A DNA stretch of 64,000 nt from Tepidicaulis marinus (lineage in GTDB: Bacteria; Pseudomonadota; Alphaproteobacteria; Parvibaculales; Parvibaculaceae), in NCBI RefSeq assembly GCF_000739695.1, contig NZ_BBIO01000014.1:1-64000 (forward strand), read 5' to 3'. Each line of letters starts with the position of its first letter. The first letter of the stretch is position 1. Position numbers and translations under genes: made by a program. Below the pieces are notes generated by a model. The model had not been told where the DNA came from and made no database searches. It worked only from the letters and a program-made list of their open reading frames with translations. This document shows positions 1 to 64,000 of this stretch, in pieces.

Positions 1-198
1 TGCCGTCGAGATCGTGATACCGCGCGCGCGCTCTTCGGGCGCCTTGTCGATCTGATCATACGCCGAAAACGTCGCGCCGCCCGTCTCTGCCAATACTTTC
101 GTAATAGCCGCCGTCAGCGTCGTCTTGCCATGGTCAACGTGACCAATCGTCCCGATGTTGCAATGCGGCTTGTTCCGCGAGAACTTTTCCTTGGCCAT
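1..198 (-). CDS. tuf: Elongation factor Tu, N-terminal part (runs off the left edge)
   Basis: EF-Tu is the GTPase that carries aminoacyl-tRNA to the ribosome A site. Only the first 66 codons lie in the window. They begin [20 protein letters not shown] and contain the P-loop GHVDHGKT at about residues 19-26 and the switch I end ERARGITI near residue 60, all diagnostic of EF-Tu. The start is ATG at 196-198. Two tRNA genes lie just upstream on the same strand (Tyr, then Gly), the usual alphaproteobacterial tRNA-tuf arrangement, so tuf is probably read from the promoter at about 604-632. Truncation is due to the window edge only. Confidence 0.97.
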
Positions 199-330
199 TG
201 CCCTATCTTACCTTTTGCCTGACCCTAATCTATGATCGGTCTTGTTAACGCCTGCCGTCCCGCCGTTACCGGCCACAGGATCGGCCCCTTCAAGTGTCTT
301 CGAGCGTGAATGCTCCAGAAGTTCAAGAGA

Positions 331-404
331 TGGAGCGGGTGAAGGGAATCGAACCCTCATCGTCAGCTTGGAAGGCTGCTGCTCTACCATTGAGCTACAC
401 CCGC
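331..404 (-). tRNA. tRNA-Gly (anticodon TCC)
   Basis: Read on the minus strand, the 74 bases fold as a tRNA: acceptor stem GCGGGTG pairing with CACCCGC, D arm GCTC/GAGC, anticodon loop CTTCCAA giving anticodon TCC, T arm with GTTCGATTC, and an encoded TCCA 3' end. The first anticodon-stem pair appears to be a G-A mismatch. It lies between tRNA-Tyr and tuf in one transcription unit. Confidence 0.95.
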
Positions 405-450
405 CTTGAGCGATCCTCTTGGATCCGTTCCTTATTCCCGCATTGACCGG

Positions 451-535
451 TGGTGGAGGGAGTTGGATTTGAACCAACGTAGGCATAGCCAACGGATTTA
501 CAGTCCGTCCCCTTTAACCGCTCGGGCATCCCTCC
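451..535 (-). tRNA. tRNA-Tyr (anticodon GTA)
   Basis: This is an 85-base class II tRNA on the minus strand with a long variable arm. Acceptor GGAGGGA pairs with TCCCTCC, the anticodon loop is ACTGTAAAT with anticodon GTA, the T loop is GTTCAAATC, and an ACCA end is encoded. It is the first gene of the Tyr-Gly-tuf unit, 46 bases upstream of tRNA-Gly. Confidence 0.95.
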
Positions 536-603
536 GTGCCAGTCAAAAATCTGTTTAAACCCAGTGAGTTCCGGCAGAAAATCCCTCACTCTCAGTGAGC
601 GGG

Positions 604-632
604 TTTATGCGGACCTCCCCAAGCTGTGTCAA
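604..632 (-). promoter_or_regulatory. Sigma-70-type promoter of the tRNA-Tyr/tRNA-Gly/tuf unit
   Basis: On the minus strand a perfect TTGACA (627-632) is followed after exactly 17 bases by CATAAA (604-609). Transcription would start near 597, about 60 bases before tRNA-Tyr. A consensus -35 with optimal spacing upstream of stable RNA genes is what a strong growth-related promoter looks like. Confidence 0.8.
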
Positions 633-754
633 CCGAAAATCCGCTAAAATGCATAAAAGCCCCCGCAGCGCCTCCCTCGTTTTATTCAATCGAGCTCGAA
701 GCACTGTGTTGACTTGCGTTGCGAACGCCGGTGGCCGGGACTATAAGCGGCCTC

Positions 755-1561
755 ATGAAAGAGCGCAAGCGCCCGGGCCGCCGGGAAATCGGGAAAAAAG
801 AAGCAGTTCCGGGAAAACTGGGATCCCGGCGCGGCGCCCGTCCATCCGGCGGGCAAACGCCCTATATATATGGGCTTCATGCGGTTGAGGCGGCGCTGCA
901 AAACCCCGCCCGCACTCTTCATAAACTCCTCGCGACCCAGAATGCCTGGAACGAAATCACAGCCCGGTTTGCCGCGCCGCCGCGAATCGCGCCCGATATT
1001 ACCTCCGCCGAGGAGATCTCCCGCCTTCTGCCCCCCGGCGCGGTCCATCAGGGCATCGCGCTCCATGTGGCCCCCCTGCCGGAGCTTGATCTGGAAGAGG
1101 CGTGCCTGGAGGCAAACCGCATCGTCGTGCTCGATCAGGTGACGGACCCGCACAACGTCGGGGCGATTCTGCGCTCCGCCGCCGTTTTCGGCGCCTCGGC
1201 CCTTGTCATGACGGATCGCAACAGCCCGCCGCTTACCGGCGTGCTTGCCAAAGCAGCGTCCGGCGCCGTAGAGCACGTAAAAATTGCAAAAATCGGAAAT
1301 CTCTCCCGGGCGCTGCAATCCCTCAAGAATATGGGCTTTCTCACGGTCGGCCTCGACGGAGATGCCGAGACGCCCCTTTCCGAGGTCGACACGGCCCGGC
1401 CCATCGCCCTTGTGATGGGGGCGGAAGGCGCGGGCCTGCGCCGCCTGACGCGGGAAACCTGCGATCTTTTGGCAAAATTGCCCGCTTCCGGGCCGATGCG
1501 CAGCCTCAATGTCTCCAACGCCGCCGCCGTCGCCCTTTATGAGATCGCCAGGCGCCGTTAA
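755..1561 (+). CDS. rlmB: 23S rRNA 2'-O-ribose methyltransferase, SpoU/TrmH family (RlmB-like)
   Basis: SpoU-class enzymes transfer a methyl group from S-adenosylmethionine to a ribose 2'-OH; RlmB acts on 23S rRNA. The 268-residue protein has a basic N-terminal tail, an L30e-like substrate-binding domain starting with YIYGLHAVEAAL near residue 37, and the three SpoU motifs: DPHNVGAILRSA (about 130-145), PIALVMGAEGAGL (about 215-228) and SLNVSNAAAVALYE (about 250-263), which form the trefoil-knot SAM site. The ATG at 755 was chosen; an in-frame TTG at 719 would add 12 unconserved residues. The gene is divergent from the tRNA/tuf unit. Another SpoU specificity cannot be excluded. Confidence 0.9.
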   Translation: MKERKRPGRREIGKKEAVPGKLGSRRGARPSGGQTPYIYGLHAVEAALQNPARTLHKLLATQNAWNEITARFAAPPRIAPDITSAEEISRLLPPGAVHQGIALHVAPLPELDLEEACLEANRIVVLDQVTDPHNVGAILRSAAVFGASALVMTDRNSPPLTGVLAKAASGAVEHVKIAKIGNLSRALQSLKNMGFLTVGLDGDAETPLSEVDTARPIALVMGAEGAGLRRLTRETCDLLAKLPASGPMRSLNVSNAAAVALYEIARRR

Positions 1562-1573
1562 CCCGCCAGTTTT

Positions 1574-2338
1574 CTAAGTCATCAGGCCGCGCATGAGGCC
1601 CACAAGCGCCAAAAGGCAAAGCCCGATCAGCGCCACTTTGCGCACCAGCGCCTTGTCCACCCGCGTGAAAACATGCGCCCCGGCAAAGGCCGCGGCCACC
1701 ATCACCGGGGCAAGAAAAGCAAAGCGCCAGGCTTCAAGGCTCCCGTAAAGCCCGTTCCAGGCGGCAAAACCCGCGGCCACGAGGTCCGTGCCCAGAAAAA
1801 AGCCGATCAGCGAGGCACGCGCCATTTCCTCCCGCCCCGGCACCGAGAAGAAGAAAAGCACCGCCGGCGGCCCGCCGATCGCCGCCGCCCCGTTGAGCCC
1901 GCCCACCGCAAGCCCCGTCGCCGCCGACGCCGCCTTGCCGGGCGCATGTTTTGGGCCGATCCCGGCAAGAAGCGCCAGCGCCGCGCAGGCCACCCCCGCC
2001 TGAATGACAAGCGCCATGGCGGCGGCCGGCAGCGCCATGAGAAGCGCGAGGCCTAGGGGCGTCGCCACCACCATGCCCGCGAACATCCAGAACAGGGCGC
2101 GCCAGTTTACATGCGCAAAGGCGCCGGGCAGCAGCACCGCGCTTGCCAGCACTTCCAGAAGAAAAATCACCGGCACCACCTCCACCGGTGGCCAGATGAG
2201 GCTGAGCGCGGAAACGGAAAGCAGCGAGGCCCCGAAACCTGCAAAGCCGCGCAGGAAAAAGGCAAGCGCCACCGCAAAGGCGGCAAACCAGAGCGCCGCC
2301 GGGCCCGCCTCCCCGGCCATGAACGTCACAATCTCCAC
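1574..2338 (-). CDS. TauE/SafE-family membrane transporter (sulfite/anion exporter-like)
   Basis: The protein is almost wholly hydrophobic, with about seven to eight transmembrane segments and two repeated halves, as in the TauE/SafE (DUF81) family, which exports sulfite or small organosulfur anions across the inner membrane. Typical features are the early FLRGFAGFGASLL segment and the second-half GGLNGAAAIGGPPAVLFF segment, the family's repeated G-x-G-A re-entrant signature. The GTG at 2336-2338 has a GGGGAGG-type site just upstream; an ATG at 2318-2320 is the alternative, and a longer frame to 2422 looks spurious. It is convergent with rlmB (12-base gap). The substrate cannot be told from sequence. 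Confidence 0.82.
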   Translation of the reverse strand: MEIVTFMAGEAGPAALWFAAFAVALAFFLRGFAGFGASLLSVSALSLIWPPVEVVPVIFLLEVLASAVLLPGAFAHVNWRALFWMFAGMVVATPLGLALLMALPAAAMALVIQAGVACAALALLAGIGPKHAPGKAASAATGLAVGGLNGAAAIGGPPAVLFFFSVPGREEMARASLIGFFLGTDLVAAGFAAWNGLYGSLEAWRFAFLAPVMVAAAFAGAHVFTRVDKALVRKVALIGLCLLALVGLMRGLMT

Positions 2339-2452
2339 GTCCCCTCCCCGCGCACCGCCTCCATGCTGCGCCAGCTTACCCTTTCCAGCGCACCCGGGGA
2401 AAAGATGCCGCGAACGCCGCAAATGCGCGCCTCAAATCCCGCAAAAAGCCTG

Positions 2453-2481
2453 TTGTGAGATCAGACGGCGGCCAGTATGTT
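2453..2481 (+). promoter_or_regulatory. Probable promoter of tRNA-Thr
   Basis: TTGTGA (2453-2458) and TATGTT (2476-2481) are separated by 17 bases, placing the transcription start about four bases before the tRNA gene. Both hexamers deviate from consensus, so this rests mainly on spacing and position. Confidence 0.5.
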
Positions 2482-2491
2482 CGCGCCCGAA

Positions 2492-2567
<76 letters not shown>

Positions 2568-2611
2568 TTTTCCGCGCATAATTTCGCCTGGGCATTTATC
2601 CCCGCATTCGT

Positions 2612-3202
2612 CTAGATGGAAGGCGCACCGGCAAGGCGCCGCCGGTAGGCCAGCATCGCAATAAAGATCACGCAGACCCCGCCCACCGCCGCCGGAAAGA
2701 GCATGGTGGTGAGGGTGTAATTCTCAAGCGCCCCCAAGACGATAAAATTGCGCAGCGCGGCGAGCGCGAAGAAGCCCGCCTGTTCTTCGAACGGAAAATG
2801 ATAGGCCTTGCGGAAGGTGGGCCCGAAGCCGAGAAGATCAACACTTGTCAGTACCACCACCGCCCATAGGGGATCTTGCGTCAGATACCAAAGCGGCAGC
2901 GAGCTCAGCGCGAGCGTCAGGAATATCCAATCGAGCCGCGTGATCGCCGTGTCGCCCCGGCGCCGATAGGCGAGGAACGCCACATAGAAGGTGATGAGCC
3001 CCGAAAGCGCGATGGGCCAGGCGCCGACGCCCGCCCCATCCGCAAGCTGGGCGAGCGCGACGATGAATGTCACCGCGCCCCAGATCACCCAGGAAAAAAC
3101 ATGCGGCCGCGTCGCCCCCTTATGGATGGAGCGGATATAAGGCCAGAAGGCAAGAAAGGTGAGCGCCACCGCAATGGCGCTGAGCAATTCCTTGTAAAGC
3201 AC
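2612..3202 (-). CDS. Uncharacterised multi-pass membrane protein, possibly PQ-loop/SWEET-like
   Basis: The 196-residue protein has about six to seven hydrophobic segments and two arginine-rich ends (AYRRRGD in the middle, AYRRRLAG at the end), suggesting an internal repeat. The first segment FLAFWPYIRSIHKG resembles the PQ-loop signature of SWEET-type carriers, in which a Pro lies in the first helix and a basic loop follows, but the match is loose. The start is GTG at 3202 with GGGGAGA just ahead. It is followed downstream on the same strand only by the tRNA-Thr region. No substrate or pathway can be assigned. Confidence 0.7.
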   Translation of the reverse strand: MLYKELLSAIAVALTFLAFWPYIRSIHKGATRPHVFSWVIWGAVTFIVALAQLADGAGVGAWPIALSGLITFYVAFLAYRRRGDTAITRLDWIFLTLALSSLPLWYLTQDPLWAVVVLTSVDLLGFGPTFRKAYHFPFEEQAGFFALAALRNFIVLGALENYTLTTMLFPAAVGGVCVIFIAMLAYRRRLAGAPSI

Positions 3203-3241
3203 ATCTCTCCCCAGCTTGACCGTCCACGGCTTCCATCTTTT

Positions 3242-3889
3242 CTATATTTCCGGCACAGGCAAGCGGTTGGCGGCAAGATAATCGGCCACCTCTTTGACGA
3301 TGGGCGCCACGGCAGGGCGTGCCGCGATACGTTTGCGCCAGGCCGCAAGATGGGAAAGCGCCGGGTCCGGCGCGCCGCCCAGGAAGGATGCGAAATAGCT
3401 TGCCGTGAAAAAAGCGATATCGGCGTAGGAATATCGCTCGGCAATAAATTCTTGGCCCGCAAGGCGCGCATCCATATCGCGGTAATAGGCCGCCATCTTT
3501 TTCAGCGCTTCTTTGCATTCGGGGCGGGAGACATCCGCTGCCGCGTTAATCAGCACAATGACATTCGGGAAATAAATTTCGTCGGCCTTCAGTTCCATCA
3601 GCCGCGCCATGGCGCGCGCCTCGATGCTGCGCGGCCAAAGTGGAGGTTCCGGGAACTTGTCCTCTAGATATTCGAATATCTGCGTGGAATCGAAAATTTC
3701 CACCTGCCCGTCGAGCAGCACCGGCACCTGCCCTTTCGGGTTGAGCCGCGCCACATCCGGATGCAGCGGGTGATAGCGGGTCTTCAAGGAAAACGGCACA
3801 TACTCGATCTTGCATGGCGCATTCTTCTCGGCGACGGCAATGCGCGCCTTCGTGCCGAACATGCTGAGCGGTCCTGTCAGTAGCTTCAT
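3242..3889 (-). CDS. Glutathione S-transferase family protein
   Basis: GST-fold proteins conjugate or transfer glutathione to electrophiles in the cytoplasm. The 215-residue length is typical. The N-terminal thioredoxin-like domain (about 1-80) carries NPKGQVPVL (50-58) with the cis-Pro and FDSTQIFEYLED (66-77), the glutathione gamma-Glu binding motif (D-S). The all-helical C-terminal domain has the N-capping/hydrophobic-staple stretch YSYADIAFF. No clear catalytic Ser/Cys/Tyr can be named at the N-terminus (LLTGPLSMFGTKAR). The start ATG at 3887-3889 follows GAGGGCGAGAA. It is next to, but not clearly co-transcribed with, the LysR gene upstream. Confidence 0.88.
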   Translation of the reverse strand: MKLLTGPLSMFGTKARIAVAEKNAPCKIEYVPFSLKTRYHPLHPDVARLNPKGQVPVLLDGQVEIFDSTQIFEYLEDKFPEPPLWPRSIEARAMARLMELKADEIYFPNVIVLINAAADVSRPECKEALKKMAAYYRDMDARLAGQEFIAERYSYADIAFFTASYFASFLGGAPDPALSHLAAWRKRIAARPAVAPIVKEVADYLAANRLPVPEI

Positions 3890-3985
3890 CTTCTCGCCCT
3901 CTCTTTGTCAGAGAGTGAAGATGTGCATGGCGCTGATTTTTACACGGACCAATTTCAAACCCGCCCGCAATCCTCTTACCCGGGT

Positions 3986-4891
3986 TCAAGCAGGTACAGG
4001 TTCTTCATCGCGCAAGAGCGAGGCGACAAGCGCCTCCCCCGCTTTGCCGGGCGGGTGACGCGTCGTCCAGACCGCCGCGAACCGGCGCAGCGAAGGCTGC
4101 GCGATGCCGTCGCAATTCAAATGCACGAGCCGTCCGGCTTCGATGGCCGGACGCGCCGTTTCTTCCGGCATGAAGCCCCAGCCGAGCCCTTCTTCGATCA
4201 TCATTCGCAGCGCGCTTTGCGTATCGACGCCCCAGACATCCGTGCGGTGCACGCGGTAATCGAAAGCGCGGATATCGAAGGCGCCGCTATGCAGATGGAT
4301 CTGGCGGTGATTTTCCAATTCGGCAAGCGGAAAAGCGCCCTCGATCTGCGCCAGCGGATGGTCTGGCGCGGCCACAAGCGCAATCTTGTCGGCCGCCACC
4401 TGCCGCCCGTCGATCCCGTCCCATTGGCGGCCATGATCGAGCAGCATGATGCCGAGCGGAAACTCTTCCTCGCGCACCGCCCGCACCACTTCCTCGCTTT
4501 CCGCCCGGCGCACGGTGATTGTGACGAGCGGATATTGCGCTTCGAATTTCTTCAGCGCGTCCACGAGAAAGCCTTCCGGGTAAGAAGGATCGGCGATGAG
4601 GGGGAGCACCGCCTCCACTTTCTCGCGCAAGGAGCGCGCCCGCGCTTCCCAGCGCTCGGCCCGGCGCAGAAGAATTTCCGCATCATTGAGGAGCGCCTGG
4701 CCTTCCGGCGTCAGCGAAACGCGGTAGGTGGACCGGTCGAAGACCTGAAAGGCGAGCTGCTCTTCAAGCGCATTGATCGCGTAGCTGATGGCCGAGACCG
4801 CGCGGCCAAGCGCGCGCGCGGCAGCGGCGAAACTGCCGCCTTCCACCACCGCCTGAAAAACCCGGAGCTGATCGAGAAGATTGGGGTGCAT
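3986..4891 (-). CDS. LysR-family transcriptional regulator
   Basis: The 301-residue protein has the standard LysR architecture: an N-terminal winged helix-turn-helix (about 5-63, with FQAVVEGGSFAAAARAL, AISYAINALEEQL and LTPEGQALL) and a C-terminal periplasmic-binding-fold effector domain (about 90-295). The recognition helix has AVSAISYAI, in which Tyr replaces the usual R/K. It is divergent from the darcynin-family gene at 5002, sharing a 110-base intergenic region, the classic arrangement for a LysR protein that controls its neighbour and itself. The inducer is unknown. Confidence 0.92.
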   Translation of the reverse strand: MHPNLLDQLRVFQAVVEGGSFAAAARALGRAVSAISYAINALEEQLAFQVFDRSTYRVSLTPEGQALLNDAEILLRRAERWEARARSLREKVEAVLPLIADPSYPEGFLVDALKKFEAQYPLVTITVRRAESEEVVRAVREEEFPLGIMLLDHGRQWDGIDGRQVAADKIALVAAPDHPLAQIEGAFPLAELENHRQIHLHSGAFDIRAFDYRVHRTDVWGVDTQSALRMMIEEGLGWGFMPEETARPAIEAGRLVHLNCDGIAQPSLRRFAAVWTTRHPPGKAGEALVASLLRDEEPVPA

Positions 4892-5001
4892 ATGAACAAT
4901 CGAATTATTTGAACGAGAAAGACAACATTATTCTGTTTTTCCCGTCATGCAATCGCCCTAGCGTCAGCCGGCCATTTCAACATGCTGAAAGGAGCCGGCC
5001 C

Positions 5002-5337
5002 ATGACCGCCACACCCACCTTCACGATTTTCATTCTGCTGCGCGCCGCCGCCCCTTGGCTGCGCCTCACCCATGAAGAACGCCGCAAGGCGGCAAGCGCC
5101 GCCTTCGCTCCCTGGATGGAGAACCATCCAGACGCAAAGATCCGCTATTTCGATGCCGAGGCGTTTTCGGGCCGCTGCTCGGACATTCTGCAGATCGAGA
5201 CAAATAACCTCGCTGCCCATTGCGGGCTGATGGACCGCCTGCGCGACTCCGACCTCTTCACCGTGCCCTATTACGAGCTTATCGACATCATCCCAAGCGT
5301 CGAAGACACGTTCCGCGCCGGCAATCTGGCAGCTTGA
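5002..5337 (+). CDS. Darcynin-family protein of unknown function
   Basis: This small protein (111 residues) matches my recollection of the darcynin family: an N-terminal TFTIFILLRAAAPWLRL strand-helix, EERRKAASAAFAP, FDAEAFSGRCSDI, and the C-terminal FTVPYYELIDIIPSVEDTF. The ferredoxin-like beta-alpha-beta pattern is reminiscent of small dimeric alpha/beta-barrel or Dabb-type proteins, but no catalytic residue is known to me. The ATG at 5002 has AAAGGAG eight bases upstream. The LysR gene is divergent and is the likely regulator. Confidence 0.75.
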   Translation: MTATPTFTIFILLRAAAPWLRLTHEERRKAASAAFAPWMENHPDAKIRYFDAEAFSGRCSDILQIETNNLAAHCGLMDRLRDSDLFTVPYYELIDIIPSVEDTFRAGNLAA

Positions 5338-5414
5338 AGACACTTCCGGCGGTTCCCGCCCTGCCGCTTGAGCGGTAAGATAAGAGCGACACGGCCAACG
5401 CCAAAGGAGAGCCG

Positions 5415-6380
5415 ATGACCGCCGCCGCTCTTGTCTGCGCCTTCGACATTTCCGAAACGCCCTCCGGCATCAGCTGGGACGCATTGAAATCTCCGCCCCC
5501 CGCCGAAGGCTGGCGCTGGATCCATCTCAACCGGACCGAGCCTTCCGCGGTGAAATGGGTGCGCAAGGAGAGCCGGTTGCCGAAACATGTGGCCGAAGCG
5601 CTGCTTGCCGAGGAAACCCGTCCGCGCTGCGCGATTTCACCGGAAGGCACGCTGCTCATCCTGCGCGGGGTCAATCTCTTCCCCGAAGCCGACCCCGACG
5701 CGCTCGTCTCCATCCGCCTTTGGATCGAGCCGGGCCGCGTCGTCAGCCTGCGCAAGGTCAAGCTGCTTGCCATCGACGACATCCGCCGGGCTTATGAAGC
5801 GGGCGCGGGGCCTGCCAGCATCGGTGACTTCATCGTCGACCTTGCCCGGGGGCTGACCGAGCGTATGGGCGCCGCCATTCGCGATATCGAAGAAGAGATC
5901 GACGATCTGGAAGAAACCGGCATCGACCTGCCGAGCCAGGACATCCGCAAAAGACTGATCGACATCCGGCGCAAGACCATTCCGCTGCGCCGCTACCTTT
6001 CCCCGCAGCGCGATGCGCTTGGCCAGCTCATTGCGGCAAAGCCGGACTGGCTGGACAATTGGCAGCAAAGCCGCTTGCGCGAAGTGGCGGACCAGGTGAT
6101 CCGCTATGTGGAAGATCTTGATGCCTTGCGCGAGCGGGCCGGCATTTTGCACGAGGAATTGTCGAACCGGCTCTCCGAAGCGCTGAACCGGAACATGTAT
6201 ATTCTCTCACTCGTCGCCGCCGTCTTTTTGCCGCTCAGCTTTGCCACCGGCCTTCTCGGCATCAATGTGGGCGGCATACCGGGCGCGGAAGATGCGGCGG
6301 CCTTTTACATCGTCTGTGCCATCCTGCTCGCCATTGGGATAGCGGAGATCGCGCTTTTCCGCTGGCTGAAGTGGATATGA
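5415..6380 (+). CDS. zntB: Zinc transporter ZntB-like, CorA family
   Basis: CorA-family channels are homopentameric inner-membrane proteins; the ZntB branch moves Zn2+. The 321-residue protein has a large acidic cytoplasmic domain (1-255) including IEEEIDDLEETG and a long helical stalk, then two transmembrane helices at about 261-280 and 293-315. Between them lies GINVGGIPG, the ZntB version of the CorA GMN loop. The start ATG at 5415 follows AAAGGAGA. It lies 77 bases after the darcynin gene on the same strand but has its own ribosome site; co-transcription is possible. Confidence 0.9.
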   Translation: MTAAALVCAFDISETPSGISWDALKSPPPAEGWRWIHLNRTEPSAVKWVRKESRLPKHVAEALLAEETRPRCAISPEGTLLILRGVNLFPEADPDALVSIRLWIEPGRVVSLRKVKLLAIDDIRRAYEAGAGPASIGDFIVDLARGLTERMGAAIRDIEEEIDDLEETGIDLPSQDIRKRLIDIRRKTIPLRRYLSPQRDALGQLIAAKPDWLDNWQQSRLREVADQVIRYVEDLDALRERAGILHEELSNRLSEALNRNMYILSLVAAVFLPLSFATGLLGINVGGIPGAEDAAAFYIVCAILLAIGIAEIALFRWLKWI

Positions 6381-6383
6381 AGA

Positions 6384-6923
6384 TCAGTTGACCTTACAGG
6401 AGACCTCGCAAATCTCCTTACCGTCCACCACTTCGCAAATGCCCGTGTCGAGCACGATGGAAGCCGTCTTGGCGCCCGGTGCGGGCAGGCCCGGCAATTC
6501 CTCGAATTGCGGTTTGACGGGGCTGCCAGGCATGGCCGGCAGCGGCGTGTCGATGCCGGGCCGGTAATTCGTGCCCCTGAAGGCCCGCGTCAGATCGATG
6601 GCGCATTCGCCTTTCAGTTCCGTCTTAAGCTGCGCGTCCTCTTCCACAGGGCATTGGCCGGCAACCTTTACGATCGCCCATTCAGGCCGCACCCCTTCGC
6701 GCAGACCGTAACGTTTCGTCTCGCCCGCCGGGATGGTCAGCGCACAGCCGCCGAAACCGAAACAGGCGTCGTTCCCCGTCGCCTTCAGCGTCAGCTCGCC
6801 GCACGTGCGGTTCTTGAAGGAAATGACATTGGCCCCGCCTTCGGCCGCATAAGCATGGGTGCGGGCGGAAGCGAGCACCGCCGCCACCGTCAGAACAAAA
6901 GCAATGAGTAAACGCCAAATCAT
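6384..6923 (-). CDS. Secreted Cys-rich protein of unknown function
   Basis: I do not recognise the family. From the ATG at 6921-6923 (GGAGGA five bases upstream) the 179-residue product has a clear signal peptide (MIWRLLIAFVLTVAAVLASA, cleavage probably after HAYA near residue 26). The mature part contains about eight cysteines (TCGEL, ACFGFGGC, GQCP, GECAI, GICE, EICE, SCKV), an even number suited to disulfides in the periplasm, and a Pro-rich stretch in the second half. It is convergent with zntB (stops three bases apart). Confidence 0.7.
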   Translation of the reverse strand: MIWRLLIAFVLTVAAVLASARTHAYAAEGGANVISFKNRTCGELTLKATGNDACFGFGGCALTIPAGETKRYGLREGVRPEWAIVKVAGQCPVEEDAQLKTELKGECAIDLTRAFRGTNYRPGIDTPLPAMPGSPVKPQFEELPGLPAPGAKTASIVLDTGICEVVDGKEICEVSCKVN

Positions 6924-7033
6924 GCCGTCCTCCATTCTTGACCACTTGCACCATTCTGGCGGATACGCCATCGCGCCGCCTTGATCCAGCACAAGCCCTG
7001 CCCTCGACCATGGCCCTTGGCGGGCAAAAAGAA

Positions 7034-7062
7034 AAGGCCGGTTCCAGGAACCGGCCTCAGCG
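7034..7062 (-). terminator. Rho-independent terminator of the flavin/diiron operon
   Basis: The inverted repeat AGGCCGGTTCC / GGAACCGGCCT is followed on the minus strand by TTTTCTTTTT. It lies about 100 bases beyond the stop of the luciferase-family gene and upstream of the secreted-protein gene. Confidence 0.75.
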
Positions 7063-7162
7063 GCGTTCGACGCCTCCCTGGTTGATCCAGGGTTGTTACG
7101 GCTGCGGCCTCTTGTTCTTCTTGCGGAACGCTCTGGCCGGCGCCGTTTAACTCGAAATTTGT

Positions 7163-8380
7163 CTAGCCAGTCTTCTTGCCTTCTTCCGCAATCTGACGGC
7201 CCAGCGCGACGATGGTCGGAATTTCATCGTCGGCCAGTTCTTTCATCCGCTCCTTGCGGGCCATGGCTTTTTCGACATAAGGCGCAAGCTCTTCATCCTT
7301 GCGCTTTTGCCGCTCGGCTTCCTTTTCCTTGAACTCGGGCATGACGTCGCTGGCGAAAAGCTCCAGCGCCTCGCAAATATGCTCATGCCGGTTGCGCCCG
7401 CCCTGCTGAATGAAAGTCACCTGATCGACGCCCGCTTCCTGGAAACCGCGCAGATGATCGCGCATCTGATCGGGCGTGCCGATGCCCCGGTTGCCGCCCT
7501 CTTCGGGCATCGTGTCCCGGGCCGCTTCGAAGGCCTCCCAGATATTCGTGCGGCCCGGCTTGTGCTCGCCGAAGATATAATGATGGCCGAGCCCGTAGCC
7601 GAAGAAGCGGAAGCCGTCCATGCCGCGGCGTTTGGCTTCTTCTGCGTCCTGATGCACGGAAAAGCCCGTCACCATGGCGATGTTCGGATTGACCGCATGG
7701 CCGATCGGCACGCACTCCTCTTTGAAGATGCGGTAATAATCATCCACCCATTGCTTGGCCTCGGACGCGTCCACAAAAGCGAAGGTCAGCGCGCCGATGC
7801 CGAGCCGGGCAGCAAGCTTGATTGTCTCGCGGTTCGAGCAGGCAACCCAAAGCGGGGGATGCGGGCGCTGCACGGGCTTGGGCACCACATTGCGGCAGGG
7901 CATGGAGAAATACTTGCCCTCGAAACCGGGGTAAGGGTCCATGGCCATCATATTGGCGCATTGCTCCACCGCCTCGCGCCACATGGGCCGCTTGTCGGCG
8001 ACGGGAATGTTGAAGCCGCCAAGCTCGGCCAGCGCCGAGGATTCGCCCGTCCCCCATTCGACCCGCCCGTTCGAGACGAGATCGAGCGTCGCAATACGCT
8101 CGGCCACGCGCGCCGGATGATTATAGGGCGGCGGCATGAGATTGATGCCATGGCCGAGACGGATGTTCTTCGTGCGCTGCGAACAAGCGGCCAGAAAAAC
8201 TTCCGGCGCGGAGGAATGGGAATATTCTTCAAGGAAGTGATGCTCGACTTCCCAGGCGTGGTCGATGCCGAGCTTGTCCGCCAGTTCCACCTGATCGAGC
8301 GCATCCTGGAAAAGTTTCAGCTCGTCGCCCTCTTTCCAGGGGCGCGGCAATTGGTGCTCGTAAAAAATACCGAACTTCAT
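7163..8380 (-). CDS. LLM-class (luciferase-like) flavin-dependent monooxygenase
   Basis: Bacterial luciferase-like monooxygenases use reduced FMN/F420 and O2 to oxidise organic substrates. The 405-residue protein begins MKFGIFYEHQLPRPW and shows the TIM-barrel landmarks AWEVEHHF (about 42-49), LGHGINLMPP, HPARVAERIATLD and GRVEWGTGES, as in the family. A basic/acidic charged C-terminal tail (EKEAERQKRKDEELAPY) extends beyond the barrel. It is the third gene of a TetR-diiron-LLM run, 35 bases after the diiron gene, so its substrate is probably shared with that protein. The specific substrate is unknown. Confidence 0.9.
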   Translation of the reverse strand: MKFGIFYEHQLPRPWKEGDELKLFQDALDQVELADKLGIDHAWEVEHHFLEEYSHSSAPEVFLAACSQRTKNIRLGHGINLMPPPYNHPARVAERIATLDLVSNGRVEWGTGESSALAELGGFNIPVADKRPMWREAVEQCANMMAMDPYPGFEGKYFSMPCRNVVPKPVQRPHPPLWVACSNRETIKLAARLGIGALTFAFVDASEAKQWVDDYYRIFKEECVPIGHAVNPNIAMVTGFSVHQDAEEAKRRGMDGFRFFGYGLGHHYIFGEHKPGRTNIWEAFEAARDTMPEEGGNRGIGTPDQMRDHLRGFQEAGVDQVTFIQQGGRNRHEHICEALELFASDVMPEFKEKEAERQKRKDEELAPYVEKAMARKERMKELADDEIPTIVALGRQIAEEGKKTG

Positions 8381-8415
8381 GAGACTGCCTCCCTTGGCCT
8401 TCCGCTCTTTTTAAT

Positions 8416-9450
8416 TCAAGCGGCTTTGGCCCGCGCACCCAGTGCATTGAACTGATCGAGCAGTTTCGCGCCGTCCGGCATCGCCTCGAAATGCTCTTGC
8501 ACACGTGCATAGGACAGCTCGCGCGCTTTTTCATGCTGGGTTTCGGCATGCCAGTGGATCATGCCCTGCCAGATGGGATCGATCAGGTCCTTGCCCGCAA
8601 TCGTGCCGCCATCCACGGTTTTGAAGGTGAAGCTGCGCATCTCGGAAACGACGGTTTGCAGATAGCCCACATGAATGGCCTCGTCCGTGCGGATGCGTTC
8701 GACCATGGTTGCCGCCCGCTCCGCCGCCTCGCGCCGGTCCTGGAAGACGTCCGGGTCGCGCATGACTTTCTGGCAGAAACTGAAAAAGGCTTCGGCGCGC
8801 ACTTCGATCATCAGCACATTCATCAAAAGCAGGATGATCTGCTCATAGACCTCCGGCAATTGCGGCATCAGGCGGCCCTGATCCGGGCGGCTGATATTGT
8901 CGGGCTCGATATCGGCGGGATAGGCATTCGCGCCGAACAGAAGATCGCGCGCGGCAAACCACATCGCATCATGCGCGCCATATTGCGGCTGCTCGGGATC
9001 GCCGCCTTCATCGGCGCCATGGGCATAAAGAAGCCCCTTGCCGAGATGGCCCGTCGCCGTTTCGGAAATGTCATCGACAATGATGTCCTGAAAATCCGGC
9101 GCAGTGAATTCGCACAGCGCCCGCCCGCGCGCCTCGACGATGCCTGTTACCGTCAGCGAATTCCAGAGCGACTGGCTGTAGCCGTTTTTAAGGAGAAATT
9201 TCTGCTGCTCGACATTCGGAAAATTGCCGTGCTTCAAAAGCTCGACCGAGGCATCGATCAGCGGTACGCCTTTTTCCTTCAGCGCGCCCTGCCAGGCTTT
9301 GACAGCCGGCCAGCGGTGAAGCGTGCGCGGGGAGATGTAGGTGCCTTCTTCATCGAAGCCGCCATGCATCAAATATCCCGCATCCTCCTGCCGCTTGGCA
9401 TAAGGATGATCCGCCATCAACTCTTCCTGGCTGTAAACGAGCTTTGCCAT
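8416..9450 (-). CDS. Ferritin-like/diiron protein of unknown function
   Basis: The 344-residue, mainly helical protein carries a pattern expected of a carboxylate-bridged diiron four-helix bundle: ALCEFTAPDF, DDISETATGHLG, MIEVRAEAFFSF and TDEAIHVGY, the last giving an E-x-x-H. A further HAETQH lies near the C-terminus. These are candidate ligands only; no named family is recognised. The ATG at 9448-9450 has an excellent GGAGGAAAGG site. It lies 36 bases after the TetR gene and 35 bases before the LLM monooxygenase, and is almost certainly co-transcribed with both. A role in oxidising the same substrate is inferred from context. Confidence 0.72.
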   Translation of the reverse strand: MAKLVYSQEELMADHPYAKRQEDAGYLMHGGFDEEGTYISPRTLHRWPAVKAWQGALKEKGVPLIDASVELLKHGNFPNVEQQKFLLKNGYSQSLWNSLTVTGIVEARGRALCEFTAPDFQDIIVDDISETATGHLGKGLLYAHGADEGGDPEQPQYGAHDAMWFAARDLLFGANAYPADIEPDNISRPDQGRLMPQLPEVYEQIILLLMNVLMIEVRAEAFFSFCQKVMRDPDVFQDRREAAERAATMVERIRTDEAIHVGYLQTVVSEMRSFTFKTVDGGTIAGKDLIDPIWQGMIHWHAETQHEKARELSYARVQEHFEAMPDGAKLLDQFNALGARAKAA

Positions 9451-9486
9451 TGCCTTTCCTCCTCCCAAAGGTCCGGTCTGCCGGTT

Positions 9487-10152
9487 CTATTGCCGCGTCA
9501 GTGCCCCGAACAGAGCCTGCGCGATATCGTTGATCAATTTGTCCCGGTCGACCTGATAGAGATAGCCATAGGCCATGCCCTGGCTGATGGCGCCGACGAT
9601 CAGGTGGCCGGAGAGCAGCGGGTCGACATCCGATGTAATGTCCTTTTCCGCGCGCCATTGCAGCACCATCTCGGTCCATTGCCCGGCCCAGCGTTCCATC
9701 GGCGAGCGCCGCTTCGTCTCTTCCACCGAGAGCATCGCCGTGTTCGTCATGGCCGCGGCCAGCACGCCGGGATTGGCGTCCGAATATTCGTAAATCGCAT
9801 AGAGCGTTTCTTTCACGCTCTCTTCCACATTGCGCGCGCGGCCCAAATGGTCCTGCAGCACGACTTCCAGCTCGTCGCACACTTCATCGGCGAAGGTGAG
9901 AAAGCAATCGAGCTTGTCCGTGAAATGAAGATAGAAAGTGCCATGGCCGACACCGGCCAATTTGGAAATGTCCTGCGGGCGCGTTGCGTGGTAGCCGCGC
10001 TCGACAAAGAGCTGGCGGGCGGCGGCAATCAGCTTGCGCCGGCTTTCCAGCCGCCGGCGCGAGAGGCCGTTCGCCGCATCGCCGCTCCCCGCCTTTGCTG
10101 CGGGCGCGCGATCCGCGTCCTTCACGGCTTCCTTGGTTGTCGTGTCACTCAT
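9487..10152 (-). CDS. TetR/AcrR-family transcriptional regulator
   Basis: The 221-residue protein has a charged, disordered N-terminal tail (about 1-30) and the TetR DNA-binding domain: RRKLIAAARQLFVERGY, then the helix-turn-helix PQDISKLAGVGHGTFYLHF (about 59-77). The C-terminal ligand/dimer domain is family-typical and unassignable. The ATG at 10150-10152 follows GGGGGAGA. Two TGACAA-type palindromes lie 22-58 bases upstream, the likely operators. It is the first gene of the operon with the diiron protein and the LLM monooxygenase and probably represses it until the substrate binds. Confidence 0.92.
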   Translation of the reverse strand: MSDTTTKEAVKDADRAPAAKAGSGDAANGLSRRRLESRRKLIAAARQLFVERGYHATRPQDISKLAGVGHGTFYLHFTDKLDCFLTFADEVCDELEVVLQDHLGRARNVEESVKETLYAIYEYSDANPGVLAAAMTNTAMLSVEETKRRSPMERWAGQWTEMVLQWRAEKDITSDVDPLLSGHLIVGAISQGMAYGYLYQVDRDKLINDIAQALFGALTRQ

Positions 10153-10174
10153 ATGTAAAGTCTCCCCCTTCACC

Positions 10175-10187
10175 TGACAAATTGTCA
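10175..10187. promoter_or_regulatory. TetR operator, copy 1 (TGACAAATTGTCA)
   Basis: This perfect 13-bp palindrome lies between the TetR start and copy 2. TGAC...GTCA half-sites with an AT centre are typical of TetR-family operators that overlap their own promoter. Confidence 0.75.
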
Positions 10188-10197
10188 ATACGCATTA

Positions 10198-10210
10198 TGA
10201 CAATTCGTCA
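10198..10210. promoter_or_regulatory. TetR operator, copy 2 (TGACAATTCGTCA)
   Basis: This near-repeat of copy 1 is centred 23 bp away, about two helical turns, so two dimers could bind the same face. A single base change breaks the perfect inner symmetry, but the outer TGAC/GTCA is kept. Confidence 0.7.
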
Positions 10211-10287
10211 AAAAAGAATGCGCCCGATTCCCCATCAGGCGCAAGCCAGCTCCTCAAAACACCTTGTGAAACGCGCAGCCCGCTGCG

Positions 10288-11073
10288 TCACTCTTCATCC
10301 TGCAAGCGGGTAAAGACCGGATTATGCGCATCCGACAGCGGCGCGCGGAACCTGTAACCGGCCATATCGAAGGCTTTCAGCCCGTCCGCATCGCGCACAT
10401 CATTCTCGACGATGAAACGCGCCATCATGCCCCGCGCGCGCTTTGCATAGAAACTGACGACGCGCGCCGCCCCCGCCCGCTCTTCCTTGAAGACCGGCGT
10501 TATGACGGGCACGGAAAGTTTTTTCGTATCGACGGCTTTGAAATATTCGACCGAGGCGCAATTGACGAGCGCGGTTGCGCCCGCGTCCTCGATATCCGCG
10601 TTCAAAAGCGCCGTCACCTCTTCCTTCCAGAAGGCATAAAGGTCGCGCCCCTTCGGATTGGGCAGCCGCGTGCCCATTTCCAGCCGGTAGGCCTGAATAA
10701 GATCGAGCGGTTTCAAGACCCCGTAAAGGCCGGAGAGAATACGCAGCCTTTTCTGCGCTTCCTCCACCGCCGGGCGTTTCAGCGTTGCAACATCGAAGCC
10801 GCGATAAGTATCGCCGTTAAAAGCATAGATGGCAGGCTTGGAACTGCGCTCAGGATGTTCCGGATCGAAGGCCTGAAACCGCTCATAGGTCAGATCGGCA
10901 AGATCTTCGGAAAGGTCCATGAGCGATTTGAAGTCGGAGCGGCTGCATTGGCGGGCCACTTTGCCAAGCGCGCCCGCCTCGTCCAAAAGGCGGGGCATCG
11001 TGGGAGAGGCATCAAGGGCGAGCGGCCCGAAATCGAGCGCCTTGGCAGGCGACACAACACACAACAAACTCAC
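10288..11073 (-). CDS. yaaA: Peroxide stress protein YaaA (DUF328)
   Basis: YaaA lowers intracellular free iron and protects DNA during hydrogen peroxide stress in E. coli. The 261-residue protein has the family hallmarks: N-terminal SLLCVVSPAKALDF, FNGDTYRGFD (about residues 84-93), LRILSGLYGVLKPLDLI, YRLEMGTRL and NCASVEYFKAV, ending with VVSFYAKRARGMMARFI. The start is GTG at 11071-11073, which overlaps the stop of the molybdenum-enzyme gene by four bases (GTGA) and has GGAGGA inside that gene, so the two are translationally coupled. Why the pair is linked is unclear; both concern redox chemistry. Confidence 0.93.
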   Translation of the reverse strand: MSLLCVVSPAKALDFGPLALDASPTMPRLLDEAGALGKVARQCSRSDFKSLMDLSEDLADLTYERFQAFDPEHPERSSKPAIYAFNGDTYRGFDVATLKRPAVEEAQKRLRILSGLYGVLKPLDLIQAYRLEMGTRLPNPKGRDLYAFWKEEVTALLNADIEDAGATALVNCASVEYFKAVDTKKLSVPVITPVFKEERAGAARVVSFYAKRARGMMARFIVENDVRDADGLKAFDMAGYRFRAPLSDAHNPVFTRLQDEE

Positions 11074-13412
11074 GCAGCTTTCTCCTCCGCCCCGTGCAGC
11101 GCCTTCCACAAGCTATAAGGCGTCACGGGCATGTCGATATTCTCCACCCCGGCCAAGCGCAGCGCATCGAGAACGGCATTGATGAAAGCGGACGGCGCAC
11201 CGACCGTGCCGGCTTCCCCTGCCCCTTTGACGCCGAGCTGATTGCTCTTGGACGGGATCTCGTTATAGCTCGTGTCGAAGAACGGCAGATCATCGGCGCG
11301 CGGCATCCAGTAATCCTGGAAGGAACCGGTCAATAGCTGGCCCGATTCCTCGTCATAGACCGTCCGCTCGCCCATCGCCTGGCCGAGCCCCTGCACGATC
11401 CCGCCATGCACCTGCCCCGCAACGATCATGGGGTTGATGACATGGCCGAAATCGTCGACAGCAATATAGCGCGTAATCTCGAAATCGCCCGTGTCCCGGT
11501 CGATCTCGACTTCACAAATATGTGCGCCGTTCGGATAGGAGTTTCCGGCTTCCTTATATTCGCCCGCCGCTTCGAGCGCAGCGCTGTCCGTCTGGCCTTC
11601 GGCTTTGCGCGCCACCTCGAAAAGATCGATACGCTTGTCCGTGCCGACGACGGCAAAAACCGCCTCGCCATCCGCGCCCCGGTATTCGATATCGGCGACG
11701 GCTGCTTCCAGCTCGTTGGCGGCGATCTGCTTGCCCTTTTCGATCAGCGTGTCGGAGGCAACGCCCAGCGCGCCCGTCGACATGTAAACGGCTTTCGAGC
11801 CGCCGGTGCCCGCGCCGCCCGGCAGCACGTCGCTGTCGCCGGAATGCACGACGATCTGATCGGCATCGAGCCCGAGGCGGCTGGAGATAAACTGCGTCCA
11901 GACCGTTTCATGCCCCTGCCCGTTCGTCTGCGAGCCGGTATAGACATGCACGACATTGGCCTCCGCATCCACGGCAAGCTGCGCGAATTCGGACATGCCT
12001 GCCGCCGTGCGCTCCACGTAATAACAAAGGCCGAGGCCGAGAAGTTTGCCTTCCTTCGCCTTTTCCGCCCGGCGCTTTTCAAAGGCTTCGTAATCGGCCT
12101 TGGCCAGCGCATCGTTGAGGTTGCGGTTGAAGTCGCCGGAATCGAACGGCAGAGAAGGCTTTTGGTTATAGGGCATTTCCTCGGCGGGAATGAAATTGCG
12201 CCGGCGGATTTCGATGGGCCCGAGCCCCGTCTCATAACCCGCCTTATCCATCAGCCGTTCGATGAGATAAGAAGCTTCCGGCCGCCCCGCACCGCGATAG
12301 GCATCGACGGGCACGGTATTCGTCAGCACCGCGCGCACATGGTTATAGATCGCCGGCACTTTATAAACGCCCGCCTGCATGTCGCGCGGGGCGAGCGTCG
12401 GGATGAACGCGCCGAACTGGCTCTGATAGGCGCCGAGATTGGCGATCGTGTCGATATAGATGCCGAGAATATGCCCCTCCGCATCGAGCGCTAATTGCGC
12501 TTCGGTCACGTGGTCGCGCCCTTGCGTGTCGCTCAGGAAGGATTCGGCGCGGTCCGCCGTCCATTTTACCGGACGGCCGAGCTTCTTGGCCGCGTAAAGC
12601 ACCAGCGGGTATTCGGGATAAGCAAAGGTCTTCATGCCGAAACCGCCGCCCACATCTTCGGTAATGACGCGCAGTTTTTCCGGCGCAATTTTCAGCGTGT
12701 CATTCGCAATGCGGTCACGCAGCCCGTGCACGCCCTGGCTCGGCACATGCAGCGTATAGCGGTCCTGCTCTTTATCGTACATACCGAGCGCGGCGCGCGG
12801 CTCCATCGCATTCACGACGATGCGGTTGTTGATGAGTTTGAGCTTGGTGACGTGATGGGCATTTGCAATCGCTGCGCGCGCTGCTTCCTCATCGCCCTTG
12901 CCCCAGTCATAGGCAAGGTTGGAGCCTGCTTCTTCCCAGATCGCGGGGCTTGAGGGGTCGGCGGCTTTTTCGGTATCGACGACAACGGGCAATTCCTCGA
13001 AATCGATCATCACAAGCTCGGCGGCATCGCGCGCCTCAGCTTCGCTTTCGGCAATCACCGCGGCAATGGCATCACCGGCATGGCGCACCCGGTCCACCGC
13101 CAGCACATGGCGCGTCGTCTTGAAGGCGGGGCTGCCGTCGCGCTGCTTGATCAGCGCCACTGCCGCGTTCGACACTTCGCCGAGCCCTGCCTCCTGCAAT
13201 TCCTGGCCGGTTAGCACGTCGACCACACCCGGCGCTGCACGCGCGCTTTCGGTATCGATGGAAAGAATTTTCGCATGGGCATAAGGCGAGCGCACGACCA
13301 CCATATAGGCTTGCCCGGGCGCGCGGAAATCATCCGCATATCTGCCGCCGCCCGTGATCAGCCGGTCGTCTTCCACACGCCGCACAGATTGACCGACACC
13401 GAATTTGACCAT
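11070..13412 (-). CDS. Xanthine dehydrogenase/CoxL-family molybdopterin-binding large subunit (form II type)
   Basis: This is the large Mo-cofactor subunit of a molybdenum hydroxylase (780 residues, family-typical). The N-terminal 'a/b hammerhead' domain (about 20-130) is followed by the Mo-binding domains with EDVGGGFGMK (near 265), AYRGAGR (near 370), QTNGQGHET, GDSDVLPGGAGTGGSK and the catalytic-Glu segment GVKGAGEAG (near 728). AYRGAGR rather than AYXCSFR puts it with 'form II' CoxL-like enzymes, whose substrates are mostly unknown, and argues against true CO dehydrogenase. No 2Fe-2S or FAD subunit gene is adjacent. It is translationally coupled to yaaA. ATG at 13410-13412 follows GGGGA. 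Confidence 0.92.
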   Translation of the reverse strand: MVKFGVGQSVRRVEDDRLITGGGRYADDFRAPGQAYMVVVRSPYAHAKILSIDTESARAAPGVVDVLTGQELQEAGLGEVSNAAVALIKQRDGSPAFKTTRHVLAVDRVRHAGDAIAAVIAESEAEARDAAELVMIDFEELPVVVDTEKAADPSSPAIWEEAGSNLAYDWGKGDEEAARAAIANAHHVTKLKLINNRIVVNAMEPRAALGMYDKEQDRYTLHVPSQGVHGLRDRIANDTLKIAPEKLRVITEDVGGGFGMKTFAYPEYPLVLYAAKKLGRPVKWTADRAESFLSDTQGRDHVTEAQLALDAEGHILGIYIDTIANLGAYQSQFGAFIPTLAPRDMQAGVYKVPAIYNHVRAVLTNTVPVDAYRGAGRPEASYLIERLMDKAGYETGLGPIEIRRRNFIPAEEMPYNQKPSLPFDSGDFNRNLNDALAKADYEAFEKRRAEKAKEGKLLGLGLCYYVERTAAGMSEFAQLAVDAEANVVHVYTGSQTNGQGHETVWTQFISSRLGLDADQIVVHSGDSDVLPGGAGTGGSKAVYMSTGALGVASDTLIEKGKQIAANELEAAVADIEYRGADGEAVFAVVGTDKRIDLFEVARKAEGQTDSAALEAAGEYKEAGNSYPNGAHICEVEIDRDTGDFEITRYIAVDDFGHVINPMIVAGQVHGGIVQGLGQAMGERTVYDEESGQLLTGSFQDYWMPRADDLPFFDTSYNEIPSKSNQLGVKGAGEAGTVGAPSAFINAVLDALRLAGVENIDMPVTPYSLWKALHGAEEKAA

Positions 13413-13450
13413 GGAAAGTCCCCGCTCAGTTCTTATGAGAATTCAAGCTG

Positions 13451-13482
13451 AAAAAGCCGATGCCTTTATCTAGGCACCGGCC
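13451..13482 (-). terminator. Rho-independent terminator after the class II aldolase gene
   Basis: On the minus strand GCCGGTGCC pairs with GGCATCGGC with one internal mismatch, followed by TTTTT. It sits about 20 bases past the aldolase stop and ahead of the Mo-enzyme gene, which therefore needs its own promoter. Confidence 0.65.
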
Positions 13483-13502
13483 TTATCGAAAACAAGTTTA
13501 CC

Positions 13503-14279
13503 TTAATCCCGGTAAGACGCGTCCTGCCGGTCGAGCGTGCGCAAAAGCGCGGGCCAGGCCAAATCGCCAATACCATTCGCCGTGCCGAATTTCGCCTGAC
13601 CGGCGGTTTTCTCCGGCACGCCCTGATCCGGCATGGTCAGCTCGCGTCCGCCCGACAGCGCGCGCACCTGCATGGTGCAGGCCCGCTCCAGGAAGAAGAG
13701 CCGCAGGAAGGCATCCGCGCAGGTCGCCCCCGTTGTGAGCAGCCCGTGATTGCGCAGGATCATGGAATGTTTCTCGCCGAGATCGGCAATCAGCCGCTCG
13801 CGCTCATCGAGATCGAGCGCAATGCCTTCATAATCGTGATAGGCCAGATCACCGAGCACAATCATTGCCGTCTGGCTGAGCGGCAGAAGCCCGTCGGCCT
13901 GTGCGGAGACCGCCACACCGTCATTCGAATGCGTATGGATGACGCAGTGCGCATCCTTGCCTGTCGAATGCACGGCGCTGTGGATCGTGAAACCGGCCGG
14001 GTTCACCTTGAAGGGCGTGTCCATCACGATCTCGCCATCGAGGTCGATCTTCACCAGGCTCGAGGCGGTGATTTCATCGAAGGTCAGGCCATACGGGTTG
14101 ATGAGGAAATGATTGTCCTCCCCCGGCACCCGCGCCGAAATATGCGTGTAAATAAGATCGTCCCAGCCGTAATGGGCAACGAGACGGTATGTGGCGGCCA
14201 GATTGACGCGCTGCTCCCATTCGGCAGCGCTCACCTGTTCACGGACCGCAGGAAAGCTAAGATCTTCCGCGACGGACAT
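13503..14279 (-). CDS. Class II aldolase/adducin-domain protein
   Basis: Proteins of this fold are zinc-dependent aldolases, epimerases or decarboxylases of small hydroxy compounds. The 258-residue protein has the zinc-binding His pair in IHTHSND (His115, His117) and a third His in RNHGLLTTG (His178). Early motifs TYRLVAHYGW and DLIYTHISAR match the family, as does NPYGLTFDEI. Substrate-defining residues cannot be read here. It is the first of three genes on this strand with a terminator behind it, so it is probably monocistronic. Confidence 0.9.
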   Translation of the reverse strand: MSVAEDLSFPAVREQVSAAEWEQRVNLAATYRLVAHYGWDDLIYTHISARVPGEDNHFLINPYGLTFDEITASSLVKIDLDGEIVMDTPFKVNPAGFTIHSAVHSTGKDAHCVIHTHSNDGVAVSAQADGLLPLSQTAMIVLGDLAYHDYEGIALDLDERERLIADLGEKHSMILRNHGLLTTGATCADAFLRLFFLERACTMQVRALSGGRELTMPDQGVPEKTAGQAKFGTANGIGDLAWPALLRTLDRQDASYRD

Positions 14280-14418
14280 GGCGTCCTCCCTAATTGCTGA
14301 ATTACCTCAAGATTGGCCCGCTGAGCGGCAACTGTCAAACCGCCCGGTTAAAAATGCGGGGCAGCAGGCATTGACATTTGGGTGACGAAATTGCCGGTTC
14401 CGCTTTCTTCCCCGGCTC

Positions 14419-14447
14419 GTCACCCTCGGGCTTGCCCCGAGGGTCCA
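14419..14447 (+). repeat. REP-like palindrome, copy 1 (GTCACCC...GGGTCCA)
   Basis: The stem CCCTCGGG/CCCGAGGG encloses CTTG and is flanked by the asymmetric ends GTCA and TCCA shared by all copies of this family in the window. Confidence 0.85.
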
Positions 14448-14478
14448 TTGGGCTTTTCGGCTTACCGCCAGTTCCCGT

Positions 14479-14572
14479 GGGCCCCGGGACAAGCCCGGGG
14501 CGACACGTTGAGTCTAGTGCAATGCGGTGCCTTTTACCGAAGCTGTCACCCCGGCCCCCGAGCCGGGGTCCA
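14479..14572. repeat. Composite of two inverted REP-like palindromes (~94 bp)
   Basis: A minus-oriented copy (14479-14504, ccccgggacaagcccgggg core) faces a plus-oriented copy (14545-14572, ccccggcccccgagccgggg core) across 40 bases. The layout and spacing match the composite at 39507-39602. Confidence 0.85.
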
Positions 14573-14598
14573 TGAAGCGCCCGCGACAGGCGAAACCT

Positions 14599-15993
14599 TT
14601 ATTCCGCCGCGGCCTTGATTTCCGGTTCCAGCACCTTGCCCGGATTGAGAATGTTCTTCGGATCGAGCGTACGCTTCAGTGTGGCCATGAGCGCGATTTC
14701 CGCCGGGCTGCGGGACCAGCCGAGATAGGGGCGTTTTTCAAGCCCGATTCCGTGTTCGGCGGAAACGGACCCGCCGATATCGCGCAAGGGGTCATAGACG
14801 ATCCCTTCCACAAGGCGCCGCGTCTCCGGCGTGCCGTCATGGCTGCCGACAATCACATGCAGATTGCCGTCGCCCAGATGCCCGAACACGATCAGCGAAT
14901 GGCCGGGCACTTTCGCACTAAGGTCCGCTTTCACTTTCTCAATATAGGTTTCCATATCCGCGATGCGCAGGCTCACATCGTAAGTGAAAATCGGGAAGAG
15001 ATTGATCACCTGTGCCACATCGTCCCGCAGCGCCCACATGGCATCGCGCTCCGCCTGGCTTTTGGCGATGACGGCATCGCTTGCAAGCCCCGCTTCAAGC
15101 GCGCCCATCAACGCGTTTTCAAAACGCGGCGTGTCTTCGTCCTGGTTGCCGCCGAGCCCTTCCACCAGCACATAGTAAGGCGAGCCATGGGGCAGGATCG
15201 GTCTGCCTTGCGCAGGTTCGGTGGAAACAAGCTTATAGAAATCCTCCCACATCACCTCGAAGGCCGAGAGCGTGCCGCCCAGCGCCGCTTCCATATGGCG
15301 AAGGAGTTTCGGCAATTTGGCGAACTCATCCACCGCCACGAAGCCCGTATCCTGGCTCTTGGGCGCGGCGCGCAGGCGCAAGACGGCGCGCGTGACGATG
15401 CCGAGCGTGCCTTCCGAGCCGATGAAAAGCTGTTTCAAATCGTAGCCCGCATTGTTCTTGAGCATCTGGTTCATGGCGGAGATAACGGTGCCATCGGCCA
15501 GCACCGCTTCCACACCCAGCACCAGCTCGCGCATCATGCCGTAACGCAGCACGCGGTTGCCGCCCGCATTCGTCGCGATATTGCCGCCGATCGTTGCCGA
15601 GCCGCGCGCGCCGAGATCGAGCGGAAAGAAGAAGCCTTTTTCTTCCGCCGCATCGCAAGCTGCCTGCAGCGGCACCCCGGCGCCTGCCGTCATCGTGCCG
15701 CTCACGGGATCGATCGCCTCGATCTTGTTCATGCGTTCGAGCGAGAGCGCGATCAACCCTTCCGCATTACCGCCTTCCACAAGGCCGGTCTTGCCGCCCC
15801 AGGCGACAACACCCTGCCCCGCCGCGTGGCAGGTTTTCAGCACGAAGGACACTTCTTCGGTCGTCGCGGGCCGGATCACGGCTTTCGGCGTGCCAAGATG
15901 GCTCCAGCCGCCTTGCGCTTTTTCCGCTGCCGCCTCGCCTTCCAGAACCCCGCTCTCCCCGAGCTTGGCTTTCAGATCTTCGAGCACGCCCAT
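14599..15993 (-). CDS. FAD-linked oxidoreductase (D-lactate/2-hydroxyacid dehydrogenase, GlcD/Dld2 family)
   Basis: Enzymes of this family oxidise D-2-hydroxyacids (lactate, glycolate, 2-hydroxyglutarate) with FAD. The 464-residue protein has the PCMH-type FAD domain: VVAWGGKTGLVEGG (near 65-80), GSATIGGNIATNAGG (near 130-145), and GSEGTLGIVT. The C-terminal cap has FGHLGDGNLHV and the conserved SAEHGIGLEKRPYL, with the active-site His. The ATG at 15991-15993 has GGAGGA seven bases upstream. A longer frame reaching 16071 would add an unconserved extension. It appears monocistronic; the exact hydroxyacid is not readable. Confidence 0.92.
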   Translation of the reverse strand: MGVLEDLKAKLGESGVLEGEAAAEKAQGGWSHLGTPKAVIRPATTEEVSFVLKTCHAAGQGVVAWGGKTGLVEGGNAEGLIALSLERMNKIEAIDPVSGTMTAGAGVPLQAACDAAEEKGFFFPLDLGARGSATIGGNIATNAGGNRVLRYGMMRELVLGVEAVLADGTVISAMNQMLKNNAGYDLKQLFIGSEGTLGIVTRAVLRLRAAPKSQDTGFVAVDEFAKLPKLLRHMEAALGGTLSAFEVMWEDFYKLVSTEPAQGRPILPHGSPYYVLVEGLGGNQDEDTPRFENALMGALEAGLASDAVIAKSQAERDAMWALRDDVAQVINLFPIFTYDVSLRIADMETYIEKVKADLSAKVPGHSLIVFGHLGDGNLHVIVGSHDGTPETRRLVEGIVYDPLRDIGGSVSAEHGIGLEKRPYLGWSRSPAEIALMATLKRTLDPKNILNPGKVLEPEIKAAAE

Positions 15994-16074
15994 GACGTTC
16001 CTCCGCTGTCTGTTTCTTGCGCCGACTATAGCAGAAGAGGCCGGGACACGCATTTGCTCTTCACCTCTCAACTG

Positions 16075-16167
16075 TCATGGCCCGGTTTATCCGGGCCATC
16101 CACAGCAACCAGCCGAAACGCTTGAGAAAGCCGCTCGTGGATGCCCCGCATAAAGCGGGGCATGACA
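16075..16167. repeat. Second REP-like family: inverted pair of TCATG...CATCCA palindromes
   Basis: Copy a at 16075-16102 has a GGCCCGG/CCGGGCC stem around TTTAT; copy b at 16138-16167 is inverted with ATGCCCCGC/GCGGGGCAT. Both have TCATG-type and CATCCA-type ends. The pair fills the 190 bases between glpK and the FAD oxidoreductase. Confidence 0.75.
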
Positions 16168-16183
16168 TCTGAAGGAAAACATC

Positions 16184-17680
16184 CTATCTCGACAAAATAC
16201 GCCCGACCGCCTCTTTCCAGCGCCCGTAACGCCGGTCCGCATCCGCGCCCGCCAATGCCGGATCGAAATGCCGGTCGCAGCGCCATTTGGCGGAAATGTC
16301 GGCGGGGCTTTGAAAGAGCCCGGCTTCGAGCCCGGCAAGATAGGCCGCCCCCAGCGCCGTCGTCTCGATCACTTCGGGCCGTTCCACCGGGCAGCCGATC
16401 ATGTCGGTGAGGTTCTGCAGGAACCAGTTATTGGCCGCCATGCCGCCATCGACGCGCAGCGCGTTCGGGCGCGAGAGGCCCGCCCCCTTCATATCCGCGC
16501 CCATCGCCTCCATGAGATCGCGGGTCTGGAAGGAGACGGACTCCACCCCCGCCCGCACAATGTCGGCGGCATGGGTGTCCCGCGTCATGCCGAGAATGGC
16601 GCCCCGCGCATGGGGGTCCCAATAAGGCGCGCCCAGGCCGGTAAAGGCCGGCACGAGAATGACATGGCCGTCCGGATCTGCCTCTGCCGCCAGCTTTTCC
16701 GAGTCCGCCGCGCTCTTAATGAGTTTCATTTCATCGCGCAGCCACTGAATCGTCGCCCCGGCCATGAAGATCGAGCCTTCCAGCGCATAATGCGTTTCCC
16801 CGCCGAGCCGGTAGCCCACCGTCGTCAAAAGCCGGTTTTGCGAGGCGACGAATTCCGTGCCCGTATTCACAAGCGCAAAACAGCCCGTGCCATAGGTGGA
16901 TTTCATCATCCCCGGTTCGAAACAGGCCTGGCCGATGAAAGCTGCCTGCTGATCGCCCGCGACACCGAGAATGGGCACTTCCGCCCCCAGCACCTCTTTG
17001 CCCGCAACGCCGAAGCGCGCGCAGCAATCCTTCACCTCCGGCAGGAGCGCGCGGGGAATATCGAACCAGCCCAGAATCTCATCGTCCCAGTCCTGGGTGC
17101 GGATATTGAAGAGCAAGGTGCGCGAGGCATTGGTGGCATCGGTCACATGCGCTTTGCCGCCCGTCAGGTTCCAGATCAGCCAACTGTCGATCGTGCCTGC
17201 GGCCAGCTCACCCTTGGCCGCCCGCTCGCGCGCGCCTTCCACATTGTCGAGCAGCCAGGCGAGCTTCGTGCCGGAAAAATAAGGATCGAGCAGCAGGCCG
17301 GTCTTCTCCTGCACCACGGCCTCTTTGCCCTCGGCGCGCAGCGTCTCGCAAAGGCCCGCCGTGCGCCGGTCCTGCCAGACGATGGCATGATGCAAAGGCT
17401 TACCGCTTGCCCGCTCCCACAGCACGATCGTCTCGCGCTGATTGGTAATGCCGATCCCGGCAATGGAGGGGGAGCCCGCTTTCTTCAGCGCCTCGCGGCA
17501 GACCTCCACCGTATCGCGCCAGATTTCGGCGGCATCATGCTCGACCCAGCCATCTTCAGGGTAAATCTGCCGGAACTCGCGCTGCGCGACGGCAAGCTGC
17601 TCCCCCGTCTTGCCGAAAACCAGCGCCCGCGAGCTGGTGGTGCCCTGGTCGATACTCAAAATCACGTGATCCGCCGCCAC
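16184..17680 (-). CDS. glpK: Glycerol kinase
   Basis: Glycerol kinase phosphorylates glycerol to glycerol-3-phosphate with ATP, the entry to glycerol catabolism. The 498-residue protein follows the FGGY family: [16 protein letters not shown] (phosphate-1), [24 protein letters not shown], the [11 protein letters not shown] segment, the [14 protein letters not shown] (phosphate-2) and the C-terminal [16 protein letters not shown] (adenosine loop) then [13 protein letters not shown]. The GTG at 17678-17680 is preferred because AAGGGGGA lies just before it; a GTG at 17693-17695 would place that site inside the gene. No glpF or glpD is adjacent. Confidence 0.96.
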
Positions 17681-17833
17681 ACTTTCCCCCTTCACATACC
17701 GCTTTTATTCCGCGCTAGGCTACCCTTCCGGCCGGATGGCGCAAGCCGGAAGGCGGCCCCACACCGCCTTTGCCGCCTTTAGCGCTTCTCTCCGGCCAAA
17801 GAACGCTTATATGCGCAAGAAACCATTCAGAAA

Positions 17834-17853
17834 CGGGGGACGAAAATCCCCCG
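17834..17853 (+). other. Perfect 7-bp hairpin in the moaA leader
   Basis: CGGGGGA and TCCCCCG enclose the loop CGAAAA, ending 21 bases before the moaA start. No T-run follows, so it is not an intrinsic terminator. It may block or position a ribosome. Confidence 0.5.
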
Positions 17854-17874
17854 CAACCATGTTAAACAGTGCTT

Positions 17875-18912
17875 ATGGATCAACACCAGCCCATCGAGAC
17901 GAAACGCGCGCCCGCCGGGCAGATGATCGACCCCTTTGGGCGGGCCGTGACCTATCTGCGCGTCTCCGTGACGGACCGCTGCGACTTCCGCTGTGTCTAT
18001 TGCATGGCCGAGCACATGACCTTCCTGCCGAAGAAGGAAATTCTGACGCTGGAAGAGCTCGACCGCGTCTGCAAAGCCTTCATGCGCAAAGGCGTGCGCA
18101 AGATCCGCCTGACGGGCGGCGAGCCGTTGGTGCGCCGGAATATCATGACGCTGATCCGCTCGCTGGGCGATGAGGTGAAAGCGGGCAATCTGGACGAGCT
18201 GACGCTGACGACGAATGGCAGCCAGCTCGCCCGTTTCGCCGACGAGCTTTATGAGGCGGGCGTGCGCCGCATCAATGTCTCACTCGACACGCGCGATGAA
18301 GAAAAATTCGCCGAGATCACCCGCTGGGGCCGTTTGAATCAGGTCATGGAAGGCCTGGCAGCCGCAAAACGCGCCGGGCTGCAGGTGAAGATCAACACCG
18401 TCGCGCTGAAAGGCACGAACGAGAGCGAAATTCCCGCGCTCATCGACTGGGCGCATGGCGAGGGATATGACATCACGTTGATCGAAACCATGCCGCTCGG
18501 CGATATCGACGGCGACAGGACCGATCAATATCTGCCGCTCTCCAAAGTGCGCGCCGAACTCGAAGAGCGCTGGACGCTCTCCGACATTCCCTACAAGACT
18601 GGCGGGCCCGCCCGCTATGTGGAGGTGAAGGAAACCGGCGGCCGGCTCGGCTTCATCACGCCGCTCACCCATAATTTCTGCGAAAGCTGCAACCGCGTGC
18701 GCCTCACCTGCACCGGCCAGCTCTTCATGTGCCTCGGCCAGGATGACGACAAAGACCTGCGCGCCAAGGTGCGGGCGAGCGAAGGCGACGAGCTTCTGGA
18801 AGCGGCCATCGATGAGGCGATTTCGCGCAAGCCCAAGGGCCATAATTTCGTCATCGACCGCGCGCACAAAGCGCCCGCCGTCAAACGCCACATGTCCCTC
18901 ACCGGCGGCTAA
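17875..18912 (+). CDS. moaA: GTP 3',8-cyclase MoaA (molybdenum cofactor biosynthesis)
   Basis: MoaA is the radical-SAM enzyme that starts Mo-cofactor synthesis, cyclising GTP to 3',8-cH2GTP. The 345-residue protein has the N-terminal SAM cluster motif C-x3-C-x2-C (Cys36, Cys40, Cys43 in CDFRCVYC), [10 protein letters not shown], and the C-terminal second [4Fe-4S] site C-x2-C-x13-C (CESC...MC near 266-283). It ends in Gly-Gly, the tail needed for MoaC-linked activity. The ATG at 17875 is used; an in-frame GTG at 17869 is possible. Its stop overlaps the cutA stop by four bases. It would supply cofactor for the Mo-hydroxylase at 11.1-13.4 kb. Confidence 0.96.
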
Positions 18913-19244
18913 TATCTCTGCTCCCTAGTTTGCTCTTTGGCCCAGGCCAGGTAATCGCCGTCCACCCGGCCGAGCGGAATTTCCAGGAGCGCGGGGACGT
19001 CATAAGGATGGAGGCGGCGCACCTCCTCCATTGCGCGCGCCGATAACGCGGCAGGCACCTTGATAAAGAGGCTCACCTCCTCGTCGATCTCCACCTTGCC
19101 CTGCCAGCGGTAAACCGAGCGCATACCCGGATAGATATTGACGCAGGCGGCAAGCCCCGGCTCCACCAGCGCGGTTGCAATTCTCTCTGCGGCGTCCATA
19201 TCGCCTACGGTGGTGTAAATGAATAAAAGCGCGTCTTCGCTCAT
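18909..19244 (-). CDS. cutA: Divalent-cation tolerance protein CutA
   Basis: CutA1 is a small, very stable trimeric protein linked to copper tolerance. The 111-residue product has the family features: [44 protein letters not shown] (residues about 31-52), ESLFIKV-like core, and the C-terminal [13 protein letters not shown] followed by YLAW. The ATG at 19242-19244 has GGAGGA five bases upstream. It is convergent with moaA, and the two stop codons share bases 18909-18912. Confidence 0.95.
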
Positions 19245-19345
19245 GGGTCCTCCTTGCGATTCCCCCGCCCCCGCCGAACATGTATAGTGCCCGCCACCGG
19301 CCAAAGAGCCAATGCGCTAGCCCGCGCCCAATAACGAGACGGCCA

Positions 19346-20113
19346 ATGACGTTTGAAAAAATCGCCTTTGTCGCCACGGACGTGTCCGAAGCGCAAGATG
19401 CCCTGGAACAGCTTTCCAAGCGCTACGGCAATTGCCCGCCCGAAGAGGCCGACGTCATCGTCGCGCTGGGCGGCGACGGGCTGATGCTGCAAACGCTCCA
19501 CCGCTATATGGAAAAGCGCATCCCCATTTATGGCATGAACCGGGGTTCGGTCGGTTTCCTGATGAACGAATACCGGGACAACGACCTGAAAGAACGGCTG
19601 AACGCGGCGGAGACCACGACCCTCCACCCGCTGAAGATGGAAGCGGTGAGCGTCGATGGAAAAGAAACCTCGGCGCTTGCCATCAACGAAGTCTCGCTGC
19701 TGCGCGAAACCTTCCAGGCCGCGAAAATCCGCATCGCCATCGACGGGCGCGTGCGGATGGAAGAAATGATCTGCGACGGCGTGCTTGTCTCAACGCCCGC
19801 CGGCAGCACGGCTTATAATTTTTCCGCGCAAGGGCCGATCATTCCCATCAATGCCGAGCTTCTGGCGCTGACGCCGATCAGCGCCTTCCGCCCCCGGCGC
19901 TGGCGCGGCGCGCTCCTGCCGCACACGGCCTCCGTGACCTTTCAGGTGCTCGAAGCGGCAAAACGGCCCGTCTCCGCCGTCGCCGATCATACCGAAGTGC
20001 GCAATGTGGAATGCGTCACCGTTTCGGAAGAAAGCAGCATCGACCTTCTGATGATGTTCGATGAGGGCCACACGCTCGACGAGCGCATCCTCGCCGAGCA
20101 GTTCATTCATTAG
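19346..20113 (+). CDS. nadK: NAD kinase
   Basis: NAD kinase phosphorylates NAD+ to NADP+ with ATP or polyphosphate. The 255-residue length fits the short alphaproteobacterial form. The GGDG motif ([10 protein letters not shown] near 43), NRGSVGFL (near 68-75), [11 protein letters not shown] (the NE/D region) and [15 protein letters not shown] (near 150-165) are all present. The ATG at 19346 starts in [12 protein letters not shown]. It is divergent from cutA with 101 bases between the starts. Confidence 0.96.
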
Positions 20114-20118
20114 GCGCT

Positions 20119-20916
20119 TCAGCCCATGATGTTTTCAAGCGGCTCCTCGGTCACCGCGTAGCCCGCTTCGGCGGGAATGAGGAGCACCGCGCCCTCGCCG
20201 CGCTTTTCGACCTTAGGCAGCACGGTAACGATCTTATCCGCCTTCGCCGCCTTGAACGCTGCTTCCATGTTTGCGCTCTTGCCGAGCTTCAAAAGGTTCA
20301 TCCGCGTCGGGAAGATCACCGTGCGCGTGCCCGCTTCCGCTTCCCGCACCGCCTCGTTGGGATCGATCCAGACGGAATCCACCGATTCCCCGCCATCATG
20401 CGCGGCGACATGGTCTTCCGGCGCCACGGCGATATAAAAATGCGTGTCGAAACGCTTCGGCATCATGTCCGGCGTGATCCAGTGCGCGAAGGGCACCAGC
20501 ATGTCGCAGGCAAGCTCCAGATCGAAATGGGTCAGGAACTCGGCAATGCCCTTCTCGCTGCGATTGAGCGGCTCGCGCCAGCTTTCCATTTCATCGAGGC
20601 GGCTGCCGGCAACCAGCTTGCCCGTCTTCCTGTCATAGGCAAGCAGCACCCCCGATTCCTCGAACGCCTCGCGGATGGCGCCGACCCGCAGCGCCAGCAG
20701 CGTATCGTCGAGCCCGTCCGCCCCGCGGCAGAGCCCGCGCACTTCCGGCGCGCTGTCATGCTTGTCGATTTTCCCGCCCGGAAAGACGAGCGCGCCCGAG
20801 GCAAAGTCGATCTGGTGATGGCGCACCACCATGAAAACTTCGAGCCCCTTATCCCCGTCCCGCAGCAACATAATCGTCGCCGCCGGAATCAGGGCGCCGG
20901 ATTTCTTCTCGCTCAT
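20119..20916 (-). CDS. NUDIX hydrolase (NUDT19/coenzyme-A-pyrophosphatase-like)
   Basis: NUDIX enzymes hydrolyse nucleoside diphosphates linked to other moieties. The 265-residue protein has an N-terminal VFMVVRHHQIDFASGALVFPGG start of the fold and the catalytic helix GAIREAFEESGVLLA, matching the REUXEEXGU core; an insertion of about 30 residues lies between the first Gly and this helix, as in the mammalian NUDT19/RP2 subgroup that hydrolyses CoA esters. That subgroup link is inference from the insertion. The ATG at 20914-20916 has GGGAGGA seven bases upstream. It is convergent with nadK. Confidence 0.87.
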   Translation of the reverse strand: MSEKKSGALIPAATIMLLRDGDKGLEVFMVVRHHQIDFASGALVFPGGKIDKHDSAPEVRGLCRGADGLDDTLLALRVGAIREAFEESGVLLAYDRKTGKLVAGSRLDEMESWREPLNRSEKGIAEFLTHFDLELACDMLVPFAHWITPDMMPKRFDTHFYIAVAPEDHVAAHDGGESVDSVWIDPNEAVREAEAGTRTVIFPTRMNLLKLGKSANMEAAFKAAKADKIVTVLPKVEKRGEGAVLLIPAEAGYAVTEEPLENIMG

Positions 20917-21141
20917 ATATGTCCTCCCAAGAGACACGGGCGTTTTCCGCCGTTTTTGGTTATGAGGCTTTCCCGCCCCTTCTTCCTTGCTAGCAGAGAG
21001 AGCGGGAATGGGAAAGAAAAGCGCAAAACCAAAGGAAATCCGCGCTTTGAAAAGGACAAAAGGGACAATTTTAGATTTCCGCTTCACCGCCTTCTAACGC
21101 CCGCTTGCTAGAAACGGGAAGGCACAAAAGACGGCGGACCC

Positions 21142-22287
21142 ATGCTCCAGCAATTGGAAGATTTGAACGATGCAAGAGCGGCCATCGCCCTCGATCAGGG
21201 CGAGTTTCACCTGCTCTTCCAGCCGAAGATCGAGCTTGCCAGCGCCAAGATGACGGGCGCCGAGGCCTATGTGCGCTGGGCGCATCCCGAGCTCGGCCGG
21301 CTTTTGCCTGCAAGTTTTCTCTCCGCCCTCGAGCGCCAGGAGCGGCTGGCCGATCTCACCAATATGGTTTTGCGCGAAAGCGCCCAGGCCGCCCGGCGCT
21401 GGTACAATCAGGGCCGCAGCTGGCATGTAACGGTCAACCTTTCCCCGGCCGAACTCATCGACCCGGAGCTCGGCGACCGGCTGACCGCCCTTGTCGATGA
21501 ATGCGAACTGCCTTACGGACTTTTCGTTTTCGACATTCCGGAATCGGCTTTTCTGGTGCGCGATGAAAATCTGGTCCCGGTGCTGGAAGATATGCGCCGC
21601 CGCGGCTTCGCCCTGGCGCTGGAAGGGCGCGGCGCGATGACCGCCTCGGCGGAAGACATTCCCCTTGCCCTTTTCAATGAGATCAAGGTGTCCGGCAGCG
21701 CCATCATCAAATTCGCCCTGACGACGAAATCCGCCGGCGGGCTGATCGCAGAGCGCCAGAAAATGGCGGCGGCACATTCCCTGCCGCTAACGGCGGTCGG
21801 CGCGGAAGATGCCCGCACGCTCCATGCGCTCAAAGAACTGGGCTTTACCTACGCGCAAGGCGCTTTCATCAGCCGCCCGGCAGAAGCGCGGGTTCTGGAT
21901 ACTTGGACGGTGCCTGGCGCCGTCAAGGCCGCGCTGACGGAGCCTGCCCCCCGCCCCCGCCGGGCCGCTGCCACGCCGCGCACGGAGAAAAAACCGGCGC
22001 CCAAAACAGCGCCGCTCAAACAGAGCCTGCAGGACACGGATTTCGGGCCAGAGATGGTGACGCTCGATTTCGAGGCGATCGGCGATTTCGACCTCGCCTT
22101 GCCGGGGCCGGGTAATTTCAACCCGCTCTGCCTCATCATGGCCGAACGTATGCGCCTCATCCGCCATGCGCCGCAGCTTCATGGCCGGCGCGTGCCCGGT
22201 ATCGGCAAGCGCATCGTCATGAAGGTACAAGAACCGCCCATGAAAAAACCGAGGCGGCCAAGTATGCTGGCCCGCCTCGGCTTTTAA
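21142..22287 (+). CDS. EAL-domain protein with degenerate catalytic site
   Basis: EAL domains hydrolyse the messenger c-di-GMP. Residues about 15-255 are an EAL fold: FHLLFQPKIELAS, then GAEAYVRWAHPE where the signature EALLR reads EAYVR; VTVNLSP keeps the Asn metal ligand and FDIPES the Glu. The loop-6 DDFG region reads LEGRGA with both Asp lost, the IKID lysine region reads IKVSGS, and QGAFISRP keeps the late Gln. It should not hydrolyse c-di-GMP but might bind it or a partner. Residues about 265-381 are a Pro/Lys-rich linker and a short basic tail. No GGDEF or sensor domain. The last codons contain a bidirectional terminator. Confidence 0.88.
   Translation: MLQQLEDLNDARAAIALDQGEFHLLFQPKIELASAKMTGAEAYVRWAHPELGRLLPASFLSALERQERLADLTNMVLRESAQAARRWYNQGRSWHVTVNLSPAELIDPELGDRLTALVDECELPYGLFVFDIPESAFLVRDENLVPVLEDMRRRGFALALEGRGAMTASAEDIPLALFNEIKVSGSAIIKFALTTKSAGGLIAERQKMAAAHSLPLTAVGAEDARTLHALKELGFTYAQGAFISRPAEARVLDTWTVPGAVKAALTEPAPRPRRAAATPRTEKKPAPKTAPLKQSLQDTDFGPEMVTLDFEAIGDFDLALPGPGNFNPLCLIMAERMRLIRHAPQLHGRRVPGIGKRIVMKVQEPPMKKPRRPSMLARLGF
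22243..22285. terminator. Bidirectional terminator inside the 3' end of the EAL gene
   Basis: The stem CCGAGGCGG (22249-22257) / CCGCCTCGG (22272-22280) is preceded by AAAAAA and followed by CTTTT, so it can end the minus-strand thiolase transcript (T6) and the plus-strand EAL transcript. It lies within EAL codons. Confidence 0.75.
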
Positions 22288-22304
22288 GCTCTCACTCAGA
22301 TCGA

Positions 22305-23519
22305 TCAGACGCGTTCGATAATCGTCGCAATGCCCTGGCCGACACCGATGCACATGGTGCACAGCGCATAGCGGCCCTTGCGCCGCTCCAGCTCATAGGC
22401 CGCCGTGGTCAAAAGCCGCGCCCCGCTCATGCCGAGCGGATGGCCAAGCGCGATCGCCCCGCCATTCGGGTTCACATGCTCTGCATCTTCCGGAATACCG
22501 AGATCGCGCAGCACGGCGATGCCCTGCGAGGCGAAAGCCTCATTCAGCTCGATTACATCCAGATCGTCGATGGTCAGCCCCGTCTTCTCCAGCACCTTGC
22601 GCGTGGCAGGCGCAGGCCCCATGCCCATGATGCGCGGCGGCACGCCTGCGGTCGCCATGGCCACGATGCGCGCGCGGGGCTTGAGGTCATGGGCGGCAAT
22701 CGCCTCTTCCGAGGCGACGATCATCGCGCAGGCCCCGTCATTGACGCCCGAGGCATTGCCCGCCGTCACCGTCCCGCCTTTGCGGAAAGGCGTCGGCAAT
22801 TTTGCCAGATCCTCCAGCGTCGTTTGCGGGCGCGGATGCTCGTCCTTGTCCACCACCGTCTCGCCCTTGCGGGTGGAAATGGTGACGGGCACGATTTCTT
22901 CCGCCAGCCGCCCGGCTTCCATGGCAGCGCCCGCCTTCTTCTGGCTGCGGTAGGCGAAAGCATCCTGGTCTTCGCGGCTGATCTGGAATTCCTCGGCCAC
23001 GTTCTCGCCCGTTTCCGGCATGGAGTCGGTGCCGTATTGGCTCTGCATCAGCGGATTGACGAAGCGCCAGCCGATCGTCGTGTCATACATCTGCACATCG
23101 CGCGCAAAAGCCGTGCCGCCCTTGGCGACCACGAAAGGCGCCCGCGACATGCTTTCCACACCGCCGGCCAGAATGAGATCGGCTTCACCGGATTTGATGG
23201 CCCGCGCAGCCGTGCCCACCGCATCCATGCCCGAACCGCAAAGCCGGTTCAGCGTCGTGCCGGAAACGCCGACGGGCAGGCCCGCGAGCAGCGTGGACAT
23301 GCGCGCGACGTTGCGGTTGTCTTCGCCAGCCTGGTTGGCGCAGCCGAAGATCACATCATCGACCCGCTCCCAATCGACGCCGCTCTGGCGCTCCATCAGT
23401 GCCATAAGCGGCACCGCGCCCAGATCGTCCGCCCGCACGCTCGACAAGGAGCCCGCATAGCGGCCGATGGGCGTGCGCACGGCATCGCAGATAAATGCTT
23501 CTTGGGAAGAACGGATCAT
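22305..23519 (-). CDS. pcaF: Thiolase, 3-oxoadipyl-CoA thiolase-like (PcaF type)
   Basis: Thiolases cleave or form 3-oxoacyl-CoA. The 404-residue protein carries the nucleophilic Cys in LNRLCGSGMDAVG (near residue 90), the catalytic His in GGAIALGHPLGMSG and the second Cys in CTMCIGVGQG near the C-terminus. The PcaF-type signatures RTPIGRYAGSLSSVRADDLG, FGCANQAGEDNRNVARM and GWRFVNPLM point to the enzyme ending the beta-ketoadipate pathway (3-oxoadipyl-CoA to succinyl-CoA plus acetyl-CoA). No other pca genes are here, so a general acetyl-CoA acyltransferase role remains possible. The ATG at 23517-23519 follows GAGG. Confidence 0.9.
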   Translation of the reverse strand: MIRSSQEAFICDAVRTPIGRYAGSLSSVRADDLGAVPLMALMERQSGVDWERVDDVIFGCANQAGEDNRNVARMSTLLAGLPVGVSGTTLNRLCGSGMDAVGTAARAIKSGEADLILAGGVESMSRAPFVVAKGGTAFARDVQMYDTTIGWRFVNPLMQSQYGTDSMPETGENVAEEFQISREDQDAFAYRSQKKAGAAMEAGRLAEEIVPVTISTRKGETVVDKDEHPRPQTTLEDLAKLPTPFRKGGTVTAGNASGVNDGACAMIVASEEAIAAHDLKPRARIVAMATAGVPPRIMGMGPAPATRKVLEKTGLTIDDLDVIELNEAFASQGIAVLRDLGIPEDAEHVNPNGGAIALGHPLGMSGARLLTTAAYELERRKGRYALCTMCIGVGQGIATIIERV

Positions 23520-23577
23520 TGTCGGCCTCATCCAGTGTGAATCAGGATGGGGACCCTACCAGCTTTTTTCCGTTGCG

Positions 23578-24738
23578 TCAGGCAACCTTTTCTGCGGCCC
23601 GCCCTGCGCTTTTATTCAACTGCTGTTCGTGGCGGATGAGCTTGGCGAGCCCGGCCAGCAGAAAATCGAGATCCTTCGTTTCCATGCCCTGATACTGGGT
23701 CAGCACACGCTCGACCATGCGCGCGCGGAAGGCCGGGCGCCCCAGATCGAGATGCGCTTCCATGAGCTCGTGATAGATATCGAGCGCCACGCGGAAAGCG
23801 GGATAGAAAACTTCCGGCAGGCCGGCACGCGAATAAATGGCGCGGAAGCCGAGCGGACCTTCATCATGCACAAGCCGCCAGACCTTCTGCTCCGGCAGGC
23901 CGGTGAGATAAGCAAAGGCTGCTTCCACGAAAAGCATTTCGCCAAGGCAGGCCGCGCGCAGTATCAGCGAGGGCGTCAGGCGGCCATTGCCGGCAAGCTG
24001 GCGCACGAGATGCGGCATGTCATCGGCACGCGCATCGCTATCCACCAGATTGACGGTGGCGCGCTCGCGGCTTTCATCGATGAGCCGGGCGGCAACGTCT
24101 TCGCTGATATCGTGTTGTTCGATCAGATATGTCCGCAGCCGGTCGGAGACCATGGTGATCAGGCGTTCGACCATGGTCAGCGGCAAATCGCTGCGGCGCA
24201 CCAGCGGCGCGGCGATGCTTTCATCGTCACCGTAAAGATCGACCACCTTGTTCATTGTGGCATCGGCGATCTTCGCCCCGTCATTGCCGACCAGGCGCAC
24301 CACGGCGCGCCGGTTATCGGTATTGACGAGCGCTTCGCTCACGGGCGCGGAAACGGTGGCGCGTCCGGCGATCGCCACCTGTTTGGCCGCCGAGCCCTTG
24401 ACGATGATATCGATGAGATCGGCGTCGCTCAGAACGGGAGATTCTTCGAGAATGGGCGCGGCCACTTCGTCGATATCGCGGGCCAGAATACGCACGATGT
24501 CACGCGGCGCGCCGGGCAGCGTGCTCAGGCTTTTCGACAGGCTCTCGCGCACCAGCACGGCGGCGTCATGTACCATGAAGCCCAGAATGTCCTGCGCCAA
24601 TTCGCGCTGACGGTCCGTCAGTTCCACGATCTCATATTGCCGGGCGACTTTGACCGCCACCTCGGCCCGCACCGTGTCGGAAGGTTCCGTCAAAAGCCGC
24701 TCGATATCACGTTCGCTGAGCGTCAGGGTTTCCGCCAT
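23578..24738 (-). CDS. DUF2336-domain protein
   Basis: DUF2336 proteins are alphaproteobacterial all-helical HEAT/ARM-like repeat proteins of unknown function. The 386-residue product is nearly entirely helical and acidic, with repeated units such as RDIVRILARDIDEVAAPIL and ESPVLSDADLIDIIV in the first half, and a C-terminal EALDIYHELM-type segment. No catalytic motif is visible. The ATG at 24736-24738 has AAGGA upstream. Nothing in the neighbourhood reveals its job; some relatives occur near signalling genes, as here an EAL protein lies two genes away. Confidence 0.85.
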   Translation of the reverse strand: MAETLTLSERDIERLLTEPSDTVRAEVAVKVARQYEIVELTDRQRELAQDILGFMVHDAAVLVRESLSKSLSTLPGAPRDIVRILARDIDEVAAPILEESPVLSDADLIDIIVKGSAAKQVAIAGRATVSAPVSEALVNTDNRRAVVRLVGNDGAKIADATMNKVVDLYGDDESIAAPLVRRSDLPLTMVERLITMVSDRLRTYLIEQHDISEDVAARLIDESRERATVNLVDSDARADDMPHLVRQLAGNGRLTPSLILRAACLGEMLFVEAAFAYLTGLPEQKVWRLVHDEGPLGFRAIYSRAGLPEVFYPAFRVALDIYHELMEAHLDLGRPAFRARMVERVLTQYQGMETKDLDFLLAGLAKLIRHEQQLNKSAGRAAEKVA

Positions 24739-24916
24739 GGTCCGTTCCTTTCGAGCTTTCGCGCGCATGCCCGCTTCCATAGGCATCTTCGGTCGGACCA
24801 AATTATCAATCAGACGTTAATAACCCGTTCGGCAGGTAGGTCGCTTTTTATAAAAGCTCTATTAAGATCGAAGGCGGATTTCCGCTTTCCCTTCAAGCTC
24901 TTACCTGCGAGCCCTC

Positions 24917-25909
24917 TCATTCCGTTGCGGAACGTTCCTCGGCAGGCGGGCTGCGGAAAGGGTAAACGAGCTGATCGCGGAAACGCGCCGGCATGGGCTC
25001 GTGAATGCCGATCCGCGCAGGCGGGCGGCGGCTGGGATCGTCATAGTAAGTGCCGAAAAGCTGATCCCAGAGCATCAGATTCTCGCCGTAATTGCGGTTG
25101 CCCTCTTCCAGCTTCATCGAATGGTGCCAGCGGTGCAGCTGCGGCGTATTGAAAACGAGATCGAGATAGCCGGTGCGCGTTTCGATATTGCAATGGGTCA
25201 GAATGCCGATAAAGGCTGTCGTCGCGCTGACCCAGAGGAAGACGTCGAGCGGCGCGCCCAGCACATAAAGCAGCGGCTGGCTGAGCAGAATACTCCAAAA
25301 CGTATCGACGAAATGAAAGCGCCCGGTATTGATGAACCAGAGCCGCGTCACCGAATGATGCACGGCATGGAAACGCCAGAGAAACGGTATTTCATGGGCA
25401 AGCCGGTGCGCCCAATAAAGGCCGAATTCGGCCACGGCCAACCCCAGCACCGCCTGGGCCCAGAGCGGCCAGCTTTCCGGCCAGATCGCATAAGACGCTT
25501 CGCTCGGATCGACCACGGCGGCAGCGCCGACTGCAGCCGAAACCACAACCGCAACTTGCACGAGCCCCTTGTTGAGCAGCGTGTGAGAGAGATTGGCGAG
25601 CGTTTGATGATCGTTTTCCAGCCAGGTCTGCTCATGCGGCAGAAGCCGCTCGAACAGGCCCACCGTCAGCGCGAACGCCACATAAACCGCATTGAAGACG
25701 AGAACCGGATAATCCGTCTGCATGCCGAGCCCCGTCAATGTCAGCGCCGTGGCCAAAAGCCCCGGCCAGATGACATAGGAGACGGCGCGCCGCCAACCGG
25801 CCGCGCTATGTGTAGGTTGCATTTCAGACGATTTACTCACCTCGCCCTCCGTTCGAACACTTTTGGGCCACCATACCGGCAGCCGCAGGTACTTGCTGAG
25901 GGTTTTCAT
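24917..25909 (-). CDS. Sterol desaturase/fatty acid hydroxylase superfamily membrane protein
   Basis: This superfamily holds non-heme diiron membrane hydroxylases and desaturases acting on lipids. The 330-residue protein has four to five transmembrane segments and the His-box pattern: HRLAHEIPFLWRFHAVHH (HxxxH and HxxHH) near residues 150-170, and HRWHHS near 260. FINTGRFHFVDT and NYGENLMLWDQLFGTYY are family-typical. The ATG at 25907-25909 has AGGGG seven bases upstream; the frame extends to 26047 without a plausible start. The lipid substrate is unknown. Confidence 0.9.
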   Translation of the reverse strand: MKTLSKYLRLPVWWPKSVRTEGEVSKSSEMQPTHSAAGWRRAVSYVIWPGLLATALTLTGLGMQTDYPVLVFNAVYVAFALTVGLFERLLPHEQTWLENDHQTLANLSHTLLNKGLVQVAVVVSAAVGAAAVVDPSEASYAIWPESWPLWAQAVLGLAVAEFGLYWAHRLAHEIPFLWRFHAVHHSVTRLWFINTGRFHFVDTFWSILLSQPLLYVLGAPLDVFLWVSATTAFIGILTHCNIETRTGYLDLVFNTPQLHRWHHSMKLEEGNRNYGENLMLWDQLFGTYYDDPSRRPPARIGIHEPMPARFRDQLVYPFRSPPAEERSATE

Positions 25910-25962
25910 GATTAGCCCCTTTACCGGGCCGGTGCAATTTCCCCAAAAGCACACCTGAACAC

Positions 25963-26307
25963 TTATTTGGCATGCGCGATACAGGTGGCCGCCGCAGGGT
26001 CGAGATCCAACCTTTTGCGGGCAATAGGCTCGCCGCACACCGCGCAATAGCCATACTCCCCCTCATCCATGCGGGAAAGGGCGGCATCGATCTTCTTCAA
26101 TTGCACCTGGCGGCGGCGGGCCGTTTCCTGCGCCATGGCTTGGGCCTGCATGGCATCCATGCGCGAGAGCCGCCCGACGCTCTGCTGATCCAGCGTCACG
26201 GTTTTCACCGCCTCGCGGGAGGCGCCGGAAAGCGCATCGAGCTCGTCCTTCTGCGCCAAAAGCAGCGCTTTGTATCGGGCAAGCTCCGATTCTGTCAGAT
26301 CGTCCAT
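25963..26307 (-). CDS. DksA/TraR-type zinc-finger protein
   Basis: DksA-type proteins enter the RNA polymerase secondary channel and tune transcription. This 114-residue version has a long N-terminal coiled coil (about 5-80) and the C-terminal finger YCAVCGEPIARKRLDLDP...CIAH, giving C-x2-C-x17-C-x2-H, with His in place of the fourth Cys. It is shorter than canonical DksA (about 150) and lacks the coiled-coil-tip DxxDxA motif that I can see, so a TraR-like or structural role is possible. It lies 53 bases upstream of the hydroxylase gene on the same strand. Confidence 0.82.
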   Translation of the reverse strand: MDDLTESELARYKALLLAQKDELDALSGASREAVKTVTLDQQSVGRLSRMDAMQAQAMAQETARRRQVQLKKIDAALSRMDEGEYGYCAVCGEPIARKRLDLDPAAATCIAHAK

Positions 26308-26447
26308 GCCCCGAGCCTAGCCCTCCCCCGCAAATCTGGCCACCCGGAGGCAGGCGCGCTTTGACAGACCGCCCGTTTCGTGGATGATCCGCCCATCAAA
26401 ATTCAACCTAAGAAACAGCAACAATAAGCAAATACGGGGAACGTCAC

Positions 26448-27653
26448 ATGCTCGAAGGCATCCGCGTCATCGAAATGGCAACCTATATCGCAGCGCCCGG
26501 CGCCGGCGGCATTCTGGCCGACTGGGGCGCGGAGGTGATCAAGGTGGAGCCGCTGTCCGGCTGCCCCATGCGCAATTTCTTCAAATCCGTGGGCGTCGAT
26601 CATCTGAAAGGCAACCCGGTCTTCGATCTCGACAATCGCGGCAAGCGCTCCGTCGCCCTCAACACGGCAACGCCGGAAGGGGTGGAAGCCATCAAACGGC
26701 TGGTGAAAGACGCCGATGTCTTTTTGACCAATGTGCGCCCCGGCGGGCTGGAGCGCGCTGGCCTTGATTACGAGAGCTTGAAAAAGGTCAACCCGAAGCT
26801 GGTTTACGCCACCGTTTCCGGCTACGGCCTTCAGGGACCCGACCGGGACCGGCCGGGCTTCGACATGGCCGCCTTCTATGCCCGCTCCGGGCTCGGCGCC
26901 ATTACCACGCCCAAGGGCCAGGAACCGGCGCCGCTGCGCACCGCGGTGGGCGATCACACGACCTCCATGGCCACCACGGCGGGTATTCTGGGCGCACTTC
27001 TGGAGCGCCAGCGCACCGGCAAGGGCCGCCTCGTCGAAGCCTCGCTGCTGCGCACCGGCATTTATGCGCTGGGCTCGGACATGTCCATCCAGCTCAAATT
27101 CGGCAAGCTGGGCTCGACGAAATCGCGCCATGAAGCGATCAACCCGCTGAACAATTTCTTCAAGACCTCCGACGGTATCTGGATCGCCATCATCCCGCGC
27201 CAGGGCTCCGTCGATTGGGATGCGATCTGCAAGGCCATCGGCCAGCCCAAAATGATCGAGGACCCGCGCTTCAAAAGCTCGCGCGACCGGCGCGCCAACG
27301 GCACCGAGCTCGTGGACATTCTCGATGCGGCCTTCGCCCAGCACGATCTGGAATATTGGACGAAAGCGCTCGATGAGCAGGACATGGTTTGGGCGCCGAT
27401 GATGCCGCCCGCCGATGTCGCCGCCGACCCGCAGGCGGAAGCCGCCGGGGCCTTTTTCGACGTACCGGAAAATGATGGCTCGGGCACCTTCCGCGCGCCC
27501 GCTTCGCCCATCCGCTTCGGCGGCGAGGGCGAGGACGCCCATCCGCGCGGTCCTTCGCCCGATCTCGGCCAGCACACGCTCGATGTGCTCAAGGAGTTCG
27601 GCTATTCGGAAGCGGATATCGCAGGGCTGCAGAAATCCGGCACGATTGCCTGA
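26448..27653 (+). CDS. CoA transferase family III (CaiB/BaiF)
   Basis: Family III CoA transferases move CoA between acyl groups through an aspartyl-CoA intermediate. The 401-residue protein has the N-terminal signature LEGIRVIEMATYIAAPGAG, DWGAEVIKVEPL, then LDNRGKRSVALN, and the catalytic Asp region RPGFDMAAFYARSGL (near residue 145-150), with the second small domain in the middle of the chain. The ATG at 26448 has GGGGAA upstream. The donor and acceptor acids cannot be read. It is divergent from the DksA-like gene and convergent with the transglycosylase. Confidence 0.92.
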   Translation: MLEGIRVIEMATYIAAPGAGGILADWGAEVIKVEPLSGCPMRNFFKSVGVDHLKGNPVFDLDNRGKRSVALNTATPEGVEAIKRLVKDADVFLTNVRPGGLERAGLDYESLKKVNPKLVYATVSGYGLQGPDRDRPGFDMAAFYARSGLGAITTPKGQEPAPLRTAVGDHTTSMATTAGILGALLERQRTGKGRLVEASLLRTGIYALGSDMSIQLKFGKLGSTKSRHEAINPLNNFFKTSDGIWIAIIPRQGSVDWDAICKAIGQPKMIEDPRFKSSRDRRANGTELVDILDAAFAQHDLEYWTKALDEQDMVWAPMMPPADVAADPQAEAAGAFFDVPENDGSGTFRAPASPIRFGGEGEDAHPRGPSPDLGQHTLDVLKEFGYSEADIAGLQKSGTIA

Positions 27654-27680
27654 TTTCTTATACACCCTCTGATGAGCTAA

Positions 27681-28583
27681 TTACGCCACCGCGCCGCGCA
27701 GGGAATAGGCGTCATTCGCCGCCTTGCGCGCGCCATTGCCGCCGCTCTCCGCAAAAGGCACGTCGAGCGAGGCGAGAATATCGATCAGGACCGGCGAAAG
27801 CTGCAGCCCGCCGCTGCCGGGCACGCCGGAACCGGGAAGCCCCGCATAGCCGCCGCCAGCTTCACCCGAGGGCGCGCCATAGCTGCGCGCGCTCGGCGCA
27901 AAATCCCGCGCCACCGCATAAAAGCGCCCCGGCGCTTCATTCGCCGGAAGGCTGGGCACGGGCACATCCGTGTCGCCATGTTTCGAGACGAGGTTGGCAT
28001 ATACCTCTTTCAGCGAACGCAGCTCGCCGGATTTGGAATAGAAGATCGGCTTATTGGCGTTTGCGGCCTGAGGAAAATATTCCGCCGCCGCGCCATTCGG
28101 GTTCCGGTCGAGGGCCGTCAGAAAATCGATAGCTCCGCCTGTCCCCATGAAATGGGCGATATAGAGCTCGCCCTGATTGGGCTCCCGGCCGAGCGTCTTT
28201 TCCAGGGCATCCGAAATATCGCTGGTCAGCGCCCCGGCCATGAGCGAGGCCGCTTCGGCATCATGGCGCAGGGCAAGAATTGCCTCCTTCGCTTGCCCAT
28301 CGGGCACAAAATACCGCCCCTTGCCGTCCTGCTGAATGGCCGCCGCTTCCTGCCCATAGCCAAGCTCGGGCCCGTGCTTCTTGACCGTGCCGAGCCAGGT
28401 CTGCTCGATGAACTGAAAGAGCCCAGCGGCGCTCGAAGTCTTTGCTTTTGCTTGTGTTTCCAGCCCCGACTCCCGGACCGCCGTCTTCAACAGATAGTCG
28501 AAATCCGTGCCGGTTTTCAGGCTCGCCTTGTGGATGGCCTGAGTGACGGGGCTCTGCGGTGATATGGCGCTGATTAGGCTCAT
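27681..28583 (-). CDS. Lytic transglycosylase (SLT-like) protein
   Basis: Lytic transglycosylases cleave the glycan of peptidoglycan. Residues about 10-70 match the SLT fold: FDYLLKTAVRESGLETQAKAKT with the catalytic Glu in VRESGL, then SSAAGLFQFIEQTWL. A middle region (GREPNQGELYIAHFMGTGGA) resembles the flagellar/lysozyme-type extension. The last third is Gly/Ser-rich (GGGYAGLPGSGVPGSGG) and low-complexity. No signal peptide is visible, so export could be through a flagellar or other machine. The ATG at 28581-28583 has GGAG about ten bases upstream. It is divergent from the MFS gene. Confidence 0.85.
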   Translation of the reverse strand: MSLISAISPQSPVTQAIHKASLKTGTDFDYLLKTAVRESGLETQAKAKTSSAAGLFQFIEQTWLGTVKKHGPELGYGQEAAAIQQDGKGRYFVPDGQAKEAILALRHDAEAASLMAGALTSDISDALEKTLGREPNQGELYIAHFMGTGGAIDFLTALDRNPNGAAAEYFPQAANANKPIFYSKSGELRSLKEVYANLVSKHGDTDVPVPSLPANEAPGRFYAVARDFAPSARSYGAPSGEAGGGYAGLPGSGVPGSGGLQLSPVLIDILASLDVPFAESGGNGARKAANDAYSLRGAVA

Positions 28584-28739
28584 AAGGGTCTTGCTCCAAG
28601 ATCTGCCCTGTCAGGAGCAAAGCCTGTGCCAGATTCAAATATCCCCGCCGCCAAAATATCCCCGCCCGAAGACGCCATGCGACAATGCGGGCACTTATGC
28701 GTATCATTTGCCCGCGAGTCACCAAGGGAGGGGAGGCCC

Positions 28740-30122
28740 ATGGCGGAAACCGAAATCGCCGCGGAGACGGCGATGGCCGAAGAGACGGCCAAGGCCCATG
28801 CAAAAGCAGGGCATATCGAGTATCCCAGCCAGCTTTATGCTTGGTACGCGGTGGCGGTTCTCGTCATTGCCTATACGTTTTCCTTCATCGACAGACAGAT
28901 ATTGAGCCTGCTCGTCGGGCCGATGAAACGGGATCTGGAAATTTCCGACTTCCAGATGAGTCTCCTTCAGGGCTTCGCCTTTGCCATTTTCTACACGCTG
29001 ATGGGCCTGCCCATCGGGCGGATGGTGGACAGCCACAACCGGGTGCGGATCATCACCATCGGCATTGCCGTCTGGAGCCTGATGACAGCTTTGTGTGGGA
29101 TTTCAAAGTCTTACCTACAACTCTTCATCTACCGCATGGGGGTAGGTGTCGGCGAAGCCGCGCTCTCGCCCGCCGCCTATTCCATGCTCTCGGACTATTT
29201 CAAGCCGGAGCGGATCGGCGTCGCCATCGGGGTTTACGGCACCGGCGTTTATATCGGCGCGGGGCTCGCCCTCGTCATCGGCGCGGAGGTTGTGGAAGCG
29301 GCCCGGGCCGCGGGCTCGACCACCTTGCCCGTCATCGGCACGGTCTATCCCTGGCAGATGGTGTTTTTCATTGTCGGGCTGCCCGGCCTTCTGGTGGCGC
29401 TCTGGGCCTGGACGCTGCGCGAGCCGCCGCGCCACGGGGCAACGGAAACCCCGCCCTTGCGCCAGGTTCTGGCCTATATGAAGGCGAACCGCTTCACTCT
29501 CGTCTGCCACAATATGTGCTACGCGCTTTCGGCCATGATGGGCTATGGCGTTGCCGCCTGGATACCGGAATTCATGATCCGCACCCATGGCTGGAGCGCC
29601 GGGCAGATCGGCTCGGCTTATGGCTGGATCATTGCGATTTTCGGCACGGCGGGGGTAATTGCTGGCGGCTGGCTCGGTGATTTTGCCGCCAAACGCGCCC
29701 GCAACGGGCGGATGCTGGTGCTGGCGCTGACAGGCATTTTGACCCTGCCTTTCGCCCTTGCCGCACCTTTGGTGGATAATCCCATGCTTGCCGTTTACCT
29801 GCTCATTCCGGCGACCTTCTTTGCCACCTTCACGACCGGCGGCGGGCCTTCGGCGATGCAGGAACTCATGCCCAACAAGATGCGCGGCATGGCCTCGGCG
29901 ATCATGCTTTTCGTGGTCAATATCATCGGCCTCGGCCTCGGCCCGAGCGCCATTGCCTTCATGACCGACTTCATTTTGCAGGATGAATCGCAGCTTCGTT
30001 ATTCGATCGCCATCGTGCCGGCAGTGCTTCTGGCGGGCTCCTCGCTCTTCGGCTTCATCGGTTTGCGGGCCTATCGGCGCAGCCGGGACTTCCGCGATCA
30101 ATATGAGGCCGCGGAAGCCTGA
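28740..30122 (+). CDS. MFS transporter
   Basis: The 460-residue protein has 12 predicted transmembrane helices and MFS landmarks: an acidic cytoplasmic N-terminus, FSFIDRQILSLLVGPMK in helix 1, PIGRMVDSHNRVR (the loop 2-3 motif A variant), RMGVGVGEAALSPAAYSML in helix 4 (motif B with Arg) and GWLGDFAAKRARNGR in the second half (repeat of motif A). This subgroup (spinster/ACS-like) carries organic anions or lipids. The ATG at 28740 has an AGGGAGGGGAGG site. A bipartite hairpin at 30148-30179 probably ends the transcript. Confidence 0.9.
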   Translation: MAETEIAAETAMAEETAKAHAKAGHIEYPSQLYAWYAVAVLVIAYTFSFIDRQILSLLVGPMKRDLEISDFQMSLLQGFAFAIFYTLMGLPIGRMVDSHNRVRIITIGIAVWSLMTALCGISKSYLQLFIYRMGVGVGEAALSPAAYSMLSDYFKPERIGVAIGVYGTGVYIGAGLALVIGAEVVEAARAAGSTTLPVIGTVYPWQMVFFIVGLPGLLVALWAWTLREPPRHGATETPPLRQVLAYMKANRFTLVCHNMCYALSAMMGYGVAAWIPEFMIRTHGWSAGQIGSAYGWIIAIFGTAGVIAGGWLGDFAAKRARNGRMLVLALTGILTLPFALAAPLVDNPMLAVYLLIPATFFATFTTGGGPSAMQELMPNKMRGMASAIMLFVVNIIGLGLGPSAIAFMTDFILQDESQLRYSIAIVPAVLLAGSSLFGFIGLRAYRRSRDFRDQYEAAEA

Positions 30123-30147
30123 TTAACCATAAAAAACAAACATTTAT

Positions 30148-30179
30148 GCGGGGTTCCGGAATCTGTTTCGGAGCCCCGC
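30148..30179 (+). terminator. Probable terminator of the MFS gene
   Basis: GCGGGG-TCCG pairs with CGGA-CCCCGC around GAATCTGTT, followed by a weak TTCACTTTTG. Confidence 0.45.
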
Positions 30180-30234
30180 TTCACTTTTGAAGGCGCCCTT
30201 GAATCGAACTCTTTAGAACGGAAAAAGCCGAAGC

Positions 30235-30750
30235 TCAGCAAAGCCTTAGATCGGGTTTCGCAGAAGCGGCCTGACCTTGGGTCACGGTACCGCTCATTCC
30301 TGCATTGCCTTGGCCGACGGCTTCACCCTGGCGTTCGGCTTCGAGCGCCGTCATCCAGCCCGGCACGCGGCCCTGCTCGGCGGCAAGATCGATCTTGAAG
30401 AGAAGCTGGTCGGCATCGAACGCATCCGCCAGATAGTCATCCGCCCCGGCGGCCAGTGCGTCGCGGATGAGCTTTTCCGTCACCTCTTCGGCGAGCAGCA
30501 CCACATGAGCGCCCTGGGAGGGATAGGCATCACGGAAAGCGTCGATCGCCTGCGCGCCCGCCCCGTCCTTCAACCAGGACTGCACGAAGAGCACATGGAA
30601 ATCCTGGGTACGGGCGTGATAGCGGATATCTGCCCCGCAGCGCGCTTCCAGCACCTCAAAGCCCAGCCGGACCAAAAGGTCGGCAAACCGGCGGCGGCGC
30701 GGATCTTCGGAATCGGCAATGACGCAGCAAGGCATGGGGCAGTTCTCCAT
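30235..30750 (-). CDS. Pseudo-receiver (CheY-like) protein lacking the phosphoacceptor
   Basis: The 171-residue protein has a receiver fold: VIADSEDPRRRRFADLLVRLGFEVLEA keeps the acidic pair at the N-terminal loop, and the last helix ALAAGADDYLADAF has the shape of the beta-5 'DYLxKPF'. But the segment where the phosphorylated Asp should be reads FHVLFVQSWLKDG, with Gln in that place, and the Lys of beta-5 is Ala. A short Gln/Ala-rich tail (about 140-171) follows. It is therefore a pseudo-receiver, probably controlled by something other than phosphorylation. The ATG at 30748-30750 follows AGGGGAC. No kinase is nearby. Confidence 0.82.
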   Translation of the reverse strand: MENCPMPCCVIADSEDPRRRRFADLLVRLGFEVLEARCGADIRYHARTQDFHVLFVQSWLKDGAGAQAIDAFRDAYPSQGAHVVLLAEEVTEKLIRDALAAGADDYLADAFDADQLLFKIDLAAEQGRVPGWMTALEAERQGEAVGQGNAGMSGTVTQGQAASAKPDLRLC

Positions 30751-30916
30751 GGGGTCCCCTGCCGGGGTCCCGTTTCGACTGGCCCTGAGACTACACAGGC
30801 TTTCTAAACCAACGGTTAACCCTGATTTACAATTTATGAGCGCCAAGGTGCATTTGGGGCCTATTCAGGGGGCCATTTGGGGGCCGATCTGTGGATAACC
30901 GGGCTTTTGGGCCGCC

Positions 30917-31333
30917 TTACCCCACCGCAAGCCGGGCGACGGTGACATTGAGCTTACCGATCAGAAGGTCGGCTTTGCCGGGTCCATAAGGCTCCGCCTC
31001 CCCTACACCCCAGACCGGCTTCGGCCAGGCCGCGTCCCCCTCAAACCGGGCAACCACATGAACATGGAGCTGCGGCACCATGTTGCCGAGAGCGGCGACA
31101 TTCATCTTCTCCGCTCCCGAGGTTTCCCGGAGCGCCCGGCTCGCAAGCTCGATCTCCTCGAAAAACCGCCATTTATGCACCGCCGGCACCTCATCGAAAT
31201 CGCGCAGGCCTTCGATGCGCGGCACGAGAATGAGCCAGGGATAGCGCGCATCGTCCATCAGAAGGACGCGGCAGAGTTCCCAATCGTCGACGGTTTTCGT
31301 GTCTGCCTCCAGGCGGGGATGGAGTTCGAACAT
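30917..31333 (-). CDS. HIT-domain protein
   Basis: HIT proteins are nucleotide hydrolases or transferases acting on mononucleotide conjugates such as AMP-lysine or Ap4A. The 138-residue protein contains the triad region GNMVPQLHVHVVARF, where the first His of HxHxHxx is Gln (Q-L-H-V-H); the central, catalytic His is kept. The ATG at 31331-31333 overlaps no coding; GAGG lies before it. It lies eight bases after the acyl-CoA dehydrogenase stop on the same strand, so they are one transcript. A longer frame into the upstream gene is spurious. Confidence 0.88.
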   Translation of the reverse strand: MFELHPRLEADTKTVDDWELCRVLLMDDARYPWLILVPRIEGLRDFDEVPAVHKWRFFEEIELASRALRETSGAEKMNVAALGNMVPQLHVHVVARFEGDAAWPKPVWGVGEAEPYGPGKADLLIGKLNVTVARLAVG

Positions 31334-31341
31334 GAGGCCTC

Positions 31342-32511
31342 TCAATAGGACTTCGGCTGGCCGAGCACCCGCTCGGCGATGAAGGAAAGAATGAGCTCGC
31401 GGCTCACGGGCGCGATGCGGGCGATCATCACCTCGCGCATATAGCGCTCCACGTGAAACTCTTTGGCATAGCCCATGCCGCCATGGGTGAGGATGGCGCT
31501 TTCGCAGGCATGGAAGGCGGCCTCGGCAGCCAGATACTTGCCGGCATTCGCCTCCGCCCCGCACGGCTGGCCCGCGTCGTAAAGAGAAGCGGCCTTGAAG
31601 ACCATGAGGTTTGCCGCTTCCAGCTCCGCCCAGCTTTTGGCGAGCGGATGCTGGATCGCCTGATTCTGGCCGATGGGCCGGCCGAAAACCACCCGCTCGC
31701 GGGCATAATCGGAGGCCTTTTTAAGAGCGATACGGCCAATACCCACCGCTTCGGCGCCGATCAGCACGCGCTCCGGGTTCAACCCGTGCAGGAGATAGTG
31801 AAAGCCCTTGCCCTCCTCACCGATGAGATTTTCCTTCGGCACTTTCAGCCCGTCGAAGAAAACCGCGTTCGTGTCCACCGCCTTGCGGCCCATCTTGGCG
31901 ATCTCGCGCACTTCCGTCGCCCCGCCTCTATCGAGGTCCGTGTAAAAGAGGCTGAGGCCTTCCGTCGGTTTGGCGCAGTCTTCCTTGGGCGTCGTGCGGG
32001 CAAGAAGCAGGATCTTATTCGCGGTCTGGGCGGTCGAGGTCCACATTTTCCGGCCATGGACAAGGTAATGATCGCCCGCCTTTTCCGCGCGGGTGGAAAT
32101 CGCCGTGGTGTTGAGCCCGGCATCGGGCTCCGTCACCCCGAAACAGCAGCGGTCCTCGCCCTTGATGAGCGGTACCAGCATGCGCTCTTTCTGCTCCGCC
32201 GTGCCGAAGACGACAACGGGCATCGGCCCGAAAAGGTTCATATGGATGGAGGAGGCGCCGGAAAGGCAGGCCCCGGATTCGGCAATGGTCTGGGCGATGA
32301 TGGCCGCTTCCGTAACCCCGAGCCCTGCGCCGCCATATGCCTCCGGCATGGCGATGCCGAGCCAGCCGCCGCTCGCGATATCGGCGACGAAATCCTCCGG
32401 AAACTCGCCGTCCGTGTCCCGGGCCAGCCAATAAGTATCATCATATTTCGCGCAAATCCGGGCGACGGCGTCCCGCACCGCTTCTTGTTCCGGCGAGAAT
32501 GTGAAGTCCAT
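31342..32511 (-). CDS. Acyl-CoA dehydrogenase
   Basis: Acyl-CoA dehydrogenases introduce the alpha-beta double bond in acyl-CoA with FAD. The 389-residue protein has the family order: N-terminal helical domain ([19 protein letters not shown]), the flavin-binding middle domain with [17 protein letters not shown] and [13 protein letters not shown], and the C-terminal helical domain with [22 protein letters not shown] and the catalytic-region [24 protein letters not shown] Glu equivalent to the catalytic base cannot be fixed by eye. It is divergent from the MaoC-type gene, and the two are likely to share a pathway. Confidence 0.94.
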
Positions 32512-32594
32512 GGGGCCTCCCCTCTTTTTGCGTTATAACCTACCCAATCTCTCAAGCCGCCGATAGAGCGGCGCCGGACGACAGGGAGCCTTTC

Positions 32595-33053
32595 ATGCCG
32601 GGTATGTATTTTGAAGAATTCGAAGAGGGCCAGATCATCGCCCATGCCATCCGCCGCACCGTCACGGAAACGGACAATGTGCTCTTTTCCACCATGACGA
32701 TGAACCCGGCGGCGCTGCATCTCGATCATGACTACGCCGAAAAAGAGACGGAGTTCGGCAAGCCCCTGGTCAATTCGCTTTTCACGCTCGGCCTGATGAT
32801 CGGCATTTCGGTGCATGAAACGACGCTCGGCACCACCATCGCCAATCTGGGCATGACGGACATCACCTTCCCCAAACCCGTTTTCCACGGCGACACGCTG
32901 CGCATCGAAACGAAAGTCATGGGCAAGCGCCGCTCGAAGTCGCGGCCCAAGGCGGGGATCGTGACCTTCGAGCACACCGCCTTCAACCAGCACGGCGATG
33001 AAGTGGCCAAATGCACCCGCCAGGCTTTCATGCACGCCAAGACGGAGGGCTGA
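32595..33053 (+). CDS. MaoC-like hot-dog dehydratase
   Basis: MaoC-type proteins hydrate enoyl-CoA. The 152-residue protein has the hot-dog fold and the hydratase-2 motif region [22 protein letters not shown]; the catalytic Asp/His pair would be in [12 protein letters not shown] (near 37-48). Later [13 protein letters not shown] is a typical strand. The ATG at 32595 follows GGGAG. It is followed after four bases by the CitE-like lyase gene, so the two make an operon resembling mesaconyl-CoA hydratase/CoA-ester lyase pairs. Confidence 0.92.
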
Positions 33054-33057
33054 TCCC

Positions 33058-33921
33058 ATGCGCTCCTTTCTCTTTGTGCCGGGCGACAGCGAAAAGAAGC
33101 AGGCCAAGGCCCAGGATAGTGGCGCGGACGCGCTGATCCTGGACATGGAAGATTCCGTCGCCCTATCAGCGAAGGCAACCGCGCGGGCCATGACCGCCGA
33201 ATATGTGAAAGCCGCGCCTGCAACGGGCCCTAAACTTATCGTGCGCATGAACGCGCTCGACACGCCTTTCTGGGAAGAGGATTTGAAAGCCATCGTCCCC
33301 GCCCGGCCCTTCGCGATCATGGTGCCGAAAACGATTTCGGGCGCCTGTATCGCGAAAGTCGCCGGGGCGCTGGATAGGCTGGAACAGGAAAACGGCCTGC
33401 CGGAAGGAACCGTGAAGCTCTGCAATGTGGCGACGGAAACCGCCGCCTCTCTCTTCAACATGGGCAGTTACGCAGGCGCGAGCCCCAGGCTCTTTGCCAT
33501 GACCTGGGGGGCGGAAGATCTGGCCGCCGATCTGGGCGCGCGCTCCAACAAGGATGAAAGCGGGGTCTATACCGGCCCCTATCAGCTTGCCCGCACGCTC
33601 TGCCTTCTGGGCGCCGTGGCGGCGGAGGCCATGCCCATCGATTCCATCTGCAAGGAATTTCGCGATGAAGCCGCCTTGCGGGCGGAAACCCGCGCCGGGC
33701 TGCGCGACGGCTTTACCGGCAAAATGGCGATACACCCCGCCCAGGTGCCGGTGATCAACGAGGTCTATACACCGAGCGATGACGACCTTGCCCATGCCCG
33801 CGCCATTGTGAAAGCCTTTGAGGAAGCAGGCGATGTGGGCGTGGTAAGCCTCGACGGTGTGATGCTCGACCGCCCGCATTTGAAACAGGCCGAGCGCATT
33901 CTCGCCAAAGCGGCAGAATAA
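33058..33921 (+). CDS. CoA ester lyase (CitE/malyl-CoA lyase family)
   Basis: These TIM-barrel Mg-dependent lyases cleave (S)-malyl-, methylmalyl- or citramalyl-CoA. The 287-residue length and motifs fit: MRSFLFVPGDSEKK, ADALILDMEDSVA with the metal-binding acids (near 25-36), VRMNALDTPFWEED, VPKT, and NVATETAASLFN. The late GFTGKMAIHPAQVPVINEVYTP motif is the CitE-family signature. It begins four bases after the MaoC gene and is 19 bases before the phytanoyl-CoA dioxygenase gene, so the three are probably one operon. The substrate is not readable. Confidence 0.92.
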   Translation: MRSFLFVPGDSEKKQAKAQDSGADALILDMEDSVALSAKATARAMTAEYVKAAPATGPKLIVRMNALDTPFWEEDLKAIVPARPFAIMVPKTISGACIAKVAGALDRLEQENGLPEGTVKLCNVATETAASLFNMGSYAGASPRLFAMTWGAEDLAADLGARSNKDESGVYTGPYQLARTLCLLGAVAAEAMPIDSICKEFRDEAALRAETRAGLRDGFTGKMAIHPAQVPVINEVYTPSDDDLAHARAIVKAFEEAGDVGVVSLDGVMLDRPHLKQAERILAKAAE

Positions 33922-33940
33922 AAAAGACCGGGAGGAGAAG

Positions 33941-34768
33941 ATGGAGGAAAAGCAGAAAGAAGCGCATCTGGCGCGCTTGGCGGAAGACGGCTACACGATC
34001 GTCGAAAACGCCATTGAGCCCGATTTCATCGACGCGCTGAACGAGACCCTGCTTGGCCTTGAAAAAGAGCTCGGCATCGAGCCTGCCTATAATTCCTTCG
34101 AAGGGCACAAGACGCTGCGCATCTACAACCTGCTTGCCCGCGCGCGGCTTTTCGAGCGCGTGCCGGTGCATGAGAATGTGCTGCCGCTCATCGAAGGCGT
34201 GCTCGACAAGGGCTGCCTCATCTCCTCGCTCTCCTCCATCGCCATTCTGCCCGGTGAGCGCGCCCAGCCCATCCATTCCGACGATCAGGTGATCGGCCTC
34301 ACCCGGCCGCATAAATCCGTCGTCTGCAATTCCATGTGGGCGCTCAGCGACTTTACGGAAGAGAACGGCGCAACGCGCCTCGTGCCCGGCAGTCACAAAT
34401 GGGACCATTGCCCGGTTTACGGCGAGCATTACGCCTCCATTCCCGCCGAAATGCCGAAAGGCTCCGTGCTGGTCTGGGTAGGCAGCCTCTGGCATGGCGG
34501 CGGCGCGCACAAAGCTGAAGAGCGGCGCACCGGCCTTGCGATGAATTATTGCGCAGGCTTCATCCGCCAGCAGGAAAACCAGCAGCTCGGCATTCCCTTA
34601 GAGCGGGTGAAAGAGTTTTCCCCGCGCCTGCAGGAGCTTGCCGGTTTCGGCACCTATCAGGGATTGATCGGCCATATCGACAAGCAAAGCCCGCGCGAGG
34701 CGGTGCTGGGCCAGAAAGGCGGCCATAAATCGATCTGGGATCACGACAAGAAGGAACCGGTCTCCTGA
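33941..34768 (+). CDS. Phytanoyl-CoA dioxygenase (PhyH) family protein
   Basis: PhyH enzymes are Fe(II)/2-oxoglutarate oxygenases that hydroxylate small or lipid substrates. The 275-residue protein has the HxD metal motif in QPIHSDDQVIG (near 107-117), the distal His in GSLWHGGGAHKAE, and an Arg in ERRTGLAMNY for 2-oxoglutarate. An acidic N-terminal helix and a Lys/Glu tail flank the core. The ATG at 33941 has GGGAGGAGA upstream. It closes the MaoC-CitE group; a role in activating a branched acyl substrate is inferred. Confidence 0.88.
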   Translation: MEEKQKEAHLARLAEDGYTIVENAIEPDFIDALNETLLGLEKELGIEPAYNSFEGHKTLRIYNLLARARLFERVPVHENVLPLIEGVLDKGCLISSLSSIAILPGERAQPIHSDDQVIGLTRPHKSVVCNSMWALSDFTEENGATRLVPGSHKWDHCPVYGEHYASIPAEMPKGSVLVWVGSLWHGGGAHKAEERRTGLAMNYCAGFIRQQENQQLGIPLERVKEFSPRLQELAGFGTYQGLIGHIDKQSPREAVLGQKGGHKSIWDHDKKEPVS

Positions 34769-34814
34769 TCCCGTCCTTCATGCTATGCTGATCCGATCCA
34801 GGATGGGGGCGAAG

Positions 34815-35114
34815 ATGAGCTGGAGAGATTTGACCATTAAACGCGTTGCAAGCCTTGCCTTGGCACTTGCCACGGGCATTGCAGCTTTTCTGATCTATCT
34901 GGAAAGCGCGCTGGGCGGCATTTGCATTGCCGTGCTGGCGCTGGTTCTGGCGGCGGGCGGTGTTCTCGACCGGCGCGTCTCGGGCGGCTTTGCGTCGGAC
35001 GATCTTGAAGGGCGAAAGGCCGCGCTGCGCGGGGTTGCCGTGCGCCAGGGCCGCGCCATGACACGGCGCGAGGAAGGCGAGATCAGCGGCGCGCCACCTT
35101 CGGGCAATGCATAA
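34815..35114 (+). CDS. Small two-helix membrane protein of unknown function
   Basis: The 99-residue protein has two transmembrane segments (about 12-28 and 31-51) with the short loop between them, then a basic cytoplasmic tail with many Arg (RRVSGG, RQGRAMTRREEGE). The ATG at 34815 has GGGGGCGA upstream; ATG at 34803 is an alternative. I do not recognise the family. It follows the phytanoyl-CoA gene by 46 bases and may be in the same transcript. Confidence 0.55.
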   Translation: MSWRDLTIKRVASLALALATGIAAFLIYLESALGGICIAVLALVLAAGGVLDRRVSGGFASDDLEGRKAALRGVAVRQGRAMTRREEGEISGAPPSGNA

Positions 35115-35126
35115 GCGCAGGCGCCG

Positions 35127-35720
35127 TCAGCCTTTCCAGTAAGTGACCCGCTCTTCAAGCGGCGGGCGCACGCGCTCATCCGGCTTGGCGGTAGCGGAGC
35201 CGAGATAGATGAACCCGGCCACCCGGTCGCCTTTTCTCATGCCGAGAAGCTTATGCACCTTCTTGTCGAAGGCATACCATTCCGTCAGCCATTGGGCGGC
35301 AAGACCAAGCGCGCTCGCGGCAACCAGCATGTTCTGGCAGACGGCGCCGGCGGAAAGCCGCTGCTCCCATTTCGGAATTTTGGGATGATCTTCGGCGGTG
35401 GAGATCACCGCCACGACAACCGGCGCGCGCGTTAACCGCTCGGCTTCTAGTGCCACGCGTTTCTTATCGGCCTTGGGTTCCTGCTCCTTGAAGATACGGG
35501 CAAGCTCTTCGCCGAACGCCGCCCGCGCCTCGCCTTCGAAAACGACGAAGCGCCAGGGCCCGAGCTTGCCGTGATCGGGCACGCGCCAGCCCGCTTCCAA
35601 TATCTGCTCAAGCTCGGCCTTGCTCGGCCCCGGCCCCTGCATGTCCTTTGCCGTGACCGAGCGGCGGGCAAGCAGTACATCGAGAAAACCGGGCAGCGCG
35701 GGAAGCGGCGTCGCACTCAT
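35127..35720 (-). CDS. Nitroreductase-family flavoprotein (YdjA-like)
   Basis: Nitroreductases are FMN enzymes reducing nitro- and related groups with NAD(P)H. The 197-residue protein has LLARRSVTAKDMQGPGPSK (the R-R-S FMN-binding start near 19-21), WRVPDHGKLGPWRFVVFEG, an SAGAVCQNMLVAASALGLAAQWLTEW helix pair, and the C-terminal IYLGSA FMN loop. The ATG at 35718-35720 has AAAGGA eight bases upstream. It is convergent with the small membrane gene. Confidence 0.9.
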   Translation of the reverse strand: MSATPLPALPGFLDVLLARRSVTAKDMQGPGPSKAELEQILEAGWRVPDHGKLGPWRFVVFEGEARAAFGEELARIFKEQEPKADKKRVALEAERLTRAPVVVAVISTAEDHPKIPKWEQRLSAGAVCQNMLVAASALGLAAQWLTEWYAFDKKVHKLLGMRKGDRVAGFIYLGSATAKPDERVRPPLEERVTYWKG

Positions 35721-35892
35721 GGGAAGTCCTTTTTGCGAATCTTTATCAAAAATAACAAAGTGCTCCTCACATAAGCCATCCGGGCCCATTGTTCAAACCG
35801 GCATCGAGCCTGCCTGCGAGCCGCACATCACATTTACGCGCGCGGGCGAGCTTTGGCTTTACCTCTGAAAATTTGCATTTCACCATATTCCG

Positions 35893-36705
35893 ATGGGGGC
35901 GGCACACGGGATATGGGGCGGTATCGCGGGAACGGGACTGGCGCTGGTGTTCGGCGCCCTGCCCGCCCATGCCGGCGCCTGGCCGCAGGAGAAAGGCAAG
36001 ACGCTCCTCATCGCCTCTTTCACGGTGGCCGAAGCCAGCCGGGCGTACGGCGCAGACGGCCGGGCGGCCCCCACCAATCCCTTCAGCAAAAAAGAATTTC
36101 AGATCTACGCCGAACATGGCTGGCGCGACACCGTCACGCTGGTCGGCAAGGCCGCCTATTCCAGCGAAATCGCGAAGAGCCCCATCGGGCGGGTCGGCTC
36201 GAACGATCTGCGCTTCATCGAAGGGGGCGTGCGCGTGGCGCTCGGAGAATGGCGGGGCACCCGCATCGCGCTTGAAACGCTGGGCACGCTCACCACCGCC
36301 ACTTACGAAGGCGACACGTTTTCACCCGAAGCGGGCAATGTGGATTTCGAAAGCGCGGTCTATTTCGGCCAGACGACAACGCTTTTGGGGCGGGATGCTT
36401 TTACCGATCAGCGCGTGGCTTACCGGCTGCGCACCGGCGGCAAGCCCGATGAGATCAACGCTATCGCAACCGCAGGCATTCACATGAGCCAGGACTGGAC
36501 GGTGCTACTCCAATCCTCGAACTTTCTTTCCATCGGCCCGGAAAACGCGCCGCGCGGCTCGGCCAGCGCCTATAAGGCGCATCTTTCAACCGTCATCCGT
36601 ATGAGCCCCATTCTCTCGCTCGAGATCGGCGGCTATACGACCTATGCTGGCATGAACACGGTGAAAGACAGCGGCATCAAACTCGGCTTCTGGTATCACT
36701 TTTAA
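35893..36705 (+). CDS. Predicted outer-membrane beta-barrel protein
   Basis: The 270-residue protein has a signal peptide (GIAGTGLALVFGALPAHA, cleavage probably after residue 27) and then alternating hydrophobic/polar strands rich in aromatic and Gly residues. Examples are KTLLIASFTVAEAS, HGWRDTVTLVGKAAYS and SLEIGGYTTYAGM. It ends in WYHF, a C-terminal Phe as in BAM-inserted barrels. Relatives are usually called 'hypothetical' or 'DUF'; the ligand is unknown. It is followed by a bidirectional terminator. Confidence 0.75.
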   Translation: MGAAHGIWGGIAGTGLALVFGALPAHAGAWPQEKGKTLLIASFTVAEASRAYGADGRAAPTNPFSKKEFQIYAEHGWRDTVTLVGKAAYSSEIAKSPIGRVGSNDLRFIEGGVRVALGEWRGTRIALETLGTLTTATYEGDTFSPEAGNVDFESAVYFGQTTTLLGRDAFTDQRVAYRLRTGGKPDEINAIATAGIHMSQDWTVLLQSSNFLSIGPENAPRGSASAYKAHLSTVIRMSPILSLEIGGYTTYAGMNTVKDSGIKLGFWYHF

Positions 36706-36718
36706 AGAGCCCAAAGAA

Positions 36719-36744
36719 AAGGCCGGGATGTCCCGGCCTTTCCC
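36719..36744. terminator. Bidirectional terminator between the beta-barrel gene and thrS
   Basis: AGGCCGGGA/TCCCGGCCT with a two-base loop is flanked by A-rich (left) and T-rich (right) runs and serves convergent transcripts. Confidence 0.85.
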
Positions 36745-36748
36745 AATC

Positions 36749-38737
36749 TTATTCGGCGGCTTTTGCCGCGCTTCGGGCGGGCGCAAGATCCGGCGGCAGC
36801 GCCTCTTCGCGCAGCGCGGCAATCGTTTCATCGCGCCCGGCAACCGTCTGGTCCTTGGAGCCGAGACGGCGGATGGAGAAAGTCTTTTCCTCCGCCTCGC
36901 GCCGGCCGGCGACGAGAATGACCGGTACTTTGGCGACCGAGTGCTCGCGCACCTTGTAGTTGATCTTCTCGTTCCTCAGATCGAGCTCGACGCGCAGCCC
37001 CGCCGCGCGCAGTTTCTCGTAGGACTCGCGCGCATACTCGTCCGCATCCGACGTAATCGTCGTCACCACCGCCTGAACGGGCGCCAGCCAGAGCGGGAAG
37101 CGGCCTTCATAGTTCTCGATCATGATGCCGATGAAGCGCTCCAGCGTGCCGAGCACCGCGCGGTGCAGCATGACGGGCCGGTGGCGGCCGCCATCCTCAC
37201 CCACATAAGAGGCATCGAGACGCTCCGGCAGCACGAAGTCGAGCTGCAGCGTGCCGCATTGCCAGGTCCGCCCGATCGCATCGCGCAGGTGGAATTCGAG
37301 CTTCGGCCCGTAAAAGGCCCCCTCGCCCGGCGCGAACTCGAACTCGAGCCCGGCGGCATTGAGCGCATCTTCAAGACCTTTCTCGGCCTTGTCCCACACG
37401 GCATCTTCACCGGCGCGCACCTCAGGCCGCGTAGCCAGTTTCACCGCAATGTCCGTAAAGCCGAGGTCGCGATAGACCTTCTGCAAAAGCTCGCAAAAGG
37501 CAACGCTTTCCGCCGTAATCTGATCTTCCCGGCAGAAAATATGCGCATCGTCCTGCGTCATCTGCCGCACGCGCATGAGGCCATGCAGCGCGCCATGCGC
37601 CTCGTTGCGGTGGCAGCAGCCGAACTCGGCCATGCGCAAGGGCAGATCGCGGTAGGACTTGATGCCCTGCTTGAAGATCTGCACATGGGCCGGGCAGTTC
37701 ATCGGCTTCAGCGCCATGAATTCCGCCTCGCCGGAAAGCACCGGCGCATCTTCCTCCGTGCTCGGAATTTCATCCGGCACGACGAACATGTTTTCCCGGA
37801 ATTTCGACCAGTGGCCGGACTGTTCCCAGAACTTGGAATCGAGAAGCTGCGGCGTTTTCACTTCCACATAATCGCTCTCTTCCAGCCGCCGGCGGATATA
37901 TTGCTCGAGCGCCTGCCAGATGCGGTAGCCTTTCGGGTGCCAGAAAACCGAGCCCTGCGCTTCTTCCTGAAGGTGGAAAAGGTCCATCTCCCGTCCGAGC
38001 TTGCGGTGATCGCGCTTTTCCGCCTCCTCAAGCATGTGGAGATAGGCTTTCAGCTCTTTCTCATTCGTCCAGGCCGTGCCGTAGATGCGCTGAAGCTGTT
38101 CGTTCTTCGCATCCCCGCGCCAGTACGCCCCCGAGACGCGCATCAGCTTGAAAGCCTTGCCGAGCTTGCCCGTGGAGGGCAGGTGCGGCCCGCGGCACAG
38201 GTCCAGCCAGTCACCTTGGCGATAGATGCGGATGTCCTCGCCGTCCGGAATGTCGTTCACGAGCTCGACTTTGTAGGGCTCGTCGATCTTCTTGAAATAG
38301 GCGATCGCCTCATCCTTCGACCAGACCTCGCGAACAATGGGCTCGTCCCGGTCGACGATTTCCTGCATCCGCTTTTCGATCTTCTCCAGATCGTCTTCGG
38401 AAAAGCGTTCTTCGCGGTGGAAGTCGTAGAAGAAGCCGTTTTCGATCACCGGGCCGATCGTGTCATGGGTGCCAGGGAAAAGCTCCTGCACGGCCTGCGC
38501 CATGACATGAGCCGCATCGTGGCGCAGAAGCTCGAGCCCGTCCGGGCTTTCCTTCGTCACCACCTCGACCTTGGCGTCATGGGCGATTTCGGAGCAAAGA
38601 TCGTCGATCTTCCCGTCGATCTTCACCGCCACGGCCTTTTTGGCGAGCGATTTGGAAATGCTTTCGGCCAGCTCGAAACCGTTCAAGGCTTTTTCATACT
38701 CGCGGACGGACCCGTCCGGCATCGTCAATTTGATCAT
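36749..38737 (-). CDS. thrS: Threonyl-tRNA synthetase
   Basis: This class II synthetase charges tRNA-Thr. The 662-residue length is close to the usual 640-650. The N-terminal TGS domain ([11 protein letters not shown]...) is followed by the editing domain ([16 protein letters not shown], with the HxxxH pair), then the catalytic core with [14 protein letters not shown] (zinc Cys), [24 protein letters not shown] (motif 2) and [19 protein letters not shown] (motif 3), then the anticodon-binding domain. The ATG at 38735-38737 was chosen; upstream in-frame residues belong to the yidD region. It is 10 bases after yidD on the same strand, so they are probably co-transcribed. Confidence 0.98.
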
Positions 38738-38747
38738 CGTTTCTCTC

Positions 38748-39128
38748 TTAAACGTGCTTACCGGATGTCCGGCAGGCCGCCTCTTCATTTCCTTTATCCG
38801 CTTCCGCCAGATGCGCTTCCGAAAGCCGCCAGACACCATAGCGCCAGGGCGCATAGATGGGCTGGGGCTGAAGCGCCGCCGGCACCGGGTCGAAGCCGTG
38901 GCTGCCCCAGGGCTGGCAGCGGGCAATGCGGGCAAGCGTCAGCCAAAAGCCCCGCCAGGCCCCGTGCCGGCGCACCGCCTCCAGCCCATATTCCGAGCAG
39001 GTGGGCAAATGGCGGCAGCGCGGCCCGATCAGCGGCGAAATCCCCAGGCGGTAGACCTGGATGAAGCCGATCATCAAAAGGCTTCCCAAAAAGCCTAAAG
39101 GATTGCGCGCCACGGCTATCTCCCGCAT
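38748..39128 (-). CDS. yidD: Membrane protein insertion efficiency factor YidD
   Basis: YidD is a small membrane-associated protein acting with the YidC insertase. The 126-residue protein contains the family core [35 protein letters not shown] (shown as two overlapping motifs, Cys in CRHLPTCS) and [19 protein letters not shown]. It is longer than the 75-85-residue norm because of an N-terminal hydrophobic stretch and a C-terminal tail. The ATG at 39126-39128 follows AAAGGGGCGG; an ATG at 39156-39158 is possible. It shares a transcript with thrS. Confidence 0.92.
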
Positions 39129-39314
39129 TCCCCGCCCCTTTGAGGGCGGCTCGTTCATGACTGTGTAGCCGGTATTGAAAGGCGGCTCAACAGCGCGGAT
39201 GGAAGGAAAGGAGACGGCTAAACCGTTCTCATCCTTCAATTTTCATCGATTGTGAGTTGGAAAGAAGCCGCCCGGCGCGCCCTCGCGGGGAGCGGCTGGC
39301 CCCGGGGCGCAGGC

Positions 39315-39440
39315 TTACGCCCGTCCGGAGCCGGGGGTAGTGAGCGTGACGGTGAGCGCGATGGCGCAAGCGCGCGCAAAAGCCCGGTGCCCGTCGGGCC
39401 CCGCCTTTGACATCTTCGCGCTGTTTCTGCCGTAACTCAT
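39315..39440 (-). CDS. Possible 41-residue small ORF
   Basis: The frame runs from ATG at 39438-39440 to TAA at 39315-39317 and reads MSYGRNSAKMSKAGPDG... ending in LTTPGSGRA. GGAG lies five bases before the ATG, a good ribosome site. The product is basic at the start and hydroxyl/Thr-rich at the end, with a short hydrophobic patch (ACAIALTVTL). I do not recognise it, and in GC-rich DNA short frames are common, so coding status is uncertain. Confidence 0.25.
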   Translation of the reverse strand: MSYGRNSAKMSKAGPDGHRAFARACAIALTVTLTTPGSGRA

Positions 39441-39506
39441 TACTGCTCCATTTCGTGCGTCCCGATCATAATAACCGGAATGCTAAGCAAAGGCTAATCC
39501 GCCTTA

Positions 39507-39602
39507 TGGACCCCGGGACAAGCCCGGGGTGACGCTTTGCGTTTGATGCACCGTCCGTCACTCACATGAGGCCGTCCCCCCGGCCCCCGTGCCGGGGTCC
39601 AT
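39507..39602. repeat. Composite of two inverted REP-like palindromes (~96 bp)
   Basis: A TGGACCCC...GGGGTGAC copy (39507-39533) faces a GTCCCCC...GGGGTCCAT copy (39574-39602) across 40 bases, the same plan as 14479-14572. Confidence 0.88.
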
Positions 39603-39628
39603 GGAGCCTCGGCGAAAAACGATAATCC

Positions 39629-40069
39629 TCAAGCCGCCCCGGCTTTTTCCAGCGCCTGCTCCACCGCTTCGAGCGTTGCCTCGAAGGTAAGGAGGGTGGA
39701 GGCGTGGCGGGCTTTGTACTCGCGCACAGGCTCGAGGATTTCGAGGTCCTTCCACTTGCCGGTGGGCGGGGGGCCGCCCTCTTTCAGCATGGCTTTCATT
39801 TGATCGCGGAGCGCGCGCAGCTCTTCCACGTCTGCGCCGATGACGAAATGCGCCATGATCGAGGAGGAGGATTGGCCAAGGGCGCAGGCCTTCACATCAT
39901 GGGCGAAGTCCACGACCTTGCCGTCCGTCACCTTCACATCAACCGTGACCTTGGAGCCGCAAAGCTTGGAGACGGCCGTCGCCGTGCCGTCCGGATTTTC
40001 CAGCCGGCCGATACGGGGAATGTCCCCAGCATATTTGAGAATGCGCGCGTTATAAATGTCGTCGAGCAT
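39629..40069 (-). CDS. IscU/NifU-like iron-sulfur cluster scaffold
   Basis: IscU-type proteins assemble Fe-S clusters before transfer to targets. The 146-residue protein has two of the three scaffold cysteines: SKLCGSKV (Cys37) and VKACALGQSSSS (Cys62). The third, normally in KSRxKC, is missing: the segment reads KARHASTLL. Alphaproteobacteria commonly carry such a gene, but the missing third Cys may mean a different cluster or a non-scaffold role. It begins 18 bases after cysS, which supplies tRNA-Cys, and is probably co-transcribed. Confidence 0.88.
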   Translation of the reverse strand: MLDDIYNARILKYAGDIPRIGRLENPDGTATAVSKLCGSKVTVDVKVTDGKVVDFAHDVKACALGQSSSSIMAHFVIGADVEELRALRDQMKAMLKEGGPPPTGKWKDLEILEPVREYKARHASTLLTFEATLEAVEQALEKAGAA

Positions 40070-40087
40070 ATCCGTCTCCGGCGGGGT

Positions 40088-41485
40088 TTACGCCACCCGC
40101 CATTTTGTGCCGTCCGGCCCGTCCTCGATGGCGATGCCCATCTCGGTCAGCGCATCGCGGATCCGGTCCGCCTCGGCAAAATCTTTGGCCTTGCGGGCTT
40201 CAAGCCGGGCGGCGATGAGCCGTTCGACTTCCGCAGCTTCAATATGGGTATCCCCGCCTGCCTGTTCAAACCAGGCCGCCGGGTCCTGCTGCAGAAGGCC
40301 GATCACCTTGCCTGCCGCCAGAAGCTGGGCTTTCACCTCCGCCTTCTCCGCCTGCCCTTCGGCCTGATTGGCTTTCTTGGCGAGCGCGAAAAGCTCGGCG
40401 AGCGCTTTGGGCGTATTCAGATCATCGAGCAGCGCCTCGAGGAACGCTTCCGGCATCTCGCCGGGCGCCGCCTCAACATCCGCCAGCGTGCGCAGCGCGC
40501 CGTAAAGCCGGTCGAGCATGCGCTTGGCTTGCTTGAGCCCCTCGCCCGTCCAGTCCAAAGGCTGGCGGTAATGGCCGTTCAAAAGCGCAAGGCGGATCGC
40601 CTCGCCCGGCGCTTCTTTCAACAGGTCATGCACGAGAAGGACGTTGCCGAGCGATTTCGACATTTTTTCCTTCTCGATATTCACGAAACCATTATGCATC
40701 CAGAAACGGGCAAGCGCCTTGCCGCCATGGGCGCAGGTGCTTTGCGCCACCTCGTTTTCATGGTGGGGAAACTGCAAATCGATGCCGCCGCCATGAATAT
40801 CGATGGTTTCGCCCAAATGCTTTTCGATCATGGCCGAGCATTCGATATGCCAGCCCGGCCGCCCGCGGCCCCAGGGGCTTTCCCAGCCCGGCTGCTCGGC
40901 GCTCGAAGGCTTCCAGAGCACGAAGTCGGAGGCGTTCTTCTTGTAAGGGGCAACCTCCACTCGCGCACCCGCTTCCATCTCATCCTGGTCGCGCCGCGAC
41001 AGCGCGCCGTAATCGCCAAAGCTGGGCACATCGAAAAGCACATGGCCTTCGGCTTCATAAGCATGGCCGGAGGCGATGAGCCGCTCCATGAGCGAGATCA
41101 TGGTTTCTGTCGTCTCGGTCGCCAGCGGCTCGATATCGGGGGGCAGCACGCCGAGCGAGCCCATATCCTCCCGGTAGATCGCGGCATATTTCTCGGTAAT
41201 CGCGGAAATCGGCACGCCCTCGTCCTGGGCGGCCTTGATGATCTTGTCCTCGATATCCGTGATATTGCGCGCGTAAACGACGTGCTCCGCGCCATAAAGA
41301 TGGCGCAGCAGCCGCGCCAGTAGGTCGAAAACCACCGCCGGGCGCGCATTGCCGATATGGGCGAAATTGTAAACCGTCGGCCCGCACACATACATGGTGA
41401 TCCGCTCGGGATCTTGCGGCGTAAACGGTTCTTTGCGGCGTGTCAGCGTGTTGTAAAGCTTGAGGGAGGCGGTCTCAGCACTCAT
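40088..41485 (-). CDS. cysS: Cysteinyl-tRNA synthetase
   Basis: This class I synthetase charges tRNA-Cys. The 465-residue protein has [23 protein letters not shown] (the zinc Cys and HIGN in place of HIGH, near 28-45), the zinc-site Cys/His in [14 protein letters not shown] and [18 protein letters not shown], and KMSKSLGN (near 272). The ATG at 41483-41485 was chosen. It is upstream of the Fe-S scaffold gene on the same strand, with folE divergent. Confidence 0.98.
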
Positions 41486-41971
41486 CGGATCTGTTCTCTC
41501 GGTCGGATCGGGCCGGGAAATATCGGCGGCCGGCGCTCCGTAAAAGAGGCCTAGGCCAGCCGGTTAAACGGAATGTGGCGGCAACGGCAACACAGATGAC
41601 AGCTCATATCGTCAACCCCAAGGTGTCGGAATCCGCCGGAACCTAATGCAGAAGGCCCCTCAAAACCAGCCTAAATGGCCTAAATGCCACCTAGAAAGCA
41701 CAGGAAAAGCCAATTCCGCCGGTTCAAGGCCCGCCTTGTGTCAACATTCCGTCAAGGCTTTGCGCATTTGCAAGGTCTACAAAGCTTGATAGCCTCTTTC
41801 TGCAAGGCTATATGCACACTCTAGACGGTGTCACATCATCTGCAGCATGGCATAAGACCCGTGCTTGATGGGCAAAATAGGCAGAGGAAGACCGCTGCCT
41901 GTGACTTGAACCGGCACTTTCAAACCCTCCCGTCGGGTTTTGGCCGGCGAACCCCTAAGAGATTGGTCAAA
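41486..41971. other. Long intergenic region between cysS and folE
   Basis: The 486 bases have no credible gene. They contain the folE promoter (41786-41814) and a roughly 150-base untranslated leader for folE, plus a tandem GCCTAAAT pair near 41669-41686. Confidence 0.65.
41786..41814 (+). promoter_or_regulatory. Sigma-70-type promoter of folE
   Basis: TTGATA (41786-41791) and TATATG (41809-41814) lie 17 bases apart, predicting a transcript start near 41821 and a leader of about 150 bases. Confidence 0.7.
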
Positions 41972-42601
41972 ATGGATATGAATGCTGTAGTGGATAGCTT
42001 GTCTTCAACGAAAACCGATAGCGCCCGCCCTTCCCGCGAGGAAGCGGAAGCGGCCGTGCGCACCCTCATCGCCTGGGCCGGGGACAACCCGGACCGTGAA
42101 GGGCTGATCGAAACGCCGAACCGCGTCGTGCGCGCCTATGAAGAGTTCTTCGCCGGCTATGAAGAAGATCCGGACGAAGTGCTGGGCAAGACCTTCGAGG
42201 AAGTCGAAGGCTATGACGACATGGTCATGCTGCGCGACATCACGCTGGAATCGCATTGCGAGCACCATATGGTGGCCATTCTGGGCAAGGCGCATATCGC
42301 CTATGTCCCCACCAACCGGGTGGTCGGCATCTCCAAGCTGGCCCGCGTGATCGAAATCTACGCCAAGCGCCTGCAGACGCAGGAAACCATGACGGCGCAG
42401 ATCGTCGACTCGATCAACCGCGTGCTGAAGCCCAAAGGCGTTGCCGTTCTCATCGAAGCCAAGCACCAGTGCATGACGACGCGCGGTATCCGCAAGCCGG
42501 ACGTGGCGACCATCACCACGCAGTTTACGGGTGTCTTCCGCGACGATCTGCGCATGGAACAGCGCTTCTTGCAGATGATCCGCGGCTACCAGGAACGGTA
42601 A
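41972..42601 (+). CDS. folE: GTP cyclohydrolase I
   Basis: FolE converts GTP to dihydroneopterin triphosphate, the first step of folate synthesis. The 209-residue protein has [22 protein letters not shown] (zinc Cys/His near 100-105), [20 protein letters not shown] and the second zinc-site [12 protein letters not shown] (near 174-181). The ATG at 41972 (MDMNAVV) was chosen; the ribosome site is weak. It is followed after 25 bases by hisI. Confidence 0.97.
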
Positions 42602-42626
42602 GCCGCCCCGCAGCAAGGCACTTGCC

Positions 42627-43091
42627 GTGAGCGATAAATCCGCATCCTACTTTGCCGAGCGCGGCGCAAAGGCAGAGATCGAAGAAGGCTCTGTCTTCGC
42701 GCCGAAATTCGGCGAAGACGGCCTGATCCCCGTTGTCACCACAGATGCGGCAACGGGCGATCTTCTCATGCATGCCTATATGAATGCCGAGGCCCTTGCC
42801 CTGACCATCGAGACGGGCGAGGCGGTCTATTGGAGCCGCTCGCGCGGCGGCCTTTGGAAGAAGGGCGAGACCAGCGGCCAGGTGCAGAGCGTGGTGGAAA
42901 TGCGCACCGACTGCGACCAGGACGCCATTTGGCTGAAGGTCAATGTCGCCGGCAATGGCGCGACCTGCCATGTCGGTTACAAAGCCTGCTTTTACCGCTC
43001 CATTCCGGTGGGCACGGGCAAGAAACCCGCGCCGCTCGATTTTACCGAGCATGAGAAAGTCTACGACCCGAAAGACGTTTACGGGAAATAG
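42627..43091 (+). CDS. hisI: Phosphoribosyl-AMP cyclohydrolase
   Basis: HisI opens the purine ring of PRAMP in histidine synthesis. The 154-residue protein is the stand-alone form without the HisE fusion. Motifs: [50 protein letters not shown] (zinc/Mg Cys and Asp) and [14 protein letters not shown] with the late Cys pair. The start is GTG at 42627. It probably shares folE's transcript; a folE-hisI pairing is common in alphaproteobacteria. Confidence 0.96.
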
Positions 43092-43185
43092 GTCCGCCAC
43101 CCCGCGCCGCCGCCCCGTCATGCCTTCCGGGCCTTGCCTTGCCCGGCCTTTGTGATGTAATGCGCAGATAAAGCGAAGGCCAATC

Positions 43186-44250
43186 ATGCGCAAACCGGTA
43201 CCCAAACAATCCGTCAAACCGAAAATCGGCCTGGCCCTCGGCTCGGGCGTGGCGCGCGGCTGGTCGCATATCGGCGTCATGCAGCGCCTTGCCGAAGAAG
43301 GCATCGAGATCGACGTGATTTCGGGCACCTCCATTGGCGCCCTGGTGGGCGGGTGTTATGCGGCAGGCAAGCTCGATGCGCTGGAAGAATTCGCCCGCTC
43401 GCTGAACGCGCGCCGGCTCTTCAATCTCATGGATATCCGCTTCAACGGCTCGGCACTTTTCGGCGGCAGCAAACTTGCCGAGCTTTTGAAAGAACATTTG
43501 CACGAGCGCCAGATCGAAGACCTGCCGCGCAAATTCGTGGCCGTTGCGACGGATATGAATAGCGGTCATGAGGTGTGGCTGAAACACGGCTCGATGATCG
43601 ATGCCATCCGCGCCTCTTATGCTTTGCCCGGCGTTTTCGAACCCGTGCCCCATGAAGGGCGCTGGCTGATCGACGGCGCCCTCGTCAATCCGGTGCCGAT
43701 TTCCATTTGCCGCGCCTTCGACGCGCATCTCGTCATCGCCGTCAACCTCAACCTCGATGCGTTCGGCATGACTTCGGCGCTGAATTATTACCGCCTGGAA
43801 GAAGAACTGGAAGCGGAGCGCGAGGCCAAGCGCGAGGCGAAACGGGGCATCCTCGAGACGGAGGACATGATCAGCCTCGAAAACACGGATCTGGAAATAC
43901 CGATCGAAGATGACGAGACGCCGGAAAAGAGCCTGCGCAAATCCATCTCCGACCGGCTGAAACAAATGCGCGGTGGCACGGACCGCGCGCTGCTGCAGCA
44001 GCTTTTCAAACGCGACGCGCCTTCAGGGCCGGGGCTGGTTACTGTCATGACCAGCGCGCTGAACATCATTCAAGACCGCTTGGCCCGCGCGCGCATGGCC
44101 GCCGATCCGGCCGATGTCGTCATCGAGCCGGATGTGGGTCATATCAATCTCATCGATTTCGACAAGGCCGATGAACTGATCCGTCACGGCCGCGAGGCAG
44201 CCGACCGTTCCATGCCCTTCATCGAACGGGCGCTCAAACAGCTCAGCTAA
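43186..44250 (+). CDS. Patatin-like phospholipase (RssA/NTE type)
   Basis: Patatin-like proteins are Ser/Asp lipid acyl hydrolases. The 354-residue protein has LALGSGVARGWSHIGVMQRL (the oxyanion Gly region), DVISGTSIGALVGG (nucleophilic Ser in GTSIG near residue 50) and WLIDGALVNPVP with the DGA Asp of the dyad. An acidic/charged insert (about 205-265, EEELEAEREAKREAKRG...) follows and is unusual for the family. It is convergent with the CBS gene (stops two bases apart). Confidence 0.9.
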   Translation: MRKPVPKQSVKPKIGLALGSGVARGWSHIGVMQRLAEEGIEIDVISGTSIGALVGGCYAAGKLDALEEFARSLNARRLFNLMDIRFNGSALFGGSKLAELLKEHLHERQIEDLPRKFVAVATDMNSGHEVWLKHGSMIDAIRASYALPGVFEPVPHEGRWLIDGALVNPVPISICRAFDAHLVIAVNLNLDAFGMTSALNYYRLEEELEAEREAKREAKRGILETEDMISLENTDLEIPIEDDETPEKSLRKSISDRLKQMRGGTDRALLQQLFKRDAPSGPGLVTVMTSALNIIQDRLARARMAADPADVVIEPDVGHINLIDFDKADELIRHGREAADRSMPFIERALKQLS

Positions 44251-44252
44251 GC

Positions 44253-44681
44253 TCAGCCGGTGGCGATATACATTTTGAGCTGCTCGGCTTCCATCTCCGT
44301 TTCCGCGATCTTGTATTTGACCACGTCACCGATGGAGATGAGGCCGATCATCTCGCCTTCTTCCACCACGGGCACGTGACGGAAGCGCCCGCCGGTCATG
44401 ATGCCCATCAGATGGTCCACCGTGTCCGCGCGCGTACAGGTGATGACGTTCTGCGTCATGGTTTCGCGAACGGGCTTGTTCAGCACGGCAGCGCCGAATT
44501 TGGAAATCGCGCGCACGATGTCGCGCTCGGACAGGATGCCGCCCAGCTTTTTCCCGTCTGCAACAACCACGGCACCGATTTTCTTTTCGCTCAGAAGATC
44601 GGCAGCCTCTTTCAGCGTCGCATCGGCGGGAATGGCCACGACCTTGTGGCCCTTTTCCTTCAGGATCGTTTCAACGTTCAT
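44253..44681 (-). CDS. Tandem CBS-domain protein
   Basis: CBS pairs bind adenosyl ligands (AMP, ATP, SAM) and sense energy state. The 142-residue protein has two CBS motifs: VVAIPADATLKEAADLLSEKKIGAVVVAD followed by ILSERDIVRAI, and VITCTRADTVDHLMGIMTGGRFRHVPVV followed by LISIGDVVK. There is no enzyme domain, so it probably acts in trans. The ATG at 44679-44681 follows AGGAGGA-like sequence. Confidence 0.93.
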   Translation of the reverse strand: MNVETILKEKGHKVVAIPADATLKEAADLLSEKKIGAVVVADGKKLGGILSERDIVRAISKFGAAVLNKPVRETMTQNVITCTRADTVDHLMGIMTGGRFRHVPVVEEGEMIGLISIGDVVKYKIAETEMEAEQLKMYIATG

Positions 44682-44915
44682 TCGGCTCCTCCTGTAAAGG
44701 CGCGTGCCTGCGGCATCGCCATCATCCCCCGGAGACTAAAGGCTCTCCCAAGCCCGCGAATAAAAATGATGACCCCGCCACGCCCGACATTCAAGATGCA
44801 TGCGAGACGAAAACATCATTAAAACGTCAGGGACGCTGCCCTATTTGCGACACAATAATCCTGACACTGACGTCACCATTATAGTTAAAAGCGCAGGAAG
44901 CCGGGGGAAACGGGC

Positions 44916-46223
44916 ATGGATGGTTGGCCTTTCTGGAAACGCCTGTATCAAAGGCAAATAAATCGTGATCTGGACCTATGGGTTACGAAGGGCTGGGTCA
45001 CCCAGCAAAATGCCGAAGCGATCCGCCGCTCGCTGGAAAGCGAAGATGGCGGCAGCCGCCTGCCTCTCGTGCTTTCGCTTCTGGGCGCGGCCCTGCTCGG
45101 CCTTGCCGCTCTCTCTTTCGTTGCCGCCAATTGGGCGGAGATGCCGAAGCTCCTGCGCCTTCTCATTCTCTTTGTTTCGCTTGGTGCTGCGTACGGCGCG
45201 GCGATCTGGCTTTATCTGAAAAAACACACGGGCTTCGCCGAAGCCGCGCTTCTACTTGCCGCGCTCCTTTTCGGCGCGAACATCATGCTCATCGCGCAGA
45301 TGTATCATCTGGCGAGCGATTATACGGGCGGGCTTTTTGCCTGGTCGCTCGGCGCGCTGGCGCTTGCCTGGGCGGCAAAATCCCGCGCCGTGCTGGCCGG
45401 CTCCTTTGTACTGCTCTTCATCTGGACGGGCACCGCCTCGCTCGATGCCGGTATCAGCCCGCACTGGACCTATATTCCCGCCTGGGCAGCGGCAACCTTG
45501 CTCGGCTTCCGCCTGCAATGGACGCCCTCCTACCATCTGTCCCTCCTCTCCTTCTTCGGCTGGCTGCTGATGGGGCTTGAAGGGTTCGGCAATTACCATT
45601 GGGACAGCGGCAATCTTCTGTTCTTCGGCCTTGCCATCGCGCTTACCGTCTGGCTGAAAGGCCGGCTCGGCGGCGCGCTCGGCCTGCGCATGGGGCGCGT
45701 TGCCGAAGCTTACGGCGCCATCGTCACCGGCATTTTGCTTTTTGCCCTGCAACTCGACGCGCTCGATTTCACGAGCGAGATGAGCTGGCGTCTGGTGCTG
45801 CTCGCCTTTGGCGCTTTCAACGTAGCGCTCCTGTTTTTCTGTGTGATGCGCCGCGCCTTCACCATGACGGGGCTTGCAGGCTTCGGCGCGCTGCTGGCGC
45901 TGACCGTCCTGCCCGCGATCCTCACAAGCGGGGAAACGAATTATCTCGATATGACGACCGGCATGGGCGGCATTCTCTATTTCGCTTTCGCCATCTGGCT
46001 CATTTTCCTCGGCACACAGTCGGCAAGCCGCTTCCTCGTCAATCTGGGCTTTACCGCCTTTGCCGCCGAGGCTTTCTATATTTATGCCGAAACGCTCGGC
46101 ACTTTGCTCGACACCGCGCTCTTCTTCGCCCTGGGCGGCATCCTGCTGATCGCGGGGAGCTGGGCGCTCAACCGCTGGCGCAAAAGAATGTTGGCTGAAA
46201 CCGGGAAGGGAGAGGCCCAATGA
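44916..46223 (+). CDS. DUF2157 membrane protein
   Basis: The 435-residue protein has a cytoplasmic N-terminal helix pair (WVTQQNAEAIRRSLE, typical DUF2157) and then about ten hydrophobic segments. The family occurs next to GDYXXLXY proteins, as here. Its function is unknown; a transport or membrane-sensing role is a guess. The ATG at 44916 has GGGGGAAACGGGC upstream. Its last codons overlap the next gene by four bases (ATGA), so the two are translationally coupled. Confidence 0.85.
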   Translation: MDGWPFWKRLYQRQINRDLDLWVTKGWVTQQNAEAIRRSLESEDGGSRLPLVLSLLGAALLGLAALSFVAANWAEMPKLLRLLILFVSLGAAYGAAIWLYLKKHTGFAEAALLLAALLFGANIMLIAQMYHLASDYTGGLFAWSLGALALAWAAKSRAVLAGSFVLLFIWTGTASLDAGISPHWTYIPAWAAATLLGFRLQWTPSYHLSLLSFFGWLLMGLEGFGNYHWDSGNLLFFGLAIALTVWLKGRLGGALGLRMGRVAEAYGAIVTGILLFALQLDALDFTSEMSWRLVLLAFGAFNVALLFFCVMRRAFTMTGLAGFGALLALTVLPAILTSGETNYLDMTTGMGGILYFAFAIWLIFLGTQSASRFLVNLGFTAFAAEAFYIYAETLGTLLDTALFFALGGILLIAGSWALNRWRKRMLAETGKGEAQ

Positions 46224-46852
46224 GCTTCATCGATAAGCAGATCAAAGGCCTGCAATCCCCTGCCCCCCGCGCCCGCGGCACCTTTGCGCTGGCCGTCGCC
46301 GCGATCTTCCTTGCTCAGGCGCTCTTTCTCGGCGCCATGATCTGGGACCGTATGGCGCTCCTGCGCTCCGGCACGGAAGTCACGCTCGCCATCGAGCCGG
46401 TGGACCCGCGCGATCTTTTCCGCGGTGACTATGTTGTCCTCACCTACGACATTTCGCGGCTGGAAGAATCGAAACTTGCAGGCGACAACGGCTTTGAAGA
46501 AGGCGACGAGGTCTGGGTGACGCTCGAAGAACAAGACGGCCTCTGGCAGGCCGCCGCCCTTTACCGCGCAGCACCTGACGATGGCATCTTCATCAAGGGC
46601 CGGGTGGATTATGCGATCGGCGCCCGCCCGCGCACCGTGGAAGAAGAGGAACCCTGCGAGAATTGCCGCATGCTCACGCTTTTCTACGGCATCGAAAGCT
46701 ATTTCGTGCCGGAGGGCACGGGCTGGGACCTTGAAGAGCAGCGCAACGAAAACCGCCTGGCCGCACGCATTGCGCTCGGCAGTGACGGGGAAGCCGCCAT
46801 CAAGGGGCTCCTCCTTGACGGCGAGCTGATTTACGAAGAACCGCTCTTCTAA
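46220..46852 (+). CDS. GDYXXLXY-family protein
   Basis: The 210-residue protein has one N-terminal transmembrane segment (about 20-42) and the family motif as DLFRGDYVVLTYDISRLE (GDYVVLTY near 72-79). A Cys-x-x-Cys (EEPCENC) occurs in the middle. GDYXXLXY proteins are typically encoded right after a DUF2157 gene; the pair is thought to be a membrane complex of unknown function. It overlaps the DUF2157 gene by four bases. Confidence 0.88.
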   Translation: MSFIDKQIKGLQSPAPRARGTFALAVAAIFLAQALFLGAMIWDRMALLRSGTEVTLAIEPVDPRDLFRGDYVVLTYDISRLEESKLAGDNGFEEGDEVWVTLEEQDGLWQAAALYRAAPDDGIFIKGRVDYAIGARPRTVEEEEPCENCRMLTLFYGIESYFVPEGTGWDLEEQRNENRLAARIALGSDGEAAIKGLLLDGELIYEEPLF

Positions 46853-46862
46853 TTTACACAGC

Positions 46863-48284
46863 TCACGCGGGCCGCCAATTGCCGTGGAAACCATGGGGGA
46901 TGCGCACGGGCAGATGCGCGAGCGCGAGCGGCCCCGCGCCAACATCGCTTGCATCGAAAACGGCAAAATCCGAGAGGTTCGTCTCCCGCCGGTAAATCGC
47001 GGTGACGAGATAGCCGTCCCCTTCCGCAGAGCCCGGCGCGCGCGGCACGAAGACGGGTTCGAGCACCGTATTGCCCGCGCCCGCATCCCACTCGGTTTTC
47101 TTGCCGGTCTCAAGATCGATATGCACCAGCACGTCATAGGAAGCGGCCTCCGCTTCCGGCCGCGCCATGGAGGCATAATAGCCGTGGCGGTAGCCGAGTC
47201 CCGCAAAGCGCTCATCGAGGCGCGGAAACTCGCCGCGAAGGTCGGACAGCACTTCTTCGCTATAGCTGTTCGTGTTGCCGTCGAGATCGAAGGTCCAGCG
47301 CACGAGCAGCCCCTGCTCGCTCGACAGATCGGAAGGCGGGCGCGCGCCATTCGCGTCCGGAAAAAGCGGCACGCGGGAATATTTCATCACATCGGCAATG
47401 ACCTTCGTATGCCCGCCCTCACGCACCGTATAGGCATTCATCGGATGATAGACATAGCAAGGATCGCCCTCGAACCAGCGCATGTCCTCCACCGCCCCGT
47501 CCCGGCGCATAATACCGATCATGCTCGGCGTATCCGGGTCCCAGGCGATGACCGGCCCGCCCTGCATGATCCGGTCAACATCGATGGTCGCGGGGAAAAG
47601 CGGAAAGATCACATGCTCGTCCGTGGTAATGAAGTCATGCATCATCGTGCAATAAGGCGCCTCGAATTTTTCGCTTCGCGTCACGCGCCCATCCGCGCCC
47701 ACCACATTATAGGCAATGGTCTTCGAGCCCGGCCCGTCCGCCATATAGGCGAAGAACAGCATTTCGCCGGTTTCAGGATCGATCTTGGGATGGGCGGTCA
47801 TCGCGCCTTTATATTTGCCCTCGAAGGTCCAGCTGCCCGCCGTTTCCAGCGTCACTGGGTCCATGGCAACGGGCGAGCTTCCTTCATCCAGCGCCAATAA
47901 CTTGCCGCCATGCCAGACGATATTGGTATTGGCGACATTGTTACGCAGTTCCTCGCCGCCCGGCGCGCGCGGCTCCCCAAAGCCGGTTCCGACGAGCCTT
48001 CGCCCCGCCTTGCGCTGCGCTTCATATTGCTCGGTATGCACCCAGCGGTTCCGGTAAGAGGCGCGCCCACCTTCCACATGAATGCCATGCACCATGCCCT
48101 CGCCCAGAAACCAGTGATGCTTTTCCCCGAGCGGGGGAAACATCGGGTTCGGACCATTGCGGTAAAGCGTGCCGGAAAGCGCCTCGGGCATATCGCCCGT
48201 CACAACGAGATCCGGCGCGTCCATCTCGGCCAGCACCGGCGCGTAATTGCCCTTCAGGACACCAATTTCAGGAAACGGTTTCAT
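46863..48284 (-). CDS. Carotenoid oxygenase-family protein
   Basis: These seven-bladed-propeller Fe(II) enzymes cleave carotenoids, stilbenes or lignin-type alkenes. The 473-residue protein has the four-His iron site: candidate His in TAHPKIDPETGE, CTMMHDFITTDEH, and the C-terminal VRIPHGFHGNW. GTLYRNGPNPMF near the N-terminus is the usual start. The ATG at 48282-48284 has GGAGGAG about ten bases upstream. The substrate class is not readable. It is convergent with the GDYXXLXY gene. Confidence 0.9.
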   Translation of the reverse strand: MKPFPEIGVLKGNYAPVLAEMDAPDLVVTGDMPEALSGTLYRNGPNPMFPPLGEKHHWFLGEGMVHGIHVEGGRASYRNRWVHTEQYEAQRKAGRRLVGTGFGEPRAPGGEELRNNVANTNIVWHGGKLLALDEGSSPVAMDPVTLETAGSWTFEGKYKGAMTAHPKIDPETGEMLFFAYMADGPGSKTIAYNVVGADGRVTRSEKFEAPYCTMMHDFITTDEHVIFPLFPATIDVDRIMQGGPVIAWDPDTPSMIGIMRRDGAVEDMRWFEGDPCYVYHPMNAYTVREGGHTKVIADVMKYSRVPLFPDANGARPPSDLSSEQGLLVRWTFDLDGNTNSYSEEVLSDLRGEFPRLDERFAGLGYRHGYYASMARPEAEAASYDVLVHIDLETGKKTEWDAGAGNTVLEPVFVPRAPGSAEGDGYLVTAIYRRETNLSDFAVFDASDVGAGPLALAHLPVRIPHGFHGNWRPA

Positions 48285-48502
48285 AAGCCAAGCTCCTCCA
48301 TCCTCCCGGCTATTACACAGCCGCGCCGCGGCAATTGCCACCGCTCATCCGGCCCATTTGTGAACAATAGGATGTGCAGGGACCGCCCGTTCGATTCGCT
48401 TGCACCGTAATGCCGCCCTTGCCGACGCGGCGTCGGAATAGGCGCCATTGCGCTTGGCCTTCCCGCTTCTATGATGGCGCCAAACGAATTGGGGAGCCTC
48501 CG

Positions 48503-49480
48503 ATGAAAGCCATTCTCTGCCACGACTACGCGCCGCCGGAAAAACTGCGCTTTGAAGACGTGCCCGATCCTGCCGCCAAAGACGGCCAGGCCATTATCGC
48601 CATCAAAGCGGCGGGCGTCGGCTTTGTGGACGGCCTGCTTGTCCAGGGGCTCTATCAGGTCAAAATCCCCCTGCCCTTTATTCCCGGCACGGAGTTTTCC
48701 GGCATCGTGGAAAGCGTAGGCGCAGGCGTCAAAGACTTAAAACCGGGTGACAGAGTGCTCGGCTCGGCCATGGGCGGGGCCTGTGCGGAAAAAATCGCCG
48801 TGCCTGCCGCGTCCTGCGTGCCCATTCCGGATAATCTGGACTTTGCACCTGCCGCCGGCATCATCATCTCTTATTGCACCGCGCTTTACGGGCTGCGCGC
48901 CTGCGCGAATGCCAAGGGAGGCGAAACGCTGCTTGTCCTCGGCGCGGCAGGCGGGGTCGGCAGCGCCGCCATTCAGCTTGCAAAAGCCATGGGGCTGAGC
49001 GTCATTGCCGCCGCCTCCAGCGAGGAAAAGCGCAACACCGCACGCACGCTCGGCGCGGACCATACCGTCGATTATACGAAGGAAGATTGGCGGAGCGATC
49101 TGAAGGAACTGACCGGCGGCAAAGGCGTCGATCTCGTCTATGACCCGGTGGGCGGGCCGATCTCGGAAGCGGCCTTGCGCTCGCTCGCGCCGGGCGGGCG
49201 GCATCTCGTGGTCGGCTTTGCGGCCGGCGACATTCCCCGCATCCCGCTCAATCTGCCGCTTTTGAAGCGCTGCTCGGTGGTCGGCGTGGATTGGGGGGGC
49301 TTTGCCCGGGCCGAGCCGCAGAATGCGGCGCCCTTCATGCGCGATCTCATGGCAATGATCGCCAAGGGAAAGCTTAAACCGGAAGGTTTTGCCCTTTATC
49401 CCATGGCCGAAGCCGGGCGGGCGCTCAGCGACATTGCCGCGCGCAAGGCGCTGGGCAAAGTGGTGCTGACGAACGACTAA
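48503..49480 (+). CDS. Zinc-free quinone oxidoreductase-like (MDR/NADPH:quinone reductase) protein
   Basis: The 325-residue protein belongs to the medium-chain dehydrogenase superfamily: GroES-like N-terminal domain (about 1-120, with IPGTEFSGIVESVGAGV and PGDRVLG), and a Rossmann domain with LLVLGAAGGVGSAAIQLAK (near 143-160). It lacks the structural and catalytic zinc cysteines, as in NADPH:quinone reductases and enoyl reductases. The ATG at 48503 has GGGGAG upstream. Confidence 0.92.
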   Translation: MKAILCHDYAPPEKLRFEDVPDPAAKDGQAIIAIKAAGVGFVDGLLVQGLYQVKIPLPFIPGTEFSGIVESVGAGVKDLKPGDRVLGSAMGGACAEKIAVPAASCVPIPDNLDFAPAAGIIISYCTALYGLRACANAKGGETLLVLGAAGGVGSAAIQLAKAMGLSVIAAASSEEKRNTARTLGADHTVDYTKEDWRSDLKELTGGKGVDLVYDPVGGPISEAALRSLAPGGRHLVVGFAAGDIPRIPLNLPLLKRCSVVGVDWGGFARAEPQNAAPFMRDLMAMIAKGKLKPEGFALYPMAEAGRALSDIAARKALGKVVLTND

Positions 49481-49501
49481 AGAAGAGGCGCGGGACGGCG
49501 C

Positions 49502-49837
49502 TTAGTCGTCCCGCTCGTCCCCACGCTCTTGCGGAAACTTGCCGAAGGGAAAGGGTTTTTCTTCCTGCCCGTAAGTAATGAAGGTCAGGCATTCCCAGAC
49601 ATAGGCGACCAGCCGTTTGGAAAAGGCAGCCAGCTCCTCGTTTTTTTCGCCATTGATCAGCACGACGATGAATTGCACCGCGCCGAGCAGGATCGACAGG
49701 GAAAAGGCGATATTTCCCAAAAACCAGAAGCCGATCATGTAAAGCACGCGCTGCCAGGCTGCGCCGCCTGGGCGCTCACCCGCCTGCTCGCCGCTGCGAT
49801 CCGAACCGGAACTCGAATGGGAAGATGCATCGCTCAT
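49502..49837 (-). CDS. DUF4389 membrane protein
   Basis: The 111-residue protein has a hydrophilic Ser-rich N-terminus (about 1-27), two transmembrane segments (about 30-48 and 50-66), and SKRLVAYVWECLTFITY, typical of DUF4389. The C-terminus is charged. Function unknown. The ATG at 49835-49837 has GGAGA upstream. Confidence 0.8.
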   Translation of the reverse strand: MSDASSHSSSGSDRSGEQAGERPGGAAWQRVLYMIGFWFLGNIAFSLSILLGAVQFIVVLINGEKNEELAAFSKRLVAYVWECLTFITYGQEEKPFPFGKFPQERGDERDD

Positions 49838-49945
49838 TGGGGTCTCCTGGAGTTCGCGCCGGCGCGCCGAAAGCCGCGCCTCATAAGATGTGGGGGGCAG
49901 GCGCGCGCTTTCAAGCTTGAGAGCCAATCCTAGAGAGACTGGTCC

Positions 49946-50731
49946 TCAGCCCTTCCACTCGCCATAGCCCACATTGCCCGGCCCGCCGGAAGGCGAGGTT
50001 TTGATCGGATCGAAAAACCCGAAAAGCAGAAGCCCGGCGAAAAACCCGCCAAGATGGGCTTCCCAGGCAACCGAGACGATCTGGCCCGAAGGCGTCAGCC
50101 CCGTAATGCCGAAAAGCAGATTCATGCCGATCCAGATGGCAATGAAGATGAGCGTGCGCCGGTCCGTCAGCGCCTGAAGGATGCTGGCCTGCGCCCTTGG
50201 CGCGCCGGGAAGCCCCGTCTGGCCCGTGCCGATCATGCCGAGCGGGCCGCCCGCCAGAAAGACAAAGCGCGCCGCCCCGCCCATGAGCCCGGACACCGCC
50301 GCCGAGGCCCCTACAACCGGCGTCAGCTCGCCCGCATAGATCACCACATGGGTAATGCCGCCGATAATGGCGCAGATCAAATAGAAGGTAAGAAAACGCG
50401 CCGTGCCGATCCGCCGCGCCACGGGCGTGCCGAAGGCAAGCAGCCAGATCGAATTGAAAATCACATGGGTCCAGCCCCCATGCAAAAAGGCATAGGTGAT
50501 GAAAGTCCAAAGGTCCGCGAGAATGCCGCCGGGAAAAAAGTAGAGGTTGCCGTCCACCGCCGGGGCATAACGCGCGGGAATGAGCGAGCCCCAGATGAGG
50601 AGATCGCCGGATAATTCACGCCCGCCATAGGCTTGCAGCAGAAAGACCGCGAAAATGGCGGCGACCAGCGCAATGACCACGGAAGGCGCGTTAAATGCGG
50701 GCGGCTCTTTATATTCCTGTAAATCAGCCAC
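49946..50731 (-). CDS. Rhomboid-family intramembrane serine protease
   Basis: Rhomboids cut transmembrane substrates inside the membrane with a Ser-His dyad. The 261-residue protein has six to seven helices. TYAFLHGGWTHVIFNSIWLLAFG is the family's H-x2-H-x2-N-type motif, the catalytic Ser is in VVGASAAVSGLMG (GxSx, near residue 142), and the catalytic His in WEAHLGGFFAGLL. Compared with GxSG the last Gly is Ala, still seen in active alphaproteobacterial forms. Its start overlaps the DsbA-like gene by eight bases. Confidence 0.88.
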   Translation of the reverse strand: MADLQEYKEPPAFNAPSVVIALVAAIFAVFLLQAYGGRELSGDLLIWGSLIPARYAPAVDGNLYFFPGGILADLWTFITYAFLHGGWTHVIFNSIWLLAFGTPVARRIGTARFLTFYLICAIIGGITHVVIYAGELTPVVGASAAVSGLMGGAARFVFLAGGPLGMIGTGQTGLPGAPRAQASILQALTDRRTLIFIAIWIGMNLLFGITGLTPSGQIVSVAWEAHLGGFFAGLLLFGFFDPIKTSPSGGPGNVGYGEWKG

Positions 50732-51356
50732 GGGCCGCCGCCTTCTTCAAGGGAAGCTCGCCTTTCAGCGCCGCCTCGACGAGGGGCAGCCGGTCATTGC
50801 CGAAGAACATACTCTCTCCATTCACAAACATGGTGGGCGAACCGAACCCGCCCCGCTCGATCACTTCTTCCGTATTTTGCTTCAACCGGTCCTTGATATC
50901 CTGATCCTTGATCCGTTTCAGCAGCATTTCAGGATCGATACCGACTTTCTCGCAGATCTTCGCGATCTCTTCCGGCTGGCTGATGTCTTTCAGATCGCCC
51001 CAATAGGCCTCGAACATGGCCCAGGCGTAGGGCACGAGCTTGCCTTCATCCTGCGCGACGATCGCCCCGCGCATCGGGTCCACCGCCTTGACGGGAAAAA
51101 CGGGCGGCTGGCCGATCTTGATGCCGGTGAAGCTCGCCCAGTCCTGCAGGTCCTTCACATAATACTTGCCCTTGATCGGATTGGGTTTGGCGCGCAGCTC
51201 GTAAACTTCCTTGTTAACCACGTTGAAGACACCGCCCACCAGGATGGGTTTCCAGATCACCTCAGCGCCCGTGCGCTCGATCACCTCGTGAACCCGCGCA
51301 AAACAAAGGTAAGTCCAAGGGCTCGAACAATCGAAATAGAATTCCAGCGTCGCCAT
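50724..51356 (-). CDS. DsbA-family 2-hydroxychromene-2-carboxylate isomerase-like protein
   Basis: Family members isomerise naphthalene-pathway hydroxychromene carboxylate using glutathione, or are general DsbA/kappa-GST relatives. The 210-residue protein starts LEFYFDCSSPWTYLCF, where the CxxC of DsbA is CSSP and only the first Cys is kept; WKPILVGGVFN and FGSPTMFVNGE (cis-Pro loop) are as in the family. The ATG at 51354-51356 has AGGAG-like sequence upstream. The end overlaps the rhomboid start by eight bases, so the pair is translationally coupled. Confidence 0.86.
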   Translation of the reverse strand: MATLEFYFDCSSPWTYLCFARVHEVIERTGAEVIWKPILVGGVFNVVNKEVYELRAKPNPIKGKYYVKDLQDWASFTGIKIGQPPVFPVKAVDPMRGAIVAQDEGKLVPYAWAMFEAYWGDLKDISQPEEIAKICEKVGIDPEMLLKRIKDQDIKDRLKQNTEEVIERGGFGSPTMFVNGESMFFGNDRLPLVEAALKGELPLKKAAARG

Positions 51357-51689
51357 CCCGCCGCTCCTTATGGTTAACCGCCCGGCTTGCCGCGGGCATT
51401 GAGCGCGAGTGTGGCCGCTCGGGGCCGGATTCGCAACGCGTGCCCGTTCCCGGCCACCACGGCCCGGTGCCACCTGTCCCAGCAAGAGACAAATCCGGCG
51501 TGCCAAAGGGAGGCCGAAAGCGGGATTTCCCCCGTTTTCCCCTTAACGCCGCCTTAACCATGAGAAAAACCCCGCAGAAAAGCTCGCATTTTTCGCGAAA
51601 ATTCCTTCGCCCCGCCGCTGGCACGGCCATTGCGATCCCTTTGGCAAAACAAAAAAAGATCTCAGACCAATCGTTTGACGAGGCTCAAC
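51357..51689. other. Gene-free stretch upstream of the hfaA-like gene
   Basis: Of these 333 bases no part looks like a gene. The right end should hold the hfaA-like promoter; I cannot point to convincing -35/-10 boxes. Confidence 0.5.
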
Positions 51690-52142
51690 ATGGCAAGCAC
51701 GGCAACAAAAAAAGCGCTCAGCGCCCTTACCGGCATCACCGCCGGTATTGCCATCGGCACCTTGTCGGCACTTACGCCGGCAGCCGCCTTCGATTTCGAG
51801 GAAAACCGCTTCACGGCCAATGTGCCCTACGGCATGGATTCCTCGGTCGAGCTGAACCAGCCCATGTACCCCTCGTTCCGCGATGACAATGGCAACCGCG
51901 TCATTGCAAACGGCGATCTCACCGCATCTGGCGGCGGCACCCACACCTCGGGCGTCGGCTTCACCAGCACCAGCGGCGGGAACGGCAATTGCACTGGTGT
52001 GAGCTGTGGTTCCAATTCGGCACAAGCCATCGGGAACCAGATCAACGTTGTGACGACCGGCTCCTACAACACGGTCGTGATCAACGCAGAACAAATAAAC
52101 AATGGCAATCAGCAGGCTACGGTGACCAACAATGTTCAGTAA
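51690..52142 (+). CDS. hfaA: HfaA-like holdfast-anchor/adhesin component
   Basis: In Caulobacter, HfaA is a small exported protein that, with HfaB and HfaD, anchors the holdfast adhesin to the envelope. The 150-residue protein has a signal peptide (cleavage after TPAAA near residue 33) and SVELNQPMYPSFRDDNGNRVI, which resembles HfaA as I remember it. The C-terminal third is Asn/Gln-rich with a curlin-like spacing (NQINVVTTGSYNTVVINAEQ, then INNGNQQATVTNN), suggesting an amyloid-type fold. It is 16 bases before the hfaB-like gene. The name is a family-level inference from the pair. Confidence 0.65.
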   Translation: MASTATKKALSALTGITAGIAIGTLSALTPAAAFDFEENRFTANVPYGMDSSVELNQPMYPSFRDDNGNRVIANGDLTASGGGTHTSGVGFTSTSGGNGNCTGVSCGSNSAQAIGNQINVVTTGSYNTVVINAEQINNGNQQATVTNNVQ

Positions 52143-52158
52143 CCCTCTTGGATACACG

Positions 52159-53139
52159 ATGAAAAGCGCGGGCCGCATTCTGTCCGTCGCAAGTGTCGCA
52201 GCGGCCCTTGCAGGCTGCATCTCCCCGGTGGCGGATACGACGGGCCGTTATGCGGAGCCGATCGGCAATGCCCCGGTGATCAACAATGAAACACCTTATT
52301 CGAACGCGCTGCGCTGCATCGCGCGTTCCTCCCGCAACGTCAGCACTGCCCCGCGCATCGCTGTCGGCAACATTCAGGATTACACCGGCAAGGCCGAGCC
52401 TGAAGGCGGCCGTAAAGTGACCCAGGGCGCCGCCCTGATGGCCATTTCCGCCCTCGCCAAAGCCGGCGTGCGCCAGGTGGAGCGGTATGACACGGGTGTC
52501 ACCGAGCTTGAGCTGAAATATGCCAATAACAAGCTGATCGGCGACCAGGACGGCCAGGCCTTCCGCCAGATCGTTGCCGGCACCATCCGCGGCTCCGACT
52601 ATTACCTCGTCGGCGGCATCACGGAGCTGAACTTCAACATCCGCTCCGGCGGCGTGGACGGCTTCTTCTCCGATCTCGACACGGACGGCGCGAAAGCCAA
52701 CCTGCTGGTCAACCAGTTCGTCATGAATGTGGGCCTGGACCTGCGCCTCGTGGACAGCCGCACGCTGGAAGTGATCGATGTCGTTTCCTACCAGAAGCAG
52801 ATCATCGGCCGTGAAATCAAAGCCGGCGTCTTCGACTTCTTCGGCGGCAACATCTTCGACATCGCCGCAGGCGAAAAGGCCCTCGAGCCGCTGCAGCTCG
52901 CCGTGCGCTCGGTCATCGAACGCGCCGTCCTAGAAATGATCGTGCCGGTCTATGGCATCGATCCGGCCCCTTGCGCCAATTTCGGCAAGAACGGCGATCC
53001 GCTGGGTGAAATCTACTACGACGCCCCGCGCGGCCAGCAGAATGCCGACAGCGGCATGCGCACCGCCGCCGCCCCGGTCCGTCCTTACGACTACTACTCC
53101 GAGCCGGTCTTCACGGGCCTGCGCGGCCGGGTCAACTAA
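52159..53139 (+). CDS. hfaB: CsgG/HfaB-family lipoprotein (outer-membrane secretion channel)
   Basis: CsgG-type lipoproteins form nonameric outer-membrane channels exporting curli; HfaB is the relative required for HfaA/HfaD export. The 326-residue protein has a lipobox (AAALAGC, Cys20) and CsgG landmarks: AVGNIQDYTGK, VTQGAALMAISALAKAGVRQVERYD, LKYANNKLIGD, and a membrane-hairpin region with FNIRSGG. The start ATG at 52159 gives the best lipoprotein signal; an ATG at 52132 is possible. No hfaD gene follows in the window. A strong terminator lies at 53210-53240. Confidence 0.9.
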   Translation: MKSAGRILSVASVAAALAGCISPVADTTGRYAEPIGNAPVINNETPYSNALRCIARSSRNVSTAPRIAVGNIQDYTGKAEPEGGRKVTQGAALMAISALAKAGVRQVERYDTGVTELELKYANNKLIGDQDGQAFRQIVAGTIRGSDYYLVGGITELNFNIRSGGVDGFFSDLDTDGAKANLLVNQFVMNVGLDLRLVDSRTLEVIDVVSYQKQIIGREIKAGVFDFFGGNIFDIAAGEKALEPLQLAVRSVIERAVLEMIVPVYGIDPAPCANFGKNGDPLGEIYYDAPRGQQNADSGMRTAAAPVRPYDYYSEPVFTGLRGRVN

Positions 53140-53209
53140 CACCCAAGAATTCCGCCGGGCTCCGGCCCGGCCCCAAGTTTCCCAAGAGGAAAGCCTGAGA
53201 GCCAACTAG

Positions 53210-53240
53210 GGGAGGATCGCAAGATCCTCCCTCTTTTTTT
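53210..53240 (+). terminator. Rho-independent terminator of the hfaA-hfaB pair
   Basis: A perfect nine-base stem GGGAGGATC/GATCCTCCC closes on a GCAA tetraloop and is followed by TCTTTTTTT. Confidence 0.93.
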
Positions 53241-53268
53241 GTGCACGGGCGGGTGAGGCGAATGCCTA

Positions 53269-53295
53269 TGGACCCCGGGACAAGCCCGGGGTGAC
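53269..53295 (-). repeat. REP-like palindrome, single copy (TGGACCCC...GGGGTGAC)
   Basis: Same family as the copies at 14.4, 39.5 and 54.5 kb, here without a partner. Confidence 0.85.
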
Positions 53296-53397
53296 GGCTT
53301 CTATGTGCGGCATTATGTAGGAACTGGGACAAGGCCCAAGTCAGGCGGAAGCCATGATAAGGGGCTGGTGGTTGGGATTGTCTGCACGTGGGCCGCT

Positions 53398-54231
53398 TTA
53401 TGTGGACCAATTCCCATCATCGCAATACATGAATACGGCACCATCAAGCGGGCCATCAATATCGCCCGGTACTCGGATATTGAAGGCGGTAATCCGCTCT
53501 ACTCCAAAAACGTCTCTGTAATAAAATCTACCCACTACAAACATGGGCGTTCTACCGGCAGAGATTTGGCCCTTAAGCATATCAAACAAACGGTTTTCTA
53601 TGGGGATAGAGACCGATCTTCCTTGAGATGGAGCAATACCAAGGCGCCCTTGGCGTTCAGCATTGACGAGAAAGTCATCTTCTGGATCTTTGGGAACTTC
53701 ACCAGACGGGCTGACGTGATATTTAAGAGAGCGCCTTACGTTATAGGCGGGCGTTTGCCCACGGTTCCTATACTGAACCTCAATCAGAGTGGCGTAGGGA
53801 CCATCAAAATTGTGAAGCAGCACATCTTCAATGCTGATATAGGCCCGCAACTGCTTTTCGGCGGACGTTCGGGTGATAGTGGCCATTTCCTGAGCGGCAA
53901 CAGCAGTTTTCCAAGCCTCCAAAAAAGTCAGAGCAAGCAAGACGACACCGGCAAAGGTGATCCAGAAAAGCCGCTCAGCCCAAAGCGCCATGCCTTCTTG
54001 AGCCGCGAGATCGCGGCGCTCTCGTTCATCCTGGGTGGCTTCTGGATCGGCTTTCAGGGACTGGGCCGCAGGGAACTGCGTTTCGATCCTATCGGCTTCT
54101 GTATGTATCTCGGCGGCGCTTTGATAGCTGCCACTGGCGCTACCATGCTCGTTCAGTGAGCCCGCATAAACCAAGGCTAGGGCTAGAAATCCCCCAACCG
54201 CAGTGAAGAACAGCCAATCGCGCTTAGACAT
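53398..54231 (-). CDS. Two-helix membrane protein of unknown function (accessory)
   Basis: From the ATG at 54229-54231 the 277-residue protein has two transmembrane segments (about 7-23 and 86-105) separated by a charged periplasmic loop, then a cytoplasmic soluble domain (about 130-277) with YISIEDVLLHNFDGPYATLIEVQYRN in two parts, typical of a widespread unnamed family. There is no good ribosome site, and the frame extends to a TTG at 54300. The sequence is less GC-rich than its neighbours and lies between REP-like copies, so it may be acquired. Confidence 0.6.
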   Translation of the reverse strand: MSKRDWLFFTAVGGFLALALVYAGSLNEHGSASGSYQSAAEIHTEADRIETQFPAAQSLKADPEATQDERERRDLAAQEGMALWAERLFWITFAGVVLLALTFLEAWKTAVAAQEMATITRTSAEKQLRAYISIEDVLLHNFDGPYATLIEVQYRNRGQTPAYNVRRSLKYHVSPSGEVPKDPEDDFLVNAERQGRLGIAPSQGRSVSIPIENRLFDMLKGQISAGRTPMFVVGRFYYRDVFGVERITAFNIRVPGDIDGPLDGAVFMYCDDGNWST

Positions 54232-54504
54232 TGCAGAAAAAAGCCGCCGTAAATTTGCCCCGAGAAAGCTTATTACGGACGTTAACTTCCCTCTCTGCAA
54301 CCTCTATTTCAGTCAACTTCCCGACAAGCTGAGCATAGATCACACCCTTCCGCTTCAATTCGGCTTTCAGGAGGTTCGCGGCCAGGCATTCCAGTCCGTT
54401 TTCTCGGCATGATCGAGGGCCCAACCGCGCATCGCTTGATCCACACTATAAACTAGTGAGATCAAGGGGCTTACTTCCCGTTCTCTTAAAATCGCACCGC
54501 TGTG

Positions 54505-54650
54505 TGGACCCCGGCTCGGGGGCCGGGGTGACGGTTGCGAAGAGTAGCGAGGCGGTATGCTCTCAGGTTCGAGCCGAGGCAAGGCCCCCGGTTTTGGCAA
54601 GGCCATAGTTCCATATAGAGGCTGTCACCCCGGGCTTGTCCCGGGGTCCA
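54505..54650. repeat. Composite of two inverted REP-like palindromes (~146 bp), left of the GIY-YIG gene
   Basis: A TGGACCCCGG...GGGTGAC copy (54505-54532) faces a GTCACCCCGG...GGGGTCCA copy (54624-54650) across about 91 bases. The ends are a terminal inverted repeat. The same plan is repeated at 55003-55149. Confidence 0.88.
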
Positions 54651-54671
54651 CAGGCGGCATACTCCGAAGCC

Positions 54672-54962
54672 ATGACCGATTACTATGTCTACATCCTCGC
54701 TAATCGCAGACGAGGCACGCTCTATGTGGGCGTGACGAATGACCTCCTGCGCCGGGTGCATGAACATAAAAGCGAGGCAGCGGACGGCTTTACGAAATGC
54801 TACGGCGTAAAGCAGCTCGTCTGGTTCGAGGCGACGCCTGATATTGAAGAGGCGATACGGGCGGAGAAACGTATCAAGCGTTGGCGGCGGGATTACAAGA
54901 TCGCCATGATCGAGGATCGTAACCCGGACTGGCTGGATCTTTTTGATGAGCTGGTGAGGTGA
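54672..54962 (+). CDS. Stand-alone GIY-YIG nuclease (YhbQ/UPF0213 type)
   Basis: GIY-YIG domains cut DNA with a Tyr/Arg/Glu catalytic set. The 96-residue protein is just the domain: YYVYILANRRRGTLYVGVTNDLLRRVHEH supplies the two motif strands (VYI and YVG) and the Arg in LLRRVHEH, and AIRAEKRIKRWRRD has the Glu. The ATG at 54672 is about 22 bases after the left composite repeat, and the stop is 41 bases before the right one. This placement, not its neighbours, is its main feature. Confidence 0.9.
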   Translation: MTDYYVYILANRRRGTLYVGVTNDLLRRVHEHKSEAADGFTKCYGVKQLVWFEATPDIEEAIRAEKRIKRWRRDYKIAMIEDRNPDWLDLFDELVR

Positions 54963-55002
54963 GAGGGATCATCTCTGTTCGCCTTAAAACCGCACTGCCT
55001 CA

Positions 55003-55149
55003 TGGACCCCGGGTCAAGCCCGGGGTGACAGCTACGGAGAATTGTGAGGTGGTGCGATACAGAGGCCCCCCACACAGAGCAACCCGCAGTTAAGGGACAC
55101 CACGTGGCCTCCTATAGGAGCGTCACCCCGGCCCCAGAGCCGGGGTCCA
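55003..55149. repeat. Composite of two inverted REP-like palindromes (~147 bp), right of the GIY-YIG gene
   Basis: The copies at 55003-55030 and 55122-55149 have the same orientation and the same 119-base start-to-start spacing as at 54505-54650, and parts of the spacers align (GAGGcGGT/GAGGtGGT, and TATAG(A)GG before the right copy). Confidence 0.88.
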
Positions 55150-55201
55150 TGCGGCAGCGGCGGCAAATGCAGGCGCAGCCCGCTCCTTCACGCCCGCGCA
55201 C

Positions 55202-55235
55202 AAAAAACCGCGGCGTCGGTGCAAAGACGCCGCGG
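55202..55235 (-). terminator. Rho-independent terminator of the Asn/Thr-rich secreted-protein gene
   Basis: On the minus strand CCGCGGCGTC/GACGCCGCGG with a TTTGCACC loop is followed by TTTTTT. Confidence 0.92.
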
Positions 55236-55265
55236 CTTCAAGGTGCCGTCAAGAAAGAGAAAAGA

Positions 55266-56084
55266 TCAGTTGCCGACGCCGCCGGAAAGATAAAGCCCCG
55301 AAGTGTCGCCCACCTGGCTCATCTGCGGGCCGCCGGTGGTTTTCTGCAGAATGATTTCCGCAAAACGGGCGCGGGGGGCAGCGCCGCTGTTGAACGCAAG
55401 GTCCGAGGCCGGGCCGCAAGCAACGCGCCCGTCTTCGCCCACATGCAGGCTGTTGCCCACCTGGCATTCGAACGTGTAGCCGCCCTGATAATCCGTGGTC
55501 GTACCATCTTCCAGGAAGCGGCCGAGCGTCACTACCATCATGTCCCCGGCAAGGCAGTGGAAGACCTCGCCCACATAAGAGCCTGCCTCGATGATCTTGT
55601 TCGGCACGCTCATGCGCGCGGCTTCTTCAAGCCCCTTGGCATCCTGGCACACACCCTTGACGGGCTTGCGCAGTTTTTCCACCGCATTCGGAACAACCAC
55701 GGTGAGCTGGCCGAGCGGGGTCACCGTTTTGGGCGCTTCGATGAAAGTGGTGCTGCCGCCGACGAAAACCGTCTTGTTCCGCGCACCGCGGTCCACATTG
55801 ATATTGAAGACGCGGTTATCGTTATGGATGTTCGTGTTCGTCGTCGTGGTGTTCTTGTTGATGGTGATCTTCTTCGTATAGCTCTTGTTGATGATCACCT
55901 TCTTGCCGCCGCCATGATGCGGGGGCTTATGCGGCCCGCAGGGCGTATCGGGGACGCAGGGCTGGTCCGGGCAATAATCGGCCGGGTTGCCTGCCGAAGC
56001 GGGGCTCGGAACAGCCGCATCCATGGCCGTGGCACCCGCCGCCACGCTCATCGCGATGAACAAATTCTTAACTTTGTGTCCCAT
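55266..56084 (-). CDS. Secreted protein of unknown function with an Asn/Thr-rich segment
   Basis: The 272-residue product starts at the ATG at 56082-56084 and has a signal peptide (cleavage near SPASA, residue 31). The mature N-terminus has a Cys/Pro cluster (YCPDQPCVPDTPCGPH) and a Lys/Asn/Thr-rich stretch with KNTTTTNTNIHNDN. The rest is a mixed fold with three further Cys (VCQDA, HCLAG, ECQVG). I do not recognise a family. A 13-base direct repeat (CATAACGGCACTC) lies at its start. It is not obviously part of hfa but is close to it. Confidence 0.65.
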   Translation of the reverse strand: MGHKVKNLFIAMSVAAGATAMDAAVPSPASAGNPADYCPDQPCVPDTPCGPHKPPHHGGGKKVIINKSYTKKITINKNTTTTNTNIHNDNRVFNINVDRGARNKTVFVGGSTTFIEAPKTVTPLGQLTVVVPNAVEKLRKPVKGVCQDAKGLEEAARMSVPNKIIEAGSYVGEVFHCLAGDMMVVTLGRFLEDGTTTDYQGGYTFECQVGNSLHVGEDGRVACGPASDLAFNSGAAPRARFAEIILQKTTGGPQMSQVGDTSGLYLSGGVGN

Positions 56085-56537
56085 AACGGCACTCCATAAC
56101 GGCACTAAGAGCTATTTTGGCGCATTTCGGCGCGTTTCATTTCCTTGTGCCCTGCCATCGCAGGAGCCGTGCCACTTGCCGGGTCCGCGCCGCAGCCCTC
56201 TTACTCTTCTCTCCTATGCGCGGGCAGGCGCGTTAACCTTTCCCCATGCCCTCCAAGAGAAGAGCAAACTGGCGCGTTCAGTTTTTTGAGGCATTTATCC
56301 CCCTCCCCCCTTCCTCTGGCACGCTTTCTGCTCCCTCCCGCCCAAGAGCGCTGCTTGCGTCCCGAAAGTGTTCCGGCACGGCACGCAAGAGAGCTCGAAA
56401 GGGAACAGAGGACACACATTTTCCCCGTTTCGCGGGGCCGGGACGCGACAGCGTCACAAAACTGGATTAACGTGCCGGCTTGGCTCCTCTTGGGGGGAAC
56501 CCGGCCGGCAAGCGGAACGGGTTCAGAGGGCAGAGTA
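56085..56537. other. Gene-free stretch before the PAS_5 gene
   Basis: Across these 453 bases I find no supported gene and no clear repeat; the divergent promoters of the two neighbours should be here. One frame runs through, but it has no ribosome site or family similarity. Confidence 0.55.
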
Positions 56538-57221
56538 ATGCAGCATCACACGACACAGGCACTTGTTGAATATTGGAACGCGATCCGGGGAGACCGCCCC
56601 GCGCCGCGCCGCAGCGAAATCGAGCCGCGCGACATCAAGCGGCTGCTTCCTTACGTGTTCATTCTGGAACGCCAGGACCATTGGTCCTTCCGCTTCCGCC
56701 TTGCCGGGACCGGCCTTTGCAATGCCTATGGCACCGAATTCCGCCGCCAGAACATGCTCGGCCTCTGGCAGGACGAGTGCCATACCAATATGACACATCT
56801 GCTCAATGACGTGACGGGCAGCGCGGCTGCCGGTGTGCTGGAATATACCGCCGAGACGGGCGAAGGCCGCCAGGTCTCTTTCGAAATGGTGCTGCTGCCG
56901 CTGGCTCAGGACAATGGCGCCCTCACCCGCATCATCGGCGCCGCCGTGCCGCTGGAAAATCCGGCCTGGCTCGGCGATCAAATGCTGACCCGCCAGTGGA
57001 TCGACCGCATTCAGCTCATCGATCCGGAGCAAATGCCCAAATCCACCGCCGCAGCGCTCGCCCCGCGCATTGCCCGGCAGGTTCCGCCGCGCATTCATGC
57101 CGGTATTCCGAGCCTTGCCGCGCGCCGCCAGCGCCTCAATGCAGAGCGGCCCTATCTGCGCCTGATCAAATCCGAAGTTCCGAATACCGGCACGGTACCG
57201 GGAAAAGTCTTCGAATCCTGA
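56538..57221 (+). CDS. PAS_5-domain protein
   Basis: PAS_5 (DUF1488-like) proteins are alphaproteobacterial, cytoplasmic and of unknown function. The 227-residue protein has the N-terminal LVEYWNAIRGDRPAPRRSEIEPRDIKRLLPYVFILER in two parts, then a PAS-like core FRLAGTGLCNAYGTEFRRQNML and VSFEMVLLPLA. The C-terminal third is basic and probably disordered. No output domain is fused. A perfect terminator follows at 57246-57277. Confidence 0.86.
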   Translation: MQHHTTQALVEYWNAIRGDRPAPRRSEIEPRDIKRLLPYVFILERQDHWSFRFRLAGTGLCNAYGTEFRRQNMLGLWQDECHTNMTHLLNDVTGSAAAGVLEYTAETGEGRQVSFEMVLLPLAQDNGALTRIIGAAVPLENPAWLGDQMLTRQWIDRIQLIDPEQMPKSTAAALAPRIARQVPPRIHAGIPSLAARRQRLNAERPYLRLIKSEVPNTGTVPGKVFES

Positions 57222-57245
57222 TTTCTTCCTCTGTTCCACCAAATG

Positions 57246-57277
57246 AACGGGCCCCTTTCGAGGGGCCCGTTTTTTGT
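57246..57277 (+). terminator. Rho-independent terminator of the PAS_5 gene
   Basis: GAACGGGCCCC/GGGGCCCGTT closes on TTTCGA and is followed by TTTTTTG. Confidence 0.93.
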
Positions 57278-57309
57278 GGCTCACGGGAGAGTGATGGGCG
57301 GGTGTCTTC

Positions 57310-57336
57310 TTATTATATGCATCATGCATATAATAA
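57310..57336. promoter_or_regulatory. Perfect 27-bp palindrome overlapping the -10 box of the MarR gene
   Basis: TTATTATATGCAT, a central C, and the exact reverse complement ATGCATATAATAA. TATAAT (57329-57334) lies in the right arm and ends six bases before the ATG at 57341. A MarR dimer bound here would block initiation, so this is the probable autoregulatory operator. Confidence 0.9.
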
Positions 57337-57340
57337 CCCC

Positions 57341-57874
57341 ATGACAGAGAAACAGCTCACCAACCGCCTTGGCGCGCTGGCCCTTGCCGCAAGCGACGCG
57401 CAGATCAAAACCGCCACCGGCCTGACGGGGCTCAGCGCGTCGTCCTGCGCACTCATCGTTTCGCTCGGTCTTTACCCCGGCGGCACGGTGTCAGAGGCAA
57501 GCACCCTGCTCGACCTCAGCCATTCGGCAACCGTGCGCCTGACGGAGAAGCTGGCCGCTCAAGGCTTTCTCACCCGCCGCCCTGGCGAGGATAGGCGCGA
57601 GGTGGCGCTGGAGCTGACGGATAAAGGTCAGCGCATGCGCAAAACCATTCTCGCCGCGCGCGAAGAGGCGCTCAGCGCCGTTCTGGGCGGGCTGACAAAA
57701 ACAGAACGCAAAGCCCTCTTGCCGTTGCTGGATAAATTACTTGCAGCGCTGACCGTGGACGCTGTCAGCGCCGGGCGCATGTGCCGCCTGTGCGATGACG
57801 GCATGTGCGGCCATGACGCCTGCCCCGTCCACCGCACCTATGAAGAGCTTGAAGCGGCCGGCGCCCCGCATTGA
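57341..57874 (+). CDS. MarR-family regulator with a C-terminal Cys-rich tail
   Basis: The 177-residue protein has a winged-helix core (SASSCALIVSLGLYPGG, then ASTLLDLSHSATVRLTEKLAAQGFLTRRPGEDRR, the helix-turn-helix and wing near 50-85). After the dimer helices comes a tail with CRLCDDGMCGHDACPVH, four Cys spaced C-x2-C-x4-C-x4-C, which could bind a metal or sense oxidants. The ATG at 57341 has no upstream ribosome site but lies at the expected transcript start, so a leaderless message is likely. A DUF417 gene follows after 36 bases. Confidence 0.88.
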   Translation: MTEKQLTNRLGALALAASDAQIKTATGLTGLSASSCALIVSLGLYPGGTVSEASTLLDLSHSATVRLTEKLAAQGFLTRRPGEDRREVALELTDKGQRMRKTILAAREEALSAVLGGLTKTERKALLPLLDKLLAALTVDAVSAGRMCRLCDDGMCGHDACPVHRTYEELEAAGAPH

Positions 57875-57910
57875 GCCCAACCCCAAAGCGCCCAGAGGAG
57901 GAGACCCCAC

Positions 57911-58390
57911 ATGAACGACACCCAGCTTGCCGCCTATTTCGGCTATGCGGAAAAGATCGGCCGCGCCGTCGCCTATTACGGGCTCGGCCTGATTTTCTTC
58001 GCCTTCGGCCTTTACAAGTTCACCCCTGAGGAAGCCGCGGCCATTGAGCCGCTGCTCATTCACAGCCCGTTCCTTTCCTGGCTGCATGCCGGTTTCGGCG
58101 CGCAGGGCGCTTCAAATGTGATCGGCGTGGTGGAACTTGCCATCGCCCTTGCAATCTTCGCCCGCCGTTTCCTGCCCCGCGCTGCCGCCATCGGCTGCCT
58201 GGGCGCGGCCGGTTCGCTCGTCGTGACGGTTAGCTTTCTCTTCACCACGCCAGGCATTAGCGAGGATACGGCCGGCTTCCTGATCAAAGACGTGCTGCTG
58301 TTCGGTATCGCCATGTGGGCGGCAGGTGAAGCCTGGGCCATGGCCCGCAGCGGCGCGCGCAGCCCGGCAGCGCTTGCCCGTTCCGCCTGA
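57911..58390 (+). CDS. DUF417 (YkgB/RclC-like) membrane protein
   Basis: The 159-residue protein has four transmembrane segments. FGLYKFTPEEAAAIEPLLIHSPFLSWL is the family signature in two parts, and VSFLFTTPGISED the C-terminal one. In E. coli the homologue RclC belongs to the reactive-chlorine response operon under RclR. Here the neighbour is a Cys-rich MarR, 36 bases upstream, with GGAGGAG before the ATG at 57911. An electrophile or oxidant defence role is inferred from that. Confidence 0.87.
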   Translation: MNDTQLAAYFGYAEKIGRAVAYYGLGLIFFAFGLYKFTPEEAAAIEPLLIHSPFLSWLHAGFGAQGASNVIGVVELAIALAIFARRFLPRAAAIGCLGAAGSLVVTVSFLFTTPGISEDTAGFLIKDVLLFGIAMWAAGEAWAMARSGARSPAALARSA

Positions 58391-58409
58391 ACGAAACGTT
58401 CCCCCAAAC

Positions 58410-58445
58410 AAAAGCGGGCCCTTTTGCAAGGGCCCGCTTTCTTTT
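58410..58445. terminator. Bidirectional terminator between the DUF417 gene and the GMC gene
   Basis: AAAGCGGGCCCTT/AAGGGCCCGCTTT with a TTGC loop is flanked by A-rich and T-rich runs. Confidence 0.93.
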
Positions 58446-58463
58446 GACCTGTCTTACCGGTGC

Positions 58464-60104
58464 TTACGCGACCTCGCGGTCCTCGGCAATCATGACATTT
58501 TCCGGCGGCAGCGGCGCCTTGCCCAGCATGTCGTCGGAAATCTTCTCCGCGATCATGATGGTCGGGGCGTTGGTATTGCCGCCCACCAGCGTCGGCATGA
58601 CGGAGGCATCGACGACGCGCAGGTTTTCCAGCCCGTGCACGCGGCAGCGCTCGTCCACCACAGCCATGTTGTCCTTGCCCATCTTGGCGGTGCCGACGGG
58701 ATGATAGATCGTCTCGGCCGTCTCGCGGATCCAGGCATCGATCTGCTCGTCGGTTTTGACGTCTTCACCCGGCCAGAATTCCGCGCCCCGGTAAGGGTCC
58801 ATCGCCTTCTGCGCCAAAATCTCGCGCACCATCTTCACGCCTTCGCGCATCACGATGCGGTCGGCTTCCGCTTCCAGATAGTTCGGCTGGATGAGCGGCG
58901 CCTGGGAAGGATCGACGCTCTTCAGCCCGATAAAGCCGCGGCTTTCGGGGCGCAGCTGGCAGATATGCGTCGTATAAGCATGGCGGTCGGACTTGATCCG
59001 CGCATGATCGCGCATGAAGGCGGCCACGAAATGGATCTGCACATCCGGCACTTCCAGTTCCTTGCGCGTCTTCAGGAAGCCGCCGGACTCAAGCCCGTTC
59101 GAGGTGCCGACACCCGACTTGAAGAAGACATATTGCATACCCGTCATCAGCTGCTTGAGCGGGTTCGAAACCTGGCTATGCAGCGTGACAGGCTCCGGGC
59201 ATTCCTGGATCACCGTGCAATCGAGGTGGTCCTGCAGGTTCTGCCCGACACCTGGCAGATCGGCCACGACATCGATGCCGAATTTGCGCAGGTAATCGGC
59301 CTTGCCGATGCCTGAGAGCATGAGCGTCTGAGGCGAGTTGATTGCGCCGCCGCACAGAATGACTTCCGCATCGGCATAAGCTTTCTGCGTCTGCTTCTTC
59401 TGCACATATTCAACGCCGACGGCCTTGTTGCCTTCAAAGAGGATGCGCGAGGTCAGCGCTTCCACTTCCACCGTCAGATTGGGACGGCCGAGCGCAGGCA
59501 CAAGATAGCCCTTGGCCGCGCTGCAGCGCTGGCCGTTCTTGATCGTGTGCTGGTAGGGACCGACGCCTTCCTGCTGCGGGCCGTTGAAGTCATCCGTATA
59601 AGGATGGCCCGCCTGCTTGCCCGCCTCGACGAAGGCATCGAAAAGCACGTTGGGGCTGCGCCCATTGGAAACGCCGAGCGGCCCGTCGCCGCCATGGAAC
59701 GTGTCATTGCCGTTCTCATTGCCTTCCGAGCGGCGGAAATAGGGCAGCACATCGGAAAAGCCCCAGCCCTCAAGGCCCATCTGGCGCCACATGTCATAGT
59801 CGCGCGCATGGCCGCGGATATAGATCATGCCGTTGATGGAGGACGAACCGCCCAGCACCTTGCCGCGCGGCCAGTAAAGCTTGCGGTTGTTCAGATGAGG
59901 CTGGCCTTCGGTCCAGTAATACCAATTGGCGAATTCATTGCCGATCAGCTTGCCCACGCCTGCAGGCATATGAAAGAGGACGCTCTTGTCCTTGCCGCCA
60001 GCTTCCAGAAGCAGCACTTTCTTGCTCGGATCGGCGGACAGGCGGTTGGCCAGAACGCAGCCGGCGCTGCCGGCCCCGACAATGATGTAATCGTAACGTG
60101 TCAT
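58464..60104 (-). CDS. GMC-family FAD oxidoreductase (choline/alcohol dehydrogenase-like)
   Basis: GMC enzymes oxidise alcohols with FAD. The 546-residue protein has the dinucleotide fold YIIVGAGSAGCVLANRL (near 5-22), the GMC signature 1 region GKVLGGSSSINGMIYIRG, signature 2 GGAINSPQTLMLSGIG (near 258-272), and the catalytic His pair in YHPVGTAKMG and GNTNAPTIMIAEK. It could be AlkJ- or BetA-like; the substrate is not readable. The ATG at 60102-60104 has GAAGGG upstream. Confidence 0.93.
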   Translation of the reverse strand: MTRYDYIIVGAGSAGCVLANRLSADPSKKVLLLEAGGKDKSVLFHMPAGVGKLIGNEFANWYYWTEGQPHLNNRKLYWPRGKVLGGSSSINGMIYIRGHARDYDMWRQMGLEGWGFSDVLPYFRRSEGNENGNDTFHGGDGPLGVSNGRSPNVLFDAFVEAGKQAGHPYTDDFNGPQQEGVGPYQHTIKNGQRCSAAKGYLVPALGRPNLTVEVEALTSRILFEGNKAVGVEYVQKKQTQKAYADAEVILCGGAINSPQTLMLSGIGKADYLRKFGIDVVADLPGVGQNLQDHLDCTVIQECPEPVTLHSQVSNPLKQLMTGMQYVFFKSGVGTSNGLESGGFLKTRKELEVPDVQIHFVAAFMRDHARIKSDRHAYTTHICQLRPESRGFIGLKSVDPSQAPLIQPNYLEAEADRIVMREGVKMVREILAQKAMDPYRGAEFWPGEDVKTDEQIDAWIRETAETIYHPVGTAKMGKDNMAVVDERCRVHGLENLRVVDASVMPTLVGGNTNAPTIMIAEKISDDMLGKAPLPPENVMIAEDREVA

Positions 60105-60295
60105 AAGCTTCCCTTCTCCACAGCTTCCCTGGCAAAGGCAGATGCGGCGGCCTTGTTCCGGCAACTCACTCCCTGCGCAGCCATTTAGGCTCGGCCATTT
60201 GGCCTTTGTTCTGATTTTGCCGAATTGTGATATGTCAGCAAAGATGACGCAAGCGTCATCTTTGCCAAAGCGGGCGCGATGGCCCTTTTAAGCTT

Positions 60296-61138
60296 TTATG
60301 GGATCAGCGTGACCAGGGTGCGCCGGTTCAAGGGCTCGCGGACCCCGTCCCCTGTCGCGACGGCCGGCCGGGTTTCCCCATAGCCGATCGTCTCGATCGC
60401 TTCGGGCAGCGCGCCCATTTCCACCAGCACCGTTTTCACGATTTCCGCACGGCGCACGGAAAGCCCGTCATTATATGAGGCCGGGCCCGAAGTGTCCGTA
60501 TGCCCTTCCGCACGGATAAGGCCATGGCCGCCCGCGCGCGCCGTCTCGATGACGGTGTTGAGCACTTCCAGCGCCTCGGCGGAAAGCGACCATTCATCGA
60601 AGCCGAAATAGACGGTGAAATTCGCCGGCTGAGGCGCCTGCGCGACCGGCGCGGGGGCCGGAGCAAGGGCCGTTTCAAGGCGGCTGATATAGGAAAGGAA
60701 GCGGCCCCGGCATTCAAAGGCAGGCGCGGCGCCCGAATCCATGGCGATCTCATGCACCCAGCAATCATAAGCGGTCTGCGCCACCGCAGCCATGTCGGGC
60801 TCGGCTTCCTTGGCGCCGAGATTGAAGGCCGCCGTCAGGCGCTGGCGCGCATCGGCCGTCTCGGCCACGCTGGCAATCGCCGCCAAAGGCTCGACATCGA
60901 CGCCGCCCGCCGCTTCCAGCGCCTTGGCGGCATAGAACTCGGCCTGCTCATCCGCGCCTTGCCCGTCACGGGCCGTCGCCAGATTGAGATAGGAACGATA
61001 AAGCGCCTGCTGAAAAGCGGTGCCGCCCGGCACCGTCTCCAGCGCATCGTCATAAAGGCTCGAGGAACAAGCCGCGACGGCCAGACCGAGAAAAAGAAAC
61101 GCGGCATATTTAAGCGCCGCTCCTGATGAAGCGAGCAC
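60296..61138 (-). CDS. OmpA-domain lipoprotein
   Basis: The protein has a lipobox (GLAVAAC) and a C-terminal OmpA peptidoglycan-binding domain: FTVYFGFDEWSLSAEALEVL, AEGHTDTSGPASYNDGLSVRRAE (the D and R ligands for meso-DAP) and IGYGETRP. Between them (about 30-170) are helical repeats. It may tether the outer membrane to the wall. Start uncertain: GTG at 61136-61138 gives the best lipoprotein signal; an ATG at 61199-61201 would leave a long leader. Confidence 0.87.
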   Translation of the reverse strand: MLASSGAALKYAAFLFLGLAVAACSSSLYDDALETVPGGTAFQQALYRSYLNLATARDGQGADEQAEFYAAKALEAAGGVDVEPLAAIASVAETADARQRLTAAFNLGAKEAEPDMAAVAQTAYDCWVHEIAMDSGAAPAFECRGRFLSYISRLETALAPAPAPVAQAPQPANFTVYFGFDEWSLSAEALEVLNTVIETARAGGHGLIRAEGHTDTSGPASYNDGLSVRRAEIVKTVLVEMGALPEAIETIGYGETRPAVATGDGVREPLNRRTLVTLIP

Positions 61139-61431
61139 CGAATAGATTGCCTTCCCCCGGAAACCGTTTTTCACCGTGTTTTGTGCCGTGCCCCGCATCA
61201 TGCCCTCATCTTCGGCCGCGCCCTGCGGCCCCATTGCGCCGCTCGAAACGGCTTGTTCTTTGGTCCTGGGTTGTCCTAAGTAAGGTTAACCGCTTTAGTC
61301 TTATAGCGCGAAAAGAAGTGTTTAGGCCAGCAATGCCGCGCGGAACTGAAGCAACTCATTAACTTTCCTGTCCTAGGATAAACGGCAAAGAACACCATGC
61401 AGAATCGGCAGTTCAAAGGGGCGCGCCTGTC

Positions 61432-62049
61432 ATGCAGGAGAAGAAATTGAACGAAGATCGCCGCCGTGCGGAGCGTAAAGAGCTTTCCGTCGACGGCCGG
61501 CTGATGACGCCGGCTGGCGAGGAGTTCACCTGCAGCGTGCTCGACATCTCTTTGGTCGGCATCGCGCTTTCAACCCCCGCTCCGGCGAATCTCGACGACA
61601 AGGTCATCATCTATCTCAACGATCTGGGCCGTTTTGAAGGCAAGGTCGTGCGGATGATCAATGGCGGGTTTTGCGTCGAAATCCATCTGGTGACGCCGCG
61701 GCGCGAACGGGTTGCCGAACGTATCCGCTGGCTGTTCGAAAACCAGCGCCTGCCTGCCGCCTCTGCCGAAAGCCAACGCCAGTTCCCGCGCATCACGCCG
61801 AAGGAATCGGGCCTTGGCGCAGCTTCCCGCCTGATCCTGCCCAATGGTGAGCGCACCGAATGCCGCGTGCTCGACATGTCGCTGAGCGGGGCGCATTTGA
61901 AAACCGATCTGCGCCCGCCCATCGATTCGCGTGTGCAGGTGGGCCGCATGACCGGCCGCGTCGTGCGTCACACGCCGGAAGGGATCGGCGTGCATTTCGA
62001 CAATCTGGCAACCGAGCTGCCGACCGACGCCTCGCATCTGACCGAATAA
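61432..62049 (+). CDS. Tandem PilZ-domain protein
   Basis: PilZ domains bind c-di-GMP through RxxxR and a downstream D/NxSxxG. The 205-residue protein has two: domain 1 (about 10-95) with RRAERKE and LDISLVGIALS, domain 2 (about 115-200) with RQFPRI and LDMSLSGAHL. No effector domain is fused. The ATG at 61432 has no strong ribosome site. Together with the degenerate EAL protein and the BTLCP gene it hints at c-di-GMP control in this region. Confidence 0.9.
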   Translation: MQEKKLNEDRRRAERKELSVDGRLMTPAGEEFTCSVLDISLVGIALSTPAPANLDDKVIIYLNDLGRFEGKVVRMINGGFCVEIHLVTPRRERVAERIRWLFENQRLPAASAESQRQFPRITPKESGLGAASRLILPNGERTECRVLDMSLSGAHLKTDLRPPIDSRVQVGRMTGRVVRHTPEGIGVHFDNLATELPTDASHLTE

Positions 62050-62160
62050 TCGCGCCAAATTAGCAAAACAGGCCGCAAGGATGCAGGGACGCCCCGCTAT
62101 CCGCCCTGCGCGGTGGCCGTTAAACTGCCCCGTCAGAGAATCAAAAACGGGGCGGAACCC

Positions 62161-62862
62161 ATGTCAGACAATCTGCTGAGCTACGAAGTGAGGAACGGCG
62201 TTGCCGAAATCCGCATGGATGACGGGCGCGCCAACGCGCTTGGCCATGAGATGATCGGCGCGCTGAACGGCGCGCTCGACAAAGCCGAAAAAGAAGCAAG
62301 CGCCATTCTGCTCTCCGGGCGTGAAGGCCGCTTCTGCGCGGGCTTCGATCTGTCGGTCATGAGCGGCGGGCCGCTAGCCGTGCAGGAACTGGTGGGCTCC
62401 GGCGCCAAACTTCTCACCCGCCTTTATATGTACCCTCTGCCCGTCATCACCGCCTGCACCGGCCATGCGCTGGCCGCGGGCGGGCTTTTGCTGCTTGCCT
62501 CCGATTACCGGATCGGGGCGGAAGGCACATTCAAGATCGGGCTCAATGAAGTGGCGATCGGCATGACAACACCGCTTTTCCTGCTGCATTTCGCCCGCGA
62601 CCGCGTGCCCGCGCCGCTGTTCGACCAGGCCACCGTCCATGCGCGCATCTTCGATCCTGAAAGCGCGGTTGCCGCCGGTTTCCTTGATGAAACCGCTGCC
62701 CCGGACGCGCTAATGAGCACCGCCGCCGCAAAGGCCGAAGCCATGGGCGCGCTGCCCCGGGCTGCTTTTTCAGGCTCCAAACGCAAAGCCCATGGCCCCA
62801 CCGTTCGCCATATTGAAGACACACTCAGCGCCGATTCTTCGAGCTTTGATGGGGCGCATTAG
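62161..62862 (+). CDS. Enoyl-CoA hydratase/isomerase family protein
   Basis: Crotonase-fold enzymes hydrate or isomerise acyl-CoA. The 233-residue protein is somewhat short (usual 255-260). Oxyanion-hole segments are GREGRFCAGFDLSVMS and CTGHALAAGGLLLLASDYRIG; in the second catalytic Glu region it reads LNEVAIGMTTP. The ATG at 62161 has GGGGCGGAA upstream. The acyl substrate is not readable. Confidence 0.92.
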   Translation: MSDNLLSYEVRNGVAEIRMDDGRANALGHEMIGALNGALDKAEKEASAILLSGREGRFCAGFDLSVMSGGPLAVQELVGSGAKLLTRLYMYPLPVITACTGHALAAGGLLLLASDYRIGAEGTFKIGLNEVAIGMTTPLFLLHFARDRVPAPLFDQATVHARIFDPESAVAAGFLDETAAPDALMSTAAAKAEAMGALPRAAFSGSKRKAHGPTVRHIEDTLSADSSSFDGAH

Positions 62863-62886
62863 CCTCTGTTCGCAGGAGAACGGAAA

Positions 62887-63396
62887 ATGAGGCGGTTCAT
62901 GCATTTTCGCTTTCTGACCATCGGCCTGCTTGCCGCGGGCCTGGCTTTTGCCCAAGCCGCGCCGGCGCGGGCCGAGTGCGCCGTGGACAGCACCGAAGGC
63001 GTACTCGGCGGGCTTGCCGGGGCGGCGCTCGGCGGTTTTCTCGGCTCGAAAATCGGCAGCGGTTCGGGCAAGACAGCCGCCACGATCGGCGGCGCCTTGC
63101 TGGGCGGCTTTGCGGGCAATCAGGCCGCGCGCAATCTGACCTGCCAGGACCAGTCCTATATGTACGACACCACCCAGTCTTCGCTGGAGCGCTACCCTTC
63201 AGGCCAGAGCGCCACCTGGCGCAACCCCGATAGCGGACATTGGGGCACGGTGACGCCGGTCAGCACCTACCAAGGTGAGGGCGGGCGCAATTGCCGCGAG
63301 TTCGAGCAGACGATCTATATCGACGGCCAGCCGGAACAGGCGACCGGCACGGCCTGCCGCCAGGGTGACGGCACCTGGAAAATCATCGGCGGATAA
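62887..63396 (+). CDS. Glycine-zipper surface-antigen-like protein
   Basis: The 169-residue protein has a signal peptide (cleavage near APARA, residue 29), a glycine-zipper pair of helices (GVLGGLAGAALGGFLGSKIG and TIGGALLGGFAGNQAA, about 38-78) and a C-terminal domain with CREFEQTIYIDGQ typical of 17-kDa/RT0821-type antigens. It is a probable outer-membrane protein. Start ATG 62887 follows GGAGAA. A terminator lies at 63421-63455. Confidence 0.88.
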   Translation: MRRFMHFRFLTIGLLAAGLAFAQAAPARAECAVDSTEGVLGGLAGAALGGFLGSKIGSGSGKTAATIGGALLGGFAGNQAARNLTCQDQSYMYDTTQSSLERYPSGQSATWRNPDSGHWGTVTPVSTYQGEGGRNCREFEQTIYIDGQPEQATGTACRQGDGTWKIIGG

Positions 63397-63420
63397 GAGC
63401 GCACGCTGAAGCGGTTTGAA

Positions 63421-63455
63421 ACGGGAGATGGCACCGCCGTCTCCCGTTTTTCTTT
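63421..63455 (+). terminator. Rho-independent terminator of the glycine-zipper gene
   Basis: ACGGGAGA/TCTCCCGT with a TGGCACCGCCG loop is followed by TTTTTC. Confidence 0.9.
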
Positions 63456-63480
63456 GCGCCCGCCCGGGAGGACCAGACGA

Positions 63481-63610
63481 AATTGCCTCAAATTATTCGA
63501 AAAGAAATCTGAAAATTGAATACAAATAAAAATAAGAGATAATAAAAGTATATATAAATACTCGCTGAACTTATCTCAAATACATACTCCAATTTTGGAA
63601 ATATAGAAAC
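63481..63610. other. AT-rich stretch with a nested dyad
   Basis: About 130 bases are strikingly AT-rich in a GC-rich chromosome. GAGATAA (63536-63542) / TTATCTC (63571-63577) enclose AGTAT/ATACT (63547-63551, 63558-63562). It probably holds the promoter or a regulator site of the next gene. Confidence 0.6.
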
Positions 63611-63622
63611 TCGAGACGTGTA

Positions 63623-63658
63623 ACTTACCCAATACAGGATCGAAAGATCGGGGTAAGT
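63623..63658 (+). promoter_or_regulatory. Hairpin that would bury the ribosome site of the BTLCP gene
   Basis: ACTTACCC (63623-63630) pairs perfectly with GGGTAAGT (63651-63658). Inside is GATC-GAAA-GATC (63638-63649), a four-base stem with a GNRA-type loop. The only plausible ribosome site, GGGGTAAG (63650-63657), is the right arm, three to four bases before the ATG at 63662. Confidence 0.75.
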
Positions 63659-63661
63659 ACA

Positions 63662-64000
63662 ATGTTCTTGATGCGTTTAGTTATCAGCGTCGCATTGGTG
63701 CTGTATCTGGTGGGGTGCCAGACTATTGCGCCGGATGCGACGTCCGGGCTCAAAGCCGGTAAGCCTTTGGCGCCGGCCGGAGCCCTTCAACCCGTTTCCA
63801 TGGAAGCGGGCTCTCAGGTCGTTCCCCCCTTCGGCTATATCGGATTTTGCCTGCGCCATGCCGCGGAGTGCGAAACCGGCACCCAGACGCCCTCCAGCGT
63901 CGAGCTGACGCCCGAAAAATGGCGCGAGCTCAACGAGGTGAACGATTACGTCAACAAAGCCATCCGGCCGGTCGAAGATATCGACCTTTATAGCCGTGCC
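63662..64000 (+). CDS. BTLCP (transglutaminase-like cysteine peptidase) lipoprotein, N-terminal part
   Basis: This family (DUF920) includes LapG, the periplasmic protease that releases adhesins under c-di-GMP control. The 113 codons in the window start at ATG 63662 with a lipoprotein signal and lipobox (YLVGC, Cys19), then PPFGYIGFCLRHAAECE and the ELTPEKWRELNEVNDYVNKAI segment diagnostic of the family. The catalytic Cys-His-Asp are beyond the window. Truncation is due to the edge. Confidence 0.87.
   Translation, partial: MFLMRLVISVALVLYLVGCQTIAPDATSGLKAGKPLAPAGALQPVSMEAGSQVVPPFGYIGFCLRHAAECETGTQTPSSVELTPEKWRELNEVNDYVNKAIRPVEDIDLYSRA

Follow-up and report, generated by a model that had tools for sequence, protein, structure and literature searches.

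The question raised by this locus, which lies in a 64,000-nucleotide stretch of Tepidicaulis marinus DNA (the window), is whether the operator, promoter and start codon of a regulator gene can be fused into a single short element, and whether the regulator is then made from a message that has no leader. The gene (marR, 57341-57874, + strand) encodes a protein of 177 aa that scores above the curated cut-offs of Pfam MarR_2 (28.8 bits, cut-off 27) and HTH_27 (27.4, cut-off 22.2), which places it in the MarR winged-helix family as the sequence-only reading had proposed. It also matches the sequences of solved MarR structures, its score against PF01047 is 21.1, under the cut-off of 24.6, and the equivalog cut-off of BilQ (NF045593) is not reached (45.4 versus 125 bits). 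Upstream lies a PAS_5 gene with its intrinsic terminator (57246-57277, +; perfect 11-bp arms at 57246-57256 and 57261-57271, then a T run). Downstream is a gene for a 159 aa DUF417, RclC-like membrane protein (57911-58390, +; PF04224, 70.9 bits, cut-off 27), the probable co-transcribed target, which unlike marR has a strong Shine-Dalgarno sequence (AGAGGAGGAG, 57894-57903, +). The two-gene operon is closed by a terminator-like hairpin with 13-bp arms (58411-58440, +), and a GMC oxidoreductase gene follows downstream on the opposite strand.

A perfect palindrome of 27 bp had been claimed in front of marR, and the inverted-repeat search bears this out, the arms 57310-57322 and 57324-57336 being complementary at 13 of 13 positions around one central base (TTATTATATGCAT-C-ATGCATATAATAA, 57310-57336). 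Perfect inverted repeats whose arms reach 13 bp are found at three places in the whole window, namely the palindrome, the downstream terminator of the operon and a repeat at 60238-60265, whilst the longest arms in 20 block shuffles of the window were at most 12 bp. The repeat at 60238-60265 (GCAAAGATGACGC-AA-GCGTCATCTTTGC) lies between an OmpA-domain and a GMC oxidoreductase gene, both on the - strand, and without a clear T run it may be either a terminator or an operator. The palindrome at marR is proposed to be the MarR operator, with a 15-bp core TATGC-N5-GCATA (57316-57330) that is common to relatives, and it would give the locus the MarR-family trait of a palindromic operator over the gene's own promoter. 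A search of the 3.48-Mb genome for its 17-bp core ATATGCATNATGCATAT, tolerating up to two mismatches, turned up this one copy and no other. A perfect inverted repeat beside a start codon might also act in RNA, as a hairpin controlling translation, but the repeat would not be transcribed if the message begins at or near 57341, it is 81% A+T with a loop of only one base, and the half-sites retained in relatives are of the DNA type and lie five bases apart, all of which makes a role in RNA extremely improbable.

The -10 hexamer TATAAT (57329-57334, +) lies in the right arm of the palindrome and the ATG at 57341 follows after the six bases AACCCC, as first described, and the claim that no ribosome site precedes the gene also stands, with no Shine-Dalgarno match of four or more bases in the 18 nt before the ATG. 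From this six-base spacing, which is kept in relatives, the transcript is predicted to start at the A of the start codon (57341, +), and a -10 hexamer placed so that +1 coincides with the start codon is what characterises leaderless genes. In Bradyrhizobium 192 mapped transcript starts fall exactly at start codons and the motif of leaderless-type promoters is an extended -10, TGnTA (PMC4842269). The marR promoter does not have this motif, its TG and TATAAT stand one base too far apart (TGCATATAAT), and an extended -10 (TGn) was rejected with the spacing off by one base. The best match to the sigma70 matrix for a -35 is the weak TTCTTA (57307-57312, +), 16 bp from the -10, and because a good -35 for TATAAT is missing no promoter is listed at marR by a plain consensus scan; the promoter model is that of E. 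coli sigma70. Elsewhere in the window a gene for a SpoU-type RNA 2'-O-methyltransferase (755-1558, +) is preceded by TTGCGA-17-TATAAG-7-ATG and is another possible leaderless gene.

A scan of genome contigs for close relatives gave a single match, a sister species, represented by the locus of Rhodobiaceae bacterium UBA4490 with 90% protein identity. None of the 26 arm bases differs in the sister species, nor does the -10 or its six-base distance from the ATG; changes are seen at the centre of the palindrome, where G replaces C, and at two of the last four bases in front of the ATG. Between the PAS_5 terminator and the palindrome sits a 20-bp block, CTCACGGGAGAGTGATGGGC (57280-57299, +), that has the same letters in both species. 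This conservation, together with the poor -35 and the existence of relatives such as L073 and L046 in which an operator of the same type gives a message with a leader, would fit a different reading, in which the palindrome is still the operator but the main transcript begins upstream, so that marR has a short leader and is weakly translated without a Shine-Dalgarno sequence. The terminator means that any independent marR promoter must lie within about 60 bp, yet upstream of the palindrome no promoter-like site was found, and an upstream start would leave the fixed 6-7 nt spacing of the relatives unexplained, it is therefore considered unlikely.

The sequence-only reading did not mention that an in-frame ATG is also present at 57317, inside the palindrome, from which translation would add eight residues (MHHAYNNP). 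The frame is open and several relatives likewise have an in-frame ATG in the left half-site, which follows from the fixed distance between operator and start. An in-frame stop is found within 30 nt before the start in 12 of 30 leaderless-type relatives, however, and at each of the three positions of this stretch where window and sister species differ the amino acid is altered, nor is this ATG preceded by a ribosome site; the relatives' stops and the amino-acid changes led to its rejection, and translation from it is very unlikely.

The start at 57341 with the message beginning there can be compared across the family. Around 90 relatives came from whole-genome searches with alignments and named ones were added from plasmid records, whilst searches of two narrow taxa gave no new relatives. 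The fused operator, promoter and start codon are found again in relatives at 33-44% protein identity, which supports the proposal that the three elements are fused in about 32 bases. L030 has TTGACA-17-TATATT-6-ATG with TATGCAACACGCATA in the spacer, L010 has TTGAAA-18-TATGTT-6-ATG, four others (L028, L029, L031, L032) have TTGAAA, 17 bp, then TATGCT, TAAACT or TATCCT 6 or 7 bp before the ATG with a TGTGC..GCACA repeat, and a further four (L012, L017, L024, L026) have a TTG-type -35, 17 bp, TACATT, 6 bp and ATG. For counting by an automatic rule, the start was taken as the nearest ATG that precedes the conserved N-terminal block by four codons or more, failing which a GTG/TTG, and the promoter as the best sigma70 matrix score (E. 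coli model) over gaps of 0-44. With kinship ignored, a gap of 6-7 nt between -10 and start occurs in 22 of 41 non-redundant relatives, against a mean of 1.8 and a maximum of 7 in 300 shuffles. The unchanged rule applied to a held-out set that was fetched later gave 11 of 35 (shuffle mean 1.5, maximum 5; kinship again ignored), although some of these members have weak matrix scores, and it is for this reason that a matrix score of at least 4.5 was demanded for the leaderless-type label on the tree. Among other ORFs of the window 2 of 53 have the same gap. Many relatives in the wider family do not have the 6-7 nt spacing, or have a leader and a Shine-Dalgarno sequence.

Two groups of relatives differ in their layout or their carriage. 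In a subclade with the helix SQPT (L037, L047, L079, L080, L122, L126) the fusion is tighter still, with the start codon at or inside the right arm of ATGCATAGCCTATGCAT, the operator. One relative is found on conjugative plasmids, in Klebsiella oxytoca (L052, CP026717.1) and in many plasmids of Citrobacter and Enterobacter, where TTGAAG-17-TATTCT-6-ATG precedes the gene and the last two cysteines of the C-terminal tail described below are apparently absent.

It is apparent that the position of the operator is also constrained. The inverted repeat in relatives usually occupies the spacer between -35 and -10, and in 21 of 42 leaderless-type genes the centre of the dyad is 16-20 nt upstream of the start, compared with a shuffled mean of 6.75 and a maximum of 14. 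The letters of the operator do change, within a common core T[AG]TG[C/A]-N5-[G/T]CA[CT]A, and position 5 goes with the residue of the recognition helix that precedes a conserved His/Gln: with Ser there are 22 C and 1 A, with Thr 5 C and 11 A (Fisher p 2.6e-5, kinship ignored), with only four supported independent pairs left once shared descent is allowed for. A core that varies with the Ser/Thr residue suggests that the palindrome is the regulator's own operator. Binding of the window MarR to the palindrome is predicted from sequence, and it might be supposed that the palindrome belongs to a different regulator with MarR acting elsewhere, but the core occurs only once in the genome, a similar site precedes homologues of the gene in distant genomes whose neighbouring genes differ, and the letters of this site track the recognition helix, so that a foreign regulator is a highly improbable owner of it. 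That the layout is kept while the operator letters change supports a kept design, as far as can be judged by comparison, over an arrangement due to chance. In eleven relatives (L012, L017, L024, L026, L028, L029, L031, L032, L042, L044, L062) the operator is present a second time, some 20-40 bp upstream of the copy embedded in the promoter, and in L044 and L062, for example, a gene diverges from the second copy.

Whether such genes have leaders can be compared by means of their ribosome sites, which form a separate check because the leaderless label drew on the promoter only. A Shine-Dalgarno match was found in 0 of 33 leaderless-type members and in 15 of 43 others (Fisher p 7e-5, the related sequences not being independent). 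Taken with the spacing counts this supports, by inference, the earlier proposal that marR is probably leaderless. A pyrimidine precedes the start codon in 24 of 33 leaderless-type genes, but the same bias exists in Shine-Dalgarno-type genes and it lends no support. On a quick tree the window falls in a clade with L006, L010 and L089 (SH-aLRT 96) in which all members are leaderless-type, the Shine-Dalgarno-type members are mostly in separate clades such as the Methylorubrum/Sphingomonas/Sinorhizobium group, and the state must have changed six times or more, whichever the direction. L010, L069 and L085, in which a second in-frame ATG gives a six-base gap, were assigned by hand. In L073 operator and -10 are fused in the same way (...CATGCATATAATA...), but a leader of about 30 nt with GGAG follows, hence what stays constant across the wider group is the fusion of operator and promoter, whilst leaderlessness varies within it; L046 likewise has a leadered message from the same operator type.

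The function of the switch may be approached through the protein and its neighbours. The MarR protein of the window ends in a C-terminal tail CRLCDDGMCGHDAC (57782-57823, +) with the pattern C148-x2-C151-x4-C156-x4-C161-P, all four cysteines are invariant in A1 and A2, and 71 of 76 non-redundant relatives share the four-cysteine pattern. The tail may be a metal or thiol sensor. DUF417 genes adjoin relatives in Methylorubrum, Rhizobium, Sphingomonas, Sinorhizobium and Methylobacterium and lie two genes on in L010, EamA transporters are beside relatives in L010, L083, L089 and Shinella, and other neighbours include haloalkane-dehalogenase-like hydrolases, glyoxalase-like proteins and DUF3237. 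The recurrence of DUF417, EamA, haloalkane-dehalogenase-like and glyoxalase-like neighbours suggests a role in detoxification, and a role in the handling of toxic small molecules or oxidants is likely from gene context. A gene divergent from marR is common (L030, L044, L045, L050, L043, L062, L068); on the gammaproteobacterial plasmids it is annotated as haloalkane dehalogenase, in L043, L062 and L068 it encodes a related alpha/beta hydrolase, and in L030 it has no Pfam match. RclC of E. coli, a DUF417 protein, is involved in resistance to reactive chlorine and is controlled by RclR. The second gene of the window resembles RclC in being a DUF417 protein that matches part of the RclC model, unlike RclC it scores 45.1 bits against the equivalog NF040476 (cut-off 275), which leaves it a member of DUF417 only, and it has a MarR in place of RclR and no adjacent rclA or rclB.

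It is fairly probable that marR and the DUF417 gene form an autorepressed, leaderless MarR operon. A dimer of MarR would bind the 27-bp palindrome, with the core in the spacer between -35 and -10 and the -10 in the right arm, and once bound would shut out RNA polymerase. Release might come about through modification of the four-cysteine tail by an electrophile or oxidant, after which the polymerase would open TATAAT and begin transcription at the A of the ATG. MarR would then be made from a leaderless message, and the DUF417 protein would be translated from the same message by means of its strong Shine-Dalgarno sequence.

MarR sites that overlap the -10 and -35 are textbook knowledge. Such sites are 16-20 bp and often lie over these elements (PMC5401885), and individual leaderless MarR genes have also been described. 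ForZ of Streptomyces formicae, likewise called leaderless, has a unique palindrome between its own gene and its target that overlaps promoter elements (PMC12421854). The ForZ site lies over the -35 of forZ itself and is proposed to activate forZ, and transcription of the divergent gene begins within it (PMC12421854), unlike marR of the window, where the right arm holds the regulator's own -10 and the target is downstream. CrtR of Corynebacterium glutamicum is also MarR-type with a reported leaderless transcript, but the crtR promoter was not recognisable, mapping placed the site at the promoter of the divergent crtE and no conserved geometry of operator and start was described (PMC5401885). 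HypR, HypS, CosR, AbfR and ForJ, as cited in PMC12421854, are likewise cysteine-bearing MarR repressors of stress genes; as far as they are described there they use a single cysteine or a few, within the fold or close to it, in contrast to the four in the C-terminal tail, C-x2-C-x4-C-x4-C, of the window MarR. It speaks for a leaderless marR that messages of this kind have been mapped in related bacteria, Bradyrhizobium as given above and Methylorubrum, where they make up 7% (PMC9320726), and in a methanotrophic alphaproteobacterium they are chiefly those of stress regulators and toxin-antitoxin genes (PMC12403871). In the part of the literature covered no description was found of a family in which operator, -10 and start stand in one fixed arrangement throughout while the operator letters diverge and sister clades have leaders. 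Leaderless MarR genes are already known through ForZ and CrtR, it is the clade-wide conserved geometry that appears to be new.

A wider reading can be put forward tentatively, as a possibility short of an even chance, that there is a widespread family of MarR regulators with four-cysteine tails in which the geometry of operator, -10 and start is fixed whilst operator letters and protein diverge together, that leaderlessness has been selected, and that departing clades gained a leader and a ribosome site with the operator kept. Leaderless regulators are usually reported singly from maps of transcript starts, here comparison predicts a whole family of leaderless autorepressors. A half-site letter that varies with one residue of the recognition helix would be a simple and testable rule of specificity, and the sister clades with leaders on the same operator would allow a direct test of leaderlessness in a feedback switch. 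If the wider reading is true, selection would have favoured leaderlessness as an element of the switch, one conceivable benefit being that the repressor is still made when the same stress impairs normal initiation.
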